A stretch of 64,000 nucleotides of DNA. Origin: Pirellula staleyi DSM 6068. Its GTDB lineage: Bacteria; Planctomycetota; Planctomycetia; Pirellulales; Pirellulaceae. The translations under genes and the position numbers were made by a program. Location: positions 1 to 64,000 of the forward strand of contig CAMCMB010000010.1 in assembly GCA_945875845.1 (NCBI GenBank). The letters are read 5' to 3'. The notes beneath the pieces were generated by a model that saw only the letters and a list, made by a program, of their open reading frames with translations, was not told the origin of the DNA and ran no database searches. Positions 1 through 64,000 of this stretch are shown here, piece by piece; the stretch's first letter is position 1, and the number at the start of each line of letters is the position of its first letter.

Positions 1-1028
1 ACCAAGTCGCACCACATCTGTCCCTCTATTCCAATCCTTGCAAGGATAGGAGCAAGATCTTTCGGAATGGTGGGTTTTTCTAAGCTGCCAACACGCTGGC
101 GACCCGTCCAATCCAACAGACTCAAGTAGTCGCCCAACTTCATCGACAGGAAGCCTTTGTCGCTTGCACGCACGCCACTGTGGCTTGTTTGTGCACTGGG
201 TTTGCCCCGCTCGTTAAGTGTTAGCGGTGACAACCAAGCGTCCCGGAGGATGGATGGGCCGCGTTTCTTTTTGGCGGCAGAGCGTTTCTTGCGAAGATCA
301 TCCGGAGTCGTGGTTCGGCGGATTTTGCCCGCTTCCTGTGTCTCGATAGCAACTAGGTCCACGGCAGCAGATGGAATGGTGATTCCCTTGAGGGCTTTGA
401 TACGATCATAAGCGGACGTGTGGATTGATTCTTCTGGAGTCGAAGCCATTGCGGCACGGATCGGATTCAGGTCGACATACATGCTGCAAGCCAAAAGACC
501 GGCTTCGTCGGTAATGGCTTGTGCTGTGAAGCGACCTTCCCAAAAGTGGCCCGTTACTTTGTCTTGGAAATTGGCGAGACGAGCGATGGGTTCGCAGAGA
601 GCTTTCATAAACCAAGATGGATCGGACAAACGCAATCGAATCGCTTTGATTCGTTCGGCGTTATTGGCCAAAGTATCGACGGCGTTTGTGGTAGGGTCCG
701 CCAAATGTTCATCGATTCGCTGTCCAGGAAAAATACGGAGCCATCGCAGCGCGACATCCTGGTCTGACCATTCACAAGTAATGTCGGGTCGAATCCGAGC
801 GACGATATGGAGGTGATTTGAGAGAATCGCATAGGAAAGGAGGTCGATACCAAAGACGGAAGCGAGTCGTTCCATGCGCGAGCGAATCCATTCCCTGCGA
901 TGGGAATAGTCTTTTCCGGTCGCTTCATCGAATCCAGCCAGAAAGGTCCTTCGAACGCAACGCTGGATCAGGTGGACGATACCAACTTCATTCGGATCAA
1001 ACTGTTCAGCACGGGGTGTACGAGGCAT
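1..1028 (-). CDS. Y1-type (IS200/REP-associated) transposase, 3' end cut by window edge
   Basis: The frame opens with ATG at 1028 and stays open to the left edge, about 342 codons. It starts MPRTPRAEQFDPNEVG and has the HUH motif in NHLHIVAR (His72, His74). The catalytic-Tyr helix reads CSMYVDLNPIRA (Tyr184). These are the marks of Y1 transposases (COG1943 / TnpA_REP), which nick single-stranded DNA and form a 5'-phosphotyrosine. At over 340 residues it is longer than the 140-150 of a classical IS200 TnpA. It matches the long single-copy 'domesticated' form often seen in planctomycetes. The C-terminal half is basic (about residues 235-255). A 19-nt palindrome lies 50 nt upstream, as expected if it acts on REP-like hairpins. 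No second ORF or IS ends are visible. Family assignment is firm; mobility is unknown. Confidence 0.85.
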   Translation of the reverse strand, partial: MPRTPRAEQFDPNEVGIVHLIQRCVRRTFLAGFDEATGKDYSHRREWIRSRMERLASVFGIDLLSYAILSNHLHIVARIRPDITCEWSDQDVALRWLRIFPGQRIDEHLADPTTNAVDTLANNAERIKAIRLRLSDPSWFMKALCEPIARLANFQDKVTGHFWEGRFTAQAITDEAGLLACSMYVDLNPIRAAMASTPEESIHTSAYDRIKALKGITIPSAAVDLVAIETQEAGKIRRTTTPDDLRKKRSAAKKKRGPSILRDAWLSPLTLNERGKPSAQTSHSGVRASDKGFLSMKLGDYLSLLDWTGRQRVGSLEKPTIPKDLAPILARIGIEGQMWCDL

Positions 1029-1077
1029 TTCAAATCTCCTTTGCAACAAGCGTACCGTCAGCAACTCGCCCCGTCAA

Positions 1078-1096
1078 GTAGGTGCCTGGCACCTAC
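1078..1096. repeat. 19-nt perfect palindrome upstream of Y1 transposase
   Basis: GTAGGTGCC-T-GGCACCTAC is a perfect palindrome with one central base. It lies between the divergent starts of the transposase and the small exported protein. Short palindromes next to Y1 transposase genes are typical REP-like substrates. That this one is a substrate is inference. Confidence 0.6.
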
Positions 1097-1154
1097 CGAA
1101 GGGCCCTCTTACTTGTTGGACGAATAGAAAATAATCGCGTTGTCGAAAGTACGA

Positions 1155-1436
1155 ATGTTGATTGGTAGAGTTTTAATGGCGTTAGGTTTATTGCTGATGG
1201 TGATCGGTACTGCATCAGTGCCTTCAACGTCTTTGGCTGCAATTGCTCCTCCAGATTGCAGAGGTACTTGCAATAATTGTGGAACTCCGTCCGGTGGAAA
1301 TTGCTTCAGACTAGAAAATGGCGTTTATGTACACGGTAGTTGTACGAAGAACCAGGGGACTTGCGGGACATGCACTGGCAATTGTTCAGTTCACGTTATC
1401 GACCAGATCAGCACTTGTGTTTGCGACGTAACATAA
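1155..1436 (+). CDS. Small cysteine-rich secreted protein
   Basis: A 93-residue product is read from ATG 1155; a TTG five codons upstream is also possible. Residues 1-28 form a clear signal peptide: basic start, then an ALGLLLMVIG hydrophobic core, then a small-residue cleavage region near SLA. The mature part of about 65 residues holds ten cysteines, with CxxC-like spacings in CRGTCNNC, CGTCTGNC and CVC. This suggests a disulfide-stabilised or metal-binding extracytoplasmic peptide. No named family is recognised. It is followed on the same strand by two more exported or membrane proteins and may form an operon with them. The mature sequence is rich in Gly, Thr and Asn, unlike the neighbouring housekeeping proteins. 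Confidence 0.65.
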   Translation: MLIGRVLMALGLLLMVIGTASVPSTSLAAIAPPDCRGTCNNCGTPSGGNCFRLENGVYVHGSCTKNQGTCGTCTGNCSVHVIDQISTCVCDVT

Positions 1437-1547
1437 TTTACTTTGGGAGATGCGTGGCATCGTCTTCTAGTTGATTTCGGCGGTTGCGGCCAAGTCGTGA
1501 CCGCTCCTTTGCTTCTTACGTTCATTCGGGCTGTTGGACTTCATTCT

Positions 1548-2630
1548 ATGTGTTGCGTCAAATTTTCTAATTCGGAGTATGCCTTGTTTCCAAAGAGTTA
1601 CGTATCGACTTTTGGCGTTGCCACAACTTTGATCGTTTTGTGGACCCTTTCCTTAGCAGCACAATCACTCGGAGCTGAAATGGATGCAGCGTTGCTTAAG
1701 CGATTTCAAAACGAGGCTCCGAAAGCGTGGAAGAAGCAAGTGGAACTCCACATGAAATTTTTTTCCGACACGTCTGGCGTTACCATTGACTCTAAGCAAA
1801 AGGTTTTGCGGAAAGGCAAAACCAAGCTTGACGAATATCATGAGAAGCGAATCCGTTCTAATTATCGACAATTTATTTCAAAGGATGTGAGCAGAGGAGA
1901 GCAAACCACAGAATGCGCTAATCCTCGATATGCCTTTGAGCTTGCAAGTTCGGCCTCGGGTGAATCGGTAATTACTGCGGTCCATCCGTATCAACCGGCC
2001 CCTCCGGCTGGAAGCGACAATGCGGATGCTTACAACCGTATCATGGAACCGCGACGGGGAATTCGCCCCCATATGCTCCCGATTCAAGAAGTTCTAAATC
2101 AAATTGAATGGCTAAGCGAGGCAGTAAAAATTCAAGACATCAAATCCATTTCGGTAAACAATCGTGAATGCGTCCAGGTAAATATCGAATTCCCATATAC
2201 TTACTTAAAGTACAATGGGGAAACGAAGGAGGTTGTAAAAAAAGTGGTCAGTAGCTCATCGGTGGGTGTATTCGATCCCTCAAACGACTGGGTGCTGATC
2301 TCATTCGTTTGGATGGGGGAACCACCGTTTAAGATGACATACACATACAGTTACGATGAAAATCTCGGCGGTATTCCCTTTATGACCAGTACACGAACGG
2401 AAACTCGAAATATGATTACCAATACAGTTATAGATGAAGTGAATTATCAACGTTCATGGTCGGTTGCTCCGTTGAGTGAGCGCGAGTTTACCCTCAGCGC
2501 GTTTGGATTTCCAGAGCCAACTTTGGATGAATCGCCGCCGTACTGGCTTTACTCATCGTTAGGCGGATTAGTTCTAGTTGTCGCTGGCGCCGTCCTCTAC
2601 AATTGGGGTGTCGGATTGCGACGCAAATAG
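1548..2630 (+). CDS. Exported protein of unknown function with C-terminal membrane anchor
   Basis: The product is 360 residues from ATG 1548; the frame is open to a TTG at 1443, but that extension does not look native. An N-terminal hydrophobic stretch (TLIVLWTLSLAAQSLGA) looks like a signal sequence. The C-terminus has one membrane span (SSLGGLVLVVAGAVLY) ending in a basic tail GLRRK, so the bulk is probably extracytoplasmic and anchored at its end. The middle is soluble and contains a repeated-strand pattern rich in Tyr and Thr (MTYTYSYDENLGG). No family is recognised. It lies between the Cys-rich peptide and a DUF1573-like protein on the same strand, so a joint envelope function is possible but unproven. 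Confidence 0.6.
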   Translation: MCCVKFSNSEYALFPKSYVSTFGVATTLIVLWTLSLAAQSLGAEMDAALLKRFQNEAPKAWKKQVELHMKFFSDTSGVTIDSKQKVLRKGKTKLDEYHEKRIRSNYRQFISKDVSRGEQTTECANPRYAFELASSASGESVITAVHPYQPAPPAGSDNADAYNRIMEPRRGIRPHMLPIQEVLNQIEWLSEAVKIQDIKSISVNNRECVQVNIEFPYTYLKYNGETKEVVKKVVSSSSVGVFDPSNDWVLISFVWMGEPPFKMTYTYSYDENLGGIPFMTSTRTETRNMITNTVIDEVNYQRSWSVAPLSEREFTLSAFGFPEPTLDESPPYWLYSSLGGLVLVVAGAVLYNWGVGLRRK

Positions 2631-2660
2631 TCATTCATCCATGAAAAGGCAAAATGTTCC

Positions 2661-3095
2661 ATGTTGCGTTATAAACGGTTTGCGTTTCGATTCGTCGCTG
2701 CCGCGCTTTTCGTATTCGCTTGCGGCCTAGTTGGATCGACGATACTTACCCGGTCAACTTCACTTGATATACAATCGTCCGAGCTTACCCTAAGCAACTT
2801 TCCATTTGGAGAGGTAAGGGATCTTTCTTTCAATATTCGTAACCCGAGTTTTTTCGGTGCAGCTCAGATCGTAGGAATTCGAGGAAGTTGCGGTCTCGGT
2901 TGCGTTGAAGAGGAAGCGTTCGAGCCATTTAAGTTGGAGCCCGGCGAGTCAAAGAAACTGACAGTACAGTTTAGGTCTCCCAAACAGCCTGGACCGATAG
3001 AAGCAGCCTTTTCATTGTTCTACACGTCCAACAACAGAACTCGCTGCAAAGAGCTGTGGGTTCGAGGAAACGCAGTTGAGAACGAAAATCGTTGA
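2661..3095 (+). CDS. Small anchored protein with DUF1573-like fold
   Basis: The product is 144 residues. Residues 8-30 are a signal anchor (FVAAALFVFACGLVGSTIL). The rest resembles DUF1573/ASPM-like immunoglobulin domains. It has a strand pattern LTLSNFPFGEV..LSFNIRNPS, a cysteine segment RGSCGLGC in the place of the usual SCGC motif, and a LEPGESKKLTVQFRSPKQPGP stretch (split here by hyphenation only in function: residues about 92-111). Such domains are abundant in exported planctomycete proteins, and their role is unknown. It starts 30 nt after the previous gene and is probably co-transcribed with it. The family assignment rests on motif resemblance only. Confidence 0.6.
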   Translation: MLRYKRFAFRFVAAALFVFACGLVGSTILTRSTSLDIQSSELTLSNFPFGEVRDLSFNIRNPSFFGAAQIVGIRGSCGLGCVEEEAFEPFKLEPGESKKLTVQFRSPKQPGPIEAAFSLFYTSNNRTRCKELWVRGNAVENENR

Positions 3096-3200
3096 ACCGA
3101 CCGGCTCAATTTCCTTCCAATAGCCGACGCTTGTCCTAGGCAACCGCTTCGTGGCGAAACAATATTTCGCCCTTTCCGAGCGATACAAAATCGCCGCGAA

Positions 3201-3316
3201 CGATCTGTGGGGACGATCTGTGGGGTCAGGGACGATCTGTGGGGTCAGATCTGTGGGGTCAGACCCTGTTTACTGTTTTCGAAGCAATTCCTCGAACGAT
3301 CTGTGGGGTCAGACCC
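3201..3316. repeat. Array of GATCTGTGGGG(TCAG) direct repeats with 11-nt palindromes
   Basis: Five copies of GATCTGTGGGG start at 3202, 3215, 3234, 3248 and 3298. Most are followed by TCAG. Two of them complete the palindrome GGGTCAGACCC (3256-3266 and 3306-3316). A related half, CAGACCCTGTTTTCTG, recurs near 3402, just before the truncated Y1 transposase. Spacing is irregular (13, 19, 14 and 50 nt), so this is not a CRISPR. It looks like nested duplications of a REP-like unit associated with the adjacent transposase. Confidence 0.7.
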
Positions 3317-3450
3317 GAATGGCACTGTTAATTTGACGTAAGTCCTTCATCGATAAGCTTTTTTGTATTCAGATCGAGGCTTATCATCATCGTTGGGTTC
3401 AGACCCTGTTTTCTGTTTACCGCCAGTTCGTCGCATGGTAAAGTACCCGT

Positions 3451-3690
3451 ATGGCTAGACCTTTACGAATCGAATTTCCGAACGCGATTTATCATGTGAT
3501 GGCACGTGGAAACGGTCGTCAAAGGATCTTTCATGCCGATGCAGACTACCAACGAATGACCGATGGATTGGCGAAAACGGTCGCTCGTACCGGTTGGCAG
3601 GTTTTCGCCTTTGTTTGGATGCCTAATCATATCCATCTCTTTGTTAGGACCCCCAAACCCAACTTGTCCGTTGGAATGCAGTACTTAGGC
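3451..3690 (+). pseudogene. Truncated Y1 (REP-associated) transposase
   Basis: It starts MARPLRIEFPNAIYHVMARG, the canonical N-terminus of the short Y1 transposase family. The HUH motif is in WMPNHIHLFVR (His60, His62). Similarity ends near residue 79 (SVGMQYL). The frame then runs on with unrelated sequence to a stop at 3783, and the catalytic-Tyr helix (YxxxNPxRA) is absent. The protein therefore cannot be an active transposase. It belongs to a different subfamily from the gene at the left edge. The GGGTCAGACCC array lies immediately upstream. Confidence 0.75.
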
Positions 3691-3783
3691 GAGCGACTAT
3701 GTAGTCCTAGGTTTGGCAAGTGGCCTTCGCCACTTTTTGTGGAATTCTTGCTTTTTGGATTATTGCATGGTTTTTCCGTATGA

Positions 3784-4153
3784 ATACCCGTCCAAGCTTT
3801 TCGTTTCGTAGGTCAAGTGCTTCTTGATTATGCGACTATTCGAGTTGTCGACACGCAGTGCATGATCGCTCATGGACCATCAAGGATGGGTCGTGTCGTC
3901 TCATATATCCTTGCACAGTTCAAGGCACCTGTGGCGTCATAAGACGCCATGGGCCCATGGCTATTGCATGGTTGCATTGAGTAATCAGTGGCTCTTTGGC
4001 CGATCACTCAAAGCCGCTCGGGCTGGCCACAATCGGTAGGGCGACGTGTCTGGCGTTCATGTGCTTGCGTCTTGCTCGCTTGCTCATACGGTGAACTCCA
4101 GTGTCAGCTGGTCTGGGTGGCTTCAGCTCAAGGTTGGCTCATTGGCTACTTGC
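3784..4153. other. Intergenic stretch between two transposase relics
   Basis: No credible gene is seen. The short open frames here have no recognisable motifs. The minus strand may hold the eroded continuation of the IS110 relic, but it is broken by stops. Confidence 0.5.
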
Positions 4154-4441
4154 TCATATGTTGATTTGGTGGGCCGTTTTCCATTTGACGTTCGACCGTT
4201 TCCATGCATCCTCATTTGTCGAACAGACACTCGTCTTTCTTCCGAGTTCCGTTGCTGAATCGTGAATCCATGCGGATGGGACACATGCCTCCATGACAAC
4301 CAGATCGCTTGGGTGCTTTTTGAGTACGGTAGTCAGGTAGGTGCGTTCCGTAGTAGCGTTGATAAACTCATGCTTTCGGGTTTTTGTGTCGAAATAACAG
4401 CACATAGTGTTGAACTTACCGAGGTCGAGTGCGAGAATCTT
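4154..4441 (-). pseudogene. IS110-family transposase relic
   Basis: Read from about 4441 downwards, the frame gives KILALDLGKFNTMCCYFDTK, then HPSDLVVMEACVPSAWIHD and VCSTNEDAWK. This is the N-terminal DEDD (RuvC-like) region of IS110/IS1111 transposases, with the first catalytic Asp in ALDLGK and the Glu in VVMEAC. The usual TDRDDAL segment is replaced by TAHQINI and a stop. No start codon and no C-terminal transposase domain are present. It is a remnant of about 95 residues. IS110 elements have no inverted ends, so the original borders cannot be placed. Confidence 0.7.
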
Positions 4442-4664
4442 GATTGTCGTTTGTCCGTGGTTTTGGGGTTGGTCCGTGTGACACGATCGCTTTCGTGATC
4501 ACGGGTCAAAGTCGCCAGTTTTAGCAAAGACTCTCGCCCCAAACCTAGGACTTCCATGGATTCTGCAGACGGAAATCTGTTGCAATTCGTTCTGGATTGG
4601 GAGAGCGAGGCTCCTGCCGAGCTAGCGACGCCCTGGTTCGTTTGGAGCCTCACCTTCCCGAACA

Positions 4665-5117
4665 ATGACTATCCCCTTTTCAACGAATTCAATGAGTACT
4701 GTACCCCTTCCCGAACCGCTCGACCATGCTCGATTCAATGAATTGGTGCTCGCGGCTCAGAACGCGGCCAAGTCAGCCTACAACCCTTATAGTCGGTTTG
4801 CGGTCGGTTGCGCATTGCTTTCGAAGAGTGGCCAGGTGTATTGTGGGTGCAACATCGAAAATGCTTCCTATTCGGTTACGATTTGTGCAGAGCGGGTGGC
4901 TGCTTCCCAAGCGGTCTTACGGCGCGATCTCGATTGGGATACGATCGTCGTCGTTTCGCCACAACGGGTTACACCATGCGGTGTTTGCCGTCAGTTCCTA
5001 CATGAGTTCGCACCACAACTTCGTGTTTGGAACGGTTATTTGGACAATCTGGAACTTATCGGCCCGACTTTATTGCACGAACTCCTGCCTTCGGCCATGA
5101 CCCTTTCTCGCAGTTAA
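4665..5117 (+). CDS. cdd: Cytidine deaminase
   Basis: The product is 150 residues (ATG 4665; ATG 4692 is equally possible). It deaminates cytidine and deoxycytidine to uridine and deoxyuridine in pyrimidine salvage. The zinc site is clear: CNIENASYSVTICAERVA carries the catalytic Cys-Ala-Glu, and TPCGVCRQFL supplies the other two zinc cysteines. The N-terminal YNPYSRFAVGCAL matches the substrate-binding YSxFxVGAAL motif. Length is normal for the homotetrameric class. The last part (LRVWNGYLDNLEL..LLHELLPSAM) is the typical C-terminal tail. The next gene starts about 14 nt after the stop if its GTG start is correct, so the two may be co-transcribed. Confidence 0.92.
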   Translation: MTIPFSTNSMSTVPLPEPLDHARFNELVLAAQNAAKSAYNPYSRFAVGCALLSKSGQVYCGCNIENASYSVTICAERVAASQAVLRRDLDWDTIVVVSPQRVTPCGVCRQFLHEFAPQLRVWNGYLDNLELIGPTLLHELLPSAMTLSRS

Positions 5118-5131
5118 GATCTAACCGCTTC

Positions 5132-8100
5132 GTGACCTTTCAAGCAACTGATTCCGCAAGCTCCCTTTCTCCGCTTGATGCTGCCTTTGAGCGTCGCAAA
5201 AGCCGATACGTCGTTGGAATCGATTTGGGCACTACGAATTGCGCGGTTGCGTTCATGGATTCTCAATCCGCCAAGCCAACGATTGAGACGTTTCGAATCG
5301 AGCAGATGGTTGATTTTCAAACGAGCCAACGATCGGATACGCTTCCCTCATTTCACTATGAGCTAACTCATGCCGAATCGAATCAAATCGATTCGCATTT
5401 TCATTTTGCGGACGGTCAACACAAAAGTGTTGTTGGGATGTTCGCTCGCCAGCGCGGTATGCAAATGCCAGGTCGCTGCGTTGTATCGGCCAAAAGTTGG
5501 CTTTGCCATACGCTTGTGGATCGAACATCCGAGCTTTTGCCATGGAGTGGCGAAGAAGGAGTTCAATTGATTTCGCCCGTCAAGGCGAGCCGGCGCTACC
5601 TTGAGCATATTCGACGCATGTGGGATCGAGAGTACCCAAAAGACTTGCTTTCGGAACAAGAGGTAATCGTGACGCTGCCTGCATCCTTCGATGAAGTGGC
5701 TCGGCAATTGACCATTCAAGCTGCGTCGGATGCAGGGCTACCCAATGTGATTCTGATTGAAGAGCCTCAAGCCGCATTTTATGCTTGGTTGCATCGTAAC
5801 AAAGATTCTTGGACGGAAACTATGCAACCGGGCCAGAGTATTTTGGTTTGCGACATAGGGGGAGGAACGACGGATTTTACCCTGATTCGCGTTGTCGAAA
5901 CGAATAGCACGATGGCCGCACCGCAGACTGGCGCACCGCAGACTGCCCCACAGGGCGCGTCGGGGTTTAGCGAAGCAAATGCGGTCGAACGTTCACCGGA
6001 TCTAAGCCTGACGGTTAACGATGAACTCCAAGCGACGTACGGACTTCATCGAGTTGCCGTAGGGGAGCATTTGATGCTTGGAGGGGACAACCTGGATTTG
6101 GCTTTAGCCCGATCTCTTGAGCAACGGCTCCTTGCCGAAACTCCTGGCCAAGAGCAATTGAAACCACGGCAATGGGATGCGCTCAAGGCTCAGTGTCGCG
6201 TCGCAAAGGAAAGTCTGTTGGGCCCGTCGCCTCCGAACGCATACCCGTTGTCTCTTCCCGGTTCGGGCACCAAGCTGATTGAGAACACCAGGTCGCTCTC
6301 AATTGACTTAGCCTGGGCAAGGCATCTGCTTATCGATGGCTTCTTCGGTCAAGTTGCGTTGGATGAACGTCCTGACAGCGCAGTTGAGGGATTTCAAGAG
6401 TTTGGGTTGCCGTTCGCCGCAGAACCCAACGTCAATAAGCACCTTGCTGCATTTTTGTGGGAGCACCGCTGGGCTGGCCGGACGGACCGAGATCGAGAGA
6501 CGAAAAGTGAGTTGCAGGCAGCTCGCCCCGACTGGGTTCTTTTCAATGGCGGGGTACTTGAGTCTACGCAGGTACGCAACGCGATACTGGATCAAATAGT
6601 GTCATGGTTTGTGGGTGCGGATTCAACCGCGCAGAACGGTTCTTGGAAGCCAGGGGTACTTGAGGGAAATCGATTGGATTTGGCCGTTGCGCAAGGAGCT
6701 GCCTATTTTGGTTTGGTGCGTCGTGGAGAAGGTGTTCGCATAGATGCGAGACTGGCTCGTGCATACTATCTTTTGGTCGAAGATTCGCCGCCCCAAGCGA
6801 TGTGCATTATGCCAGCCAGCGCCATGCCGCTGGATCGATACCGTATGGATGAGCATCCGTTTGAGCTGATGGTTGGTCAACCCGTTCAGTTTCCATTGCT
6901 TCAAAGCAGTACCAATCTTGTACACAAGCCGGGCGAGATTGTGCCGGTGGACACCCACTCGATGTCTGCCATGTCACCTATTCGAAGCGTGCTCGAATTG
7001 GGAAATCGCAGGCTTCAGAAGTCCGTGCCCGTCGTACTAGAAACAGAACTGAGCGAAATCGGAACGTTGGCCATGCGGCTTGTCTTAAATTCACCAACAG
7101 ACTTGGACGCACCAAGTTGGAAATTGGAGTTTGATGTCCGAGGCAACACGCAGGCGGAGGTGCGAGCGAATGACGCGGAAGCCGGAATCTCCGAGACAAG
7201 CCAATCAACGATTATTGAAACTGCAATGGGTGCGATGGGTTGTGTCTTCGGGGAAAGTCCTACCGTCCTGCCAAAAGATGGCCTGAACCATCTAACCGAG
7301 CACATCGGTCAAAGCCGCCGTGAATGGAGCCCGTCACTATTGAGGGAGATGTGGCGATTCTTGATGGATCATCCCTCCTATCGCAAGCGATCCGCTGAGC
7401 ATGAATCGCGTTGGATCAATATGGTGGGTTGGTGTTTGCGGCCTGGATTTGGAGTTGCCGCGGATGATTGGCGGGTCCATACAACTTGGCGACAAGTGCA
7501 CAACAAGCTGCTGCACCGAACTTCTGCCAACGCATCGGAAACCATTGTCCTATGGAGGAGAATTGCAGGTGGTTTCACACAAGGTCAACAACGAGCGCTT
7601 TTTCAAGACTGTTGGCCTAGCGTGCGGGCGGCCCTCACCGGGGGTGCGCAAGGACAAGCACCAAGCGCAAACGTGGCGATCGAGTTGCTTCGGCTCATTG
7701 GATCCCTTGAGTGGTTGACGATGGATGAGAAAATAACGATCGCCGAGCAAGCGCTCGAATCACTCGGCAGGAAGAAGATTGAGCAGCTGCATGGGCCTCT
7801 ATTGTGGACGCTTGGTCGGATCGGTGCCCGCATTCCGGTCTATGCATCGTTGCAACAGGTCGTCGGCAGCGCTCGTGTCCAGCAATGGCTGGATCAATTA
7901 ACAACCATGGAACCGGCTTTTGCTCAACGCAATTTGGCGATGTACTCGCTGTGCCTGATGCAATTGTCGAGGCGGACAAATGACCGGTATCGGGACCTTC
8001 CTGGCTCGACGCGTGAGAGTATTGCGAAACAATTGCAAGGCCTCGGCGCTCCCGCGATGCACATCGAACTCATCGTGAGTGGGGGGCGATTGGACCAAGA

Positions 8101-8161
8101 GAGCACGGAGTCCATCGTTGGAGAAGCGTTACCGTTGGGCTTTCGGCTGCAGCGCAATTGA
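5132..8161 (+). CDS. Hsp70-family protein with long C-terminal extension
   Basis: The product is about 1009 residues from GTG 5132. The frame is open back to TTG 5027, but that would overlap cdd. The actin-like ATPase half has the phosphate-1 motif YVVGIDLGTTNCAVAF, the phosphate-2 motif CDIGGGTTDFTLI, and the connecting EEPQAAFYAWL helix. An insertion rich in Ala, Pro and Gln (about residues 265-295 of the product) interrupts the ATPase domain. No DnaK-like substrate-binding domain or EEVD-type tail is visible. The C-terminal 400 residues look helical and match the DUF3731-type arrangement of large Hsp70 relatives. Substrate and partner (no DnaJ nearby) are unknown. ATPase family is secure; function is not. 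Confidence 0.85.
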   Translation: MTFQATDSASSLSPLDAAFERRKSRYVVGIDLGTTNCAVAFMDSQSAKPTIETFRIEQMVDFQTSQRSDTLPSFHYELTHAESNQIDSHFHFADGQHKSVVGMFARQRGMQMPGRCVVSAKSWLCHTLVDRTSELLPWSGEEGVQLISPVKASRRYLEHIRRMWDREYPKDLLSEQEVIVTLPASFDEVARQLTIQAASDAGLPNVILIEEPQAAFYAWLHRNKDSWTETMQPGQSILVCDIGGGTTDFTLIRVVETNSTMAAPQTGAPQTAPQGASGFSEANAVERSPDLSLTVNDELQATYGLHRVAVGEHLMLGGDNLDLALARSLEQRLLAETPGQEQLKPRQWDALKAQCRVAKESLLGPSPPNAYPLSLPGSGTKLIENTRSLSIDLAWARHLLIDGFFGQVALDERPDSAVEGFQEFGLPFAAEPNVNKHLAAFLWEHRWAGRTDRDRETKSELQAARPDWVLFNGGVLESTQVRNAILDQIVSWFVGADSTAQNGSWKPGVLEGNRLDLAVAQGAAYFGLVRRGEGVRIDARLARAYYLLVEDSPPQAMCIMPASAMPLDRYRMDEHPFELMVGQPVQFPLLQSSTNLVHKPGEIVPVDTHSMSAMSPIRSVLELGNRRLQKSVPVVLETELSEIGTLAMRLVLNSPTDLDAPSWKLEFDVRGNTQAEVRANDAEAGISETSQSTIIETAMGAMGCVFGESPTVLPKDGLNHLTEHIGQSRREWSPSLLREMWRFLMDHPSYRKRSAEHESRWINMVGWCLRPGFGVAADDWRVHTTWRQVHNKLLHRTSANASETIVLWRRIAGGFTQGQQRALFQDCWPSVRAALTGGAQGQAPSANVAIELLRLIGSLEWLTMDEKITIAEQALESLGRKKIEQLHGPLLWTLGRIGARIPVYASLQQVVGSARVQQWLDQLTTMEPAFAQRNLAMYSLCLMQLSRRTNDRYRDLPGSTRESIAKQLQGLGAPAMHIELIVSGGRLDQESTESIVGEALPLGFRLQRN

Positions 8162-8275
8162 GCGTCGCCCAGAAGAACGAAAGATTTGCTAAGTCAGTGT
8201 GTGATTTCGTTGATCTGCATTTCGATTCCCCTTTTTATGGATGTTGAGTCATTGGAAAGACATAGGATCATTCTA

Positions 8276-8348
8276 AAACGCGGAGGCGCAGAGATCGCAG
8301 CGGAAAAACCGCACTGAAATCTCTGCGTTCTCCGCGCCTCTGCGTTTC
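8276..8348. repeat. Imperfect palindromic dispersed repeat
   Basis: The left arm AACGCGGAGGCGCAGAGAT and the right arm ATCTCTGCGTTCTCCGCG with CCTCTGCGTTT can pair across a short centre (GCAGCGGAAAAACCGCACTG). The sequence matches the widespread 'cgcggaggcgcagag' type of intergenic repeat. It lies downstream of the Hsp70-family gene and could end transcription, but no T-tract is present. Confidence 0.6.
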
Positions 8349-8390
8349 AAATCCTGGTCCTGGAGCCAGGCAAAAAGGGGTCAGGGACGG

Positions 8391-8415
8391 CCATTGCTGG
8401 CCGCCCCCCGCACGC
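8391..8415 (-). repeat. Group II intron domain VI-like fragment
   Basis: GGGACGGCCATTGCTGGCC followed by GCCCCCCGCAC is nearly the same as 8927-8955, where it forms the domain VI end of a group II intron relic. Here no domain V adjoins it. Confidence 0.45.
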
Positions 8416-8490
8416 TGTGCAACAATAACGCTGTGCAATCGTTTTATTGCACAACAAAACCATTGCACATGAGTCGTGTTGCTGTATGGT
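8416..8490 (+). promoter_or_regulatory. Cluster of TTGCACA boxes and sigma-70-like promoter
   Basis: TGTGCAA(T) occurs at 8416-8422 and 8432-8439. Its complement ATTGCACA occurs at 8446-8453 and 8462-8469. The inner pair forms an inverted repeat with a 6-nt loop. The last box contains TTGCAC (8463-8468), which with TATGGT (8485-8490) at a 16-nt spacing makes a plausible sigma-70 promoter. The predicted transcription start falls at or next to the ATG at 8497, so the mRNA would be nearly leaderless. The repeated boxes look like operator half-sites, which is inference. Confidence 0.5.
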
Positions 8491-8496
8491 GTGCAT

Positions 8497-8751
8497 ATGA
8501 GCAACCAACGAAAACTGAAAATCGGTTCCCCGGCAACAGGCCATAACTTCTATCCCAGAAACGACTTGCGTCGACGCATTTTGCGAGCGTTAAGTCGCGA
8601 CCACGTCGCGTTTCTGGGGCCGCGACGGACAGGGAAGACGTCAATCTTACTCGATATCGCGGCAAATCCACCGGAGGGGATCTTAGCGATCAATCTGGAT
8701 TTGCAGGAAAGCAAAAAGGGGACGCAGCTCGATTCCCGCAACTCGCGCTGA
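8497..8751 (+). pseudogene. Truncated P-loop ATPase (COG1672-type)
   Basis: From ATG 8497 the product begins MSNQRKLKIGSPATGHNFYP, then has FLGPRRTGKTSILLDIA, a Walker A motif of AAA/NACHT-like 'ATP-binding protein' genes. It reads on through GILAINLDLQE and ends abruptly after about 84 residues. Full-length members have 350-450 residues with Walker B, sensor and wHTH parts, all missing here. The promoter and operator region is intact. A group II intron relic lies about 150 nt downstream in the opposite orientation, so rearrangement by mobile DNA probably removed the rest. An alternative is a tiny expressed P-loop protein. Confidence 0.6.
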
Positions 8752-8904
8752 ACAGGCGGCGACATGGATGCATCCAACGAATGGGTAAGGACGGTCGGCC
8801 CCGCATGTCCGCGTCCATTGCGTAAGTTGCCCGCTACAAGACGTACTCTCGGCCGCTGGTCTGTAGGTAAGGTAAGCGAAAAGTGATTCCAAGGGATGAT
8901 TGCA

Positions 8905-8995
8905 AGGGACACGAAGATCGCGGTAGGGATGGCTATTGCTGGCCGTCCCCCGCACAGATCCGTACGTGAAGAATTACCTCATACGGCTCTTACCT
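8905..8995 (-). mobile_element. 3' end of a group II intron (domains V and VI) relic
   Basis: On the minus strand, 8989 down to 8957 reads GAGCCGTATGAGG-TAAT-TCTTCACGTACGGATC. It folds as a domain V hairpin with the AGC catalytic triad at its base, a GTAA tetraloop and the two-nucleotide bulge region. Domain VI-like sequence follows (GTGCGGGGGACGGCC..GGCTATCC, minus sense), then CCTACCGCGATC, typical of intron 3' ends. No reverse transcriptase/maturase frame is found on the 5' side (9000-9119), so only the end of the element remains. Confidence 0.65.
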
Positions 8996-9119
8996 TGGAT
9001 GATGACGTTTCGAGAATCGCACGTTGGGACAAGGATGTAGGATTGTCGGAGTCGGTAGTCAACGCTTGCTGAGCTTGGTCATACGTTCCCGGAGCGCTAG
9101 CTATTTCAGTTTGGAGCGG

Positions 9120-10241
9120 TTAATCCATTCGTCGATTGACAAACCCGTGAAAATGAACGTCGTTGTCCAGGCATTCGATTTGAACATTGCTTAGCTGTGC
9201 AGCTTGCTCCATGAGTGCCTTTCCGACTCCGTCGACAGGTCGCATCGCATTGTGGCCACCGACAATCTTGGGGGCGATAAAGCAATGGACTTCATCGATC
9301 CATTCTCCATCGAAGGCACTTCCGAGCAGCGTGCTGCCCCCTTCCAGCAACACGTTCGTAAAGCGGCGATTCCCGAGCTCTTTCAACACAAAGCCGAGCG
9401 ATTGATTCTCCGCTTCCTCCGGTACGACCAGTATCTCGCAACCTGCATCCTTGAGCTTGTTCACGTTGTCCAGCGGAGCGAATGGACTAACGGCTATCAG
9501 AACAGGCCCACTCCCCGCGCTTTGAACAAGCTTTGAGACGGGCGAAAGCCGGCACAATCGATCCAACACAATACGTGTGGCGATTCTTGACGGCGCTTCG
9601 CTTGGTTCAAGCCTTGTTGTCAAGAGTGGGTCATCCGCCAATGCGGTTCCGATTCCGACAAGAACGGCATCCACCCGAGACCGGATTCGATGAACGACGC
9701 GTCTCGACATTTCATTGCTAATCCACTTTGAGTCGCCGTCTCGTGTCGCCAAGGCTCCATCAAGTGACATGGCCCACTTGGCAATCACCCAGGGCGTCTT
9801 TTCCGAAAGCAGTTTCAAATAGGGTGCGTTCAAGTGCTTGGCTTGCGTCTCCAAGACTCCCACGTCGACGTCGATGGAATTCTCGCGCAGCAACGCGATT
9901 CCGCGTCCTGAAACGGCTGGGAAAGGATCCGACATTGCAATCACAACTCGCTTGGGTTGATAACGCACGAGCAGATCCACGCAAGGTGGGGTTTTGCCGA
10001 AATGACTGCATGGTTCCAGTGTGACGTAAACGGTCGACTGGCGGAGTCGATTCGGGTCGCATCTTGAAATCGCGATCACTTCTGCGTGCGGGCCACCAAA
10101 GACGTTGTGGTACCCCGACGCAATAAGTTCATTATCCTCAACGATTACGCAACCGACCATCGGATTAGGCTCGACGTGGCCTCTGCCTCGGCTGGCAAGC
10201 TCAAGAGCGAGGCCCATCCAGTAGCTGTCGCGTTTTTCCAT
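9120..10241 (-). CDS. ribD: Bifunctional riboflavin biosynthesis deaminase/reductase RibD
   Basis: The product is 373 residues. The N-terminal half is a CDA-fold deaminase with zinc motif GGPHAEVIAI and LEPCSHFGKTPPCVD. It removes the amino group from the diamino-hydroxyphosphoribosylaminopyrimidine intermediate. The C-terminal half, from about residue 150 (TPWVIAKWAMSLDGALATRD), is the NADPH-dependent reductase with the VLLEGGSTLLGSAF motif. Together these are the second and third steps from GTP to riboflavin. Length and domain order are standard. No other rib genes are in the window, so the pathway is dispersed, as is common in planctomycetes. Confidence 0.95.
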   Translation of the reverse strand: MEKRDSYWMGLALELASRGRGHVEPNPMVGCVIVEDNELIASGYHNVFGGPHAEVIAISRCDPNRLRQSTVYVTLEPCSHFGKTPPCVDLLVRYQPKRVVIAMSDPFPAVSGRGIALLRENSIDVDVGVLETQAKHLNAPYLKLLSEKTPWVIAKWAMSLDGALATRDGDSKWISNEMSRRVVHRIRSRVDAVLVGIGTALADDPLLTTRLEPSEAPSRIATRIVLDRLCRLSPVSKLVQSAGSGPVLIAVSPFAPLDNVNKLKDAGCEILVVPEEAENQSLGFVLKELGNRRFTNVLLEGGSTLLGSAFDGEWIDEVHCFIAPKIVGGHNAMRPVDGVGKALMEQAAQLSNVQIECLDNDVHFHGFVNRRMD

Positions 10242-10363
10242 TCAACAGTCCTTCATTCAATCGCATGTGGACTAAGTTGCACGACGCTCCGCCGTCGTGA
10301 TTTATGCGACGCGGAGCGACTTACAACGAAGAGCGGACGCAAAAACTAAGACTTGACGACGCG

Positions 10364-12487
10364 TTAGTCTTGCCCAGGAATCCATAGTTTGCTGCCACCG
10401 CCGGATCCGCCTCCGGGGCCTTGTTGAGATTCGGCAGATTGTCCCGGGGTCCAAAGTCCTGATGAGGCGGCTTGGCTGGATGCCACTTCGCCACCTCGTG
10501 CACGCATGGCCTGTTGTTGACGCATCATGGCCATTTGCATGAATTGCAACAGGACCGGGTCGTTGGGGTTTTCACGCAACGATTGTTCCAGAAACTGGCG
10601 GGACTCCGCGCTTCGGCCCAACATATTCAATACTTCGACACGTTCCAGCACTGCATTACCAATCGGCACTTGCAGTTGCTTGCCGAGCTCGACGATGCGT
10701 TTGAGCAACTTCTCGGCGTCCTCCGGATCGGTGACGGTTCGGGTCCTCAAATTGAGCTGGGTATATTCCGCCGAAACCTTCAATTCCTCCGGCCACTGCA
10801 TTTGCTCACTGCGTAGTGCCAAACTCTCAAAGATTGAGGTGACGCCTCGCGAAAGGGCAGATTGCATCAACTGGATAAGACTGTTTGGATCGATATCGCT
10901 CAGATCGGTCCAAAAATAGCTTGCTCCGCCAACGAAATCTAATACATCTTGAGTGGAGGACAGTTTCGGAACTTGCAAATTCAGTTGCTGATGCACTTGC
11001 TTGAACTGATCGTCGGTTAGGTTCGAGGTGGCTGAACCTTGCCAATGCAACAGCAGTGCTGCGAGCTTGATCTTCAAGGAAGCATCGCCGGCTGCTTCGC
11101 GAGGTGTTTTGCCCGACAGGCATTCTTGCGGGTAGTCAAGAAATCCGTCGAGCACCAATTGTCGCGTTGCATCGTTGAGAGCCAACCGGCGTTCCGGCGC
11201 GACTTGCTTACGAAGCATGACCGATGCGGTAACTTGTGACAAATACGAGGATGGGAGCTTCTCCAACAAGACACGATTGAGCGAACCGATATCGAGTTCC
11301 TTCTTGATCCTTTCCAAAATCATGCGCCGAGAGCCGATAGGTGGTTCAAGGGAAATCAATCGAGCCGGCTTATCGGTTTGCTTACCATAATATGCAAGCC
11401 AACTACCGCTTCTCGAAGCCTCTAGCTCGGCAAACTGCTCTTGCAAGACGGGTTCGACACAAACGAAAGCTAGTTTCGGTGGCACTTCTTCGTCGAGCAA
11501 CGCTTCCAGCATGGCTTTCAGCTGATCGACTGCGATCGGGATGAGATTTTTGTTCGCGGCCAGTCGTTGTTCGAATTCACTATCTTCGATGGTGTACTGG
11601 CAAAGCTCTTCGGAAACGGCAACGCCAGATACTTTGGGAGCAAGTTCGTAAGCCAACGCTTGGTAGTAAATGCGTTGGGGTTCGGGCAGCGATACCACGG
11701 CCGCTATTTTGCCAGCGGTTGAACCCGCCGACTCAACATCGGTCAACATCAACTGGCAATAGAGCAGCGATTGCAAGATAGGAGCTTGAAGTCCGAACTC
11801 GCGCTGCATCGATTCTAGCTTTGTTTTTGCCGAAGTGATTCGATACGCGGAAACGAGAGCGTTCGCTTCTGCCAAACGCTCTGCATAGGGAGCATCATCG
11901 CAATCAATTGGCGACGGCAACGACTCGCGTGACAATGTGTTTGCATTCGTTTGCGAAGTCAACGAATCGTAGGCACCGGAAGCGACTTTCACCATTTCGC
12001 CCCCCATGTCCAGCAGCATTTCGCAATGAAGGATTGCGGGCAAAATCATGCCGCGTTGCCCCATCGCTTCCATCAGGTTTAGTGCTACCGTTGCTGTCAT
12101 CGGCGGCAACGCTTCGGTTGCATCGGCGATCGCTTGAAGCATCAGGGTTGCAGCCTCCTCGGTATTGCCGCGAACTACCGCTACCAAGGAGCGATAGAGC
12201 TTGGCTAGTGGATTGTCAGGTTGAAGCCGAATAAATTTTGCGGTAGTCTCCTCCAAGGCTTCCAACTCATTGAGTTGCAGGAGCAATTCGGATTTCATGG
12301 CCAGCAGCCAAGGTTCCGACGGGAGCGTTTTGAGATTTGCGTTAATGCGATCCAGAGCGGCGACATTCTGTTCGCCAACGATCATGCGGTGGATAATTTG
12401 CATTTCTTGGAAATGTTCATTGCACTTGCAGAATTTAATTTTCTTGCCGTTGCCGCATGGGCAGAAACTGTATTGGTCCAGACTCAT
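10364..12487 (-). CDS. SEC-C motif and TPR-repeat protein
   Basis: The product is 707 residues from ATG 12487 (a TTG two codons earlier is open). It begins with a SEC-C zinc knuckle, YSFCPCGNGKKIKFCKC, like the C-terminal tail of SecA. Alpha-helical tetratricopeptide-like repeats follow over most of its length (for example LNELEALEETTAKFIRLQPDN near residues 75-95 and ESRQFLEQSLRENPNDPVLL near 640). The last 30 residues are a Gly/Ser/Gln linker carrying LWTPGQ and, at the very end, KLWIPGQD. The paired LWxPGQ peptides look like a docking tag. It has no signal peptide and is probably cytoplasmic. Its function is unknown. SEC-C suggests a link to metal binding or to ribosomes or protein targeting. 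Confidence 0.8.
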   Translation of the reverse strand: MSLDQYSFCPCGNGKKIKFCKCNEHFQEMQIIHRMIVGEQNVAALDRINANLKTLPSEPWLLAMKSELLLQLNELEALEETTAKFIRLQPDNPLAKLYRSLVAVVRGNTEEAATLMLQAIADATEALPPMTATVALNLMEAMGQRGMILPAILHCEMLLDMGGEMVKVASGAYDSLTSQTNANTLSRESLPSPIDCDDAPYAERLAEANALVSAYRITSAKTKLESMQREFGLQAPILQSLLYCQLMLTDVESAGSTAGKIAAVVSLPEPQRIYYQALAYELAPKVSGVAVSEELCQYTIEDSEFEQRLAANKNLIPIAVDQLKAMLEALLDEEVPPKLAFVCVEPVLQEQFAELEASRSGSWLAYYGKQTDKPARLISLEPPIGSRRMILERIKKELDIGSLNRVLLEKLPSSYLSQVTASVMLRKQVAPERRLALNDATRQLVLDGFLDYPQECLSGKTPREAAGDASLKIKLAALLLHWQGSATSNLTDDQFKQVHQQLNLQVPKLSSTQDVLDFVGGASYFWTDLSDIDPNSLIQLMQSALSRGVTSIFESLALRSEQMQWPEELKVSAEYTQLNLRTRTVTDPEDAEKLLKRIVELGKQLQVPIGNAVLERVEVLNMLGRSAESRQFLEQSLRENPNDPVLLQFMQMAMMRQQQAMRARGGEVASSQAASSGLWTPGQSAESQQGPGGGSGGGSKLWIPGQD

Positions 12488-12674
12488 TAGCAAACCGATT
12501 CAAATTGTTCGTAAGGTACAAAAAACGCTGGTTGGCTCACTTGGCCAACGGGCTTTGTGATTAGGCATCCTGTTAGACGCTGTGGCGACAACCCATACAT
12601 CGCGGTGGTAAGTTTAGCAATGTTTTCGCAAACTGCACATCGGTTGGATCGGGCTTCACTGAACGATTTGACGA

Positions 12675-13361
12675 TTAACCAAGCAATGGGAGTGCAATCG
12701 CCGAAATTGCTTGCATTTTTGAACGCTCTTTGACCCCAGGTGCTGATTCGATCCCAGAAGCGATGTCAATTCCGTCGGGTTGTGCCGCCTGAATCGCTTG
12801 CGAAACATTCTCGGACTTTAGTCCACCCGCGAGCAAGAGCGGCACTCCTCGAAACGCGATAGGCCTCGGGACAAGCAAATCCCAACGGGCCGTTCGCCCG
12901 GTTCCCCCTCGCTGGACCGGATCGTAACTATCTACCAATAGACCGAGCAACCGCGGATGGCGTGCGGTTGTCCAACGTTCGACATTCATCTGGTCTTCGT
13001 CGAGACCACGCCACGCAACTGCCTTGATAAAGGAAATGGATTGCAAGGCAGGGTAACTAGCCGCCTCGTCCATCCAGCCAGGATTTTCATCACCGTGCAA
13101 CTGGACACAATCAAGAGGACACTCGGCAACGATTTTTGCGACTTCCCCAGGAGAGGCGTTCACAAAAACCCCAACCATCATGGCTCGCTGAGCGACCATC
13201 GATCTCCATTGACGAGCAACCGTTGGATGAACATAGCGTGGACTGGCTGGATAAAAATTGAATCCAATTGCGTCTGCACGACAATCGACGGCCGCCATCA
13301 CGTCGTCAGCCCGGGTCAAGCCACAGAACTTGAGTTTGGGGAGACGAATGTGAGCGACCAT
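12675..13361 (-). CDS. trpF: Phosphoribosylanthranilate isomerase
   Basis: The product is 228 residues from ATG 13361. It catalyses the third step of tryptophan synthesis, the Amadori rearrangement of phosphoribosylanthranilate to CdRP, on a TIM barrel. LKFCGLTRADDV holds the catalytic Cys. DAIGFNFYPASPRYV, VGVFVNAS and CVQLHGDE are the standard TrpF motifs. The phosphate site is near PLLLAGGLKSENV and DGIDIASGIE, where the Asp of GIDxSSGVE is kept. It is a lone trp gene in the window. A small membrane-peptide ORF lies about 90 nt upstream on the same strand. Confidence 0.93.
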   Translation of the reverse strand: MVAHIRLPKLKFCGLTRADDVMAAVDCRADAIGFNFYPASPRYVHPTVARQWRSMVAQRAMMVGVFVNASPGEVAKIVAECPLDCVQLHGDENPGWMDEAASYPALQSISFIKAVAWRGLDEDQMNVERWTTARHPRLLGLLVDSYDPVQRGGTGRTARWDLLVPRPIAFRGVPLLLAGGLKSENVSQAIQAAQPDGIDIASGIESAPGVKERSKMQAISAIALPLLG

Positions 13362-13449
13362 CAAGTTGTCCGCAATCCAGCAGGAGTCAGTTAAGCCGTA
13401 ACGGAGGCAAGCAAGTTGATTGTTCCTCGTTACGATCGTTAATTAGACA

Positions 13450-13542
13450 CTAAAAATAATCCGCCGTGATGATATGGCCGACAATTAGCCATACTCCGAC
13501 AAACAAGCATCCAATCATAGTATTCATAAACTCGACAGTCAT
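13450..13542 (-). CDS. Putative 30-residue single-span membrane peptide
   Basis: ATG 13542 to TAG 13450 encodes 30 residues: a short start MTVEFMNTM, then a membrane span IGCLFVGVWLIVGHII, then TADYF. A good ribosome-binding site (GAGAGG) lies 9-10 nt upstream of the ATG. It is the only strong SD-plus-ATG combination in the gap between glnII and trpF. Small peptides of this shape act as subunits of membrane complexes (CydX, KdpF, CcoQ types), but no specific family is recognised. Its stop is about 90 nt before trpF. The support is the SD site and composition only. Confidence 0.4.
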   Translation of the reverse strand: MTVEFMNTMIGCLFVGVWLIVGHIITADYF

Positions 13543-13785
13543 CGTTCGCGACCTCTCGAAAAAGGGAGAAACCGCCATCCATAGTGTTCGTCTAGACCAC
13601 CTCTAGCCGTTCGCCTTCATGCGAGCGAGTCTTATCGACTCAACTTCAATCAAAGTTGAAAAGATTTTCGAATGCCCATTCTTTTTACCTAGCCAGTAGA
13701 ACTCAACCATGCTCATTGGGCTGGTTATTCGGCAGTGGCATGGGCGTCTCGCCATGGATACACGAACCGCTTCGTGCCGCGCGAT
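13543..13785. other. Intergenic stretch before the repeat pair
   Basis: No gene is seen. It should contain the promoter for the 30-residue peptide on the minus strand. The remainder up to 14220 is made of two repeat copies. Confidence 0.4.
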
Positions 13786-13965
13786 GGTAATCCGACGCGT
13801 GACGGGCTGTTGATTTAATGGTACGACGGACTTCCTAGTCCGTCGAATTCACCAACGGTCGAATTCACCAACGGTCGAATTCCCCATTGACGGACTTGGA
13901 AGTCCGTCATACCGCCCTTGGAAGTCCGTCATACCGCCCTTAACCAATAACGACTTCATCAAAGC
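13786..13965 (+). repeat. Dispersed palindromic repeat, copy 1
   Basis: The left arm GGTAATCCGACGCG, GGGCTGTTGATTTAATGG and the core palindromes around GACGGACTTCCTAGTCCGTC and GACGGACTTGGAAGTCCGTC are present, ending in ACCAATAACGACTTCATC. The right arm (TAAATCAACAAG) is eroded. Internal tandem duplications of GAATTCACCAACGGTC and of the CTTGGAAGTCCGTCATACCGCC unit make it longer than other copies. Confidence 0.8.
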
Positions 13966-14010
13966 AGCCCGCTGGTTAGCGAGGGATTGCAGGCAACACC
14001 TCGCTTACCG

Positions 14011-14180
14011 GTTTGTTGATTTAATGGTACGACGGACTTCCTAGTCCGTCGAATTCACCAACGGTCGAATTCCCCATTGACGGACTTGGAAGTCCGTCAT
14101 ACCGGACTTGGAAGTCCGTCATACCGCCCTTAACCAATAACGACTTCATTAAATCAACAAGCCGTTACGGGTCGGGTTAC
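14011..14180 (+). repeat. Dispersed palindromic repeat, copy 2
   Basis: This is a near-identical copy of the same element in tandem with copy 1, 50 nt downstream. It has complete inner inverted repeats TTGTTGATTTAATGG and CATTAAATCAACAAG, and an outer right arm CCGTTACGGGTCGGGTTAC. It lies 40 nt beyond the glnII stop codon, in terminator position. Confidence 0.85.
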
Positions 14181-14220
14181 TAAATTTCCGTCAAAACGTG
14201 GTTTTCCAAAAAATCACAGA

Positions 14221-15234
14221 CTAGGTCACGGAATTAATCGTCTTCAATAAGCGCGAGATGATCTTGTATGGATCGGCTTGCGAGTTTGGTCGACGATCTT
14301 CCATGTAACCCTTGTAGCCATTGTTCATGAAGCTGTGAGGGATACGAATCGATGCACCGCGATCCGCTACTCCGTAGCTGAACTTGTCGATCGATTGCGT
14401 TTCGTGCAAGCCTGTCAATCGCAGATGGTTGTCAGGTCCGTACGCCGCGATGTGCTCATCTCGATACTTGTCGAAAGCGGCCATGAGTTTGTCAAAGTAC
14501 TCCTTGCCACCTTGGTCGCGAAGTCTGTCGGTTGAGAAGTTGGTATGCATACCGGAACCGTTCCAATCCCCCTTGATCGGCTTGCAGTAAAGCTCGATAT
14601 CGAGGCCGTACTTTTCCGCCACTCGCATCAACAAGTAGCGTGACATCCACAGGTCGTCGCAAACCTTCTTGGATCCCTTGCCAAAAATTTGGAATTCCCA
14701 CTGGCCTTTTGCGACTTCGGCATTGATACCTTCGATCGTGATGCCAGCATCGAGAGTAATGTCGATGTGCTCCTCAACCACTTGTCGAGCGATGTCGCCA
14801 ACATTCTTATAGCCGACTGCGGTGTAATAAGGTCCTTGCGGTGCGGGATAACCACCTTCCGGGAAACCGAGCGGGCGGCCATCTTCGTAAAAGAAATACT
14901 CTTGCTCGAATCCGATCCAAAGGTCCGCCGATTCGTCAACCGTGTTGCGAAAATTGGATGGGTGCGGTTCGCCGTTTGGCAACATGACTTCACACATCAC
15001 CAAAAAGCCGTTAATTCGTGTGCTGTCTGGGTAGAGCGCCACCGGCTTAAGGACACAATCGGAACTTTTTCCTTCGGCCTGTTGGGTAGAACTACCGTCG
15101 AAACCCCACAACGCAAGATCCGCAACGGACTTGGGTTCTGTGTCCACAATTTTGGTTTTGCTTCGCAGGTTTGGTTCGGGTAAATAACCGTCCAACCAAA
15201 CGTACTCGAGCTTAAATTTCTTGTCTGAAGACAT
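14221..15234 (-). CDS. glnII: Glutamine synthetase, eukaryotic-like type II
   Basis: The product is 337 residues from ATG 15234 (the frame is open further upstream without a good start). It makes glutamine from glutamate, ammonia and ATP. GSII hallmarks are LEYVWLDGYLPEPNLRSKT, WGFDGSSTQQAEGKSSD, GFEQEYFFYEDGRPLGFP and GPYYTAVG near the N-terminus; then EGINAEVAKGQWEFQI and GDWNGSGMHTNFST; then RGASIRIPHS with DRRPNSQADPY at the C-terminus. It lacks the adenylylation loop of the 470-residue bacterial GSI. Bacterial GSII is found in Rhizobiales, Streptomyces and some planctomycetes. It is divergent from cstA, with a 385-nt gap that must hold both promoters. Confidence 0.95.
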   Translation of the reverse strand: MSSDKKFKLEYVWLDGYLPEPNLRSKTKIVDTEPKSVADLALWGFDGSSTQQAEGKSSDCVLKPVALYPDSTRINGFLVMCEVMLPNGEPHPSNFRNTVDESADLWIGFEQEYFFYEDGRPLGFPEGGYPAPQGPYYTAVGYKNVGDIARQVVEEHIDITLDAGITIEGINAEVAKGQWEFQIFGKGSKKVCDDLWMSRYLLMRVAEKYGLDIELYCKPIKGDWNGSGMHTNFSTDRLRDQGGKEYFDKLMAAFDKYRDEHIAAYGPDNHLRLTGLHETQSIDKFSYGVADRGASIRIPHSFMNNGYKGYMEDRRPNSQADPYKIISRLLKTINSVT

Positions 15235-15619
15235 TCCGGTTCTTCTCTCGCATACAAAGGAACATTTCAATATATTTCGGTTTGCCTTCCCCGTATTACT
15301 ACGCAGGAATCGACGTACGCATTCACGCTTGCATGCCGTCTTCCAGTCAACATCCGTCAACTCAGTTGCATTTCGTCTACCCAAACAAAAGGAAACTAAG
15401 TTTACAAACCAAGTTTGATCTAACGACAATCGTCCTCGCTGGCCAAGCCAGACCGCCGATTCCTTCAGCCCAATTCAACTGCGCGAGCCCAAACAAAGGT
15501 CCATTGATGTTAAGCTGGTGTCGCTTAACCGAGACATACATTACCGTTCCGTATCCGCCTCAGCAAGCGTCCCGCAAAGTTTCTTTAATCCCATCCTCTC
15601 ACGATTACATCCGCTTATT
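15235..15619. other. Divergent promoter region glnII / cstA
   Basis: No gene is seen. The open frames on both strands here are extensions of the flanking genes without ribosome-binding sites. No clear sigma-54 or NtrC-type site was recognised. Confidence 0.4.
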
Positions 15620-17713
15620 ATGCATGCGATGCCCCTGCTTTTAGGTGTGTTGGCGATCTTGGCGATCGCCTACCGTTTTTACAGCGCATTTTTGGCAGCC
15701 AGCGTGGCATGCATTGATCCGAGTCGCGAGACGCCCGCCGAGCGACTCAATGATGGTCAAAATTACCATCCGACCAATCGATGGATTCTTTTTGGACATC
15801 ACTTTGCAGCGATCTCCGGTGCCGGCCCTTTGATTGGACCTGTGCTTGCCATTCAGTTTGGTTATATGCCGGGCCTTATTTGGTTGGTGGTTGGCGTGTG
15901 TTTGGCTGGGGCGGTGCAAGATTTTTTGGTTTTGAGTGCGAGTGTAAGGTATGACGGCAAATCGTTGGCCGAGATGGCAAAACATTTGTTGGGGCCACGA
16001 ACTGGGTTCATCGCTTCGATTGCCATTCTATTTATCGTGATTATTGCGTTGTCTGGACTGGGCGTGGTGGTGGTGAAGGCGTTAGGTGGTGAAACGGTTA
16101 AGTTGATAGCATCGTCCAAGATTTCCTACCAAGGTGAACTTCAAAAGACACGAACACCTGCGGGTACTGTGATTCGAGTACCGTCTGGATCGACCATTGA
16201 GTATCCCAATGGTTCTTATCAACGGAGCGAGTCGTATACCATCCAGGTGCCAACCGACTCGGATTGGGATTCGAGCGTGGGAACGATCGTGGTGCCGGAG
16301 AAGTCTTTGGAATTGATCCGGGGGAGCTCATGGGGAACGTTCACCATTTTTTGCACCATACCCATTGCGTTGTTGGTCGGGTGGTACATGTATCGATTCC
16401 GAAAGGGTCGGATTGGAGAAGCCTCGTTTCTTGGGGCGATTGGCGTGCTAGGTGCGACGTTCGCGGGCAACTGGATTCCCGGTTCGATCCTGGAGCCTTA
16501 TTTCCTACTTTCACGTCAAGGAATCATCATCGCTATTTGCGGGTATGGGTTCATTGCGTCCGTATTACCGGTTTGGCTCCTTTTGTGTCCGCGTGACTAC
16601 ATTTCGAGCTTTCTCAAGATCGGAACGATTTTGGTGTTGATGATTGGTGTCGTCGTCGCCAATCCGATGATGCAAGCCCCTCCTGTCAACGAGTATTTCG
16701 CGTCGAAAGGTGGCCCTTACTTCAATGGCGCGATCTTCCCTTTCGTCTTTATTTGCATCATGTGTGGTGCAATCTCGGGCTTTCATGCTTTGGTGTCTTC
16801 CGGAACAACTCCCAAAATGGTTTCGTCCGAAAAAGATTTGCGGATGATCGGGTATGGGGCGATGCTGATGGAGGGGATCGTTGCCATTTGTGCACTGATC
16901 GTGGCTGGAGCCATGCCGGAAGGAGACTATTGGGCAATCAATATCGACCTATCTCGAATGCATGAATACTCGGAAACGCTCACGAAAATGAATGCAAATG
17001 TGGATCACTTGGAAGAGTTGGAGCGACAGGTTGGCGGCGAATCGTTGCGTGGTCGAACGGGTGGAGCGGTGACGCTGGCCGTTGGGATGGCGACCATCAT
17101 GACCGATGCGATGAAAAAAATTTCCAGTACGATCGATATCGATAGCGTGATCAAGTATTGGTTTCATTTCGCTATCATGTTTGAAGCGTTGTTCATTCTG
17201 ACGACGATTGATACGGGGACTCGCATTGCGAGATTCCTGTTGCAAGAAGTACTCGGAAATGTGTTTCCCAAGTTCGCCAAAATGGATTGGTGGCCTGGTG
17301 TGATTCTCAGTACTGCCTTGGTAACACTCGGCTGGGGGTCTCTCATATGGAGCAGTTCGATCGACACGATCTGGCCCATGTTTGGAATCGCCAATCAATT
17401 ACTCGCCGGGATCGCGCTATGCGTTGTAACGACATGGATCTTTCAAAATGGTCGAGGTCGATACGCTTTTGTGACAATCATTCCGCTCGTTTTCATCGTG
17501 ACAACGACATTTACGGCCGCCGCCCAACTCGTATCGTATCGATTCTGGCCCTTGTTTTTACTCGGTCGAGAAAACAACGATAGTCAAAAGATGCTGCAAG
17601 GCGGATTGTGTTGCACTGCAATCGTTTTCTTGATTTTTTGTTTTGTATTCATCTTGGCAAGTTCGATTGCAAAGTCGGCCAGTTTCGCCAAGTTTCGAGT
17701 CCCCAAAACGTAG
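15620..17713 (+). CDS. cstA: CstA-family carbon-starvation / peptide-pyruvate transporter
   Basis: The product is 697 residues from ATG 15620 (MHAMPLLLGVLAILAIAYRF). The frame is open upstream to 15518, but the membrane span starts here. It is an integral membrane protein with many spans. The CstA signature is present: NDGQNYHPTNRWILFGHHFAAISGAGPLIGP (residues about 43-75), then GLIWLVVGVCLAGAVQDF. Family members import pyruvate or peptides under carbon limitation. An insertion of about 85 residues (residues about 165-250, rich in Ser/Thr) sits in an extramembrane loop and is unusual for E. coli-like CstA. A small downstream partner (YbdD) is absent. An ECF sigma factor gene follows after 45 nt. 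Confidence 0.92.
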   Translation: MHAMPLLLGVLAILAIAYRFYSAFLAASVACIDPSRETPAERLNDGQNYHPTNRWILFGHHFAAISGAGPLIGPVLAIQFGYMPGLIWLVVGVCLAGAVQDFLVLSASVRYDGKSLAEMAKHLLGPRTGFIASIAILFIVIIALSGLGVVVVKALGGETVKLIASSKISYQGELQKTRTPAGTVIRVPSGSTIEYPNGSYQRSESYTIQVPTDSDWDSSVGTIVVPEKSLELIRGSSWGTFTIFCTIPIALLVGWYMYRFRKGRIGEASFLGAIGVLGATFAGNWIPGSILEPYFLLSRQGIIIAICGYGFIASVLPVWLLLCPRDYISSFLKIGTILVLMIGVVVANPMMQAPPVNEYFASKGGPYFNGAIFPFVFICIMCGAISGFHALVSSGTTPKMVSSEKDLRMIGYGAMLMEGIVAICALIVAGAMPEGDYWAINIDLSRMHEYSETLTKMNANVDHLEELERQVGGESLRGRTGGAVTLAVGMATIMTDAMKKISSTIDIDSVIKYWFHFAIMFEALFILTTIDTGTRIARFLLQEVLGNVFPKFAKMDWWPGVILSTALVTLGWGSLIWSSSIDTIWPMFGIANQLLAGIALCVVTTWIFQNGRGRYAFVTIIPLVFIVTTTFTAAAQLVSYRFWPLFLLGRENNDSQKMLQGGLCCTAIVFLIFCFVFILASSIAKSASFAKFRVPKT

Positions 17714-17758
17714 AATCCGTGGCGTCGATGGTTAACGGGCATTAAAATAATCTGCTGG

Positions 17759-18520
17759 GTGACCCGACACTGCTTAGAAATTCCTCTTCATGGACTTAAT
17801 GCTCAAGTGACTCTTCGCGAGAAATCGGACCCTGAGTCGAGTCTGGATAAGATTGCGACCCGCTGGTCGTCCGTTGGCGATCCGAGAAAATTCTTAAGTC
17901 GCTACGAGCGAGCGATTCGCAACTATTTGCGAGCGATCCTCAAGGAGGTCGATGCTGTCGACGAGGTTTTCCAGGATTGCGTCGTGAAGTTACTCAATCG
18001 CCATTTTGTTAAAGCGAAGTGCGACCAAGGCCGATTCCGTTTCTATCTGAAGCGATCCGTTCGAAACACCGCCATCAATTATCTCCGGGAGCAACGCAGA
18101 CAAAAACATGTTGACTACGACATCCGTCAACTTTTGGCAACGCCCAAGGATGAATCGCCCGAAGACGTGCTGTTCTTGAGCGACTGGCGAGATACCTTGC
18201 TGCAGCGATCCTGGAAAGGCTTGGCAGAGCATGAACGATCGTCTCCTGAGAGTCTATGCTACACCGTACTGCGACTCGCTGCAGATTGGCCATTGGAAAG
18301 CTCCGCTCAATTGACGGAGCGGGCGATGAAAATGACAGGCACGTCGATTTCGGTCGAATCCTTTCGAAAAAAGCTAAGTCGAGCCCGTCATCGATTCGCG
18401 GAAAAACTTGTCTTAGAAGTGGGCCAGACGTTGGAAAACCCTAGTCTCGCCAGCGTTGAGTTGGAGTTGATCGATCTCGATCTCATCGTCTATGTGCGGC
18501 ATATTCTGCCTGGCAACTAA
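17759..18520 (+). CDS. ECF-type RNA polymerase sigma factor
   Basis: The product is 253 residues, starting at GTG 17759. Region 2 reads FLSRYERAIRNYLRAILK..DAVDEVFQDCVVKLL, and FRFYLKRSVRNTAINYLREQRRQ is the region 2.4-like helix. The usual spacing to region 4 is occupied by an acidic linker (ATPKDESPEDVLFL). Region 4 resembles VESFRKKLSRARHRFAEKL. This is the pattern of the large planctomycete ECF groups. The C-terminal tail (about 30 acidic and hydrophobic residues) is longer than usual. No anti-sigma factor or kinase gene is adjacent. It ends convergent with moeA, the two stop codons overlapping. Confidence 0.8.
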   Translation: MTRHCLEIPLHGLNAQVTLREKSDPESSLDKIATRWSSVGDPRKFLSRYERAIRNYLRAILKEVDAVDEVFQDCVVKLLNRHFVKAKCDQGRFRFYLKRSVRNTAINYLREQRRQKHVDYDIRQLLATPKDESPEDVLFLSDWRDTLLQRSWKGLAEHERSSPESLCYTVLRLAADWPLESSAQLTERAMKMTGTSISVESFRKKLSRARHRFAEKLVLEVGQTLENPSLASVELELIDLDLIVYVRHILPGN

Positions 18521-19779
18521 TACAAAAAGACCTCGATGATGGTCTCGGATGCATAGCCTTCGCTATTGGCCGGGACAATGACGAAACCATCGGCTGACGT
18601 GGTGGACGTCAAGATCGAAGCGCCGCTGATGGAAATCGGCTCGGCGTTGTTTCCGATCAGCTTGACTCGGGCATAATCGACGCGTCCGACGGTGGATACG
18701 AGCTTGCGAGTGAGCTTGGCCTGCACCCGTAGATAAGGCCAGTCCACACTTCGTCCACTTAACGCACGAATGGCTCGTCCTGCAAAGAAATCATAAGCGC
18801 AGAGGCAAGAGACGGGGTTTCCTGGCAGCAAGAAGACGAGCCGGTTATTGAATAGTCCCATACCGGCCGGACTGCTTGGACGCATCGCGATGCCGTGAAT
18901 CGCAAGCAGGCCATGTGTGGCCACGAGCTGGGGTGCGTGGTCGTCTTGTCCAACGCTCGAACCACCCGACACGAGTAGGATATCTGCCGATTCGGACATC
19001 GAGGCCATGGCGGCCAGCAACGACTCGCGATCATCAGGTACAAGGCCCGGCATCACGGGCTGACCACCATCCCGCTTCACCAACGCATGCAGCATGGGTC
19101 CGTTGGCATCGGTGATCTGGTATCCCTTCGGAGCGGTTCCGCAGGGGAGCAGTTCATTGCCCGTGATCAAGATACCGACTCTTGGCTTGCGTACGACGAC
19201 GGCATTGTTGCAACCGATGGACGAAAGGACTCCGATGTCTTGAGGCCTAAGTACCCTCCTTGCGCTCAGCAACGTTGAGCCACGATGCACATCTTCACCG
19301 ACAGCGCCCACGTGTTTGCCAGCCGACACCTCGGCCATCGCCAACAACGAATCCCCCTGTCTCTCGGTTTTCTCCACGGGTAGGACAGCGTTCGCTCCGT
19401 TCGGCATGGGCGCACCCGTCATGATGCAGACGGTTTGTCCCGGAAATAAGGTTCCGGAAAAAGGAGCGCCCGGAAAAGAAGTCCCCACAATCTTGAACGG
19501 GAGTGGATTGTACGGAGTCGCGCCGTATGTTTCTGTGGCGCTAAGCGCAAAGCCATCCATCATCGAGCGATCAAACCCAGGCACGTTGACACGGCTAACC
19601 ACGTCGGCGGCAAGTATTAGACCGCGAGACTCAAGCAAGGAAACTTCTTCGGTGGGTAGCTTGCTGAAGTTCGGCAGTTGGGCGTCTATCCACGCAACGG
19701 CTTCGTCGACTGTCGTGCGACTCGCAAATCCCTTCATCCGGACATCGGAAGTCACGTTACTCGGTGGCATAGGATTCAT
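18517..19779 (-). CDS. moeA: Molybdopterin molybdenumtransferase MoeA
   Basis: The product is 420 residues from ATG 19779 (an upstream ATG at 19821 also keeps the frame). MoeA inserts Mo or W into adenylylated molybdopterin. NVPGFDRSMMDGFAL, TGAPMPNGANAVLPVE, GILITGNELLP and LLVSGGSSVGQDDH carry the MoeA/gephyrin-E signature, and MRPSSPAG with FLLPGNPVSCLCAY closes the active site. The more usual MKPGKP is MRPSSPA here. It is divergent from moaD (137-nt gap) and clusters with AOR and formylmethanofuran dehydrogenase genes. A second MoeA-type gene lies at the far end of the cluster, so one may favour tungsten, which is inference. Confidence 0.93.
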   Translation of the reverse strand: MNPMPPSNVTSDVRMKGFASRTTVDEAVAWIDAQLPNFSKLPTEEVSLLESRGLILAADVVSRVNVPGFDRSMMDGFALSATETYGATPYNPLPFKIVGTSFPGAPFSGTLFPGQTVCIMTGAPMPNGANAVLPVEKTERQGDSLLAMAEVSAGKHVGAVGEDVHRGSTLLSARRVLRPQDIGVLSSIGCNNAVVVRKPRVGILITGNELLPCGTAPKGYQITDANGPMLHALVKRDGGQPVMPGLVPDDRESLLAAMASMSESADILLVSGGSSVGQDDHAPQLVATHGLLAIHGIAMRPSSPAGMGLFNNRLVFLLPGNPVSCLCAYDFFAGRAIRALSGRSVDWPYLRVQAKLTRKLVSTVGRVDYARVKLIGNNAEPISISGASILTSTTSADGFVIVPANSEGYASETIIEVFLY

Positions 19780-19916
19780 CGTGTGGTTCCATTGGGTCAA
19801 CGCGGTTTTTGAAAGTCCCACAGGAATCGTGGTTGTATTGCCCGATCGGACTTGTAGGACTACGATGTTCTACATCAACTCCACTTCTCGTAGAAGACAA
19901 ACAAACTCCCTTGAAC

Positions 19917-20228
19917 ATGCTTGACCGCCCGATTTCATCGCCGATCCACCTAGTCTTGAGACCGTTGCAGGTGACCGTCGAGCTCTTTGGAATTCCGCGA
20001 TTGCGGGCGGGAGTGTCCCAGTCTGTTGCGGATGGTTCGACTCTCGGTGAAATCCTGCTGGACTTGTCTCGGCGTTTTCCGTCGCTGGGGAAATCCTGCA
20101 TCGAAGGTTGCAATCTGAAAGCGGGCTATATTGCGAACTTGCGTGGTGAGCGATTTGTAACGGATCCCGAGACCGAATTGAACGAGGGAGACATCGTTCT
20201 GCTGATGTCCTTGGATGCCGGTGGGTAA
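19917..20228 (+). CDS. moaD: MoaD/ThiS-type sulfur-carrier protein
   Basis: The product is 103 residues from ATG 19917 (the frame is open to 19809). It has a beta-grasp fold: LQVTVELFGIPRLRAG at the start, TLGEILLDLSRRFPSL helix, LNEGDIVLLMSLDAGG at the end. The C-terminal Gly-Gly is the thiocarboxylation site. As the small subunit of molybdopterin synthase it would donate sulfur to the pterin; AOR-linked MoaD copies may serve a tungsten-pterin enzyme. It ends 13 nt before the AOR start and is surely co-transcribed with it. MoaE is not in the window. Confidence 0.85.
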   Translation: MLDRPISSPIHLVLRPLQVTVELFGIPRLRAGVSQSVADGSTLGEILLDLSRRFPSLGKSCIEGCNLKAGYIANLRGERFVTDPETELNEGDIVLLMSLDAGG

Positions 20229-20241
20229 AGTGGAACATTCA

Positions 20242-22020
20242 ATGGATCAAACCCCTGGGTATCACGGGCGGTATCTACGTATCGATTTGTCGTCGGGGAT
20301 CTCGAAATCAGTGTCACTGGAAGCATCGTTTTTAAGAAAGTATCTCGGCGGTAGTGGTTTGGGTGTGGCGCTGTTGATGAAGGAAGGCACAGCCACGGTT
20401 GAACCGCTTTCTCCAGAAGCGGCGATAGCATTTGTATTTAGTCCCCTTGTTGGCAGTCCCTTAACCACATCCGCCAAGTTTGCAGTGGTCAGTAAGAGCC
20501 CCTTAACTCAACGCATCAACGACTCACTCGCAAGCAGTGGTTTTGCGTTAACCGGAAAGAAAACGGGCCATGATGCGATCGTTCTGGTTGGACGCGCTTC
20601 GCGCCCCTCAGTTCTGGTGATCGATAACGATCAGGTGCGACTGGAGCCGACCGAAGACCTCAGGGGTTGCTCCAATCCAGAAACCCAGAAAAAACTTCGA
20701 AGCCGTTTCGGAGCCGACTTTCAAATCGCAACGATTGGTCCTGCAGGAGAGAGGCTCGTTCGATTTTCAACGATTTCGCATGATGGACGACACGCAGGTC
20801 GAGGCGGCAGCGGTGCAGTCCTTGGTTCGAAAAATATCAAGGCGATTGCCGTGCGAGGCACGCAGCGAGTTCAATGGTCGGACCAGTTGGCTCTCGTACG
20901 TTTGGCAAAAGAGCTATCCGAAAAATCCTTTGGACCGGCGACCGCCAAGTACCGGGAGTTGGGGACCGCCTCCAATCTATTGACGTTCAATCGACTAAAT
21001 GTCTTGCCGACTCGGAATTTCCAACAAGGGAGTTTTCAGGGCGCATCGGCAATCTCATCAGAAGAACTCGGCGCCGTCCGCAATCGGACACGCGCCTCAT
21101 GTGCGGCATGTACAATCGGGTGCGAACATCTTTACAGTCTCAAGAGCGGCGTACCCGTAAGATTGGAATACGAGAGCCTGTTCGCCCTTGGACCCTTATG
21201 CGGTATCGATGATTCTGAAATAGTGCTGATTGCATCTCAGCGTTGTGACGCCGCAGGGCTCGATACGATCAGCTCAGGCGGAACCATTGGTTTTGCCATG
21301 GAGTGTGCCGAGCGTGGCCTGATCGATGCCCCTTGGCTCCGCTTTGGGGATGGCAACGCATTGTTGCGTGCCCTGGATTTAATGGTTAGCGGTGAAGGGC
21401 TCGGGCAACTGCTAGCAATGGGAAGCCGCGCCATGGCCATGGAAATAGGGCATGACTCAATCGAATTCGCCCCGCAGGTCAAGGGATTGGAACTGCCGGG
21501 CTATGATCCTCGCGGTTTGCAAATGATGGCACTCGGGTTTGCGGTTGGCGCGCGAGGTGCAGATCACAACCGTTCCGGAGCCTATGAGGTAGATTTTTCG
21601 GAGGCGGTCGATCGGCGAAATGTCGGCCCCGAGTCGGCGCATTTGGCCGTCGAAACCGAAGACCGAGCAGCTCTGATGGACTCGCTGATCCTATGCAAGT
21701 TCCTGCGCGGCGTTTTTGTTGACTTCTTTCACGAGTCCGCTGACATTCTTCGATTGGTCACAGGTTGGGACGTAACGGCCGCAGAGCTTCGCGAGACCGC
21801 TCAGCGGATTGTCACGGAAAAGAAACGTTTCAATATCCTTGCGGGATGGACCCCATCCGAAGACACTTTGCCCACGCGAATGCTTCAGACCGCCATCCCC
21901 GAAGATGCCCGTTCAAGTTTATCAACGGATCGACTTGCATCGCTCATAAAAGCTTACAATCTAGCTCGAGGCTGGAGCGAAGAAGGTTGGCTACCCGAAG
22001 CGGAGCAGTGTACGCTGTGA
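20242..22020 (+). CDS. Aldehyde:ferredoxin oxidoreductase family (tungsten) enzyme
   Basis: The product is 592 residues from ATG 20242. AOR enzymes oxidise aldehydes to acids (or do the reverse) with a tungsto-bispterin and one [4Fe-4S] cluster, using ferredoxin. AGRGGSGAVLGSKNIKAIA (residues 185-203) is the family signature. The cluster ligands are Cys287, Cys290, Cys294 (CAACTIGC) and Cys485 (LILCKF). The pterin-binding segments CDAAGLD (335-341) and KGLELPGYDPRG (414-425) are kept. Length is normal (about 600). It follows moaD directly and precedes fwdD-fhcB-fhcA-fhcD on the same strand. The substrate is unknown; the context suggests a C1 or formaldehyde-linked compound, which is inference. 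Confidence 0.9.
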   Translation: MDQTPGYHGRYLRIDLSSGISKSVSLEASFLRKYLGGSGLGVALLMKEGTATVEPLSPEAAIAFVFSPLVGSPLTTSAKFAVVSKSPLTQRINDSLASSGFALTGKKTGHDAIVLVGRASRPSVLVIDNDQVRLEPTEDLRGCSNPETQKKLRSRFGADFQIATIGPAGERLVRFSTISHDGRHAGRGGSGAVLGSKNIKAIAVRGTQRVQWSDQLALVRLAKELSEKSFGPATAKYRELGTASNLLTFNRLNVLPTRNFQQGSFQGASAISSEELGAVRNRTRASCAACTIGCEHLYSLKSGVPVRLEYESLFALGPLCGIDDSEIVLIASQRCDAAGLDTISSGGTIGFAMECAERGLIDAPWLRFGDGNALLRALDLMVSGEGLGQLLAMGSRAMAMEIGHDSIEFAPQVKGLELPGYDPRGLQMMALGFAVGARGADHNRSGAYEVDFSEAVDRRNVGPESAHLAVETEDRAALMDSLILCKFLRGVFVDFFHESADILRLVTGWDVTAAELRETAQRIVTEKKRFNILAGWTPSEDTLPTRMLQTAIPEDARSSLSTDRLASLIKAYNLARGWSEEGWLPEAEQCTL

Positions 22021-22038
22021 ATAAATGCTTAGGTCATC

Positions 22039-22098
22039 ACCGGAGGGCTCGCGCCCTGCCGCTAGCATTTGGTAGCGGAACGGCGTGAGCCGTCCGGT
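22039..22098 (+). repeat. 60-nt imperfect hairpin between AOR gene and fwdD
   Basis: ACCGGAGGGCTCGCGCCCTG-CCGCTA and TAGCGGAACGGCGTGAGCC-GTCCGGT form 26-nt arms around an 8-nt loop (GCATTTGG). Four or five mismatches are spread through the stem. It lies 18 nt after the AOR stop. This shape matches a common planctomycete intergenic repeat. It could act as an RNA-stability or attenuation element inside the operon. Confidence 0.7.
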
Positions 22099-22191
22099 AA
22101 GTCCAACAGACTAAATCCGCAGCCGATCCGCGATAGTGCGCCTCATGAACGATCCTCAACCCCATACCACTATTTCCTCGCGATACTATTC

Positions 22192-22551
22192 ATGCTTGAA
22201 ACATTTATTCTTATTCCAGGTCGAACAACAGACCAAGGCTGCGGGGTTAGCGAAGGGAAGTTCAAGGACAGGTACCAAAACGCGATCCGGGCACTGCAAG
22301 TCGCTCCGGGCGACATGACTCGGCTTGGGCTAGCCGAGGGCGATCGAGTTCGCTTGACGGGTGAAGAGGGACAGACCGTTGAAGTTTGTATTACGGCTGC
22401 GAAAAAAGAGGAGTTGCCGGAAGGACTACTGTTCATTGCTTACGGTGACATCTCCAGTCGGATGATGACGGGAGATACGCATGGTTCCGGGATGCCGACC
22501 AGCAAGGGAATGGAAGTGACGATGGAGTTGGTTCAAAAGGCAGTCGCATAG
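22192..22551 (+). CDS. fwdD: Formylmethanofuran dehydrogenase subunit D-like (pterin-dinucleotide binding)
   Basis: The product is 119 residues from ATG 22192. It is a small beta-barrel of the molybdopterin-dinucleotide-binding type: MTRLGLAEGDRVRLTGEEG, then ELPEGLLFIAYGD. SGMPTSKGMEVTMEL near the end matches the GMPxxKG region of FwdD/FmdD. In methanogens this subunit completes the metal-pterin site together with FwdB. Fhc complexes of methylotrophic proteobacteria, which do no redox chemistry, lack it. It lies 42 nt upstream of fhcB on the same strand. Its presence supports a redox-competent complex here. Confidence 0.8.
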   Translation: MLETFILIPGRTTDQGCGVSEGKFKDRYQNAIRALQVAPGDMTRLGLAEGDRVRLTGEEGQTVEVCITAAKKEELPEGLLFIAYGDISSRMMTGDTHGSGMPTSKGMEVTMELVQKAVA

Positions 22552-22593
22552 AGTGGTCCGGTTCAACATCGCTAACTTCGAAAGTATTTTTTT

Positions 22594-23943
22594 ATGACCA
22601 GCGGATCCACTCAAGCTCACGCACCCACTCCGAGCATCCCGGGCGAACTCAAGATCATTCAGGATGCCACATGCACGTTTTGTGGCTGCGTCTGCGACGA
22701 TATCGAGTTGACGGTCAAGGACGACCACATCATCGAGGCCAAACGCGCCTGTATATTGGGCAAATCTTGGTTTCTCAATCACAGTGTGGAAGACAGACCG
22801 AGTTGCACGATCGACGGCAATCCTGCCAGCTTGGAGCAAGGATACGATCGAGCGGCGCAGATTTTGACGCATGGGAAATACCCGATCGTCTATGGTTTGA
22901 GCGACTCTCCGTGTGAAGCACAGCGAGTTGCCGTCAGCATCGTCGATTGGATCAGCGGCACGATCGACACGACCACCAGCGTTTGTCACGGACCATCCGG
23001 GATGGCCTTTCAAGGGGTTGGCGAAGTGACCTGTTCGCTTGGCGAAGTGGCGAATCGCGGTGATATGATTATGTTTTGGGGCTCGAACCCTGCCGAAAGC
23101 CATCCACGTCATTTTACCAAATACAGCCTTATGCCCAAGGGAATGTTCCTTCCCAACGGACGCAAGGATCGAACTTGTGTCATTGTCGACGTCCGCAGGA
23201 CCAAGAGCGCCAAGGCAGCGGACATCTTCATTCAGATTAAACCCAAGAAAGACTTCGAAGCGCTTTGGACTCTAAGAGCACTTGCGAAGGGGATTGAGTT
23301 GGATCCAGAGCTTGTGCTTCGCGAAACCGGAGTTGAGTTCTCCGTTTGGAGCGATCTGATGGACCGGATGAAGGCTTGCAAGTTCGGTGTCATCTTCTTT
23401 GGAATGGGGTTAACCATGACTCGGGGCAAGCACGTCAATAGCGAAGCCCTACTAGCATTGACGCGGGACATGAACGCTCACACGCGATTTGTCGCCAAGC
23501 CGAATCGGGGTCATGGAAATGTGACGGGGGCCGACAATGTTGTTTCATGGCGAACGGGCTATCCTTTCGGAGTCAATCACGCGCGAGGGTATCCTCGGTT
23601 CAACCCGGGCGAGTATACCACCTCGGATACTCTGGCCAATCGAGAAGCCGATTGTGCCATGATGATCGCTTGTGATCCGATGGCCAATTTCTCGCAACCT
23701 GCGCGCGAACATTTGGCGACGATTCCTTATATTGCACTTGATACCAAAGAAACGCCTACGACTCGGTCGGCCGCCGTGGCCTTCGCTGTAGCGACCTATG
23801 GCATCAACACGGGTGGAACCGTCTATCGAATGGACGATGTTCCCATTCCGCTTCGCCCGGCGTTTGCATCTCCTCACCCCAGCGACTATGACGTGCTGAC
23901 CGCCATCGAAGTACGCGTGAAAAAGATCCTAGGCATCACATGA
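22594..23943 (+). CDS. fhcB: Formylmethanofuran dehydrogenase subunit B (FwdB/FhcB)
   Basis: The product is 449 residues, the length of methanogen FwdB and longer than the roughly 350 of Methylobacterium FhcB. The [4Fe-4S] ligands CTFCGCVCDD (Cys27, Cys30, Cys34) are followed by Cys53. SVCHGPSGMAFQGVGE puts a Cys131-His132 pair where FwdB binds Mo/W. FWGSNPAESHPRH and NREADCAMMIACDPMAN are pterin-binding motifs. In methanogens FwdB oxidises or reduces the formate/CO2 unit. The retained ligands argue for an active metal site, unlike the inactive methylotroph FhcB. It overlaps fhcA by 4 nt (ATGA). Confidence 0.9.
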   Translation: MTSGSTQAHAPTPSIPGELKIIQDATCTFCGCVCDDIELTVKDDHIIEAKRACILGKSWFLNHSVEDRPSCTIDGNPASLEQGYDRAAQILTHGKYPIVYGLSDSPCEAQRVAVSIVDWISGTIDTTTSVCHGPSGMAFQGVGEVTCSLGEVANRGDMIMFWGSNPAESHPRHFTKYSLMPKGMFLPNGRKDRTCVIVDVRRTKSAKAADIFIQIKPKKDFEALWTLRALAKGIELDPELVLRETGVEFSVWSDLMDRMKACKFGVIFFGMGLTMTRGKHVNSEALLALTRDMNAHTRFVAKPNRGHGNVTGADNVVSWRTGYPFGVNHARGYPRFNPGEYTTSDTLANREADCAMMIACDPMANFSQPAREHLATIPYIALDTKETPTTRSAAVAFAVATYGINTGGTVYRMDDVPIPLRPAFASPHPSDYDVLTAIEVRVKKILGIT

Positions 23944-25613
23944 CGTCACCTGACTACACAAAAATCTCCCAAGGAATCGTCTACGATCCTCGAAATGGCG
24001 TCGATGGTGAAGTCCGCGACCTATGGATTTTGGATGGTCGAATCGTCGATTCGCCAGCGGACTCTTCCGTTCGTGCGTCAAGAACGATCGACGCGACCGG
24101 ATTGGTGGTTATGCCGGGTGGGATCGATATGCATTGCCACATCGCGGGCCCGAAAGTCAACGTCGCTCGCAAAATGCGGCCGGAAGAAAAACGCCGGGGC
24201 GAACAAATGCCTCGAACCAGTATCACCCACAGTGGCTCGATGGGCAGCGTACCCAGCACGTTTGCAACGGGCTACAAATACGCCGCGCTCGGTTACACCA
24301 CCGCATTCGATGCGGCTATTCCGCCGATTGCAGCTCGACATGCGCACGAAGAGTTTGAAGATACGCCCTGTATCGACAAAGGTTTTTACGTGCTGATGGG
24401 GAACAATCACTATGTGATGCAGTCCCTGATGAAAAATGAGCCACACAAATTGAAGGCGTTCATTGCATGGTTGCTTACCTCCACGAAAGGTTTTGCGCCC
24501 AAACTGGTGAATCCCGGTGGCGTTGAGGTTTGGAAATCAAAGCAGGCGGGCAACGTGAGCGGATTGGATACGAAGGTCGATCACTTTGGAGTGACTCCTC
24601 GGCAGATCATTTGCGGTGTCGCACAGGCTGCAGCAGAACTCGCATTGCCCCATCCCGTCCACATTCATTGCAACAACCTCGGTATGCCAGGCAACTGGGA
24701 GACAACGCTCGAGACGATGCGAGCATTGAACGGATATCGAGGGCACATCACTCACATTCAGTTCCATAGTTATGGCGGTGGGAATGGAGATGAAAACACA
24801 TTCAACAGCAAAGTGATTCCGTTGGTAGAGTATGTCAATTCGCATCCCAACATTACCGTCGATGTTGGCCAAGTGCTGTTTGGGGAAACGACCAGCATGA
24901 CGGGAGATGGACCGCTTGGTTATTTTTTATCCAAAGTCTACGGTGGAAAATGGTTCAGCAGCGATACCGAGATGGAGTCCGGTTGTGGAATCACTCCGAT
25001 CAAATACCGCAATAAATCGCTTGTGCATGCGCTCCAATGGGCGATTGGGCTTGAGTGGTACCTGCTGGTCAAAGATCCTTGGCAGGTCGTCATGAGTACG
25101 GACCATCCCAACGGAGGCTCGTTCCTTGCTTATCCGCAAATCATTCGGTTTCTAATGGACAAAACCTATCGAAGGGATGTTCTTAAAACATGTCCGCCTG
25201 CCATTTTAGAACGCTCGTCGCTCTGGGAAATCGACCGTGAATACACGCTCAATGAAATTGCCATCATCACACGAGCCGGTCCGGCGAAAATCCTGGGCCT
25301 GAACGACAAGGGGCACCTAGGAGCTGGTGCAGATGCAGATATCACCATTTACACTCCACATGAAAACAAGGAAGTGATGTTCGAGATGCCGCGTGTTGTC
25401 ATCAAGTCCGGTCGAGTCCTTGTCGAACAGGGGGAGATCCGCGAAACACTCATCGGCAAGACGCTGCATGTTCAACCAAACTACGACCTCGAAGTCGAGA
25501 CGGATATTCAGGAATGGTTTGAAAAATACTATTCGATCCAATGGCGAAATTATCCTGTCGATTTGAGCTACTTGTACGAATCCTGCGTCATTCCGACCCG
25601 GCGAGGATCCTAA
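23940..25613 (+). CDS. fhcA: Formylmethanofuran dehydrogenase subunit A (amidohydrolase FwdA/FhcA)
   Basis: The product is 557 residues. It is an amidohydrolase that forms or splits the formyl-methanofuran amide. MPGGIDMHCHIAGPKVN holds the metal His65 and His67. VHIHCNNLGMPGNWETTLETM, THIQFHSYGG and STDHPNGGSF carry the other metal and substrate residues. The whole length matches FwdA (about 560-570). In methanogens this subunit uses formate made by FwdB; in methylotrophs it hydrolyses formyl-MFR. It overlaps fhcB by 4 nt and fhcD by 1 nt (TAATG), so translation is probably coupled. Confidence 0.93.
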   Translation: MTSPDYTKISQGIVYDPRNGVDGEVRDLWILDGRIVDSPADSSVRASRTIDATGLVVMPGGIDMHCHIAGPKVNVARKMRPEEKRRGEQMPRTSITHSGSMGSVPSTFATGYKYAALGYTTAFDAAIPPIAARHAHEEFEDTPCIDKGFYVLMGNNHYVMQSLMKNEPHKLKAFIAWLLTSTKGFAPKLVNPGGVEVWKSKQAGNVSGLDTKVDHFGVTPRQIICGVAQAAAELALPHPVHIHCNNLGMPGNWETTLETMRALNGYRGHITHIQFHSYGGGNGDENTFNSKVIPLVEYVNSHPNITVDVGQVLFGETTSMTGDGPLGYFLSKVYGGKWFSSDTEMESGCGITPIKYRNKSLVHALQWAIGLEWYLLVKDPWQVVMSTDHPNGGSFLAYPQIIRFLMDKTYRRDVLKTCPPAILERSSLWEIDREYTLNEIAIITRAGPAKILGLNDKGHLGAGADADITIYTPHENKEVMFEMPRVVIKSGRVLVEQGEIRETLIGKTLHVQPNYDLEVETDIQEWFEKYYSIQWRNYPVDLSYLYESCVIPTRRGS

Positions 25614-26530
25614 TGACGGAATCTCAAACCAATCCCATGCACCTTCACGGCGTCGAAATCATCGACACGTTTGCCGAAGCGTTTCCGATCAAAGCCACGC
25701 GACTGATTATCACAGCCGACCAGCTTCGTTGGGCAACGATGGCAGCAACGGTCATGTGTGGCAATGCAACAAGTGTCATAGCCTGCGATGTCGAAGCCGC
25801 TATTGAACAATTGGTTGCACCGGAGGAATCGCCGGATGGCCGACCCGGCGTATCGGTGCTCGTTTTTGGGTTTAAGATAGAAGCCTTGGCAAAGGCGTTG
25901 CAGGCGCGCGTCGGTCAGTGTGTCCTCACGTGCCCTACCACCGCTTGTTACAACGGAATTCGCGATTGTCCTAAGGAAAAACAGATCCGAATCGGAGGCG
26001 GCATTCGCTACTTTGGCGATGGCTTTCAAGTCGCCAAAAAGTTCGAAGACCGGCGATTTTGGCGAATTCCTACGATGGATGGTGAGTTTGTCTGCGAGGA
26101 TTACTTTGGCACGCTTACCGGAGTCGCCGGTGGAAATCTCCTGATCTGCGGAACCAACTCTTCAGCCGCATTGATCGCGGCCGAAGCGGCTGTCGCTGCG
26201 ATCAGTACGGGTACGGATGTTGCCTTGCCATTCCCAGGTGGAATTGTGCGATCTGGGAGCAAGGTGGGTTCAAGATATCCGGCACTCAAAGCGAGCACGA
26301 ATGATGCGTATTGTCCGTCCCTGCGAGGGGTGACAAAATCGGAGCTACCACCGAATTGCCATGCGGTCTACGAGATCGTTATCGACGGACTTTCGTTCGA
26401 GGCAGTTCAGTCGGCAATGAAGCGAGGTCTTCATGCCGCCTCCGCTTCACCGAACATTCTCCGTATTACGGCTGGCAACTATGGTGGCAAGCTCGGTAAG
26501 CACCATTTCTATTTGCGCGAGCTGATCTAG
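25613..26530 (+). CDS. fhcD: Formylmethanofuran:tetrahydromethanopterin formyltransferase
   Basis: The product is 305 residues, close to the usual 297 of Ftr. It moves the formyl group between methanofuran and tetrahydromethanopterin. HGVEIIDTFAEAFPIKATRL at the start, VLTCPTTACYNGI and RIGGGIRYFGDGFQ are Ftr motifs. YPALKASTNDAYCPSLRG is the conserved central part and ITAGNYGGKLGKHHFYLREL is the C-terminal end. The start overlaps the fhcA stop. The stop (TAG) abuts the ATG of the next gene. FhcC/FwdC, which completes the complex, is not found in the window. Confidence 0.93.
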   Translation: MTESQTNPMHLHGVEIIDTFAEAFPIKATRLIITADQLRWATMAATVMCGNATSVIACDVEAAIEQLVAPEESPDGRPGVSVLVFGFKIEALAKALQARVGQCVLTCPTTACYNGIRDCPKEKQIRIGGGIRYFGDGFQVAKKFEDRRFWRIPTMDGEFVCEDYFGTLTGVAGGNLLICGTNSSAALIAAEAAVAAISTGTDVALPFPGGIVRSGSKVGSRYPALKASTNDAYCPSLRGVTKSELPPNCHAVYEIVIDGLSFEAVQSAMKRGLHAASASPNILRITAGNYGGKLGKHHFYLRELI

Positions 26531-28435
26531 ATGTCCGATCAGGAACAATTCCTCGATGTTATCGACCGCGATGAAGCCGAAAGACGATTTCGATCCGCAC
26601 TGAATCTGCAACCGCTCGGCATCGAACGCTTGGCGGTTCGCGACTCTTTAGGCCGAGTTCTTGCGGCCAACGTGCTTGCACAAGTAGACGTGCCGTCCTT
26701 TGATCGGTCCAATTTCGATGGCTATGCGGTCCAAGCCGCAGACACTTTTGGCGCGAGCGAAGTGTATCCGAAAATTATCCAACTCTCGCATCAATCGATC
26801 GAGGCAAGCGTCGAGCCAACGGGTGTGCTACAATCTGGGCAAGCGATCACGATCGCAACCGGAGGTATGTTGCCGCGCGGCGCCGATGCAGTCCTCATGG
26901 TGGAACATGCGGAGGAACGCAGTGGAGTGGTGCAAGTGCGCCGAGCCGTTACACCAGGATTTGGAATCTCGTTTGCTGGAACAGACATCGCGATCGGTGA
27001 AACCGTGCTGCTCGCGGGAACTTTGTTGACCAGCCGGGAAACGGGAGTGCTTGCAGCGATCGGTATCGAGTTTGTCGACGTCTGGCGCCAACCTCGGGTA
27101 ACGATCCTTTCTACCGGCAATGAGATCATCTCTCCGGGTACACCCATGCGACCAGCCGCCGTCTACGACTCGAACTCGCAAGTGCTCGCAGATGCAGTGC
27201 GGGAACAGGGTGGAATTCCCATCTTGGGCGGGATTATTCGCGATAACACCGACGAGTTGCGATCCGCACTGCACAAGGCGATTGAGGATTCCGATGTCGT
27301 ACTGCTATCGGGCGGAACGAGCAAAGGCAAGGGGGATCTGTGTTATCGAGTCGTCGCAGAATGGAAGGATCCAGGTATCGTTGTTCACGGCGTGGCTCTG
27401 AAGCCGGGCAAGCCCATCTGTATGGCGGTCATCGCCTCCAAACCAGTCGTGATACTTCCTGGCTTTCCAACGTCTGCCATCTTTACATTTCACGAGTTTA
27501 TAGCCCCGATCCTGCGATTGTTGGGAGGGCGACAACGGGAGTCCCATGAGACTCTGACCGCATCGATGGCAATCAAGACCAATTCCGAAGTTGGACGGAC
27601 GGAATACTTACTGGTGGGACTGATCAAAACGGACAAAGGGCTATCTGCGTTCCCGATGGGCAAAGGCTCAGGCTCAGTGACTGCGTTCAGTCGAGCAGAC
27701 GGCTTTGTGACCATTCCCCGCCATACGGAAATTGTGGCGGCAGGCGAGCAAGTTCAAGTGCGGCTGATCGGTCGTGGTTTGGAGCTTGCAGATCTGGTTG
27801 TTATCGGGAGTCATTGCGTTCAACTGGATCTTTTGTTGACTCAGCTTCAACAACGTTCCGTTCGTTCGAAATTTCTAGCGGTTGGGAGCACGGCTGGACT
27901 GATGGCTGCCAAGCGGGGTGAATGTGATGTTGCAGGAATTCATTTGCTCGATCCTCTGACGGGTACTTACAATTCACCGTTTCTCAACGATTCCGTTACC
28001 CTAGTTGAGGGCTACGTCCGATCGCAAGGAATTGTTTTTCGTAGAGGTGATGAGCGATTCGAAGGGCGAACGGCTGCTGAGATCGTCGCTGAGGCCAACC
28101 GTGATTCGTCGATCGTAATGGTCAATCGCAATCAAGGAAGTGGAACGAGAATTCTGATCGATCGAGTACTGGCTGGGACGAAACCGTCTGGTTACGCAGT
28201 GCAACCCAACAACCACAGTGCGGTCTCGGCCGCCATTGTTCAGCACCGTGCCGATTGGGGCATCGCGATTGAAGCGATTGCCCGATGGAATAATCTCGCG
28301 TTTCTCCCGATCCAAGAGGAACATTACGATTTCGCGATACCAAACGATCGTTTGGATCGGCCGGCGGTTCAGGAGTTTATTGCTCTGCTGTCGGCGATGC
28401 AAAAAACATCGAATAGGAAGACCGAACCGCTTTGA
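26531..28435 (+). CDS. MoeA fused to a periplasmic-binding-protein-like domain
   Basis: The product is 634 residues. Residues 1 to about 405 are MoeA: VPSFDRSNFDGYAVQA, TGGMLPRGADAVLMVEH, ILSTGNEII, VVLLSGGTSKGKGDL and VALKPGKPICMAV, closing with VILPGFPTSAIFTF. From about 415 on is a PBP-like domain with FLAVGSTAGLMAAKRGECD, AGIHLLDP, and NQGSGTRILIDRVL; it resembles the domain in archaeal MoeA fusions thought to sense or deliver an oxyanion. It starts directly after the fhcD stop and is part of the operon. It may load tungstate or molybdate into the two metal-pterin enzymes encoded upstream, which is inference. Its last 59 nt overlap the converging aldolase gene. Confidence 0.9.
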   Translation: MSDQEQFLDVIDRDEAERRFRSALNLQPLGIERLAVRDSLGRVLAANVLAQVDVPSFDRSNFDGYAVQAADTFGASEVYPKIIQLSHQSIEASVEPTGVLQSGQAITIATGGMLPRGADAVLMVEHAEERSGVVQVRRAVTPGFGISFAGTDIAIGETVLLAGTLLTSRETGVLAAIGIEFVDVWRQPRVTILSTGNEIISPGTPMRPAAVYDSNSQVLADAVREQGGIPILGGIIRDNTDELRSALHKAIEDSDVVLLSGGTSKGKGDLCYRVVAEWKDPGIVVHGVALKPGKPICMAVIASKPVVILPGFPTSAIFTFHEFIAPILRLLGGRQRESHETLTASMAIKTNSEVGRTEYLLVGLIKTDKGLSAFPMGKGSGSVTAFSRADGFVTIPRHTEIVAAGEQVQVRLIGRGLELADLVVIGSHCVQLDLLLTQLQQRSVRSKFLAVGSTAGLMAAKRGECDVAGIHLLDPLTGTYNSPFLNDSVTLVEGYVRSQGIVFRRGDERFEGRTAAEIVAEANRDSSIVMVNRNQGSGTRILIDRVLAGTKPSGYAVQPNNHSAVSAAIVQHRADWGIAIEAIARWNNLAFLPIQEEHYDFAIPNDRLDRPAVQEFIALLSAMQKTSNRKTEPL

Positions 28436-29168
28436 AGCCTTGCACGACAACGCCGAGATCGTTGACGAAAGCGAACAGTTGACAACCCATTTCACGACAC
28501 AGGGCTGCATGTTCGGGTCCACGCACCAGGATTCCCCAGCTCTTGCCAGTTTGTTTGCAGGCATGCGCAACACGTTTCAAGGCCGCGATGCAGTCGGGGT
28601 GAAGGTACTGGCCTGGAACACCTAATGCCACACTCAAGTCAGCGGGACCAACAAACAAATGATCCACGCCATCGACTGCTGCAACTTGCTCCACACACTC
28701 TAGGGCCTCAAGCGTTTCGATTTGAACGCTAAGCCAACGATCGCGATTGCAGATCTCGATATGCTCGGGTAACGACCGAGTAGTGTAGTTGGCTTCGAAG
28801 TTGGAGGGGTTGATTCCACGCGTGCCCATAGGTGGGAATTTGGCCCACGATACGATTTGCCGAGCTTCCTCGACGCTGCGTATTTGGGCCGCCATGATGC
28901 CACCTACGCCTGCCTCCATGGGCCGCATGACTGCCGCATAGTTCAGAGGTGCCATTCGGACATAGCTATCCAAACCCACACTTCGGCATGACAACGCCAA
29001 GGTCTCAATGTCGTGTTGCGAAAGGGCCGCATGTTCTTCGTCGATCCACACGGCATGGTATCCACCTGTCATCGCTGCAATTTCTATGATCTTGAACGAC
29101 GGTATTGCGCCAATGGAAAACACGTTGACTTCTTGCCCGGCTTCGAGTCGTTGTTTGATGGAGTGCAT
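28377..29168 (-). CDS. HpcH/HpaI-family aldolase
   Basis: The product is 263 residues. It is a TIM-barrel class II pyruvate aldolase with a divalent metal. AVWIDEEHAALSQHDIE is the typical N-terminal metal/acid region, VRMAPLNYAAVMRPMEAGVGG the central Arg-containing part, and VQIETLEALECVEQVA with DHLFVGPADLSVALG the C-terminal metal and substrate loop. Known members split 2-keto-3-deoxy acids such as HKHD or 2-dehydro-3-deoxyglucarate. The start is an ATG (28377 is the stop end). The stop overlaps the end of the MoeA fusion by 59 nt. No aromatic or sugar-acid pathway genes are adjacent, so the substrate is unknown. Confidence 0.88.
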   Translation of the reverse strand: MHSIKQRLEAGQEVNVFSIGAIPSFKIIEIAAMTGGYHAVWIDEEHAALSQHDIETLALSCRSVGLDSYVRMAPLNYAAVMRPMEAGVGGIMAAQIRSVEEARQIVSWAKFPPMGTRGINPSNFEANYTTRSLPEHIEICNRDRWLSVQIETLEALECVEQVAAVDGVDHLFVGPADLSVALGVPGQYLHPDCIAALKRVAHACKQTGKSWGILVRGPEHAALCREMGCQLFAFVNDLGVVVQGFKAVRSSYSMFFASPTAEQ

Positions 29169-29411
29169 ACAAGGGTCTTTCTGAGGGGTGCAGGACGTCG
29201 GTTCCAGAAAACTTCGCTATCGCAAGTTTCGCTTAAGTCATCTTATAGCAACTTGCGACATTCTAACAAAATCAAACGAAGCGGCTCGTACAGCATTCGT
29301 TGTCACATTGCACTTGTTCCTCTCATCCCAGGCAAATGGGCTGCCTGAATGGGCAAAACAAAATACTCTCGCTGCTCTCTACCCTGGAATATTTGATTTA
29401 AGCCCGTCGGG

Positions 29412-30959
29412 TTATTCAGAAACGGTTCTGGAATTCCGCAATTCGATTTCGTCGAGTGGTTCATCTAGTTCGATTTGCCTTTCAAGAACCGCGAGGTTCG
29501 CGTCGGACGGATCGTGTTCGTCTGCCTCCCGATGTTTCACCCTTGCCATTAGTGTTTCATAACTTGCTTGAAAGTCCAGGATCTCGAATCTAACGGATTG
29601 CTCTTTCGCAAGCGATGCGAACATAGCTCGCTGTTTTTGTTCGAGAAAAGTTGCATCCACAATCGCGGAGTAGCCTGCTTGCAACAAGGTCAAAGCCAAG
29701 CTGTGCAATCGAGTGTAGGTTTGTTGGGACATTTCGATTGAATACAATTGTTTCAACTCTGGTGCGCTCGCCCGATAGGTCGCATCTTTTCCGAACAAGC
29801 GTTTGCGTTCCACATCGGCTCGGATGCGAATAGCTCCGTGTTTTCGAACGATTTCTTCTGCCCCAGTCGACTTACCGCTGCCGCTTAGTCCGTGCGTAAT
29901 CCAAAGCGTCGGAGCCTGTCGCTCAACCAAGCGAGACGCAAGGTCCAAATAATTGGAACGCCCGCGGAATGCCGTCGCGAACTCTTTGGATTCTTCGGGA
30001 TGCTGCGTCATCACGATGCCCTCGACTTTAGCCCGAACAAGCGAACGATAAACCAGGTACCAACGCAATACTCCCAATCCGGCGTAGTCTCCAGTTTGTT
30101 CCAGATAGGAGTTGAGGAAGATATTGCCAAACGGCTCGTGTTGTCGGGCATACAAGTCCATCACGAGAAACGCGACGTCACTCATGACATCGATCCAGCG
30201 CAGGGACTCATTGAATTCGATGCCATCAAAAGGAACGAATTGCTCGTGCCAACACACGACGTTTCCCGAATGCATATCACCGTGACATTCGCGAACAAAG
30301 CCCGATTTTTTTCGATTGGCAAACTCTAAAGTCAGATGCCCGAAGCAAGAGTTTGTCCACTTTCTCAAGCTCATTAACTGCTCTATTTGGTTCGATTGGT
30401 TCCATTTGCAAGCAGACAATGCATCCAGGTTATCGATGGAGTCTTGGAGAACGAGGTTAGGAGTGCCAAAAAGGTTGGAATCTTCGGTGGAAAGGGCGGA
30501 AAGGGCCATGCCATGGAACTCCGCAACATGCGACGCCAGCGTTCTAATGTCTTGCACACTTACTTGATTCTGTTGCAATCGGTAGCTCAACAGCGCGTCA
30601 GAAGGAAAGCGATGCATCTTAACCGCATATTCACAAGCGTCGCCTTCGCGACCAAGAACCAACCGGCCGTGTCTCCGGGAAAAAGTGACAACACCCATGT
30701 AGAGATCAGGTGCATAGCGTCGATCCAGCCGAATCTCCTCGTGGCAAAAACGTTCACGCAACTCGAGAGTTGAGTAGTCAAGGAAAGCGTTTCGGACCGG
30801 TTTTTTAACTTTGTACGCAAATCGCTCAGTCAAAAAAAGTGTCGAGATATGTGTCTCTACAATCTCCACGGCGCATGGCGCATTCGCATCCGCGGAATGC
30901 GCAAGAGCGATTGCGTCGGCGAACTCGCCAGCGTCAAGATGGTTCACATGGCTTTCCAT
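29412..30959 (-). CDS. Two-domain APH-like kinase plus P-loop kinase
   Basis: The product is 515 residues. Residues 1 to about 320 resemble aminoglycoside phosphotransferase/choline kinase: FRNAFLDYSTLELRERFC-like start, FVRECHGDMHSGNVV (catalytic HGDxHxxN) and IEFNESLRWIDVMSDVAFLV. Residues about 345 to 515 are a zeta-toxin/gluconokinase-like P-loop kinase with ITHGLSGSGKSTGAEEI. This fused 'bifunctional APH/ATP-binding protein' is widespread and its substrate is unknown. No antibiotic-resistance role is implied by the family. The gene is divergent from the P-type ATPase, with a small palindrome in the 260-nt gap. Confidence 0.85.
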   Translation of the reverse strand: MESHVNHLDAGEFADAIALAHSADANAPCAVEIVETHISTLFLTERFAYKVKKPVRNAFLDYSTLELRERFCHEEIRLDRRYAPDLYMGVVTFSRRHGRLVLGREGDACEYAVKMHRFPSDALLSYRLQQNQVSVQDIRTLASHVAEFHGMALSALSTEDSNLFGTPNLVLQDSIDNLDALSACKWNQSNQIEQLMSLRKWTNSCFGHLTLEFANRKKSGFVRECHGDMHSGNVVCWHEQFVPFDGIEFNESLRWIDVMSDVAFLVMDLYARQHEPFGNIFLNSYLEQTGDYAGLGVLRWYLVYRSLVRAKVEGIVMTQHPEESKEFATAFRGRSNYLDLASRLVERQAPTLWITHGLSGSGKSTGAEEIVRKHGAIRIRADVERKRLFGKDATYRASAPELKQLYSIEMSQQTYTRLHSLALTLLQAGYSAIVDATFLEQKQRAMFASLAKEQSVRFEILDFQASYETLMARVKHREADEHDPSDANLAVLERQIELDEPLDEIELRNSRTVSE

Positions 30960-30995
30960 TGCAGTACCTCACTGAGATCAAAACGGATAGGTTAT

Positions 30996-31090
30996 GGTAA
31001 CCCGCGCCCGTGAACGAGAAATTGCAGTCGGCACCTTACGCGTCGGGTTACCGAATTGCCGCCAAAAAGTGGTCCGTCCAAAAATTCAAA
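30996..31090. repeat. Inverted repeat and remnant of the repeat-family arm
   Basis: GGTAACCCG (30996-31004) and CGGGTTACC (31044-31052) form an inverted repeat around a 39-nt loop. The right side continues as CTTACGCGTCGGGTTACCGA and AGTGGTCC, which aligns with 14163-14215 next to repeat copy 2 at about 80% identity by eye. No repeat core is present here. Confidence 0.55.
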
Positions 31091-31219
31091 GCCTTGACGC
31101 ACGGAACTATTGTTACAACTGTTTTTCAATTGGAAAGCAAACATTTGGGACAATCTGGTATCTTTTATTCGGCCGCTCGCCTTAAGTTAGACGGCTCTAA
31201 TCCTTTGCAAACGACATCC

Positions 31220-33757
31220 ATGACCACTTCGGCAAGAACCGACGCAAACGGCCTTGATTCCACAGACGTTGCAAGCCGTTTGAATCAGTTCGGGACCAAT
31301 GAGCTTCCGTCCTCCAAAGGACGGAATTTCATGGCGACCGCATTGGATGTGGTGCGTGAGCCGATGTTCCTGCTGCTGCTGGCTTGCGGAACGATCTATT
31401 TGTTGCTGGGCGATGTGCAAGAAGCGTTGATGCTGCTTGGATTTGTTTTTGTTGTTTTGGGGATCACCCTTTTTCAAGAGCGAAAAACCGAGAAAGCTTT
31501 AGACGCACTCCGGGATCTATCCAGCCCACGGGCTTTGGTCATTCGCGATGGCAAACGGATACGAATCGCAGGCAGAGATGTGGTTCCTGACGATCTCATT
31601 GTGTTGGCAGAAGGGGACAGGGTGCCTGCCGATGCGGTCATCCTCGAATGCAACAATCTTTCGACGGACGAATCCTTGTTAACCGGCGAGTCCGTGCCCG
31701 TTCGGAAATCGACATGGGACGGCATCCGTGAAACTTGTAGGCCAGGTGGCGAAGAACTTCCGTTCGTATTCGCGGGAACGTTGGTTGTCCAAGGACAGGG
31801 GATAGCAAAGGTTCGATCCACGGGAATTCACACCGAAATGGGAAGTATTGGCAAGGCCTTGCAAACCGTGAAAACCGAGCGAACTCCATTGCAATGCGAA
31901 GTGGGAGAGCTCGTGCAACGCATTTCGGTTCTCGCCTTTTCCTTGTGCACGATCGTTGTCGTCGCGTATGGGATTTCTCGCGGCGATTGGCTTCAAGGCT
32001 TCTTGGCTGGTATCACGCTTGCAATGGCCATGTTGCCGGAGGAATTCCCTGTTGTCTTAACGATCTTTCTGGCACTCGGAGCATGGCGTTTGTCGAAAAT
32101 GAATGTACTTGCTCGTCAAGTAGCCGTGATCGAAACGCTTGGTTCTGCCTCCGTTCTATGTGTCGATAAAACGGGTACACTGACCGTGAATCGCATGTCG
32201 ATTCGCAAACTGCTCGCCTCCGGGACGGAACACATCGTGGAGCATGGACAAGCTCAGGCGTTGCCCGAGGAAGTGCATGAACTAGTTGAGTTCGGCATAT
32301 TGGCTAGCCAACGCGATCCATTCGATCCAATGGAACGTGCGTTTCACGATCTCGGCAACTCTCGCCTTGCGGAAACGGAGCATCTGCACACGGACTGGAA
32401 ATTGGAACGCGGTTACCCATTGTCTGCCGAACTGCTGGCAATGTCGCACGTTTGGAAATCCCCGAACGAACAGCAATACATGGTCGCTGCCAAAGGGGCT
32501 CCCGAGGCGATTGCAGATCTTTGCCATTTGAACGCGGTGCAATCTCAAGAAATAAACGATCAAGTCGCCGCGATGGCGCAGGAGGGGCTCCGCGTGTTGG
32601 GTGTTGCGAGAGGTACGTTCCAAAATGCGGACTTGCCGATTGAGCAACACGATTTCACTTTTGATTTCATCGGACTGGTGGGATTGGCCGATCCAGTTCG
32701 TCCATCGGTTTATTCGGCGATGCAGGAGTGCTACGGAGCGGGTATACGAGTGGTGATGATAACAGGGGATCATCCGACAACGGCTCAAAGCATCGCAAAG
32801 CAAGCAGGCATTCAGTCTTACGATGCATTCATTACGGGCCCCGAGCTCGAAAAATTGGACGATGCGGAACTGCGTAATCGAGTGCAACATGTGAACGTTT
32901 TCGCAAGGATGATTCCAGAGCAGAAACTCCGATTGGTCAATGCACTCAAGGCGAACGGGGAAGTCGTAGCGATGACAGGCGATGGCGTCAACGATGCTCC
33001 TGCATTGAAAGCCGCCCATATCGGAATCGCGATGGGCTCGCGCGGAACCGACGTTGCCCGCGAAGCCGCATCGTTGGTGTTGCTCGACGATGATTTTGCG
33101 TCGATCGTTCAGTCCGTTCGCATGGGGCGTCGGATCTTTGATCATCTCCAAAAAGCGATGACTTATATCGTAGCGGTTCACGTACCCATTGCAGGCATGT
33201 CCTTGATCCCAGTGATGTTCGGCTGGCCGCTGGCCTTGCTACCAGTACACATCCTGTTTCTCGAATTAGTAATCGACCCGGCCTGCTCGGTCGTGTTTGA
33301 AGCGGAACCTGAGGAAACCGATGTGATGCATCGACCGCCTCGTAAGCAGAACCAAGCGATGTTTGGAGGATGGCTGGTTGCGTTGGGACTTCTTCAAGGA
33401 TTAAGTGTGCTTGCGATCGTGATGTCCGTGTACTTGGTTGCGCTTTTTGGATGGAAAGATGAGCTGGACGCGACTGCTTTGAGTTTCACCACCTTGGTCA
33501 TTGCAAATCTCGGATTGATCTTCGCAAATCGATCTTGGACACGCACGATCTGGGCTACATTGCGAACACCCAACCCCGCGCTTTGGTTTGTGCTTTGCGG
33601 AACACTTGGCTTTCTCGGTCTGGTATTGTACGTGCCGTTTCTGAGAAAACTCTTTCATTTTTCTGCTCTTCACCTGGATGACTTGGGCATCTGCTTCGCC
33701 GCAGGACTCGTCAGTATTCTCTGGTTCGAATTGCTGAAGATCTTCAAGCAGAAATAG
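31220..33757 (+). CDS. P-type cation-transporting ATPase (Ca2+/PacL-like)
   Basis: The product is 845 residues from ATG 31220; the frame is open upstream without a good start. Cation-transporter N domain (DVASRLNQFGTNELPSSKG) is followed by TM1-2. The actuator motif is LTGESVPV. TM4 carries AMLPEEFPVVLT, phosphorylation occurs at Asp316 in VDKTGTLTVNRM, and the hinge is MTGDGVNDAPALK. C-terminal TM5-10 end near LLKIFKQK. The PEEFP form in TM4 marks a subgroup related to Ca2+ pumps (PMR1/PacL) whose ion is not firmly known. Length is normal. Divergent from the APH-kinase gene. Confidence 0.9.
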   Translation: MTTSARTDANGLDSTDVASRLNQFGTNELPSSKGRNFMATALDVVREPMFLLLLACGTIYLLLGDVQEALMLLGFVFVVLGITLFQERKTEKALDALRDLSSPRALVIRDGKRIRIAGRDVVPDDLIVLAEGDRVPADAVILECNNLSTDESLLTGESVPVRKSTWDGIRETCRPGGEELPFVFAGTLVVQGQGIAKVRSTGIHTEMGSIGKALQTVKTERTPLQCEVGELVQRISVLAFSLCTIVVVAYGISRGDWLQGFLAGITLAMAMLPEEFPVVLTIFLALGAWRLSKMNVLARQVAVIETLGSASVLCVDKTGTLTVNRMSIRKLLASGTEHIVEHGQAQALPEEVHELVEFGILASQRDPFDPMERAFHDLGNSRLAETEHLHTDWKLERGYPLSAELLAMSHVWKSPNEQQYMVAAKGAPEAIADLCHLNAVQSQEINDQVAAMAQEGLRVLGVARGTFQNADLPIEQHDFTFDFIGLVGLADPVRPSVYSAMQECYGAGIRVVMITGDHPTTAQSIAKQAGIQSYDAFITGPELEKLDDAELRNRVQHVNVFARMIPEQKLRLVNALKANGEVVAMTGDGVNDAPALKAAHIGIAMGSRGTDVAREAASLVLLDDDFASIVQSVRMGRRIFDHLQKAMTYIVAVHVPIAGMSLIPVMFGWPLALLPVHILFLELVIDPACSVVFEAEPEETDVMHRPPRKQNQAMFGGWLVALGLLQGLSVLAIVMSVYLVALFGWKDELDATALSFTTLVIANLGLIFANRSWTRTIWATLRTPNPALWFVLCGTLGFLGLVLYVPFLRKLFHFSALHLDDLGICFAAGLVSILWFELLKIFKQK

Positions 33758-34079
33758 CTGCAAGTCATGTCATTGCCAGTGTTGGCAGTGAGTCAAATGC
33801 GCCGCATCCAGGATAAGATTGCGCCGAGTTGGCACACGCTGAGCGCGACGCAGACACACTCATCACGCTCCGCGGTGAATTTAACGCAAGCGCAGCGAGC
33901 GAAACTGCCCCAACGACCTGGCGTCGTTGGACAGTGAGTTTGGTCAGCTAAAACCAGCAAAACCGCGAAGCGGTCCGGCCCCCATGTGCTTGTCACGTGG
34001 GTGAGAAAGTTTGTACGCGCGCGGCGTTAGAAACGGAAGCCACCCATGCCACAAGGAGGTCGGAACTCGGGCAGTTTTA
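33758..34079. other. Intergenic stretch with no recognised gene
   Basis: A short hairpin TTGCCA-GTGT-TGGCAG lies just after the ATPase stop but lacks a T-tract. A 67-codon minus-strand frame (33793-33996) has no family features. Nothing else is seen. Confidence 0.4.
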
Positions 34080-34568
34080 CTACCCTACTTCCTTGGCTTG
34101 CATACCAGCATGAAAGGTTACGTACAGGTAGATCGGAATCGGCAAGTCACCCAAATGCTGCACGATCAACGGTTTAACGTCGGACCACGACAACCCGCCG
34201 ACGCCGGTTGCTAGGGCAGGCATGGCCAAGCTCTTGATCCCCTCTTTTTCAATTTCATGCCGAAGGCGTCGAAGGCAATGGTTGACGTTGGCTAAATTCG
34301 CTTTTCCTGGTCTCGATCCGTGAGTATGTTCCCCCTCCTGAGTCATTAGATTGAAGATTCTCGCACCCCCCGTACCACCCCACATCCAGATTTCGCCCGA
34401 TTTAGGATGGGACTGGTGTGCATAATGTCGAAAATCCTTCGCCATCGACGGCCACTTTTCACGTAGCCCCAACGCCAAGCCTGAGTCAAAGTGGTCGTTG
34501 GGTGCGACACCATGGGCAATCGCTTGGGCGCTCGAGAGAAGGATATCGCCTGCAACTTCATGAATCAT
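34080..34568 (-). CDS. Macro-domain protein
   Basis: The product is 162 residues and is one macro domain. It begins MIHEVAGDILLSSAQAIAHGVAPNDH, which is the first strand and ADP-ribose loop region, then IFNLMTQEG and LAMPALATGVGGLSWSDVKPLI, the second loop with GxGGLxW. Macro domains bind ADP-ribose or remove it from proteins, nucleic acids or O-acetyl-ADP-ribose. The VxPLI..L ending is like DarG-type and phage Appr-1''-p enzymes. No DarT-type toxin gene lies next to it, so a toxin-antitoxin role is not supported. Cytoplasmic, single-gene unit. Confidence 0.85.
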   Translation of the reverse strand: MIHEVAGDILLSSAQAIAHGVAPNDHFDSGLALGLREKWPSMAKDFRHYAHQSHPKSGEIWMWGGTGGARIFNLMTQEGEHTHGSRPGKANLANVNHCLRRLRHEIEKEGIKSLAMPALATGVGGLSWSDVKPLIVQHLGDLPIPIYLYVTFHAGMQAKEVG

Positions 34569-34851
34569 TCGTAAACCTCAAAATTCGCGTCGGTAGTTAG
34601 TAACACACTCCTTGTGAAGCACAAGGGATTGAACCAATACCGCGAAACGCGTGCCAATCCAAGAATTGTTGGCCATTTCCAGAATGGAGCTTGTGCCCAG
34701 CTAGCTTCTAAGCGGGAATCTTCGGTTACCGTTCAAACGACACAATCGATTTTCCCGCTGACCAGATTCATTGATCTATTTATCGTAGCCCTCGCTTGCC
34801 GATCGTTCCAATAAATTTCGAGCGGCGTGGCCTGATTCAGTCCTGGAAATC

Positions 34852-35262
34852 TTAGTATTCGAGAACTCGCGGTAGCTTTTTCGCTTCTTCAATCCAGCTG
34901 GTGATCTCCGCCAAGCTAGGAGGCTGTCGCGTATTCTTTTTCTCCTTGTTTACGGCGGCAACTTTGGTGTGCAGATTCTTGGGAACGCGAGTCGCAAGCT
35001 CTACGACAGTATCAACGCCAGAGGCTTCGAGGAGTTGTGCGTACTCTGAACTGATTCCTTTTACCCTATACAAGTCCGCCATGTTCGCAAACTTCAGGAT
35101 CCACTTCTCGCTGATCCCAGTCTTCTCAGCCAAGTTCTTTCGTTGCTTGGGTGTCTTGGTTGCCTTGAGCAGCCCGTCCGTATCCTTGATACCGGCGGCC
35201 AAAAATTTCTCCCTGCGAACAGGTCCGATTCCCTCGACATCTTGGATCATGTGATTCGCCAC
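34852..35262 (-). CDS. DUF4332 (helix-hairpin-helix-like) protein
   Basis: The product is 136 residues from GTG 35262; AAGGAG lies 9 nt before it, which makes GTG a better start than the upstream TTG 35271. It matches DUF4332: IQDVEGIGPVRREKFLAAGI and TDGLLKAT, the second pair YRVKGISSEYAQLLEASGVDTV, then an acidic-basic tail. Paired HhH-like units of this kind bind DNA or proteins; the function is unknown. It is flanked by intergenic stretches of about 280 and 150 nt and appears to be transcribed alone. Confidence 0.75.
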   Translation of the reverse strand: MANHMIQDVEGIGPVRREKFLAAGIKDTDGLLKATKTPKQRKNLAEKTGISEKWILKFANMADLYRVKGISSEYAQLLEASGVDTVVELATRVPKNLHTKVAAVNKEKKNTRQPPSLAEITSWIEEAKKLPRVLEY

Positions 35263-35414
35263 CGCTATCAACTCCTTTGAAACTTTACTTGTTTATTGTT
35301 TCGTCAACGAATTCTCAAATTATCACGATTGCAGCAGGAAACAAGCATAGCAGACGTATTGAGGACTCAGAGTGTGGCCCCCTGGGCAAGTCCCCTGGAA
35401 GGGTGGCCCTATAG

Positions 35415-35993
35415 ACACCCTGCAGCCTGGACGAACTGATTCCGGTCCCCGCCAGTTGGAAACGCTACGTGCCAGCTTTGGAGCTAGCGATTCTAGATGT
35501 CAGCCGCATGGATGACGAGGCAATGGTCGGTGACCCGATTTTGCAAATCGCGCTGACGTTGCTAAAATATGGTAGAGTCGCGGAATTGGATGCGGTGCTG
35601 CGATCGCTGTTTCAGATGCTCTCTCAGGTAGTCGGCATTCAGCAAGCCAAGGATTTACTTGATACGATAAGGGTGTACGTGATGTCGGTGAATCCGGTCT
35701 TAGGAGAAGAGAAGATGAACGAATTGGTCTCAGAATTCTGGCCCGTCCAACCAGAACCTGGTTCGGTCGCGGATCAGTTGATCAAGAAAGGCGAAGCGAG
35801 GGGTGAAGCAAAAGGTGAAGCAAAAGGTGAAGCGAGGGGACTGGCCCAAGGAATCGCGAACACGATTCGCACGCTCCAAACGATCCTTGGTATTCCGCAG
35901 TCGTCGGATGAGCAGTTAGCTGGTAAGAGCACAGACGAGTTACAGGCTGCCATCGAATCTCTTCAGCAGCAGATCGCGCGACGCGTGCATTAG
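35415..35993 (+). pseudogene. Rpn-family (PD-(D/E)XK) nuclease relic
   Basis: The frame opens after TAG 35412 and reads DELIPVPASWKRYVPALELA, LDVSRMDDEAMVGDPILQIAL, then LIKKGEARGEAKGEAKGEARG and a helical tail to 35993. This is the C-terminal half of recombination-promoting nuclease / 'putative transposase' (PDDEXK_2) proteins. The catalytic N-terminal part with the Asp and ExK residues is missing. A GTG at 35469 could start a 174-residue product, but that would lack the active site. GAA-GCx triplet repeats encode the KGEA tract. Confidence 0.7.
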
Positions 35994-36089
35994 CAGTCAT
36001 GGATGAACGGCCCCTATCGAAATCGGTTCTATTCCGCGATCGGGCCTATTATATACTGGCACCGAAAACGCTGGATCGAAGCAAGCTCA

Positions 36090-36169
36090 AGACCCCTTCC
36101 GCCAATTTCGGAGACGATTGTCTGGTATTCTCGTGTATGTCGAATCATTTTCATCTGCTGCTCAGGTAA
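36090..36169 (+). pseudogene. Small fragment of a Y1 transposase
   Basis: MSNHFHLLLR is encoded at 36137-36169 and carries the HUH residues of Y1 transposases, with a stop right after. A few upstream codons (FRRRLSG) may belong to the same relic. It is isolated; no rest of the gene is found. Confidence 0.45.
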
Positions 36170-36498
36170 CGCCCAGACGACAAAAGTAGAAGGCATGTTC
36201 CACCACCGTGCCGTTCGCAGTCAAACTTCAGCCAGAATTCTAAGTGGACAGCACGTCGATGAGAGTTCCGGCAAGAATTTCGATCACCATATCATTATCA
36301 CTGGTCCCGCCCAACTCGACTTTTGTCAGCCTCGAGCTTGCCGGGTGCGACCGTTAAAGACCTCGCTTTAAACTGCGGGCACTTTCTCGGCTATAATCTC
36401 GGTTGTTCGTATTGCCCCTCTTGCGATTGAATCGCCCTTCCTCGGCGGTGAGTCACTTGAGGCGAATGTTTCTTTCTCTCACTCCAAGGTTTTTTCCA
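36170..36498. other. Intergenic stretch upstream of the lactonase gene
   Basis: No gene is seen. It contains the lactonase promoter region (ATGs at 36403 and 36472 are in frame but give no better signal peptide). Confidence 0.4.
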
Positions 36499-37677
36499 AT
36501 GAGATCCCACTGGCAAAGCATGTTTTCGACCATCAGACCGTTCATCCTAGTACTCTGTGGAACTGTCGTTGCATCCATCGCCTCATCGAATCGTGTTGAT
36601 GCGCAGTCGTTTTTCATCGGAGGGTATGGCGATGGGATCTATTCCAGTTTTCTCAGCCCTGATGGCAAAATGACGGAACCAAAACTTGCAGTCAAACTAG
36701 CGAAGCCCTCGTTCTTTGCCTTTCATCCCAAATTAGATGTGTTGTACGCCGTCACTGAAACGATGCGAAACGATCCTAGCGCACCAGCAGCAGTCACAGC
36801 CTATCGAGTTGGACGTGCGGGCGATGCGATTAACACACCAACCCTGACCCTCATAAACTCCCAACCGATCGATGGCGATATCCCTTGCCATGTTTCGATC
36901 GACGCTACAGGTAAATTCGCAGTCATGGCTAACTACACGAGTGGCTCGGTCGTTGTCTGTCCGCTCACCGAGGACGGTTCCCTTAAGCCAGCTTCAGACA
37001 ACGTCCAGCACAAAGGTGTGGGTGAATACGCGAGCAAGTCGCCCCGAGGGCATTCGAGCGTTTGGGATCCAACGAATCGCTATCTGTTTGTTGCGGATCT
37101 CGGATTGGATAAAGTGTTCGTCTACGAATTGGACCGAGGGACAGGCAAACTTGCTCCTGCTAAGCACTCCTCCATGACGCTGGCAGCCGGAAGTGGCCCG
37201 CGTCACATTTCGATCCACCCAAATGGTAAGTGGGTTTATGTCATCAACGAAACAAACATGACCTTGACTACCGCGAGCTGGGATTCCAATGAAGGTAAAC
37301 TTGTCGAGATCCAGACGGTAAGCACGCTCCCTGCTGGTGTGACAGGCAAAGGCTTTTCAACCGCAGAAGTTTTGGTCCATCCAAGCGGTCGGTTTGTCTA
37401 TAGCAGCAATCGAGGTCATGATACGATCGCTGGTTTCAAAGTAGATGACAAGACAGGCAAGTTGACACCTATCGGGCACACTTCACCGGGCGGCAAAACC
37501 CCTCGAAACTTCCGAATTTCGCAAAATGGAGAATTACTACTCGCAGAAAACCAACAAAGCGATTCGATTTTTTCCTTTCGCATCAATAAGGAAACAGGAG
37601 ACCTTAAGCCAACCGGTTACTCCATCAAGGCACCTGCACCAGCCTGCATCAAGTTTTTGGAAGACAAAGTTAAGTAA
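36499..37677 (+). CDS. Secreted lactonase-family beta-propeller protein
   Basis: The product is 392 residues from ATG 36499. An N-terminal signal peptide (FILVLCGTVVASIASSNRVDAQS) exports it. The rest is a seven-bladed beta-propeller of the YbhE/Pgl (6-phosphogluconolactonase) type: FFAFHPKLDVLYAVTE, DGDIPCHVSIDATGKFAVMA, GPRHISIHPNGKWVYVINE and LVHPSGRFVYSSNRGHDTIA. Intracellular Pgl acts in the pentose phosphate pathway; an exported relative more likely acts on another lactone or is a structural protein. It converges on a DUF418 gene, with repeat copy 3 filling the gap. Confidence 0.85.
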   Translation: MRSHWQSMFSTIRPFILVLCGTVVASIASSNRVDAQSFFIGGYGDGIYSSFLSPDGKMTEPKLAVKLAKPSFFAFHPKLDVLYAVTETMRNDPSAPAAVTAYRVGRAGDAINTPTLTLINSQPIDGDIPCHVSIDATGKFAVMANYTSGSVVVCPLTEDGSLKPASDNVQHKGVGEYASKSPRGHSSVWDPTNRYLFVADLGLDKVFVYELDRGTGKLAPAKHSSMTLAAGSGPRHISIHPNGKWVYVINETNMTLTTASWDSNEGKLVEIQTVSTLPAGVTGKGFSTAEVLVHPSGRFVYSSNRGHDTIAGFKVDDKTGKLTPIGHTSPGGKTPRNFRISQNGELLLAENQQSDSIFSFRINKETGDLKPTGYSIKAPAPACIKFLEDKVK

Positions 37678-37694
37678 GGATCGTGTTAATAAAA

Positions 37695-37848
37695 AACCGG
37701 AGGCTAGCGGGCAGTTGATTTAATAGTACGACGGACTTCCTAGTCCGTCGAATTCCCCGTTGACGGACTTGGAAGTCCGTCATACCGCCCTTAACCAATA
37801 ATGACTTCACTAAGTCAACAACGCGCTAGTGTCCAATGGCTGATAGAC
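37695..37848 (+). repeat. Dispersed palindromic repeat, copy 3
   Basis: It has outer left arm AACCGGAGGCTAGCGGGC, inner GTTGATTTAATAGTACGACGG, core GACGGACTTGGAAGTCCGTC, then TTAACCAATAATGACTTCAC, TAAGTCAACAA and outer right arm CGCGCTAGTGTCC with GGCTGATAGAC. It lies between the converging lactonase and DUF418 genes. Core orientation is the same as copies 1, 2 and 4. Confidence 0.85.
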
Positions 37849-37858
37849 AAAAAGGGCG

Positions 37859-38983
37859 TTACTTGGAATGGCCTGATACTCTTGCCCAAACTTCTTCGAG
37901 CGGGCCGCGCGCGAATACGCAAAACCAAAGCCTCGTAATCGGTATGGCAAGAACTAGATAGACAACAAACGCCACCAAGCCGATACGGATGGACCAGTCC
38001 TCCTCGGGGAAAAAATGACGTAACGGGACAAAGACCAAACAGATATGCAAAATGTAGTGCGTCAGTGAGGCTTGTCCTAACTGCGCTAAAGGCGTTGTCC
38101 AACGCGGCAGGCCGGATGTCGACTGCCACCCCATGAGAAAAGTGATCAACGCGAATGCGGAACTACCTGAGACCAGCATGAAGGGAATCGAAGCCGGTAC
38201 CCATGTGCTACTGAGGTAGGCTGCGAGATCCCCCAGAAGATTGCTGTTTGCTTCTGCCCATACAGCATAGATCTGCGAAATTACCGCGAGTGGGCCTGCG
38301 ATATAGAACCACATTTTGACTCGCGGACTTGAGATCTCATTACTCATGGCCATGAGCATCCCTATCAACACAAAAGCCATCCATGGAACGACAGGGTAAT
38401 TCCCATCGAAGATCAAAAATCGAAGCGAAGCCCAGCCAAATGTGTTGTCTGCGACGTGACTTCCATCGGCGTTCCAATCCTGTGTCACATAGTTTGCGAA
38501 TAGCAACGGAAGGAAAGGTAAGGCGACTACGAGAAGGAAGATCGCGGCGAGCATTGCCGTTTTGCCGACGCCTGAAAGAACAAGTGACAGCATCGACATC
38601 AGCGCCAGCGGCAGGAGAATCTCAGTCGGCCAAACGAGGAAGTGAAAAAGTGTTCCCGCAATCGCCAAGGCAAGGATTCGACGGACGACGTAAACGCGAA
38701 AGCGGCTTGAGCTTCCTGAGCGACCTGACTGAATCTCCCAGGACATACCGGCAAGGATGCAGAACATTGCTGCTGGCGTGCCTTCCTGCACACGTACCAT
38801 TCCGGACAGTGATGTTTCCAAATCGGTCGTTCCTCCCTCGGCAGGAACGAAATGCACATAGATCATTCCAAGGACTGCGAGGCCTCGCGCGACATCGAGA
38901 GACTCATACCTGGGTATCATGGATGAGGCGGGCGCTTCGACTGTTTTGGAAGCTTTGAATGGCTTGCCTTCATTCGGATTCAT
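37859..38983 (-). CDS. DUF418-family membrane protein
   Basis: The product is 374 residues. It starts ESLDVARGLAVLGMIYVHF and has about nine membrane spans, ending in WFCVFARGPLEEVWARVSG, the typical DUF418 C-terminus (GPLExLWR). The related DUF1624/acyltransferase-3 proteins transfer acyl groups across membranes, but DUF418 activity is unknown. The gene lies 19 nt downstream of the large Pls/PosA-type NRPS gene on the same strand. It may process or export that enzyme's product, which is inference. Confidence 0.8.
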   Translation of the reverse strand: MNPNEGKPFKASKTVEAPASSMIPRYESLDVARGLAVLGMIYVHFVPAEGGTTDLETSLSGMVRVQEGTPAAMFCILAGMSWEIQSGRSGSSSRFRVYVVRRILALAIAGTLFHFLVWPTEILLPLALMSMLSLVLSGVGKTAMLAAIFLLVVALPFLPLLFANYVTQDWNADGSHVADNTFGWASLRFLIFDGNYPVVPWMAFVLIGMLMAMSNEISSPRVKMWFYIAGPLAVISQIYAVWAEANSNLLGDLAAYLSSTWVPASIPFMLVSGSSAFALITFLMGWQSTSGLPRWTTPLAQLGQASLTHYILHICLVFVPLRHFFPEEDWSIRIGLVAFVVYLVLAIPITRLWFCVFARGPLEEVWARVSGHSK

Positions 38984-39002
38984 GTGCGTCTGTTCCTAAG
39001 AT

Positions 39003-42000
39003 TTAACGATTGTCGCCCCCTATGCCATCGCGATTCCTTTGCGGTTTTGTCGGCGATCCTTCGTACTGCATGTCTGGCAGAAGCCGCTCGCGTTTCATGA
39101 TGACGCTATGTGGCGCGACGTAGGTACGCTCTCCGATCTCTGCGCCGTAAAGCGGCACCGAACCGCATGCGAGAGTTGACTGCTGGCCCACTTGGATTCG
39201 ATCAATTTTGAGAACCCGATCCTCGAAAGTATGGGCCTGGAACATCGCGTTGATCGTCGCTCCATCGGCTATCTCAAGCATGTCGGGATCCACTACTTGC
39301 GCAAAGCCCCTACCGAGGACGACGCCTTTACCCAGTTTCATCCCCATTGCCCGGAGATACCAGGTGAGCATCTCCGTTCCCGTCAGCGCGGATAGCGAAC
39401 CGCGTCCAAACACCCCCCAGGCCATGTAAAGAAAATCCCATCGGCTGCACCAACACGACCAAAGTGCGTGAGTACCTGGACGAACTCGCCCCAGCAGGCT
39501 CCATTTAAGAACAAGGATGAGCAGGCTGGGCAAACCCGAACTGACAACGCTTAGTATCGGTAAAGCCACAACCAGAAACACGGATACGGGTAAGATGGCT
39601 CGCGCGTGAGCGACTGCAGAGAGCCAAACGTACAGGATCCCAAGCGGGACGATCGGTAGGGCAAACCGAAGAAGTTCCCAGGACAATCGGTTTAGATACC
39701 GGATGGGCGTGGGATCGTGAGTCAGTCGTCTGTCGCATTCAATGATCTCCCTTCGCGGCAATTCAAAGGGAGGATGCCCAAACCAGGAACTCCCTGGGCG
39801 AATGAGCGACGCGTCCGCCATCGTGCAAACGCCAAGCAGGATATCTTCCGGAAGCGTTTGCCCACCGGCGATCACAACATGATTGCCGAGGAATGTGTTC
39901 TTTCCCAGTACTACCTTGGCAAGGGTCACTGCCCCACGATGGATTTTCGGTCCGCCGAGGTAAATTCCATCGGCAAGGAAAGTCTGCGGGCCGATCTCTA
40001 CAAGCTCAGGGATCACATCAATGATCGTACTAATCTCGCAACCCCGCCCTACTTGCATTCCAGCCAATCGAAGCCACAACGGCCAAAACATTGCACCGCT
40101 TAGCCAAGCGGACGCGGAATCAACCAGACTCACTTTTAACCATATCCGAATATAGGCAAGGCTCCAGCGACTGATGACACCCTCCGGTACGCGTCCCAAG
40201 GCTCTGACCACCATTGCTTCCAAAGCCAGGGTAACAGGCAGTGAGAAGATTACCGTAGCAATTAACGCCAAAACTGTCGAGAAACTTGGTGTCGTAAAGA
40301 GGAGTGTCTCAATGATGCTTTCCGGTTCCAAGCCAAGTTGGAGAACACAAGCGACGACGATGAGTTCCAGCGGTAGTGTCAGCATAGACCAAAGAAGAAA
40401 CTTCGCAAAAATAAGAAGGATCCCATGGCTTATGGGCTTAAGTACCTTTGTCGCGTTCGGAATTGTCTGAGCGGATGGAGCAAGGCCTGCGGGTTGCGCG
40501 GGGATCCCATCCCAACGTTCGCCGCACGGTATGCGCCCACCCGTAGGCAATGAAGAAAGCGATGTAAGGTAGGCGTCCGCTTCCAGGCATGTATGTGGTC
40601 CCATGCCCGCACGTACCTCCAGCGTCGCTCCATTGCCCAGAGAGACTGGGCCGATGATCAAATGGCGGTCTTCGAGGTCTACGATGCGGAGCGTCGCGTC
40701 CTGACCGATGGTAACGTCATCGCCGATATCGAGCAGGTCCCAACCACCCTGAAGCAAATCTACGCCACGGTGGATATGAACGCGTTGTCCAATGCGTGCC
40801 CCCAGTGCCCGCAAAGCCATCACCTGAAATTCGGTACCCGCCAACAACTGCCACGGGACCGCTCGAACGACCTGTTGAACAATCCAGTTGCGCACATAGA
40901 AACTTCCCCAGACCGGCGCGCTTTGCGACCGGTATTTGCCGATGAGCAGTTTCTTGGCAAGAACTGCGGCTATTACCGAAACGGGCGCGTAGACAACCAA
41001 GGCGATGAAAAAGAGCGGTGTCGACATCAGGATCAACGCCACAGGACCAAGATTGCCTAATAATTCAGGCAATACCTCAAACGCCATCCAATAGGCGATC
41101 AACGTACTGGCAATGAGTTCCAACAACAGCCATGCGACCTGCACCAGGGTCGCCATACGCGAGCTGACCGACGGTTCGCCAAGTCGCGTCTGCTCTGGTT
41201 CCGATGTTCGACTTTCGGGAATCACCCGTCCTGCCAACCCGGCCACCGTCCGCGTCTCGTAGACATCTCGGACGGTCAGGCAAGCCGTTGCGGGATCGTC
41301 GCGCAGAAGCGAAACCAATTGCGCGGCCTGCAGCGAACTACCGCCGAGTTCCTTGAAAAAGTCCTCGTCGACGGAGATTTCTCCTCGGATGCGAAGCGTG
41401 CGACAAAATGCGGAAGCTAGCTTGCTTTCGATCTCGTTTTGTGGAAGTCGGAGCGGTCGACCCTCCTTGCGTTGACTCGGATCGAGCTCAGGGAGGGCAT
41501 CCCGTTTTACTTTCCCCCCAACACTTTTGGGCAGTTCCGCCAGGAATCCGAAAAGGCTTGGCACCATATACGCAGGGAGAGATCTGCCCAAAACCATCTT
41601 AAGTTCCTCAAAGGAGGGTGGGCTCTCCGCGTCGAAGGGAACGATAAACGCAGCGATGGCTTGCTGAGCACCATCCCCTTGCATCCGGCAAGCGGCTTCC
41701 CGCACTCCTTCGCATTCGGAGAGGCAGGTCTCGATCGCTTCCAATTCAATCCGATAACCTCTCAATTTAACCTGCGAGTCAATGCGTCCGTGATAGCAGA
41801 AAGCGCCGTCGGATTGGCGGTGAACGAGATCTCCCGTTCGGTAGATGCGCCCAAAGATGGGATGGGAAGGGAATTTCTCCGCGTTCCGTTCCGGTTGATT
41901 GCGATACCCGAGCGCTAGTCCAATTCCACCGAGACAAAGCTCACCCTGAGTCCCATCCTTGACTTGCTCCAGCGAACCGTCCAGCACCCACGCCTCAAGG

Positions 42001-43037
42001 TTCGGTACAGGCCAGCCAATCGTGATTGGTTCTGTGGGTACTACGTCCGCTCGCAAGGAAGTAACGGTACACTCGGTTGGCCCGTAGCCATTTACCATTC
42101 GCCGCCCTTTGGCCCAGCGGTCGGCGACATCTCTGGGCAACGCTTCTCCTCCTACGTAGAGAAGCCTAAGATCCGGTAGTTCCTGATCCGGTCGTTCACA
42201 TCCTGTTGCTCGCAATAAGGTCGGTGGAGGACAGAGAACCGTGATGCGTTCGCGCCGCAGCCAAGGAACGAGGTCAGGCCCTAATCGGACGACGTCATCA
42301 TCCATGACAACCACCGCGGCACCCACGGAAAACGCAAGCCAAGTCTCTTCGAGCGAAGAGTCATATGCGGCAGAGGAGCCTTGAGCTACGCGGTCTCCGC
42401 ATGAAAGTGCGAACTCGTGAACATCGGAGGCTATAAGGTTGACAATGCTCTTGTGCGCAATCATTACACCCTTGGGGCGACCTGTCGTGCCCGATGTGTA
42501 GATGATGTAAGCGAGGCTCGCTGGCGTTAGCCACTTAGGTCGCGGTGGGGCGCCTACCATCACGTCCGCTCGGTGCGCACTCTCCGCTACATTAATAAGC
42601 GTTGGGATACCAAACTGGCCTTGCTCGGCGCGTGCCTGCCCTTTCGAATCGGTCATTAGCGCCAACGCCCCAGAATCCGAAAGAATTTCCCGTATCTGGT
42701 CGTCGGGGAAGGCGGGGTCAATACAGACATGGGCTGCGCCCCGACTCAAAATGGCCAATTGAGCACTGTAGACGTACTCCGAGTCACGTGGCAAAAGAAT
42801 GGCGATCACGGACTCGCCAGTCACCAAAGAACTGAGCTCCCAAGCCAGGGTATCCGCCTGACGCTTGAGTACTGAATAGGTAAGGGTTCGTCGTTCTGGA
42901 CGGTCGACACCAGGCGGCACGTCAACGGCAATCGCATCAGGCCATTGCGAGACGGATTGCTCGAAGAACTCGTGAAGCAAAAGAGGCTCCGAAGACGAAC
43001 GAGGATCGCAGGCGGTCGTCAATAGACCGCACTCCAT
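39003..43037 (-). CDS. Pls/PosA-type single-module non-ribosomal peptide synthetase
   Basis: The product is 1344 residues. Residues 1 to about 525 are an adenylation domain: LAYIIYTSGTTGRPKGVM (A3), NGYGPTECTV (A5), GELCLGGIGLALGY (A6), YRTGDLV (A7) and GRIDSQVKLRGYRIE (A8). A carrier domain follows with FFKELGGSSLQAAQLV, phosphopantetheine Ser about 565. The C-terminal 700 residues have six or so membrane spans separated by three left-handed beta-helix (hexapeptide) blocks, as in epsilon-poly-lysine synthetase (Pls) and PosA. There is no condensation or thioesterase domain. The A4 motif reads YDSSLEE, so a basic or polar amino acid is possible. It probably makes a homopoly-amino acid. Followed by a DUF418 gene. 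Confidence 0.9.
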   Translation of the reverse strand: MECGLLTTACDPRSSSEPLLLHEFFEQSVSQWPDAIAVDVPPGVDRPERRTLTYSVLKRQADTLAWELSSLVTGESVIAILLPRDSEYVYSAQLAILSRGAAHVCIDPAFPDDQIREILSDSGALALMTDSKGQARAEQGQFGIPTLINVAESAHRADVMVGAPPRPKWLTPASLAYIIYTSGTTGRPKGVMIAHKSIVNLIASDVHEFALSCGDRVAQGSSAAYDSSLEETWLAFSVGAAVVVMDDDVVRLGPDLVPWLRRERITVLCPPPTLLRATGCERPDQELPDLRLLYVGGEALPRDVADRWAKGRRMVNGYGPTECTVTSLRADVVPTEPITIGWPVPNLEAWVLDGSLEQVKDGTQGELCLGGIGLALGYRNQPERNAEKFPSHPIFGRIYRTGDLVHRQSDGAFCYHGRIDSQVKLRGYRIELEAIETCLSECEGVREAACRMQGDGAQQAIAAFIVPFDAESPPSFEELKMVLGRSLPAYMVPSLFGFLAELPKSVGGKVKRDALPELDPSQRKEGRPLRLPQNEIESKLASAFCRTLRIRGEISVDEDFFKELGGSSLQAAQLVSLLRDDPATACLTVRDVYETRTVAGLAGRVIPESRTSEPEQTRLGEPSVSSRMATLVQVAWLLLELIASTLIAYWMAFEVLPELLGNLGPVALILMSTPLFFIALVVYAPVSVIAAVLAKKLLIGKYRSQSAPVWGSFYVRNWIVQQVVRAVPWQLLAGTEFQVMALRALGARIGQRVHIHRGVDLLQGGWDLLDIGDDVTIGQDATLRIVDLEDRHLIIGPVSLGNGATLEVRAGMGPHTCLEADAYLTSLSSLPTGGRIPCGERWDGIPAQPAGLAPSAQTIPNATKVLKPISHGILLIFAKFLLWSMLTLPLELIVVACVLQLGLEPESIIETLLFTTPSFSTVLALIATVIFSLPVTLALEAMVVRALGRVPEGVISRWSLAYIRIWLKVSLVDSASAWLSGAMFWPLWLRLAGMQVGRGCEISTIIDVIPELVEIGPQTFLADGIYLGGPKIHRGAVTLAKVVLGKNTFLGNHVVIAGGQTLPEDILLGVCTMADASLIRPGSSWFGHPPFELPRREIIECDRRLTHDPTPIRYLNRLSWELLRFALPIVPLGILYVWLSAVAHARAILPVSVFLVVALPILSVVSSGLPSLLILVLKWSLLGRVRPGTHALWSCWCSRWDFLYMAWGVFGRGSLSALTGTEMLTWYLRAMGMKLGKGVVLGRGFAQVVDPDMLEIADGATINAMFQAHTFEDRVLKIDRIQVGQQSTLACGSVPLYGAEIGERTYVAPHSVIMKRERLLPDMQYEGSPTKPQRNRDGIGGDNR

Positions 43038-43581
43038 TTACGAATTCTCACAACAGCCACGCATTCACTCATCGAATTTCCTTTCGTCGCTTCTTCTCGT
43101 CCTCGTACTCAGCATCGCGGTACTCGTACTCGCCAAGCACAGTATACGCGATCAGTGATTCCGAAACACCCGTGAAGAAGAACGCCACCGAATAGGACGT
43201 GATGATGCAAATTGTTCAGCCCTTTCAGGCAACGCTTGTGCTTTTTGCAGTACCCAGGGCGGCGCTTCGCGACATACCGTCGCTACGCTCTGCCCCCGCC
43301 CCCCCGGGATCTTTCGAGGCATGGCGCCGAACATCCTTTATCTGATTTAGTCTTGGCGCAGCGTTAAGATGAACACCTCTGGGTCAAACGCAACGGAACT
43401 TTGTGGAGATTCAACTTCGCTAGGGATAGCTCAGTCGCCGATCAGTCAAACCTTGTCGAGCACGTGAGCGGGTGCTGGTCGATAGCGGGTGCTGGTCGAT
43501 TGGAAACAGTTGAACCTGCAACGCTCTTTTCTGGCCTGTTTTCGTTTTCACGTCAAGATTCTTGTCGTTCACTGCCTCGAC
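43038..43581. other. Intergenic stretch between NRPS and leuS
   Basis: No gene is seen. It contains GTACTC-rich direct repeats (43098-43135; TCGTACTC and GGTACTCGTACTCG) and a 17-nt perfect tandem repeat (43467-43500). The NRPS promoter must lie just upstream of 43037. Confidence 0.45.
43467..43500. repeat. 17-nt perfect tandem repeat, two copies
   Basis: AGCGGGTGCTGGTCGAT occurs twice without a gap. Nothing links it to a gene. Confidence 0.7.
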
Positions 43582-46413
43582 TCATTTCACCACAAAATTG
43601 ACCAACCTGCCTGGTATGACAATCGCCTTTACGATTTGCTTACCCTCAAGCAGTTCATGAATTTTCTCATGGTTGCGTGCTGCAAGCTCCAATTGCTCGG
43701 AATTGCAATCAGCGGCCACAACCACTTTCGCTCGTAACTTTCCATTGATTTGCAGTGGGATTTCAAGTTCGCTCGATTTGGTTAACGATTCGTCGTAAGA
43801 TGGCCACGGCTCATAGGCTAGACTTTTCGAATGACCAAGGGCCTGCCATAACTCTTCGGCCAAGTGCGGGGCAAATGGCGAGAGCAGTAGGACCAGCGAT
43901 TGCATGCCCTGTTTTGGCCGAACCGATTCCTTGGTGAAGTAGTTAACGAACTCCATCATCCGTGCAATGGCGGTGTTGAAGCTCAACGCCTCAATGTCCT
44001 TGGTCACTGCCATGATCGTAGTGTGTATCACACGGTTTTGCTCCGGGGTCGGCGATACATCTTGGATGGAATCAACCAGGTTGTTGTCGTCCGAATACGT
44101 ATCCATCATCAATCGCCAAACGCGATCAAGGAAGTTGCGAACGCCGTTCACTCCGGTCGTGCTCCATGGCTTGGTCGCTTCCAGCGGCCCCATAAACATC
44201 TCATAGAGACGCAATGAGTCTGCGCCATACTCTTTCACCACATGATCCGGATTGATCACGTTTCCTCTCGCCTTGGACATCTTGTGGGCACGGCTGTCGA
44301 TCCGAATGGACGGGTCGGAAACCAATGCAAAGTGGTCGCCAATTTTGGTGGCTTGGTTATCAGGTACCGAGACGCTGGTGATGGTTTCCTTGGTCTTGTT
44401 ATGGATGAGCCCGATTTCTCCCTTGGCTGCGTCTGACGAGCTGACCCAGTCCCCGGCCGCTGTCTTGTAACCAGTAAACTCCACTTCACCAAGAATCATT
44501 CCTTGATTGACGAGCTTGTGAAAAGGTTCTCGATGCGAAACATAACCTCGGTCGAAAAGCACTTTGTGCCAAAAGCGAGAGTACAGCAAATGCAACACGG
44601 CGTGCTCTGCACCGCCGATGTACAAATCGACCGGCATCCAAGCTTGCTCTTTGACCCGATCGACCATTGCTGTTTCATTTTTGGGATCAATGAAACGCAA
44701 GTAATACCAGCAGGAGCCAGCCCACTGAGGCATCGTGTTGGTTTCGCGTCGGAATCGCTTGCCATCGATCATCACGTAGAGCCAACTATCATCCGCTTTG
44801 GCGAGCGGCGGTTCCGGACGACCGTGTGGTTTATAATCTTCCAATTGGGGCAAATCGACAGGCAGGTCCTTGGCTTCGACAGCTCGAATCATTCCGGTCG
44901 GCTTGCCAGCGTCGTCCAACTCGTGCAAGATTGGAAACGGCTCGCCCCAAAATCGTTGTCGGCTAAAGAGCCAGTCGCGAAGCTTGTAGTTCACTGCTTC
45001 GCAAGCGATTCCCTGTGCGGCCAATTTGGCTGTGATGTTGCGTTTCGCTTCTTCGGTGCCGAGCCCGTTCAGCACACCGCTATTCATTGCAAGTCCAGGT
45101 CCGGTATAGCACTTGTCTCCACCGAGGATAGCGTCCAAGTCGGAATTCTGTGGGGGCGGCGCGACGACGCACACGACGGGCAAGTCAAAAGATTTGGCGA
45201 ACTCAAAGTCTCGGTCATCATGAGCAGGAACCGCCATGATGGCTCCTGTCCCGTACCCGATCAATACATAGTCTGCGATCCATATCGGTATCGGCTTTAG
45301 CGTGACCGGATTGATGGCATAGGAACCGGTGAAAACCCCTGACTTTTTCTTGTCCCCTTCCGTTCGATCGCGATCGCTTTTGAACGAAGCGGCTTGGCAG
45401 TATTTGGTTACCGCTTCGGATTGCCCATTCGTGGTTAGTTTAGTAACCAAGGGATGCTCCGGAGCGATCACCATATAGGTTGCGCCGTAGAGTGTGTCGG
45501 GACGCGTCGTATAAATACGCAAAACATCATCGCCAGCCGACTCCGGGAATTTGCGACTCTGTCGAGTCGTTTGCCAGTCCGCAAGATTCGCAACATGGAT
45601 CAAGGGGAAATCAACTTCCGCGCCCGTGCTTCGACCGATCCAATCCGCTTGCAGTTTCTTGATCCCCGGCGACCAATCCAAGCCGTCTAGATCGTTCAAC
45701 AAGCGATCACCATACGAGGTAATTCGCAGCATCCATTGCCGCAAAGGCATGCGCTGAACAGGATGGTCACCGCGTTCGCTCTTGCCATCGATGACCTCCT
45801 CGTTGGCAAGCACGGTGCCTAATCCTGGACACCAATTGACCAACGCTTCGCCTTGATATGCTAACCGATTTCGGTCGCGATAGAGGGCAACAGCGTTTTC
45901 GCCCTCGGACTGCACTTCGGTAGGGATTGGCAATTCGGCAATGGGGCGGCCGCGTTGCTGTTCCAAATCAAACCAAGTATCGAACAGGATCAAGAAGATC
46001 CATTGAGTCCACTTGAAATAATCGCGATCCGTGGTTGCAAGGCAACGATCCCAATCGTAGGAGAAGCCAAGCATCTTCAACTGGCGAGTAAACTCACCGA
46101 TATTTGTTTCGGTGCTTATCCGGGGAGGCACATTGTGCTTGATAGCGTACTCCTCGGCGGGAAGACCGAATGCGTCGTATCCCATTGGATGCAGGACCGA
46201 TTTACCTCGCATACGCCAATAACGCGATTGAATGTCGGTAGCCGTGTAACCTTCTGGGTGGCCAACGTGAAGTCCCGCTCCGCTGGGATACGGAAACATA
46301 TCGAGGATATAGACCTTTTCCCCCGCCGGTAGATCGGGGCAGCGAAACGTTTTGTTGGTTTCCCAGTAGGACTGCCATTTGGGTTCGATGATCGCGGGGT
46401 TGTAACGTGGCAT
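43582..46413 (-). CDS. leuS: Leucyl-tRNA synthetase
   Basis: The product is 943 residues. It charges tRNA-Leu. The HIGH motif is HVGH (residues 49-52, in [14 protein letters not shown]), and KMSKARGNV (711-719) is the second catalytic signature. Between them lies the CP1 editing domain ([20 protein letters not shown] and [15 protein letters not shown]). The anticodon-binding helical domain follows residue 740 and a C-terminal small domain ends with [17 protein letters not shown]. Length is normal for bacterial LeuRS with zinc-ribbon and editing domains. The gene is downstream of lpd on the same strand, separated by a long hairpin. Confidence 0.96.
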
Positions 46414-46475
46414 ATGTCTTTTCGATGGCGAGGAACTTGTTAGGGATCATTCAATCAATACATGTCTGGCTTCTG

Positions 46476-46536
46476 GAGTGGGATAGGCTTCTAGCCTGTC
46501 GTTTCCAGCTTGATAGGCTGAAAGCCTATCCCACTC
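46476..46536. repeat. 25-bp-arm hairpin between lpd and leuS
   Basis: GAGTGGGATAGGCTTCTAGC and its near complement AAAGCCTATCCCACTC pair across an 11-nt loop; each arm contains an internal AGGCTTxxAGCCT palindrome. It lies about 15 nt beyond the lpd stop (46552) and 60 nt before leuS. The sequence matches a common planctomycete repeat ('gtgggataggctttcagcctgtc'). It may act as a terminator. Confidence 0.75.
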
Positions 46537-46551
46537 ATGGATCGAGCGATC

Positions 46552-47946
46552 CTAGGCAGAATGGATGGCTCGATTGTCGACGGCCAATGCCGCTTCATGC
46601 ATGGTTTCGGCGAGCGTAGGATGCGCGTGGCACGATCGAGCGATGTCTTCACTGCTGGCGCCAAACTCGATTGCGATGGCCGCTTCGGCGATCAAATCAC
46701 CAGCACGCGCACCGATGATGTGGACTCCGAGGACCCGATCGGTTTTGGCGTCCGCTAGGATTTTCACACGGCCTTCGATGTCGCCAAGTGTTCGAGCGCG
46801 ACCGTTTGCACCGTAGGCACCGACACCCTTCTTGAATTCGATTCCCGCTTCTTTGAGTTGCTCCTCAGTCTTGCCAACCGTCGCAATTTCAGGGTGCGTA
46901 TAGACAATAGCTGGAATACAGTCGTAGTTGAAATGGGCATGAATACCCATGATCCGTTCCATACAAACCACTGCTTCTTCCATGGCTTTGTGAGCCAGCA
47001 TCGCTCCTCCGATTAAATCACCCAAAGCGTAAATACCTGGCACCGAAGTTTGATAATTGGGATCGACGCTCAAGAAGCCCCGCTTATCCGTTGCGATTCC
47101 AACGGTTTCAAGTCCTATGCCTTGTGAGTTGGGCACTCGTCCCGCTGCCAACAATACACGGTCGCAGATAATCGGTTCGGTCCCTTTGCATCGCACTACG
47201 CATTTGCCGTTCTCGACGCGAGCGCTTTCAACCCACGAGTTGAGGCGAAATTCAATCCCTTGCCGGCTAAAAATTCGAAACGCAAGTTGGCTAAGCTCTT
47301 GATCCATGCCAGGCAACATACGATCCATGGCCTCAAGAACAACCACCTTGCTCCCTAATCGGTTCCAAACACTACCCAATTCGAGGCCAATGTAGCCACC
47401 CCCGATGACGGTAAGCGTTTCCGGAACTGTTGGATAGGCAAGAGCGGCGGTGCTGTTTCCGATCAAGTTTCCATCTTCCTCGACACCTCGCATCGTGGCG
47501 GGCCGAGAGCCCGTCGCCAAAATAATGTGTTTGGCTTTCAGCAAAATCGCTTCGTCACCGACTTGTACCACAACCGAAGTGGCATCATTCAATCGACCTT
47601 GCCCGCGATACGGTGTGATTTTATTTTTCTTGAAGAGCAAATCGATGCCGCCAGTCAACGTATGAACCACTTGGTCCTTGCGTTTCATCATGGCTGGCAG
47701 GTCAAGCTGGACGTTTCCGACGACAACGCCATGGTTGGCGAGGCCGCTTTTGGTATCATGATAGATATGGCTTGACTCAAGCAGAGCTTTGCTTGGGATG
47801 CAACCGACGCGTAGACAAGTACCCCCGAATTTTGGATTGTCGTCGATACAAGCAGCGTTTAATCCCAGTTGGGCTGCCCGGATTGCCGCAACATAGCCGC
47901 CAGGACCACCACCCAAGACAACAACGTCGTGTTCAACTGTTTTCAT
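46552..47946 (-). CDS. lpdA: Dihydrolipoyl dehydrogenase
   Basis: The product is 464 residues from ATG 47946 (the frame is open to 47991). As E3 of 2-oxoacid dehydrogenase and glycine-cleavage complexes it reoxidises dihydrolipoamide with NAD+. VVVLGGGPGGYVAAIRAAQ binds FAD, GGTCLRVGCIPSKALL contains the redox disulfide (Cys44, Cys49), and LTVIGGGYIGLELGSVWNRLG binds NAD. GIYALGDLIGGAMLAHKAMEE and the catalytic His-Glu in CHAHPTLAETMHE complete it. Length is typical. No E1 or E2 gene is near. Confidence 0.95.
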   Translation of the reverse strand: MKTVEHDVVVLGGGPGGYVAAIRAAQLGLNAACIDDNPKFGGTCLRVGCIPSKALLESSHIYHDTKSGLANHGVVVGNVQLDLPAMMKRKDQVVHTLTGGIDLLFKKNKITPYRGQGRLNDATSVVVQVGDEAILLKAKHIILATGSRPATMRGVEEDGNLIGNSTAALAYPTVPETLTVIGGGYIGLELGSVWNRLGSKVVVLEAMDRMLPGMDQELSQLAFRIFSRQGIEFRLNSWVESARVENGKCVVRCKGTEPIICDRVLLAAGRVPNSQGIGLETVGIATDKRGFLSVDPNYQTSVPGIYALGDLIGGAMLAHKAMEEAVVCMERIMGIHAHFNYDCIPAIVYTHPEIATVGKTEEQLKEAGIEFKKGVGAYGANGRARTLGDIEGRVKILADAKTDRVLGVHIIGARAGDLIAEAAIAIEFGASSEDIARSCHAHPTLAETMHEAALAVDNRAIHSA

Positions 47947-48099
47947 GAACCTTCTCTTTTTTGAAAACGTGTTCGAATATTCTGTGGGCAAGAGCGAACA
48001 TTGCGCAGTTTCCCAGCCAAAAGCTTAACCGCCTTGTCCCAAATTCCAAGGTCAACCAGAGGCCAAAGGAACTTGAAGAGCGATTACACTAGCGATGCT

Positions 48100-48816
48100 A
48101 TGATTTCAAAACAAATTGACAGACTTGTGGAGCGGACAAAATGGCTTGCGGCGGGCATAGCCGTTGCAACTTTGCCGTTCACGATTTACTCATGGGGAAA
48201 CCTGCTGAACCAGTGCTCAACCTATCCCGTCTATTCGACGATGTTCGTGATTGGAGTTTTCCTCTTCGTTTTGCTGGCTCGAACAACCCTCGCTCAGTCG
48301 TCGTTCGCCATTCGGTTGATCGGATTAGAGCGAAACCTGACACAGTCCGTTTGTGCGTTCGCCATGTCGCGCCAGGTGGTTGGTTATGGCAAGAATCAAA
48401 ACCAAGGCTCAAGGGTCGGTTGGCTTGGACGGGGAAATTGGGTCATGCTGGCCGCCCCCTATTTTGTGCCTACCGCAACGATTGTGTTGTGGCTCCTCTC
48501 CCTGATTCTGTTCCAATCCCTTCGCTCCCTAGTGCTTGGGTTTGGAGTCAGCTATCACCTGGTCGCCGTCTTAATTCAGTGCAAAATCGGTTCTAGCGAA
48601 CTCCGACGCCTTGGTCGCAAGTTCTGTTGGATGTTTTTGCCTGCGATCAATTTGCTCGTAGCGGGTTGCATCGCTGCGTTCGCATTGAATGGCTTTATTG
48701 GCGTCGGCGATTTCTTGTTGGATTGGATCCGGTTGCCCCGTTGGATTTTGAACTGGCTGATATCAGCCGCAGGGTTCGTTATCAGCCCCAGGGTGCCAGC
48801 ACCCGGTTTACCATAA
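48100..48816 (+). CDS. Multi-span membrane protein of unknown function
   Basis: The product is 238 residues from ATG 48100. It has about five hydrophobic spans (WLAAGIAVATLPFTIYSW; MFVIGVFLFVLLARTTLA; MLAAPYFVPTATIVLWLLSLI; LGFGVSYHLVAVLI; FLPAINLLVAGCIAAFAL). Loops are short and basic. No catalytic motif is recognised; SYHL and LRRLGRKFC near the fourth span are the only distinctive segments. It is divergent from lpd and convergent with a TIM-barrel gene across repeat copy 4. Confidence 0.6.
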   Translation: MISKQIDRLVERTKWLAAGIAVATLPFTIYSWGNLLNQCSTYPVYSTMFVIGVFLFVLLARTTLAQSSFAIRLIGLERNLTQSVCAFAMSRQVVGYGKNQNQGSRVGWLGRGNWVMLAAPYFVPTATIVLWLLSLILFQSLRSLVLGFGVSYHLVAVLIQCKIGSSELRRLGRKFCWMFLPAINLLVAGCIAAFALNGFIGVGDFLLDWIRLPRWILNWLISAAGFVISPRVPAPGLP

Positions 48817-48836
48817 ACAGGCCGATAGCGCGTCAT

Positions 48837-48992
48837 AAACCGGACACTAGCGGCTCGTTGCTTTAATGGTACGACGGACTTCCAAGTCCGTCAAATTCCC
48901 CATCGACGGACTTGGAAGTTCGTCGTACCGCCCTTACCCGATAACGACTTCACTAAATCCACAAGCCGCTAGCGCGTTCCCGCTGATTCGTC
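48837..48992 (+). repeat. Dispersed palindromic repeat, copy 4
   Basis: It has outer arm AAACCGGACACTAGCGGC, inner TTGCTTTAATGGTACGACGG, core GACGGACTTGGAAGTTCGTC, then CGATAACGACTTCACTAAAT, CCACAAGCCGCTAGCGCG and GCTGATTCGTC. It fills most of the 190-nt gap between converging genes. The core orientation is as in copy 3. Confidence 0.85.
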
Positions 48993-49006
48993 AAAAGTGT
49001 CGCAAA

Positions 49007-49951
49007 TCAACCCATAGTCGCTTTTAATTTGTTCAACCACTTAGGGACGGCGACTATCGGGTCCTCTGCTTCCTCATATTCCAAAGCGACCCAGCCGCTG
49101 TAGCCAGCTTTGCGAAGGATATCCAGGACTCGAGGTAGGTCCGCTTCTTCTTTCTTGTTGTTGACCAACATCTCCACTTTAATTTGGGCGTTGACGGCAT
49201 AAGGTGCAATTTTTTCAAGTTCGGTATAGGGGTTTTCTGTCGACCGGAAATTGCCTGAGTCGAAATTGATACCAAGGCTTGTCGACTTTATTTTCCCGAC
49301 AATCTCAAGTATCCCATCGGCTTTAGCCGTCACGCCACCGTGGTTTTCGAGCCCGAGATAGATCCCCTTTTGGGCTGCATACTTGCCAAGTGTTTCGCAA
49401 GCCTCCACGCAACGTGCCACCGTCGCGTCCCATGTTTCACCCTTGGGTTGTGTACCGGCAAAAATTCGAATGACAGGTGCTCCCAATACGGCATAGTGGT
49501 CGATCCAACGCCTTGCTTGCTCGATATCTTCACGGATCTTGGCAGGATCGCTTTGACAAAAATCGTTTCGAATGGCTCCGCCGGAAATGGTGACGCCCGC
49601 TCGATGGCAATGCTGTTTTAGCTCGACAAGATACTCATTGGTTACTTCTTTCGGAAAGTAATAGCTTGTCAATTCGGCACCCGGAATACCTTGCGCCTGG
49701 CAGAAGTCCACAAACTGAAAAAGGTTCATGCCGTTGGATGTTTTGGTAAGCAGGTTGCGGAAGGAATAGGCCGCAAGGCTTAGTCGCAGTTGGCCCGGTT
49801 TAGAGCGAACGAAAGGATCAACCGCGCTGACCTTTCCACCGCAAAAACCGATGGCACACGAGCCAACCGCGAGCTGCAGCAGATTTCGTCGCTGTATGCT
49901 TTGGACGGGTGATGGTTTTACTTGATCGCGTCGTTGAAGGGATGGTTTCAT
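49007..49951 (-). CDS. Secreted (Tat) sugar phosphate isomerase/epimerase-like protein
   Basis: The product is 314 residues from ATG 49951. A twin-arginine signal (IQRRNLLQLAVGS, with cleavage near VSA) exports it folded. The rest is a TIM barrel of the AP_endonuclease_2/xylose isomerase-like superfamily: FVDFCQAQGIPGAELTSYYF, GLENHGGVTAKADGILEIV and GINFDSGNF, ending YSGWVALEYEEAEDP. Family members use divalent metal held by Glu, Asp and His. Such exported versions are very common in planctomycetes and are presumed to act on inositol or sugar derivatives, but the substrate is not known. Confidence 0.88.
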   Translation of the reverse strand: MKPSLQRRDQVKPSPVQSIQRRNLLQLAVGSCAIGFCGGKVSAVDPFVRSKPGQLRLSLAAYSFRNLLTKTSNGMNLFQFVDFCQAQGIPGAELTSYYFPKEVTNEYLVELKQHCHRAGVTISGGAIRNDFCQSDPAKIREDIEQARRWIDHYAVLGAPVIRIFAGTQPKGETWDATVARCVEACETLGKYAAQKGIYLGLENHGGVTAKADGILEIVGKIKSTSLGINFDSGNFRSTENPYTELEKIAPYAVNAQIKVEMLVNNKKEEADLPRVLDILRKAGYSGWVALEYEEAEDPIVAVPKWLNKLKATMG

Positions 49952-50368
49952 TGTAAGGATCCTTGAAATGGTAAGTAAACCGAACACTTGTGTCACGAAT
50001 TGGAAATCCTAGGCCACGAGTGAGAGGATTTGCTCCGCTCGTTTGGGCGTACGAGTTTCACGCCATGTCTTAGGCCGCTCAAGATTCTTGCTTCCGGATT
50101 TTGAGCCATCATACTTCCAAGTTATTGGCTTGGCGAAGGTCTGAACCAACATTAAGCACTGGAACGGCCCGTTAAGGCACTACCCGTTTTGGCAGTGTTG
50201 GAATCTATTCATCGCTAGCAATACCTTGCGGCGCGTGTCTCATATGGGATAGAATTTTGAATTCGCGACACTAGCGGGAAGGTAACGATCCCCTGGGGTA
50301 AACCGCGAGACGCCCATGGCACTTTCGAATGGTCCGACAATAAGGACCACACAAACGTTAAACCGATT
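49952..50368. other. Intergenic stretch between TIM-barrel gene and fabI
   Basis: No gene or repeat of note is recognised. Confidence 0.4.
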
Positions 50369-51202
50369 TCACGTTTTGGGCTTGTTGGCGAACTCGTGAA
50401 GCAATCGTCCGGGGCTGCCCATGATGTTGTAGCCGGCGTCGACGTGAAGGATTTCGCCGGTGATTCCGCCGCTATAGTTGCTCAGCAGGTAAGCACCCGA
50501 TCGGCCGACCTCTTCGTGAGTCACGCAGCGACCCATGGGGGCAACGTAACCGTAGTATTCTTGCATTTCGCCTACGCCAGCAGCAACTCCTGCGAGTGTT
50601 TTGAGCGGGCCAGCGCTGACGGCGTTGACTCGAATGCTCTTCGGGCCCATGTCGTACGCAAGATAGCGAACCGTTGCATCGAGGGCTGCTTTGCAGATCC
50701 CCATCACATTGTAGCCTGGCACGCACTTTTCACCGCCAAAGTACGTCATGGCCAATACCGATGCATCTTGATTCAAGATTGGCCGGGCTGCATTTGTAAC
50801 GGAAATCAGGCTGTAAACGCTTACATCCATCGCTAATTTGAAACCAGCGCGACTTGTTTCGACTGTTTCTCGCGATAAATCGTCTCGGTCGGCAAACGCG
50901 ATCGAATGCAATAAAAAGTCGATCTTTCCAAGTTTCTCGCCAGCCATTTTCATGAATTCATGGACTTGCACGTCATCCTGGACATCCAATGGTTCCAGGA
51001 AAGCGGTCTGACTAGGAAATTCATTGGTGCACTTGGAAACACGCATCCGGTTTTTCTTCTTTTCATCCTCGGGCTTGTCGGGCAGATGGGAAAATCCACA
51101 GGTTCCGCCGTGAGCCATGATCTCGCGTGCAATAGCCCATGCGATCGATCTGTCGTTTGCAACTCCAAGGATCAATCCCTTTTTGCCTTCAAATAACTTC
51201 AT
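50369..51202 (-). CDS. fabI: Enoyl-[acyl-carrier-protein] reductase FabI
   Basis: The product is 277 residues from ATG 51202 (the frame is open to 51220). It is an NADH-dependent enoyl-ACP reductase, the last step of each fatty-acid elongation cycle and the target of triclosan. MKLFEGKKGLILGVANDRSIA is the nucleotide fold, DFLLHSIAFADR is conserved, and YNVMGICKAALD has the catalytic Tyr and Lys (Tyr-x6-Lys). Length is standard. Divergent from pyrH, with about 280 nt between the starts. Confidence 0.95.
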   Translation of the reverse strand: MKLFEGKKGLILGVANDRSIAWAIAREIMAHGGTCGFSHLPDKPEDEKKKNRMRVSKCTNEFPSQTAFLEPLDVQDDVQVHEFMKMAGEKLGKIDFLLHSIAFADRDDLSRETVETSRAGFKLAMDVSVYSLISVTNAARPILNQDASVLAMTYFGGEKCVPGYNVMGICKAALDATVRYLAYDMGPKSIRVNAVSAGPLKTLAGVAAGVGEMQEYYGYVAPMGRCVTHEEVGRSGAYLLSNYSGGITGEILHVDAGYNIMGSPGRLLHEFANKPKT

Positions 51203-51479
51203 TCCAACAGACCTCAACAAAAAGAGACGATTAGACAGAACTTTCCGAAGGCGTAGCCTACACGTTTCGGGTCCTAACCGACAAGCCCCGCTAAGCCGCT
51301 AATCTGCCCACATTCCATAATTTCGCGAATTGACAGAAGATTTGAGGCCGCGTGCAAAGCCCCTGCTCGTGGCTAGTTCGATTTCAGGTTATTATTCATG
51401 TTGCCGACTAAAGAGCAGTGTTGTCTCGCGTGGTCGTTCAAAGTCTGTCACTTACTCCCCAACAAGATTTAGTCGCAAT

Positions 51480-52265
51480 ATGCCCGAGGAATCTCCTGCC
51501 AAGCATCGTCCGCATTATCGACGCGTTATTTTGAAGCTCAGTGGCGAGAGCCTCGCCCACACGGGTGAACGCGGCATCAGCATGGACGAAGTGACTGTGA
51601 TAGCTAAACAAGTTAAGCAGGCACATGCACTCGGTTGCCAGCTTGCCGTTGTCGTCGGTGGAGGAAACATTCTCCGAGGTGCGCAATTCAAAGGCTCCAG
51701 CGGCGAAATGATCCAAGAAGCAACCGCGCACTACATGGGAATGCTCGCGACGGTCATCAATGCGTTAGCCATGCAAGATGCGCTCGAAAGCATTGGCTGC
51801 GCCACCCGAGTCATGTCCGCCATCAAGATGGATGGCGTTGCCGAACCATTCATTCGACGTCGAGCCATTCGCCATTTGGAAAAAGGGCGTATCGTCATCT
51901 TGGCGGCAGGGACGGGGGCACCCTACGTGACGACGGATACCGCAGCAGCCAACCGCGGCCTCGAACTCGATGCCGATATCGTACTCAAGGCAACGAGAGT
52001 CGACGGCGTTTATAGCGAGGATCCCGAAAAGAACCCGCATGCGATCCTCTATCGTGAATTGGACTACGATACGGTCATCGAAAAGAACCTTAAGGTGATG
52101 GACTCGACTGCGATCGCTCAGTGTCGAACTCACCAAATGCCGATCTTGATTTTCAATTTCAAAAAGGATGGCAATATTGTCAAGGCGGTCAGCGGTCAAA
52201 AAGTTGGTACACGCATAAGTCCGCGGACCGCTTCGGGCGAACGGATCCTCATCAACGCCTTTTAG
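51480..52265 (+). CDS. pyrH: UMP kinase
   Basis: The product is 261 residues from ATG 51480; upstream frame is non-native. It phosphorylates UMP to UDP and is a hexameric amino-acid-kinase-fold enzyme. [13 protein letters not shown] is the phosphate-binding N-terminus, [11 protein letters not shown] the second glycine loop, and [21 protein letters not shown] the nucleotide region, with [13 protein letters not shown] near the C-terminal half. It precedes frr, the usual bacterial order (often rpsB-tsf-pyrH-frr). rpsB and tsf are not in the window. Confidence 0.96.
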
Positions 52266-52333
52266 TCGATACAGAGCCGTTCAGTAGATCGGTTCTTCCT
52301 CCCCACCTTTTTTCTCGTTTAGGAGTTTGCAAT

Positions 52334-52894
52334 ATGAGTGTAGAAGACATCTTGATGGACGCCGAAGAGCGTATGGAAAAAGCACTTGGCGTGCTCAAAA
52401 ACAATCTGGCTGGAATCCGAACGGGGCGAGCCACGCCTGGCTTGCTCGATTCCGTGAAGGTGACCGTCTACGGCTCGCAAACGCCACTCAAGCAACTTGC
52501 CAGTGTCGGCGCTCCTGAACCCCAGCAACTCGTGATACGCCCCTTTGACCCAAGCACGATCAAAGATATCGAGAAAGCGATCGTTGCAAGCGAACTAGGG
52601 CTTAATCCGCAAAACGATGGACGAATCATTCGCATCAACATCCCACCGTTGAGCACCGACGTTCGAAAAAAACTGGTTGCCCGCATCAAAGAGCTTTCCG
52701 AGGAATCGCGCGTTTCGATTCGAAACGTACGCCGCGATGCCAACAAAGCCATCGATACTGCTGAAAAAGATAAGGCCATCAGCGAAGATGATCGCGACAA
52801 AGCCAAGGAAGAAACGCAGGAGTTGACCAAGAAGTATGAGGCCGCAGTTGGCGAATTGGCGAAGAATCGCGAAACAGATGTCATGGACGAATAG
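52334..52894 (+). CDS. frr: Ribosome recycling factor
   Basis: The product is 186 residues from ATG 52334, with AGGAG 52320-52324 in front. The frame is open back to 52121 but that overlaps pyrH. RRF with EF-G splits post-termination ribosomes. ALGVLKNNLAGIRTGRATPGLL with VTVYGSQTPLKQLASV, and the C-terminal RVSIRNVRRDANKAI, are conserved. Length is normal (185). It is 69 nt from pyrH and 2 nt from rsmE, so a translation operon is clear. Confidence 0.96.
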   Translation: MSVEDILMDAEERMEKALGVLKNNLAGIRTGRATPGLLDSVKVTVYGSQTPLKQLASVGAPEPQQLVIRPFDPSTIKDIEKAIVASELGLNPQNDGRIIRINIPPLSTDVRKKLVARIKELSEESRVSIRNVRRDANKAIDTAEKDKAISEDDRDKAKEETQELTKKYEAAVGELAKNRETDVMDE

Positions 52895-52896
52895 CG

Positions 52897-53631
52897 TTGT
52901 CCACGCATCGCTTTCTTGTTTGCAATTTACCTAACGCAGGAACCGTCGAGCTTCCTGAAAACGAAGCGCATCACGCGAGTCGCGTGCTGCGTTGTTCGGT
53001 CCAAGATGCGATTGTTCTCTTCGATGGGAAAGGAAACGAAGCGCAAGCGACCATCCGATCGATCGACAAACGCGGTGTGAGTGCATCGATCGATTCCACT
53101 CACTTTGCTCCTCGCGATCACAACGACCGCTTGCATTTTGCCGTCGCTCTTCCAAAAGGGGATCGCCAACGAAGCACGATCGAAAAGTTGGTGGAACTTG
53201 GGGTCGATTCCTTGAGCCCGCTAGAAACCGCTCGTTCGGTTGCGGTGGTAAACGAGTCGAATTCGGAAAGGCTAGAGCGATACGTTGTCGAAGCCTGCAA
53301 GCAGTGCCGGCGCAATCGTCTGATGAGCATTCACCCAACGATCAGCGTCCAGCGAATTGTGTCGCTTTCGAACGATACCAACATCTGGATCTTGCATCCC
53401 GAATCGATCGATCAAAAATCGTACAGCATTTCGCAAGCGAATGAGCACGCATGCGAGCTCAAAGTCAAACGATTGCTTTTCCTGGTAGGCCCTGAAGGTG
53501 GCTTTACGGACGAGGAAGTGCGGCTGGCGATCTCGCAAGGTGCACGGCTTTTGTCTTTTGGTGAACGAATCCAGCGGGTTGAAACAGCGGTTTCGACCGC
53601 CGCGGTATTGGGAAGTTGTTGGCTCGCTTGA
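52897..53631 (+). CDS. rsmE: 16S rRNA (uracil-1498-N3)-methyltransferase
   Basis: The product is 244 residues, starting at TTG 52897, two nt after frr. It methylates N3 of U1498 in 16S rRNA with AdoMet. An N-terminal PUA-like part (HRFLVCNLPNAGTVELPENE, HHASRVLR) precedes a SPOUT trefoil-knot domain with KGDRQRSTIEKLVELGVDSL, and VGPEGGFTDEEVRLA and RIQRVETAVSTAAVLG form the knot and AdoMet site. Length is standard. An upstream ATG is absent, so TTG is the probable start. Confidence 0.93.
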   Translation: MSTHRFLVCNLPNAGTVELPENEAHHASRVLRCSVQDAIVLFDGKGNEAQATIRSIDKRGVSASIDSTHFAPRDHNDRLHFAVALPKGDRQRSTIEKLVELGVDSLSPLETARSVAVVNESNSERLERYVVEACKQCRRNRLMSIHPTISVQRIVSLSNDTNIWILHPESIDQKSYSISQANEHACELKVKRLLFLVGPEGGFTDEEVRLAISQGARLLSFGERIQRVETAVSTAAVLGSCWLA

Positions 53632-53723
53632 GCACCCAAGCCTACAATGGTACCCGGTTGTAAAACATAATCGAAGCATCCCAAATGTCCCTTGGATTGC
53701 CGTAACATTTAGATTGCAATAAC

Positions 53724-55487
53724 ATGAAAATCACACGAATTTTGCTTCTTCGCCTCGATTGTTTTTGCGTTTTGCTGGGCGCCGTTCTAGTTGCCTCTAG
53801 CGCGCGGGGCCAACCCGAGGGCGTGAGCGTCAAGGACGAATCCGCGCAAGGCTCGACGCGAGGTCTTATCGACTTCGAACGACCCAAGGACGCGGTGCAG
53901 TTGGTCGGCCCACTCGGTTCGGCATTTGTGCCAGAAAATCCCAAGCTCGATTGCAAATGGACCTTTAACGATGGCGTCCTAACAGCGTCTCCCAAGTGGG
54001 ATAGCGTATTGACTCCGGATTCGTATCAGGACTTTCGCATGCATGTTGAATTCAATGTCAACAATGCCGTCGACCTGCCGCCAGAGATGAACGGCAATTC
54101 AGGAATCTACATCCAGCAACGCTACGAATTGCAAATCTTGAACTCGTTTGGCGTATCGCCAGACGACGCGAAGACTATCGATTGCGGCAGCATCTACCAA
54201 CAAAAGAAACCAGATCAATTGGTTTGCCGCCCGTCGGGTGAATGGCAGAGTTTCGACATTGCGTTTCGGGCAGCCCGCTACGATGGAGAACAGAAGAGCC
54301 AAAACGCCAGGATAACGGTTTACCAAAACGGACAGCTCATTCATGACGACTATCCGATCAAGCGTAAAACGGGCGCGGGCAAGAAAGAGCAACCCAATGC
54401 TCTCCCGACCAAACTCCAAGGGCATCACAATCAAGTCCGTTTTCGAAATGTTTGGGTTCAGCGTTTGTCCTTGGACAAACATCCGGTCCCTGAAAGCGAC
54501 TTATGGCTCACAACCAAAGGGGGCGAGGGGCCAGGCAAAGGGAAACATGTTGTCCTGATCGCGGCGGAACAAGAATATCGCAGCGAGCAAGCGATGCCCA
54601 TGTTGGCCAAGGTGCTTTCCGAACATCACGGTTTTGATTGCACGGTCCTGTTTTCCGTCAATGAGAACGGCGAAGTCGATCCGACACTGCCTGCTCCATT
54701 TCCGGACAAGGCCCGACATCATAACATACCCGGTCTCGAACATTTGGCGGATGCGGACTGCGTGATTTGGATATCCCGGTTTATGCACCTGCCCGATGAA
54801 CAGATGAAACACTTTCATGACTACTTTGATTCCGGCAAGCCCTTGATTGCTCTGCGAACCGCCAACCACGGGTTCATGGGAGGAAAGAAGTACACAGTCA
54901 AGGGACGCACGGTTGGCTTGCAGGAATTGCTGGGTGGAACCTTTATGGAGCATCATGGCGGATGGCATCGGGAATCGACCAGAGGCATCCTTGTCCCAGC
55001 CAGCCAAGCTCATCCCATTCTTATCGGAGTGGATGACATCTGGGGCACATCCGATGTCTACCGCTGTCACAATGACAAGTCTCCGTTCCCGGACGACTGC
55101 ACCGCCCTCGTCATGGGCCAACCCCTCATCAATCTCAATCCCGACGCCCCTGCGAATGAGAAGAAGGAACCGTTGCCAGTCGCATGGACGAAGACATGGA
55201 CAGGCAACGGGACAGGCAACGGGACAGGCAACGGGACAGGCAACGGGACAGGCAACGGGGACCACCCAGCAAGGATTTTCCATTTCACCATGGGCTCAGC
55301 GGAGGACTTCGCAAACGCGGGTGTCCGACGAATGACCGTAAACGCCGTGTACTGGGGCCTTGAAATGGAAGCAGCGATCCAAGCGGACCGCTCTGTCGAA
55401 ATTGTCGGCGAGTATCGGCCGCTGCCCGCTGGATTTAACTACGAGAAACTGGGCGTGAAACCTCAAAAGCCTAGTTTCTACAAATGA
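53724..55487 (+). CDS. Secreted DUF1080 plus ThuA-like protein
   Basis: The product is 587 residues. A signal peptide (residues 1-29, LLGAVLVASSARGQ) is followed by a DUF1080 (3-keto-disaccharide hydrolase-like, concanavalin fold) domain to about residue 250, including NGNSGIYIQQRYELQILNSF. A ThuA/glutamine-amidotransferase-like domain follows from about 270 (KHVVLIAAEQEYRSEQAMPM; DCVIWISRFMHLP; LGGTFMEHHGGWHRES). Such fused proteins are abundant in planctomycetes and are linked to sugar or glycan turnover. A TGNG tandem tract at about residues 493-512 comes from a 12-bp minisatellite. Confidence 0.88.
   Translation: MKITRILLLRLDCFCVLLGAVLVASSARGQPEGVSVKDESAQGSTRGLIDFERPKDAVQLVGPLGSAFVPENPKLDCKWTFNDGVLTASPKWDSVLTPDSYQDFRMHVEFNVNNAVDLPPEMNGNSGIYIQQRYELQILNSFGVSPDDAKTIDCGSIYQQKKPDQLVCRPSGEWQSFDIAFRAARYDGEQKSQNARITVYQNGQLIHDDYPIKRKTGAGKKEQPNALPTKLQGHHNQVRFRNVWVQRLSLDKHPVPESDLWLTTKGGEGPGKGKHVVLIAAEQEYRSEQAMPMLAKVLSEHHGFDCTVLFSVNENGEVDPTLPAPFPDKARHHNIPGLEHLADADCVIWISRFMHLPDEQMKHFHDYFDSGKPLIALRTANHGFMGGKKYTVKGRTVGLQELLGGTFMEHHGGWHRESTRGILVPASQAHPILIGVDDIWGTSDVYRCHNDKSPFPDDCTALVMGQPLINLNPDAPANEKKEPLPVAWTKTWTGNGTGNGTGNGTGNGTGNGDHPARIFHFTMGSAEDFANAGVRRMTVNAVYWGLEMEAAIQADRSVEIVGEYRPLPAGFNYEKLGVKPQKPSFYK
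55200..55259 (+). repeat. In-frame 12-bp minisatellite, five perfect copies
   Basis: ACAGGCAACGGG is repeated five times without mismatch inside the ThuA-like gene, encoding TGNG five times. It is flanked by coding sequence conserved in style with the rest of the protein. Identity of all copies suggests recent expansion. Confidence 0.9.
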
Positions 55488-55602
55488 ACGCGTGCCTGTC
55501 CACGGCGAGAGAGACGCGAATCGAAGCGAATCCATCCGAGTCGCGTAGATTGCCTGTTTACGCCGCTTGTCCGACAAATGACCGCCATTACCGGGTGCCC
55601 AC

Positions 55603-55938
55603 TCATTGACTCGCGCGCGTCGAGGCCTTTTGAACGATCAGTCGATCCGGCTCGACCAAGTCAAGGATCAGACTTTGAGTGCTGCCCCCTTGTGGAGACA
55701 GCTCCAATAGGTCATCGGACAGCTTCCAAGTACCGTCTGACTTCACCGACTGGTCCGTCGGCCCTGGTTTCCTAGCGATCATGGTTCCCCCTGGATCCAA
55801 TTGAAACCCCTTCCTCCCGCGTGAAGGAGGAAAGGGGAAATCCGCGAGTCGATAAACCGTGGTCGTTGGGGTGTCCTCTTCGTGTGAGTGAACCCATGCT
55901 TGCGCAACCTGTGACACGTTAAAGACCTTCTTGCTCAC
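55603..55938 (-). CDS. Small conserved-looking hypothetical protein
   Basis: The product is 111 residues. It starts MSKKVFNVSQVAQAWVHSHE and has a central strand-rich part: FPPSRGRKGFQLDPGGTMI, DGTWKLSDDLLELS, and SLILDLVEPDRLIVQKA. This looks like a small lipocalin-type beta domain. No family is claimed. It starts 17 nt after the M43-type protease stop on the same strand and is probably its operon partner. Confidence 0.65.
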   Translation of the reverse strand: MSKKVFNVSQVAQAWVHSHEEDTPTTTVYRLADFPFPPSRGRKGFQLDPGGTMIARKPGPTDQSVKSDGTWKLSDDLLELSPQGGSTQSLILDLVEPDRLIVQKASTRASQ

Positions 55939-55955
55939 GGCCTTACCTGCTTTCG

Positions 55956-56903
55956 TTAGAGAAGGCTTTTTCGCGGCCCATCCAAAGTCGCATGCATTCG
56001 AGCGACTTGGCCGGGGGTAAACATAAACATAGCATCGTCGTCGACGTAGTCCATATAATTCATGAACATGTCTCCGTTAGGACCATTGCTGCACGAAACC
56101 AATGGCCATGTCGGTTTACCAAAATTCGCGTCCTCCGCGTTGGGAGTATCAGTCACCAAGTCACTTCCAGAACAATCTGGCGTATCACCCCAAATATGCC
56201 GCAGGTTGAAGTAATGGCCAATCTCATGGGTTGTCGTGCGTCCCAAGTTAAAGGGCGCGGTGGCACTGCCATTGGTGCCAAAGGCCGTGTTGAGAATCAC
56301 CACTCCATCCGTGTTGACCGGACCGCCGGGAAACTGAGCGTAGCCCAGCAATCCACCCGAGAGCGTGCAGACCCATATATTGAGGTACTTTTTCGTATTC
56401 CACGCGGCAGCACCTCCAGAGGCCTTAAATTTAACTGGGTTACCCTGATCACTGAATGAGGTCTGGGTTGTCTCAGTGTAGATAATTCCATTCGTTGCTT
56501 GGCCCGTAGGATCCTTGGTCGCGAGCGCAAACTCGATCATCGGGTCAGCGACGAGGCCACTGAAAACGGCAGGAGTCTTGCTCTTGTCCGCATTGGTGGC
56601 GCGAAAGTCACGATTGAGAACCGCGATTTGACTTTTCACTTGCGCCTCGGAAATTTTCTCCGTCGAACTCGCGGGATTATGTACCACATGCACCACGCAA
56701 GTGATCTTGTAGGGTGCCACTCTAGCGAGGGCTGCAGTTCTCAAACGTAGTTGGCAGGCATGTTCCAGGTCCACTTGGTTCTTGCGAAAACTAGGGTTGG
56801 TTTCCAGCAATTGAAAATGCTGCTGCATCGCTCCGCACGTCCGCCGAATGGGAGGGGTAGGCGTAGAAATTGATTCCTGACTCGCGACTTTTTTCTTGGC
56901 CAT
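55956..56903 (-). CDS. M43-type (pappalysin-like) zinc metalloprotease
   Basis: The product is 315 residues. The zinc motif is HEIGHYFNLRH (residues 226-236), the extended HExxHxxxxxH of metzincins, with the Met-turn MNYMDY (about 281-286). The mid part INVLNRDFRATNADKS-like and VVHVVHNP are typical of M43 (cytophagalysin/pappalysin). It begins MAKKKVASQES without any signal peptide, although M43 enzymes are normally secreted, so it may leave by a non-Sec route or act inside. A small beta-type protein gene follows after 17 nt. Confidence 0.88.
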   Translation of the reverse strand: MAKKKVASQESISTPTPPIRRTCGAMQQHFQLLETNPSFRKNQVDLEHACQLRLRTAALARVAPYKITCVVHVVHNPASSTEKISEAQVKSQIAVLNRDFRATNADKSKTPAVFSGLVADPMIEFALATKDPTGQATNGIIYTETTQTSFSDQGNPVKFKASGGAAAWNTKKYLNIWVCTLSGGLLGYAQFPGGPVNTDGVVILNTAFGTNGSATAPFNLGRTTTHEIGHYFNLRHIWGDTPDCSGSDLVTDTPNAEDANFGKPTWPLVSCSNGPNGDMFMNYMDYVDDDAMFMFTPGQVARMHATLDGPRKSLL

Positions 56904-57024
56904 GAGAGTTCTCCATGTTGAAGTGCTAACCTCTTCGATCGAACCGAATGGCGCATACGACCATCACCATTCGTTCCAGGTAGGTTTCAAAACGCACATC
57001 GAGTATACACTTGCTCGCTCGTAA

Positions 57025-57226
57025 GGCGAGCGGCAGACTGAAAACTACCAATCATAACCCGATACGTAAGGGCTTGTTGATTTAGTGAAGTCCTTATTGG
57101 TTTAGAGCGGGATGACGGACTTCCAAGTCCGTCAATGGGGAATTCGACGGACTTGGAAGTCCGTCGTACCATTAAATCAACAAGCCGTTACGCTTCGGGT
57201 TGGGATACTGCAATCTGCCGCTCGCC
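57025..57226 (-). repeat. Dispersed palindromic repeat, copy 5, with outer 13-bp arms
   Basis: The core is inverted relative to copies 1-4: CTTGTTGATTTAGTGAAG (57073 on) runs to GGTAAG-like and GACGGACTTCCAAGTCCGTC, then ACCATTAAATCAACAAG. Outer arms GGCGAGCGGCAGA (57025-57037) and TCTGCCGCTCGCC (57214-57226) are a perfect 13-bp pair. The whole region forms a palindrome of about 200 bp between two same-strand genes. Confidence 0.85.
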
Positions 57227-57282
57227 TAACAAGTACACATGCGTGGGGACGGCAGCGCAAGGTCACGCTCGGCAAGAGTCAC

Positions 57283-57990
57283 CTACGGATTGTCGCACCT
57301 GTCGGTTGCGACAATTGGCGTTTGGCTCCACCTCCAATACTTGGGCAACTCCGCGATGAACTGCAGCTCTGTCTTGAGCGTTGGATGAATCAGGTCAAGC
57401 TGGCGGCAATGGAGTGCAATCCCGGATGCAAACGATTGCTTGGCTCCATACTTTCGGTCACCAACGATCGAACACCCGATGGCCTGCAGCTGCGCTCGAA
57501 TCTGATGTTTGCGGCCGGAAATGAGATTGACCTCGAGCTCATAGCCCAGTGGGTTCTGACCAACGGTACGATACTCTAAGATCGAGAGTTTGCTTGCCTG
57601 GGTGGCTTGCGCAACCACTCGCGTCGTCGTTTCTTCTTCAGTTCGAACAAGATGATGCTCCAAACGAGCTGCCGATTCGCTCGGCCTCCGCTCTACGATC
57701 GCCCAATAGGTTTTCTTGGGTGTCCGGTCGCGAAACTGTTCGCTCAGCCGGCTCGCTCCCTTGCTCGTTCGAGCTAATGGCAAGACACCCGTGACGGGAG
57801 AATCCAATCGGCTAACCACTCCGACAAACACATTTCCCGGTTTCGAATACTTTTCGCGCAGATAGTTGGAAGCCCAGTCGATCAGACTGTTCTGGCCCGC
57901 GGATGCGCCTTGAACAACCCAGTTGGCCTGCTTGTTGACGACCAACAGATGGTTGTCTTCGAAGATAATTTGCATCGGATGGGGTGTCAT
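57283..57990 (-). CDS. RluA-family pseudouridine synthase
   Basis: The product is 235 residues. It isomerises a uridine in RNA. HLLVVNKQANWVVQGAS is the N-terminal part, VVSRLDSPVTGVLPLA holds the catalytic Asp (usually HRLDxxTSG), and LISGRKHQIRAQLQAIG is the RluA 'QIR' motif. Length is that of the single-domain RluA/RluC type without an S4 domain. The target uridine is not predictable. Its start codon lies 6 nt from the left end of repeat copy 6, so the repeat forms its upstream region. Confidence 0.9.
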   Translation of the reverse strand: MTPHPMQIIFEDNHLLVVNKQANWVVQGASAGQNSLIDWASNYLREKYSKPGNVFVGVVSRLDSPVTGVLPLARTSKGASRLSEQFRDRTPKKTYWAIVERRPSESAARLEHHLVRTEEETTTRVVAQATQASKLSILEYRTVGQNPLGYELEVNLISGRKHQIRAQLQAIGCSIVGDRKYGAKQSFASGIALHCRQLDLIHPTLKTELQFIAELPKYWRWSQTPIVATDRCDNP

Positions 57991-57995
57991 TCACT

Positions 57996-58150
57996 AAACC
58001 GGACGCTAGCGGCTTGTTGATTTAGTGAAGTCGTTATTGGGTAAGGGCGGTACGACGGACTTCCAAGTCCGTCGATGGAGAATTCGACGGACTAGGAAGT
58101 CCGTCGTACCATTAAATCAACAAGACGCTAGCGCGTTGCGGCTGATTAGA
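57996..58150 (-). repeat. Dispersed palindromic repeat, copy 6
   Basis: It has outer left arm AAACCGGACGCTAGCGGC and right arm GACGCTAGCGCG with GCTGATTAGAC, as in copies 3 and 4. Between the inner repeats CTTGTTGATTTA and TAAATCAACAAG the core is inverted (GTGAAGTCGTTATTGGGTAA comes first). The right end overlaps the korB stop codon. Confidence 0.85.
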
Positions 58151-59159
58151 CTTTCCAGGTTTCGCCGCTGTTGAACAGCTTCTGAAGATTGCCGCGTCCG
58201 CGTTGCTCAATCGATTGATGGATTTGACCAAGGACGGCTTCCTCGAATGTTTCCGTTAGGACATCTCTAAATACGCCAATCGGTTCTGGAAAGTCAGGAC
58301 GTCGCAATCGAGAGAGCATGTACACGAGCGTGGAAGTCGCTTTTTCATCGTGGAACAGCAAGTCATCTTCTTTCACTTTACCATCGTCGAGGTTCACAAT
58401 CTCGACGGATAGCCCGTTGAGTCGAAGGCCTCGGTCTTTTTCTTTGCCGAAAATCATCGGCTTGCCGTGCTCTAGCTCGATGGTGGTATCGTCGCGGGTC
58501 GCTTTGTCCTGAGCATAGCTGAATGCACCGTCGTTGAAGACGTTGCAGTTTTGGTACACCTCGACAAAGGAAGTCCCTTTGTGAGCTGCCGCTCGTTTGA
58601 GTGTATACGCCAAATGCTTGATGTTGCTATCCACCGACCGAGCGATGAATGTTGCTTCTGCGCCGACGGCCAGGCTGATAGGATTGATTGGATGGTCGAC
58701 GACGCCCATCGGAGTACTCTTGGTAATTTGTCCTTCCACGCTGGTTGGCGAGTACTGCCCTTTCGTTAGGCCGTAAATGCGGTTGTTGAACATCACGATA
58801 TTGAGATCTACGTTGCGGCGCAGCAGATGGATGAAGTGATTGCCACCGATGCTCAAGGAATCGCCGTCTCCGGTAATGACCCAAACGCTCAAGTCGGGCC
58901 GTGTCAGCTTGAGACCGGTGGCCACAGCGGGCGCACGACCGTGGATCGAGTGGATTCCATACGTGTTTACGTAGTACGGGAATCGACTGCTGCATCCAAT
59001 TCCCGATATGAACACGGTTTTTTCAGGCGGTACGCCGATTTCAGGCAATACTTTTTTCATTTGAGCCAGGATGGAATAGTCGCCACAACCTGGGCACCAA
59101 CGAATGTCTTGATCGCTCGTGAAATCTTCAGCTTTTAGAACGGGGAGTACTGTGCTCAT
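58146..59159 (-). CDS. korB: 2-oxoacid:ferredoxin oxidoreductase, beta subunit
   Basis: The product is 337 residues. It binds thiamine diphosphate and one [4Fe-4S] cluster. DIRWCPGCGDYSILAQ has the CPGCG cluster motif, and VITGDGDSLSIGGNHFIHLL begins the TPP motif GDG, ending NN (MFNNRIYGLTKGQYSPTS). A basic Cys, NCNVFND, is kept. With the fused gamma-alpha subunit encoded 57 nt upstream it forms a two-subunit 2-oxoglutarate or pyruvate:ferredoxin oxidoreductase, as in Hydrogenobacter/Magnetococcus KorAB. The stop codon lies inside the repeat copy 6. Confidence 0.93.
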   Translation of the reverse strand: MSTVLPVLKAEDFTSDQDIRWCPGCGDYSILAQMKKVLPEIGVPPEKTVFISGIGCSSRFPYYVNTYGIHSIHGRAPAVATGLKLTRPDLSVWVITGDGDSLSIGGNHFIHLLRRNVDLNIVMFNNRIYGLTKGQYSPTSVEGQITKSTPMGVVDHPINPISLAVGAEATFIARSVDSNIKHLAYTLKRAAAHKGTSFVEVYQNCNVFNDGAFSYAQDKATRDDTTIELEHGKPMIFGKEKDRGLRLNGLSVEIVNLDDGKVKEDDLLFHDEKATSTLVYMLSRLRRPDFPEPIGVFRDVLTETFEEAVLGQIHQSIEQRGRGNLQKLFNSGETWKV

Positions 59160-59216
59160 CGGATTTGTTTTGGAAAAATGTTCGGAGAGTAAAAGACGGT
59201 CGAGAGTCCAACCTAG

Positions 59217-61148
59217 TTAGATGGACTCGGAGGCAGTGCTTTGGGTAACTCGATTCCCTGCTTTGGCCATTTCAGTGATCTTCTCGAGTAACTCGGTTAC
59301 AGTGAATGGCTTGCCTTTGATTTTGTTGTAGCCAACCGCATCGCACAAATAGCGGCTGCGAATCAGTGTTCTTAATTGGCCCATATTCAGTTCGGGGATC
59401 AGCACTTGGTGATAGCGTGAAATGATTTCCCCGAGGTTGCTCGGAAACGGATTAAGATGACGAATATGTGCGAGCGCCACGCTTAACCCTTGTTCCTGAG
59501 CCTTTTGAACTGCGGTCAAGCAGGAGCCATAAGTTCCACCCCAAGACAGAACAAGCAATTCGCCACTTTGCGGGCCGATGACTTGTTGTGGCGGCAAAAG
59601 CTTGGCTGCATTCGCAACTTTTTGGGCTCGAATCTGGACCATTTTCTGGTGGTTGTCCGGGTCATAACTGATGTTGCCCGACCCATCTTCTTTTTCAAGT
59701 CCCCCGACGCGATGCATTAGGCCTTCGGTGCCAGGGATCGCCCACGGACGAGCTAACAACTCATTGCGTTTGTACGGCATGAAGGCTCCGTCCGGATTGT
59801 TGCTCTCCGTTGGATGCACGATCGGAATCGGAGTTAGTTTCGAAACGTCTGGGATCAGCCAAGGCTCAGATCCGTTGGCGATGTATCCATCCGAAAGAAC
59901 AATGACAGGCAACATCAATTGAGTTGCCAACATCCATGCTTCTTGTACGATTTCAAAACAGTCGGCCGGACTTTGTGCCGCCAGGACAGGCAGCGGTGCT
60001 TCACCATTTCGGCCGAACATGACTTGCATCAAATCCGACTGCTCCGTTTTGGTTGGCAAGCCGGTACTTGGACCGCCTCGTTGGACGTCGATAACCAGCA
60101 AAGGCAATTCGAGCATCAGCGCTAGCCCCATGGCTTCTGTCTTTAATGCGATACCCGGCCCACTGGACGTGGTGACCGCCATTTGTCCGCCATACGATGC
60201 CCCGATCGCCGAACACATCGCGGCGATTTCGTCTTCGGCTTGGAAAGTGCACACGCCGAAATTCTTGAATTTGCACAACTCATGGAGAATATCGCTTGCC
60301 GGTGTGATCGGATACGAAGCGTAGAAGACTTCTTTGCCGCTTCGTTGCGCGGCAGCGAGCAAGCCCCATGCCATCGCTTGATTACCGATAATGTTTCGAT
60401 AGGTGCCGGACTTCAGTACCGTGGCAGCATCCACTTGGTAGCTTGTGCCGAGGGCTTCGATGGTTTCTCCAAAAGCCCAACCGGCTCGCAGAGCTTTCTC
60501 GTTGGCTTGCGCTACCACCGATTTTCCTTCGCCAAACTTGCCGTGAATAAAGCGAAGTGTAGCATCCATGTTGCGACCGTAGAGCCAATAGACCAATCCC
60601 ATCGCAAAGAAGTTCTTGCTTCGATCGGCTTCCTTGGTGCTCATTCCAAATTCAGCCACCGCCAACTTGGTTAGCTTGGTCATTGGCACTTTGACCAGCC
60701 GGTAGTTCTCCATGGCAGGCTCATCGAGTGGATTAACTTTGAGCTTGGCCAGCTTGAGATCTTTGTCTTCGAAACTGTCTTCGTTGACAATCAGCAAGCC
60801 TCCTTTGACCAAGTCCGCGAGATTGGTTACGAGGGCGGCTGGATTCATAGCAACCAGAGCATCGAGTGAGTCACCGGGCGTATGCACTTCGTGCGAAGCG
60901 AACTGAACTTGGAATCCAGAGACACCTGCCCGCGTTCCCCTCGGTGCACGAATCTCGGCAGGGAAATCCGGGAAGGTCGCAATGTCATTCCCTGCAAGTG
61001 CAGATGTATTCGTTAATTGAGTACCGAGTAGCTGCATTCCATCACCTGAGTCACCGCACAACCGAACGGTGATTCCGCTAACGGTCTTGATTTTTTTGCT
61101 TGACGACGGGACGGTGGCTTCAGACGGGACGGTGGCTTCAGTGGACAT
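59217..61148 (-). CDS. korA: 2-oxoacid:ferredoxin oxidoreductase, fused gamma-alpha subunit
   Basis: The product is 643 residues from ATG 61148 (the frame is open to 61220). The N-terminal 200 residues are the gamma domain (VRLCGDSGDGMQLLGTQLTN, FPDFPAEIRAPRGTRAGVSG). The alpha domain follows (GNQAMAWGLLAAAQRSGKEVF, YASYPITPASDILHEL, TFQAEDEIAAMCSAIGAS and SSGPGIALKTEAMGLA, RGGPSTGLPTKTEQSDL). It decarboxylates a 2-oxoacid to acyl-CoA, reducing ferredoxin. The oxygen-tolerant fused form is common in aerobic bacteria. An 18-bp unit is tandemly duplicated near the start, giving EATVPS twice. Confidence 0.93.
   Translation of the reverse strand: MSTEATVPSEATVPSSSKKIKTVSGITVRLCGDSGDGMQLLGTQLTNTSALAGNDIATFPDFPAEIRAPRGTRAGVSGFQVQFASHEVHTPGDSLDALVAMNPAALVTNLADLVKGGLLIVNEDSFEDKDLKLAKLKVNPLDEPAMENYRLVKVPMTKLTKLAVAEFGMSTKEADRSKNFFAMGLVYWLYGRNMDATLRFIHGKFGEGKSVVAQANEKALRAGWAFGETIEALGTSYQVDAATVLKSGTYRNIIGNQAMAWGLLAAAQRSGKEVFYASYPITPASDILHELCKFKNFGVCTFQAEDEIAAMCSAIGASYGGQMAVTTSSGPGIALKTEAMGLALMLELPLLVIDVQRGGPSTGLPTKTEQSDLMQVMFGRNGEAPLPVLAAQSPADCFEIVQEAWMLATQLMLPVIVLSDGYIANGSEPWLIPDVSKLTPIPIVHPTESNNPDGAFMPYKRNELLARPWAIPGTEGLMHRVGGLEKEDGSGNISYDPDNHQKMVQIRAQKVANAAKLLPPQQVIGPQSGELLVLSWGGTYGSCLTAVQKAQEQGLSVALAHIRHLNPFPSNLGEIISRYHQVLIPELNMGQLRTLIRSRYLCDAVGYNKIKGKPFTVTELLEKITEMAKAGNRVTQSTASESI
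61106..61141 (-). repeat. 18-bp in-frame tandem duplication at korA start
   Basis: ACGGGACGGTGGCTTCAG occurs twice in direct succession. It encodes two copies of EATVPS close to the N-terminus, before the structured part of the protein. Confidence 0.85.
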
Positions 61149-61431
61149 TCGTTGATTAGCTCGCGCAAAAGTAAGTTCAACCAGATCGGCCAATTCGGAT
61201 CGCGATGAGCACGCCGCCAAAGCAATGCAAGCAATGAGAGGACGCGATTCATGTCAATCTGTGACGGTAGTATCGAGATTTCGGATTCGACACTTTGAGT
61301 TATTCTGGCAAATCCCCGACAGCTTGAGTATCTCAAATCATCCCCAAACTGCCTAGATTACCCGATCATTATTGAGATTCAGGACAAGTGGCATCGTCCC
61401 GTTCAGGGGATCTAGCTAGACTGCAACCGCT

Positions 61432-62622
61432 ATGTTCCCCGGAAAATTCACACGGTACATCCTTTGGGATGTCCTCAAAATGTTCGCCCTGATGTTAATT
61501 GCCATGACAATGGTGATTTCGTTGGTTTTTGTTGGCCAAAAGCTTGTTTCCGAAGGGCTTGGCTATCTGGCGGTTGCGAAATTGTTGCCTTACATCTTTC
61601 TGATTGCACTTCAGTTTTCCGTGCCGGCCACCTTACTTTTCGCAGTATGCTGCGTATACGGTCGCGTTTCTGCGGACAATGAGATCGTGGCTTTGAAGAG
61701 CGCTGGAGTCTCGCCTAATCGCGTTTTTCGGCCCGCCGTTGCACTTGGTTTTGCGTTAAGTGTTCCGTCGGTTTGGCTGAATGATATCGCCGTCTCTTGG
61801 GCCCGACCTGCGATGCAACAAGTTATCCTTAGGTCCATCGAAGAGGTTGTCTATCTTGGACTCAGTGCGACGCGCTCGTACAACTCGGACAAAGGATTCT
61901 CCATCCATGTGCAGTCCGTTGAAGACAAATGGCTGATCAAGCCCAACATATGGATGTACAGCAACAATCAATTGAGAACGATCTCGGCCGAACGAGCTCG
62001 CATTTCGATCCACCCCGAGTTAGACAAGTTGGAAATCGAGCTTCAGGATTCTTTCTTTGATATTGGCGGATCGAATCAGATTTCGTGGCCCGGTTCGCAC
62101 ACCATTGAGATGCCTCTCGATATGGCGTCGCGAAATGGATCCACACATGCCAGTCCGTCCCAATACTCCATCAGTCAAATCCCCGGTGAGCTGGCGTCGC
62201 AGAATGCACTCAATGAGCGTCGCAAGGAACGATTAGCAACCCGGTTCTCTGTGGCGCTAGCCTCTGGCCGATATTCCGAACTTCAAGATTCTGCCACGCA
62301 AAATCTAAAGGGTGAACTTGCCGATACCGAACGGCGTTTGGCGAGGCTCAAGACCGAGCCGATGCGACGTTGGGCGCTCGGTTTCAGTTGTCTCGCCTTT
62401 GTCTGGATGGGCGTTCCGATGGCGGTCTTGATTCGAAGCGCCGATTACTGGTGGACGTTTGGTGTTTGCTTTATACCCGTCTTGCTGATCTACTACCCGA
62501 TATTTGGACTCGCATTAGAATTCTCGAAGGATGGAACTTGGCCCGCAGTCAGCCTTTGGCTAGGAAATGTTACCTTGGCATTGATCGGTACTTGGCTGAT
62601 GCGAGCGGTCGTGAAAACTTAG
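61432..62622 (+). CDS. LptF/LptG-family permease (YjgP/YjgQ)
   Basis: The product is 396 residues. It begins FTRYILWDVLKMFALMLIAMTM and has six membrane spans, three on each side of a periplasmic beta-jellyroll segment (about residues 130-220). VPATLLFAVCCVYGRVSADNE is the conserved second-third span loop. The C-terminal spans (RWALGFSCLAFVWMGVPMAVL) complete it. LptF and LptG extract LPS from the inner membrane in the Lpt transporter; planctomycetes keep this machinery. The second permease and LptB are not in the window. Two exbD genes follow 15 nt downstream. Confidence 0.88.
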   Translation: MFPGKFTRYILWDVLKMFALMLIAMTMVISLVFVGQKLVSEGLGYLAVAKLLPYIFLIALQFSVPATLLFAVCCVYGRVSADNEIVALKSAGVSPNRVFRPAVALGFALSVPSVWLNDIAVSWARPAMQQVILRSIEEVVYLGLSATRSYNSDKGFSIHVQSVEDKWLIKPNIWMYSNNQLRTISAERARISIHPELDKLEIELQDSFFDIGGSNQISWPGSHTIEMPLDMASRNGSTHASPSQYSISQIPGELASQNALNERRKERLATRFSVALASGRYSELQDSATQNLKGELADTERRLARLKTEPMRRWALGFSCLAFVWMGVPMAVLIRSADYWWTFGVCFIPVLLIYYPIFGLALEFSKDGTWPAVSLWLGNVTLALIGTWLMRAVVKT

Positions 62623-62637
62623 CCCCTTGAAGTTATT

Positions 62638-63060
62638 GTGAGAATCCCGAACTACCGAGGCACTCAACGCGTCGCCATCAACATGACGCCAATGATCGAT
62701 GTGACGTTTTTACTGATCATTTTTTTCCTTGTTAGTAGCCATTTGGCCAAACAAGAGAACTTCACCAAACTCGAGCTGCCGATTGCCACTGCTGGTACAC
62801 CTGATTTCTCGGACCGACCAACCTTGACGATCCAAGTGTTGGCTAGTGGTGAGTATCAAATCGCAGGCCAAACGATGCCGCTTGATCAAGTGCGGCGATC
62901 CATTCTTGCCCGGAAAAAAGTTGACGAAGCAATGCTTCGCGTCCGAATCCGGACCGATCGGCAAACCGACTACGAACACATTGGAGCTCTTTTGAAGATC
63001 TGCGCGATCACAGGGGTCAACGACGTTTTTTTTGCCGTCTACGAGGAGCGAACGCAATGA
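62638..63060 (+). CDS. exbD: ExbD/TolR-family protein
   Basis: The product is 140 residues, starting at GTG 62638. It has a short cytoplasmic tail, one membrane span (MIDVTFLLIIFFLVSS) with the conserved Asp that takes part in proton flow, and a periplasmic domain ending FFAVYEERTQ. ExbD/TolR form proton-driven motors with ExbB/TolQ; no exbB/tolQ is in the window. It overlaps the next exbD by 4 nt (ATGA) and follows the LptF/G-type gene by 15 nt. Confidence 0.9.
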   Translation: MRIPNYRGTQRVAINMTPMIDVTFLLIIFFLVSSHLAKQENFTKLELPIATAGTPDFSDRPTLTIQVLASGEYQIAGQTMPLDQVRRSILARKKVDEAMLRVRIRTDRQTDYEHIGALLKICAITGVNDVFFAVYEERTQ

Positions 63061-63527
63061 GAACTACTTACTCGAATCGCTCGTCGCAAAGCTCGATTGA
63101 CAGTGTGATGACACCCATGATCGATGTTGTTTTTTTGCTTCTTGTCTTCTTTCTTGCGACGGCCTCCTTTCAACGCCAAGAAAAATCTTTAACAAGTGCA
63201 GTGGCCGCAGCACCCGATGCCGTTCGCCAAGGGAACAACCCGGATGACAAACCACCCCCTGGTTTGACAGACCTCAGCGATGTCATCGTTGAAATTCGTC
63301 GATCCAATGGCAAGCCGTCCGGTGAATCCGTGGAATATAAATTGAACGGCGAAGCGATGGACACGTTCAAAACGCTGACTCAACGCCTTGGAGGAATCTT
63401 AAAGATTCGCTCCGACGTACCAATCGTGATTCACCCGGACAACAACGTACCCGCAGGCGAAGCCATTCGCGTTTACGATACGGCCCGAGCCAATGGATCG
63501 GTGGCGGTTTTTCTCGTTGGGAAATAG
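63057..63527 (+). CDS. exbD: Second ExbD/TolR-family protein
   Basis: The product is 156 residues. It carries the membrane span TPMIDVVFLLLVFFLATASF with the conserved Asp, followed by a Gly/Pro/Asn-rich stretch (about residues 50-65) and a periplasmic domain with RVYDTARANGSVAVFLVGK at the end. Planctomycetes and Chlamydiae commonly encode two or more exbD copies in tandem. It overlaps the first exbD by 4 nt, so expression is coupled. Confidence 0.9.
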   Translation: MRTTYSNRSSQSSIDSVMTPMIDVVFLLLVFFLATASFQRQEKSLTSAVAAAPDAVRQGNNPDDKPPPGLTDLSDVIVEIRRSNGKPSGESVEYKLNGEAMDTFKTLTQRLGGILKIRSDVPIVIHPDNNVPAGEAIRVYDTARANGSVAVFLVGK

Positions 63528-63589
63528 ATGGGCGATCAACCTGTTGAGACAGTCGATTCACAGTCAGGCGAAAGCGAGCAGTGGACGAA

Positions 63590-64000
63590 CTACCGCCAGA
63601 ATGGCTCGTCGGCAAGCGGTGATCGCAAAGCTCTCGCGTTGTCGTTTTTGCCTTTCGAGGAATCGTTCGACGACTCCAGAGAAACGCGATTGGTCTGCAG
63701 CCGATCCACCACCATTCGTTTTTGAAGTGACTTCAATTGGATCGATACGCCACCGCTCACGATGGCTGACACCGATCCGCTTGACTCCTTGTAGGTCGCG
63801 GCCACGGATTCGATTTCACGTGGAGCCATTGCCAACCGAGGTTGCACTTTGGGGTCGTCGATCGCTAAAAAAGCCCTGCCATTTCCTTTCGCCATTTCAA
63901 CACGCACAATTTCGAGTGCGACAGCTAGATCGAAAATGTGTCGAAGTCGTCCATAGCATGGATACTCGCGTTGCAGTTTACCGAAGTTCTGTGTGAAGCC
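63590..64000 (-). CDS. DUF1598-like planctomycete protein, 5' end outside window
   Basis: The frame runs from the right edge (codon boundary at 64000) to TAG 63590, 136 codons. The edge reads GFTQNFGKLQREYPCYGRLR, HIFDLAVALEIVRVEMAKG. This pattern (YxxLxxxFDLA) resembles DUF1598, a planctomycete-specific domain. Downstream is VQPRLAMAPREIESVAATYK and a basic C-terminus. Only the C-terminal part is visible. Confidence 0.65.
   Translation of the reverse strand, partial: GFTQNFGKLQREYPCYGRLRHIFDLAVALEIVRVEMAKGNGRAFLAIDDPKVQPRLAMAPREIESVAATYKESSGSVSAIVSGGVSIQLKSLQKRMVVDRLQTNRVSLESSNDSSKGKNDNARALRSPLADEPFWR

Follow-up and report, generated by a model that had tools for sequence, protein, structure and literature searches.

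Genes of the block

Profile searches of the window, by which we mean the whole 64,000-nucleotide stretch of Pirellula staleyi DSM 6068 DNA analysed here, recover a minus-strand MoeA gene followed on the plus strand by MoaD-AOR-FwdD-FwdB-FwdA-Ftr-MoeA::PBP:

18517..19821, minus strand: MoeA (MoeA1), divergent from the block; PF03453 8e-41, PF00994, PF03454
start about 19965, stop 20228, plus strand: MoaD-like sulphur carrier with a GG end; TIGR01687 2e-4, below cut-off
20215..22020, plus strand: aldehyde oxidoreductase (AOR/WOR family); PF02730 1e-62, PF01314 4e-96
22039..22098: inverted REP-like pair between AOR and FwdD (22039-22055, minus strand; 22082-22098, plus strand)
22192..22551, plus strand: FwdD-like pterin-dinucleotide-binding subunit; NF042908, PF01568, PDB FwdD 2ki8
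22594..23943, plus strand: FwdB, catalytic subunit; TIGR03129 470 bits, cut-off 328
23940..25613, plus strand: FwdA, amidohydrolase subunit; TIGR03121 752 bits, cut-off 393
25613..26530, plus strand: Ftr/FhcD formyltransferase; NF002554 433 bits (cut-off 297), TIGR03119 430 bits (cut-off 293)
26531..28435, plus strand: MoeA fused to a PBP-like domain (MoeA2); NF011068 (PRK14498) 727 bits, cut-off 534; PF12727 7e-47

The first-pass annotation had described a MoeA gene and a MoaD-AOR-FwdD-FhcB-FhcA-FhcD-MoeA::PBP series with coupled starts. All of these genes are present, and the junctions read as claimed: MoaD and AOR overlap, FwdB and FwdA share ATGA, FwdA and Ftr share TAATG, and the Ftr TAG abuts the MoeA ATG. 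FhcC/FwdC, which the same annotation reported missing, is indeed outside the window, yet it is encoded on another contig of the genome (G000:C3:129196-129993; 266 bits, cut-off 131), and we reject a loss of FwdC. There it adjoins mobA, and in relatives the FwdC-mobA pair sits inside the locus; judged by this arrangement, MobA and FwdC are part of the module too. Between AOR and FwdD lie 171 bases with the REP-like pair inside (2 matches in the real sequence versus none in 100 shuffles). For FwdD, the ATG at 22192 is preferred as start over the TTG at 22069, since the profile match to that longer ORF sets in only at its residue 46.

The Fwd subunits, the AOR and their cofactor genes

Could the block be merely the resident planctomycete Fhc? 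We reject this, as the resident Fhc is a separate locus, found in 25/25 genus genomes searched, with the module in 4/25. The resident FhcB2 of the window's genome has a His at the metal-ligand position, whereas the window's FwdB carries C131 there and departs from the Fhc type, defined by a B subunit devoid of the metal ligand. Its best PDB matches are 9sfi (2e-108), 8rja (9e-105) and 5t5i (8e-103), and all five cysteines (Fe-S C27/C30/C34/C53 and metal ligand C131) are present in the 33 of 33 clade members read, four others (G051, G065, G084 and G184) having been left out of this check. By contrast, the nearest FwdB outside the clade (G033, 67% identity) has Ala at the metal ligand, in a genome with no AOR match. 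FwdA matches 8rja (4e-153) and 5t5i (3e-146), and FwdD matches 2ki8 (2e-16), PF01568 (3e-7, above its cut-off) and NF042908 (4e-18, but 66 bits where the cut-off is 175). With FwdB above its cut-off, its Fe-S cysteines and Cys ligand in place, and FwdA, FwdC and FwdD at hand, the set is predicted to belong to the Fwd/Fmd family; the ferredoxin subunits FwdF and FwdG do not occur in the block. The genome also holds Mch, present in 32/33 module genomes, and two Fae; an ORF beside FhcC2 on contig C50 (L006 8995-9669) gave no match. The Fwd genes point to a second, archaeal-type formylmethanofuran dehydrogenase, apparently working, beside the ordinary C1 set.

In the AOR, residues C296, C299, C303, C494, E320 and H451 are invariant in 30/30 sequences of one set and 25/25 of another; from Pyrococcus AOR we take them to be the four Fe-S cysteines and the catalytic Glu and His. 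With its AFOR domains and these residues, the protein is a predicted tungsten oxidoreductase (AOR/WOR), the sole PF02730 match in its genome, and matches PDB 1aor at 2e-101. Its sequence is closer to AOR than to FOR, while the fold comparison was tied. The structure model (pLDDT 76.8) did not narrow the substrate; residues 248-278, 280-310, 427-432 and 438-452, which cover active-site stretches, fall below 50. The gene content is that of a full FwdABCD set with intact cysteines plus Ftr, and an AOR that keeps its Fe-S and active-site residues.

The candidate local cofactor factors are MoaD, two MoeA, and MobA beside FwdC. The MoaD model (pLDDT 95.8) has its nearest solved folds among MoaD-related 1v8c, SAMP1, CysO and MoaD; the beta-grasp fold and C-terminal GG are those of a MoaD-like protein, with CysO and SAMP1 scoring equally, so that the carrier type is not separated. 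It stays below the curated cut-offs (PF02597, 21.5 bits versus 22.5; TIGR01687, 21.6 versus 49.5). Its homologues at AOR loci, drawn from the best 80 of 284 AOR relatives, end in GG in 63/64 cases, the other having unknown residues there. Two or more MoeA occur in 30/33 module genomes versus 26/263 others, and the tungstate-transporter gene TupA in 17/33 versus 13/263; TupA adjoins AOR in six relatives (G115, G127, G169, G192, G200 and G212). For the label "tungsten" given to the AOR beforehand speak the enzyme family and the Tup-like transporter of relatives, but the window's own genome has no TupA match, and we use the word as a putative assignment. A search for ModA gave matches below cut-off only.

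Co-inheritance with Fwd and exchange for formate dehydrogenase

Among 296 genomes of the order, the AOR clade is present in 34 and the FwdB clade in 35, with both in 33 (both/AOR only/FwdB only/neither, 33/1/2/260; Fisher p = 3e-40, phylogeny uncorrected). By genus, the same table reads 24/0/1/96 (p = 2e-24). Clades were cut at identities of at least 54% (AOR) and at least 74% (FwdB), set after seeing the gaps from 54 to 36% and from 74 to 67%, in searches at E<=1e-60; a FwdB split over two contigs (G034) was counted as present. This co-occurrence rejects AOR and Fwd as chance neighbours. The two lie on different contigs in 20/33 genomes, partly because of contig breaks in drafts, and 277 kb apart on one contig in G283.

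Gene order was read in named AOR loci, the best 80 of 284 AOR relatives, which include near-copies and so are not independent, and which overlap the order genomes (L167 = G016, L173 = G035, L157 = G192, L162 = G200, L191 = G220). Outside the acidobacterial group, AOR-FwdD-FwdB-FwdA lie on one strand in 15/67 of these loci, five of the 15 having MoeA(-) and MoaD upstream as in the window; a MoeA1 homologue directly upstream of MoaD, on the opposite strand, is found in L148, L149, L154, L163 and L166. In a further 11 of the 67 loci the flanking FwdB and FwdD are encoded on the other strand, and 36/67 have no Fwd gene in the flank. Conserved neighbour order, on which the first-pass annotation had staked the module, is thus seen in the 15 loci but not in the 36.

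What takes the place of Fwd elsewhere? Within the same best 80 of 284 relatives, 10 of the 13 acidobacterial loci have a formate dehydrogenase (FDH) beside the AOR instead, the contig ending on that side in the other three. It lies upstream of the AOR, with an alpha subunit scoring 762 and 748 bits against TIGR01591 (two tested) and a NuoE-NuoF subunit, and resembles MeFDH1 of M. extorquens, a two-subunit enzyme, in its plan. These 13 loci retain MoaD (11/13), MobA (12/13), MoeA2 (8/13) and MoeA1 (5/13). Their AORs group as a single clade (SH-aLRT 98) within the planctomycete AORs, in a tree of 79/80 named loci; L167, the sole representative of the window's genus, is a fragment of <450 residues and was left out. 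Since the Fwd and FDH families both act on formate/CO2, the exchange is as expected if the AOR makes formate, and these loci strengthen the earlier suggestion of an AOR that could provide formate.

The same exchange may be read as a regulon for a shared cofactor, in which AOR, Fwd and FDH cluster through the same scarce tungstopterin factors and the AOR has some other, unrelated aldehyde as substrate, for example in detoxification. That MoaD, MobA and, in some loci, MoeA2 and MoeA1 persist when the partner changes fits such a reading, as does the broad substrate range of a characterised bacterial AOR in the excerpt of PMC6365974. The partner, however, is not just any molybdoenzyme but Fwd in planctomycetes and FDH in acidobacterial loci, both formate/CO2 enzymes, and Sec-type and second Cys-type FwdBs, for which a similar cofactor is expected, occur in genomes without this AOR. 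We regard this explanation as a possible but rather unlikely one.

In one relative (G016), AOR reads into FwdD as one open frame without a stop, and the REP-like stretch is absent. This natural fusion, the lack of a ferredoxin subunit in the block and the near-obligate co-inheritance with one FwdB clade would suit an AOR that belongs to the Fwd complex as a subunit or serves it as redox partner, replacing the archaeal FwdF/FwdG and passing electrons to or from FwdB via its Fe-S/tungstopterin centre. The open frame led us to raise our estimate for a redox partner and to lower that for the shared-cofactor regulon. On the other hand, the fusion is seen in one of the 29 rows read with AOR and FwdD on the same strand (from 24 different contigs; L039 and L167 are the same contig), in a draft genome whose FwdD keeps an internal ATG, and AOR has its own stop in the remaining rows; the AOR also accompanies FDH, which carries its own NuoEF unit. 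We regard such a role as improbable.

A candidate tungstopterin C1 route and its precedents

Within the order, the near-constant association of AOR, FwdB and cofactor genes suggests a joint route oxidising formaldehyde or formate. We give about even chances to the block being a laterally mobile tungstopterin C1-oxidation module, in which AOR and Fwd would share a local cofactor supply. H4MPT-carried formaldehyde would reach formyl-methanofuran via Ftr; FwdA would free formate inside the complex and FwdB oxidise it to CO2, so that low-potential electrons, lost in a plain hydrolysis, would be conserved. In parallel, the AOR may produce formate by oxidising a small aldehyde, free formaldehyde being the most probable one, with its electrons going to the same low-potential carrier as those of Fwd; the formate would then be used by Fwd or, in Acidobacteria, by formate dehydrogenase. 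MoaD, MoeA1, MoeA2 and MobA would supply AOR with its bis-pterin cofactor and FwdB with bis-MGD. The AOR might instead run in reverse, with acid-to-aldehyde reduction powered by ferredoxin that the oxidation of formyl-MFR or formate has reduced. Acid reduction by AORs with donors of low potential is known (excerpts of PMC6365974 and PMC9295118), but no alcohol dehydrogenase or acid-activating gene is among the neighbours identified, many being unannotated, and we consider this very unlikely.

How much of such a module is new? Catalytic-type bacterial Fwd is already in print. With archaeal W/Mo Fwd/Fmd (5t5i, 8rja) the window's set shares homologues of FwdA, B, C and D and the FwdB Fe-S and ligand cysteines; unlike them, it is bacterial, has no FwdF/FwdG in the block and is joined to AOR, MoaD, MobA and MoeA. 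Methylotroph Fhc shares the subunit families and Ftr in the cluster, but its B subunit is described in excerpts of PMC10100899 as having no metal cofactor, whereas the window's FwdB keeps the ligands. Also related are two bacterial catalytic-type operons, known to us from parts of the respective papers: planctomycete fmdDBAC of Rhodopirellula P2, whose FmdB has selenocysteine where the window's FwdB has Cys (PMC4807772), and fwdDBA-ftr-fwdC of the Hakuba actinobacteria, nearly identical in order (PMC7325909). Those parts tie no AOR, MoaD or MoeA to Fwd, and the Hakuba text mentions aor solely in connection with the conversion of acetate by other clades.

The W-formate dehydrogenase MeFDH1 comes with moeA1-mobB-tupBCA in excerpts of PMC13197769 and there shares with the module a dedicated tungsten MoeA and a Tup transporter, both in the service of a C1 enzyme. 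The same excerpts show no AOR or Fwd, and MobB rather than MoaD and MoeA::PBP. Tungsten AOR/WOR enzymes (Pyrococcus AOR and FOR, Aromatoleum AorABC) share fold and active-site residues with the window's AOR. In contrast to AorABC, every gene called in the block has an identity other than AorA or AorC, and the AOR clade is co-inherited with Fwd or sits beside FDH. We found no report of an AOR-Fwd link or a Fwd/FDH exchange in the open-licence PMC literature. Tentatively, and at less than even chances, we propose that an AOR dedicated to formaldehyde oxidation and a bacterial Fwd form a tungsten route of two enzymes that has not been described before. Formate would pass between them, and perhaps electrons too by direct contact, given the shared AOR-FwdD frame in G016; the AOR would be an exchangeable C1 unit partnered by Fwd in Planctomycetes or FDH in Acidobacteria.

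In methylotrophs, the relatives of the enzyme with which methanogens capture CO2 lack the metal cofactor and act as hydrolases. The bacterium studied here has a ligand-less set next to an apparently metal-loaded one, which makes the contribution of the metal version testable. The module further suggests that Planctomycetota and Acidobacteriota may use tungsten. The AOR link offers a functional hypothesis for a group of WOR enzymes, a family in which only four of 92 clades had a member of known function according to the part of a 2022 paper available to us (PMC9424855), and five according to a 2026 abstract (PMC13328260).

The block and its enzymes

Which enzymes does the block encode? The gene order proposed by the first-pass annotation, a divergent moeA (MoeA1) followed by moaD-AOR-fwdD-fwdB-fwdA-ftr and moeA::PBP (MoeA2), was found in the sequence, AOR being an aldehyde oxidoreductase of the tungsten AOR/WOR family and Fwd formylmethanofuran dehydrogenase. 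In a profile search, FwdA, FwdB and Ftr passed their curated NCBIfam cut-offs; FwdD scored under its own, yet matched a solved FwdD structure. Among solved structures, FwdA and FwdB are closest to the formylmethanofuran dehydrogenase complexes 9sfi, 8rja and 5t5i. The host genome is 7.0 Mb and 99.95% complete, and the window covers contig C10 from its start to 64 kb. FwdC, correctly reported as missing from the window, lies instead on contig C3 (266 bits, cut-off 131), divergent from mobA; next to FwdC lies a gene for a REP-associated transposase (61 bits, cut-off 80). In a genome of the same genus (G021), MobA/FwdC adjoin MoeA2-Ftr-FwdA-FwdB, and MobA and FwdC occur together in 15 of 27 stretches compared, several of which end at contig ends or represent other FwdB kinds. 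Directly before the moeA gene (window 15518-18520) stand a CstA carbon-starvation protein and then an ECF-type sigma factor, the latter in the same position in G014 (locus L038).

The Fe-S cysteines C27, C30, C34 and C53 of FwdB and its metal ligand C131, within SVCHGPS, are kept in every one of the 33 clade sequences read, which come from 31 of the 35 clade genomes in the search of the taxonomic order and from G014 and G016. The AOR likewise retains its Glu/His pair and all four Fe-S cysteines in 30/30 and, in a second set, 25/25 sequences. Other FwdB kinds of the order carry an in-frame TGA, Cys, Ala, Gly, His, Ser or Lys at the ligand position. In L025, L026, L027 and L033 the TGA falls exactly on the ligand codon (TSL*HGP), more FwdB rows with one TGA were flagged in the order-wide search, and selenocysteine-containing FwdB is likely, judging by such codons, in several families. 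Three loci have, next to MoeA1 at their end, a second FwdB of ~45% identity with its ligand Cys in STCHAPS:

L116, 18477-19484: second FwdB beside MoeA1
L117, 16665-17960: second FwdB beside MoeA1
L118, 18234-19499: second FwdB beside MoeA1

Catalytic-type Fwd in bacteria is already known: Rhodopirellula P2 encodes a Sec-FmdB in an operon fmdDBAC (PMC4807772), and in Hakuba actinobacteria the order is fwdDBA-ftr-fwdC and the ligand Cys is present (PMC7325909). The fwdD in the window contradicts the absence of this gene from Planctomycetes, as claimed in an opinion paper (PMC5020050). The main text of a 2026 WOR classification mentions neither planctomycetes, acidobacteria, Fwd nor formylmethanofuran, and in the titles, abstracts and passages of the open-licence papers covered, we found no report of an AOR tied to Fwd or of an FDH/Fwd exchange (FDH, formate dehydrogenase).

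Co-inheritance of AOR and FwdB

By gene distribution, the module is an addition to a resident hydrolytic Fhc set, because FhcA2 is present in all 25 genus genomes searched (62-100% identity) and the module FwdA in four (G000, the window's own, G014, G016 and G021), the FwdB search returning the same four. The resident FhcA2 and FhcB2 lie on C7 and FhcC2 on C50; FhcB2 shares 25% identity with FwdB and has His at the position of its ligand Cys. A 225-aa ORF adjoining FhcC2 (L006 8995-9669, G000:C50) has no Pfam or NCBIfam match.

In 296 genomes of the order, all searched with both proteins, AOR-clade members (at least 54% identity) occur in 34 and FwdB-clade members (at least 74%) in 35, with both in 33 and neither in 260; per genus, the counts are 24 both, 0 AOR only, 1 FwdB only and 96 neither. 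The p-values for this co-occurrence are inflated by shared ancestry at both levels. The exceptions are G260 (AOR only; 91% complete, genus-mates G254 and G306 having both) and G084 and G184 (FwdB only). The two genes share a contig in 13 of the 33 genomes and lie on different contigs in 20. FwdB matches at E<=1e-60 in a further 82 genomes are all of other kinds, and the AOR clade is absent from all of these genomes. Further AORs of the order (L228-L235, 30-36% identity) come with at least two MoeA in all eight genomes fetched, four of which also hold the module (G065, G167, G190, G283).

That relatives would conserve the gene order turned out to be partly right. Among the best 80 of 284 AOR relatives, 67 loci lie outside an acidobacterial group: 65 carry planctomycete titles, and L181 and L198 are labelled simply 'bacterium'. 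AOR-FwdD-FwdB-FwdA runs on one strand in 15 of the 67, and no Fwd gene flanks the AOR in 36, several with full 10-kb flanks. A flanking Fwd gene (at least 50% identity) is present in 31, FwdB and FwdD are on the opposite strand in 11, and MoaD and, upstream of it, the divergent MoeA also precede the ordered block in five (L148, L149, L154, L163, L166), Ftr continuing it in L149, L154 and L163. In a tree from which the sole named row of its own genus, too short, was left out, the window's AOR falls in an 11-row set (SH-aLRT 96) together with entries titled Planctomicrobium, Schlesneria and other Planctomycetaceae, consistent with a transfer inside the phylum.

In G016 the AOR frame is open through into FwdD with no stop (L039 2-1642, G016:C251; L167 is the same contig), the only such case among 29 same-strand AOR/FwdD rows (24 different contigs). 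The two genes may be naturally fused or may have been joined by a recent deletion; this is one draft contig, and the ATG of FwdD itself is still a possible start. A natural fusion would fit direct contact of both proteins.

Partner exchange and a proposed role for the AOR

The remaining 13 of the 80 loci, 12 titled as Acidobacteria groups and one (L193) as Acidimicrobiia, have AORs forming one clade nested among planctomycete AORs (SH-aLRT 98; quick method, no bootstrap). An FDH alpha and a fused NuoE-NuoF subunit lie upstream of moaD-AOR in ten, profile TIGR01591 giving 762 and 748 bits in two loci tested (cut-off 666); the remaining three loci are cut off by a contig end lying 3, 6 or 1,592 bases upstream of the AOR, the last (L177) with part of the NuoEF gene visible. 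MoaD is present in 11 of the 13, MobA in 12, MoeA2 in 8 and MoeA1 in 5; no MoeA was found in L184, L193 and L194, though 8 to 10 kb are present downstream of the AOR. As judged from gene content, MoaD-AOR-MobA is the constant core, often with MoeA, and the variable partner a formate/CO2-handling enzyme. This exchange is the main reason for our proposal that the AOR product would be formate.

In archaeal Fwd, according to PMC7331816 and PMC11656701, FwdB interconverts CO2 and formate, and FwdA formate and formyl-MFR, via an internal cavity. Two Fae and Mch were found in the window's genome. The module might run oxidatively downstream of Fae, Mch and Ftr and would recover electrons otherwise lost as formate by the resident Fhc, with the AOR adding a direct step from formaldehyde to formate; the fluxes, electron carrier and metal of the module are all what we infer.

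Metal supply and cofactor genes

The window's genome has three MoeA copies, two within the block, compared with one in each of five module-free genus-mates searched. TupA was found in 17/33 module genomes versus 13/263 others of the order, and not in the window's genome at the threshold of that search. In L118, TupA (3e-65) and TupB (4e-49), each below its own equivalog cut-off, lie with an ABC ATPase divergent from moaD-AOR; TupA/TupB are in the flank of four of the 80 named loci, and by coordinates TupA adjoins the AOR in G115, G127, G169, G192, G200 and G212, all six in family f7. G033 has no AOR match in its genome, yet TupA is present; its FwdB (G033:C156:62125-63408, L021) shares 67% identity with that of the window and carries Ala in place of the metal-ligand Cys. 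Near the acidobacterial FDH of L175 (4037-5104), a LysR-type HTH fused to a PBP-like domain adjoins a TauE-like gene and is a candidate metal-sensing regulator.
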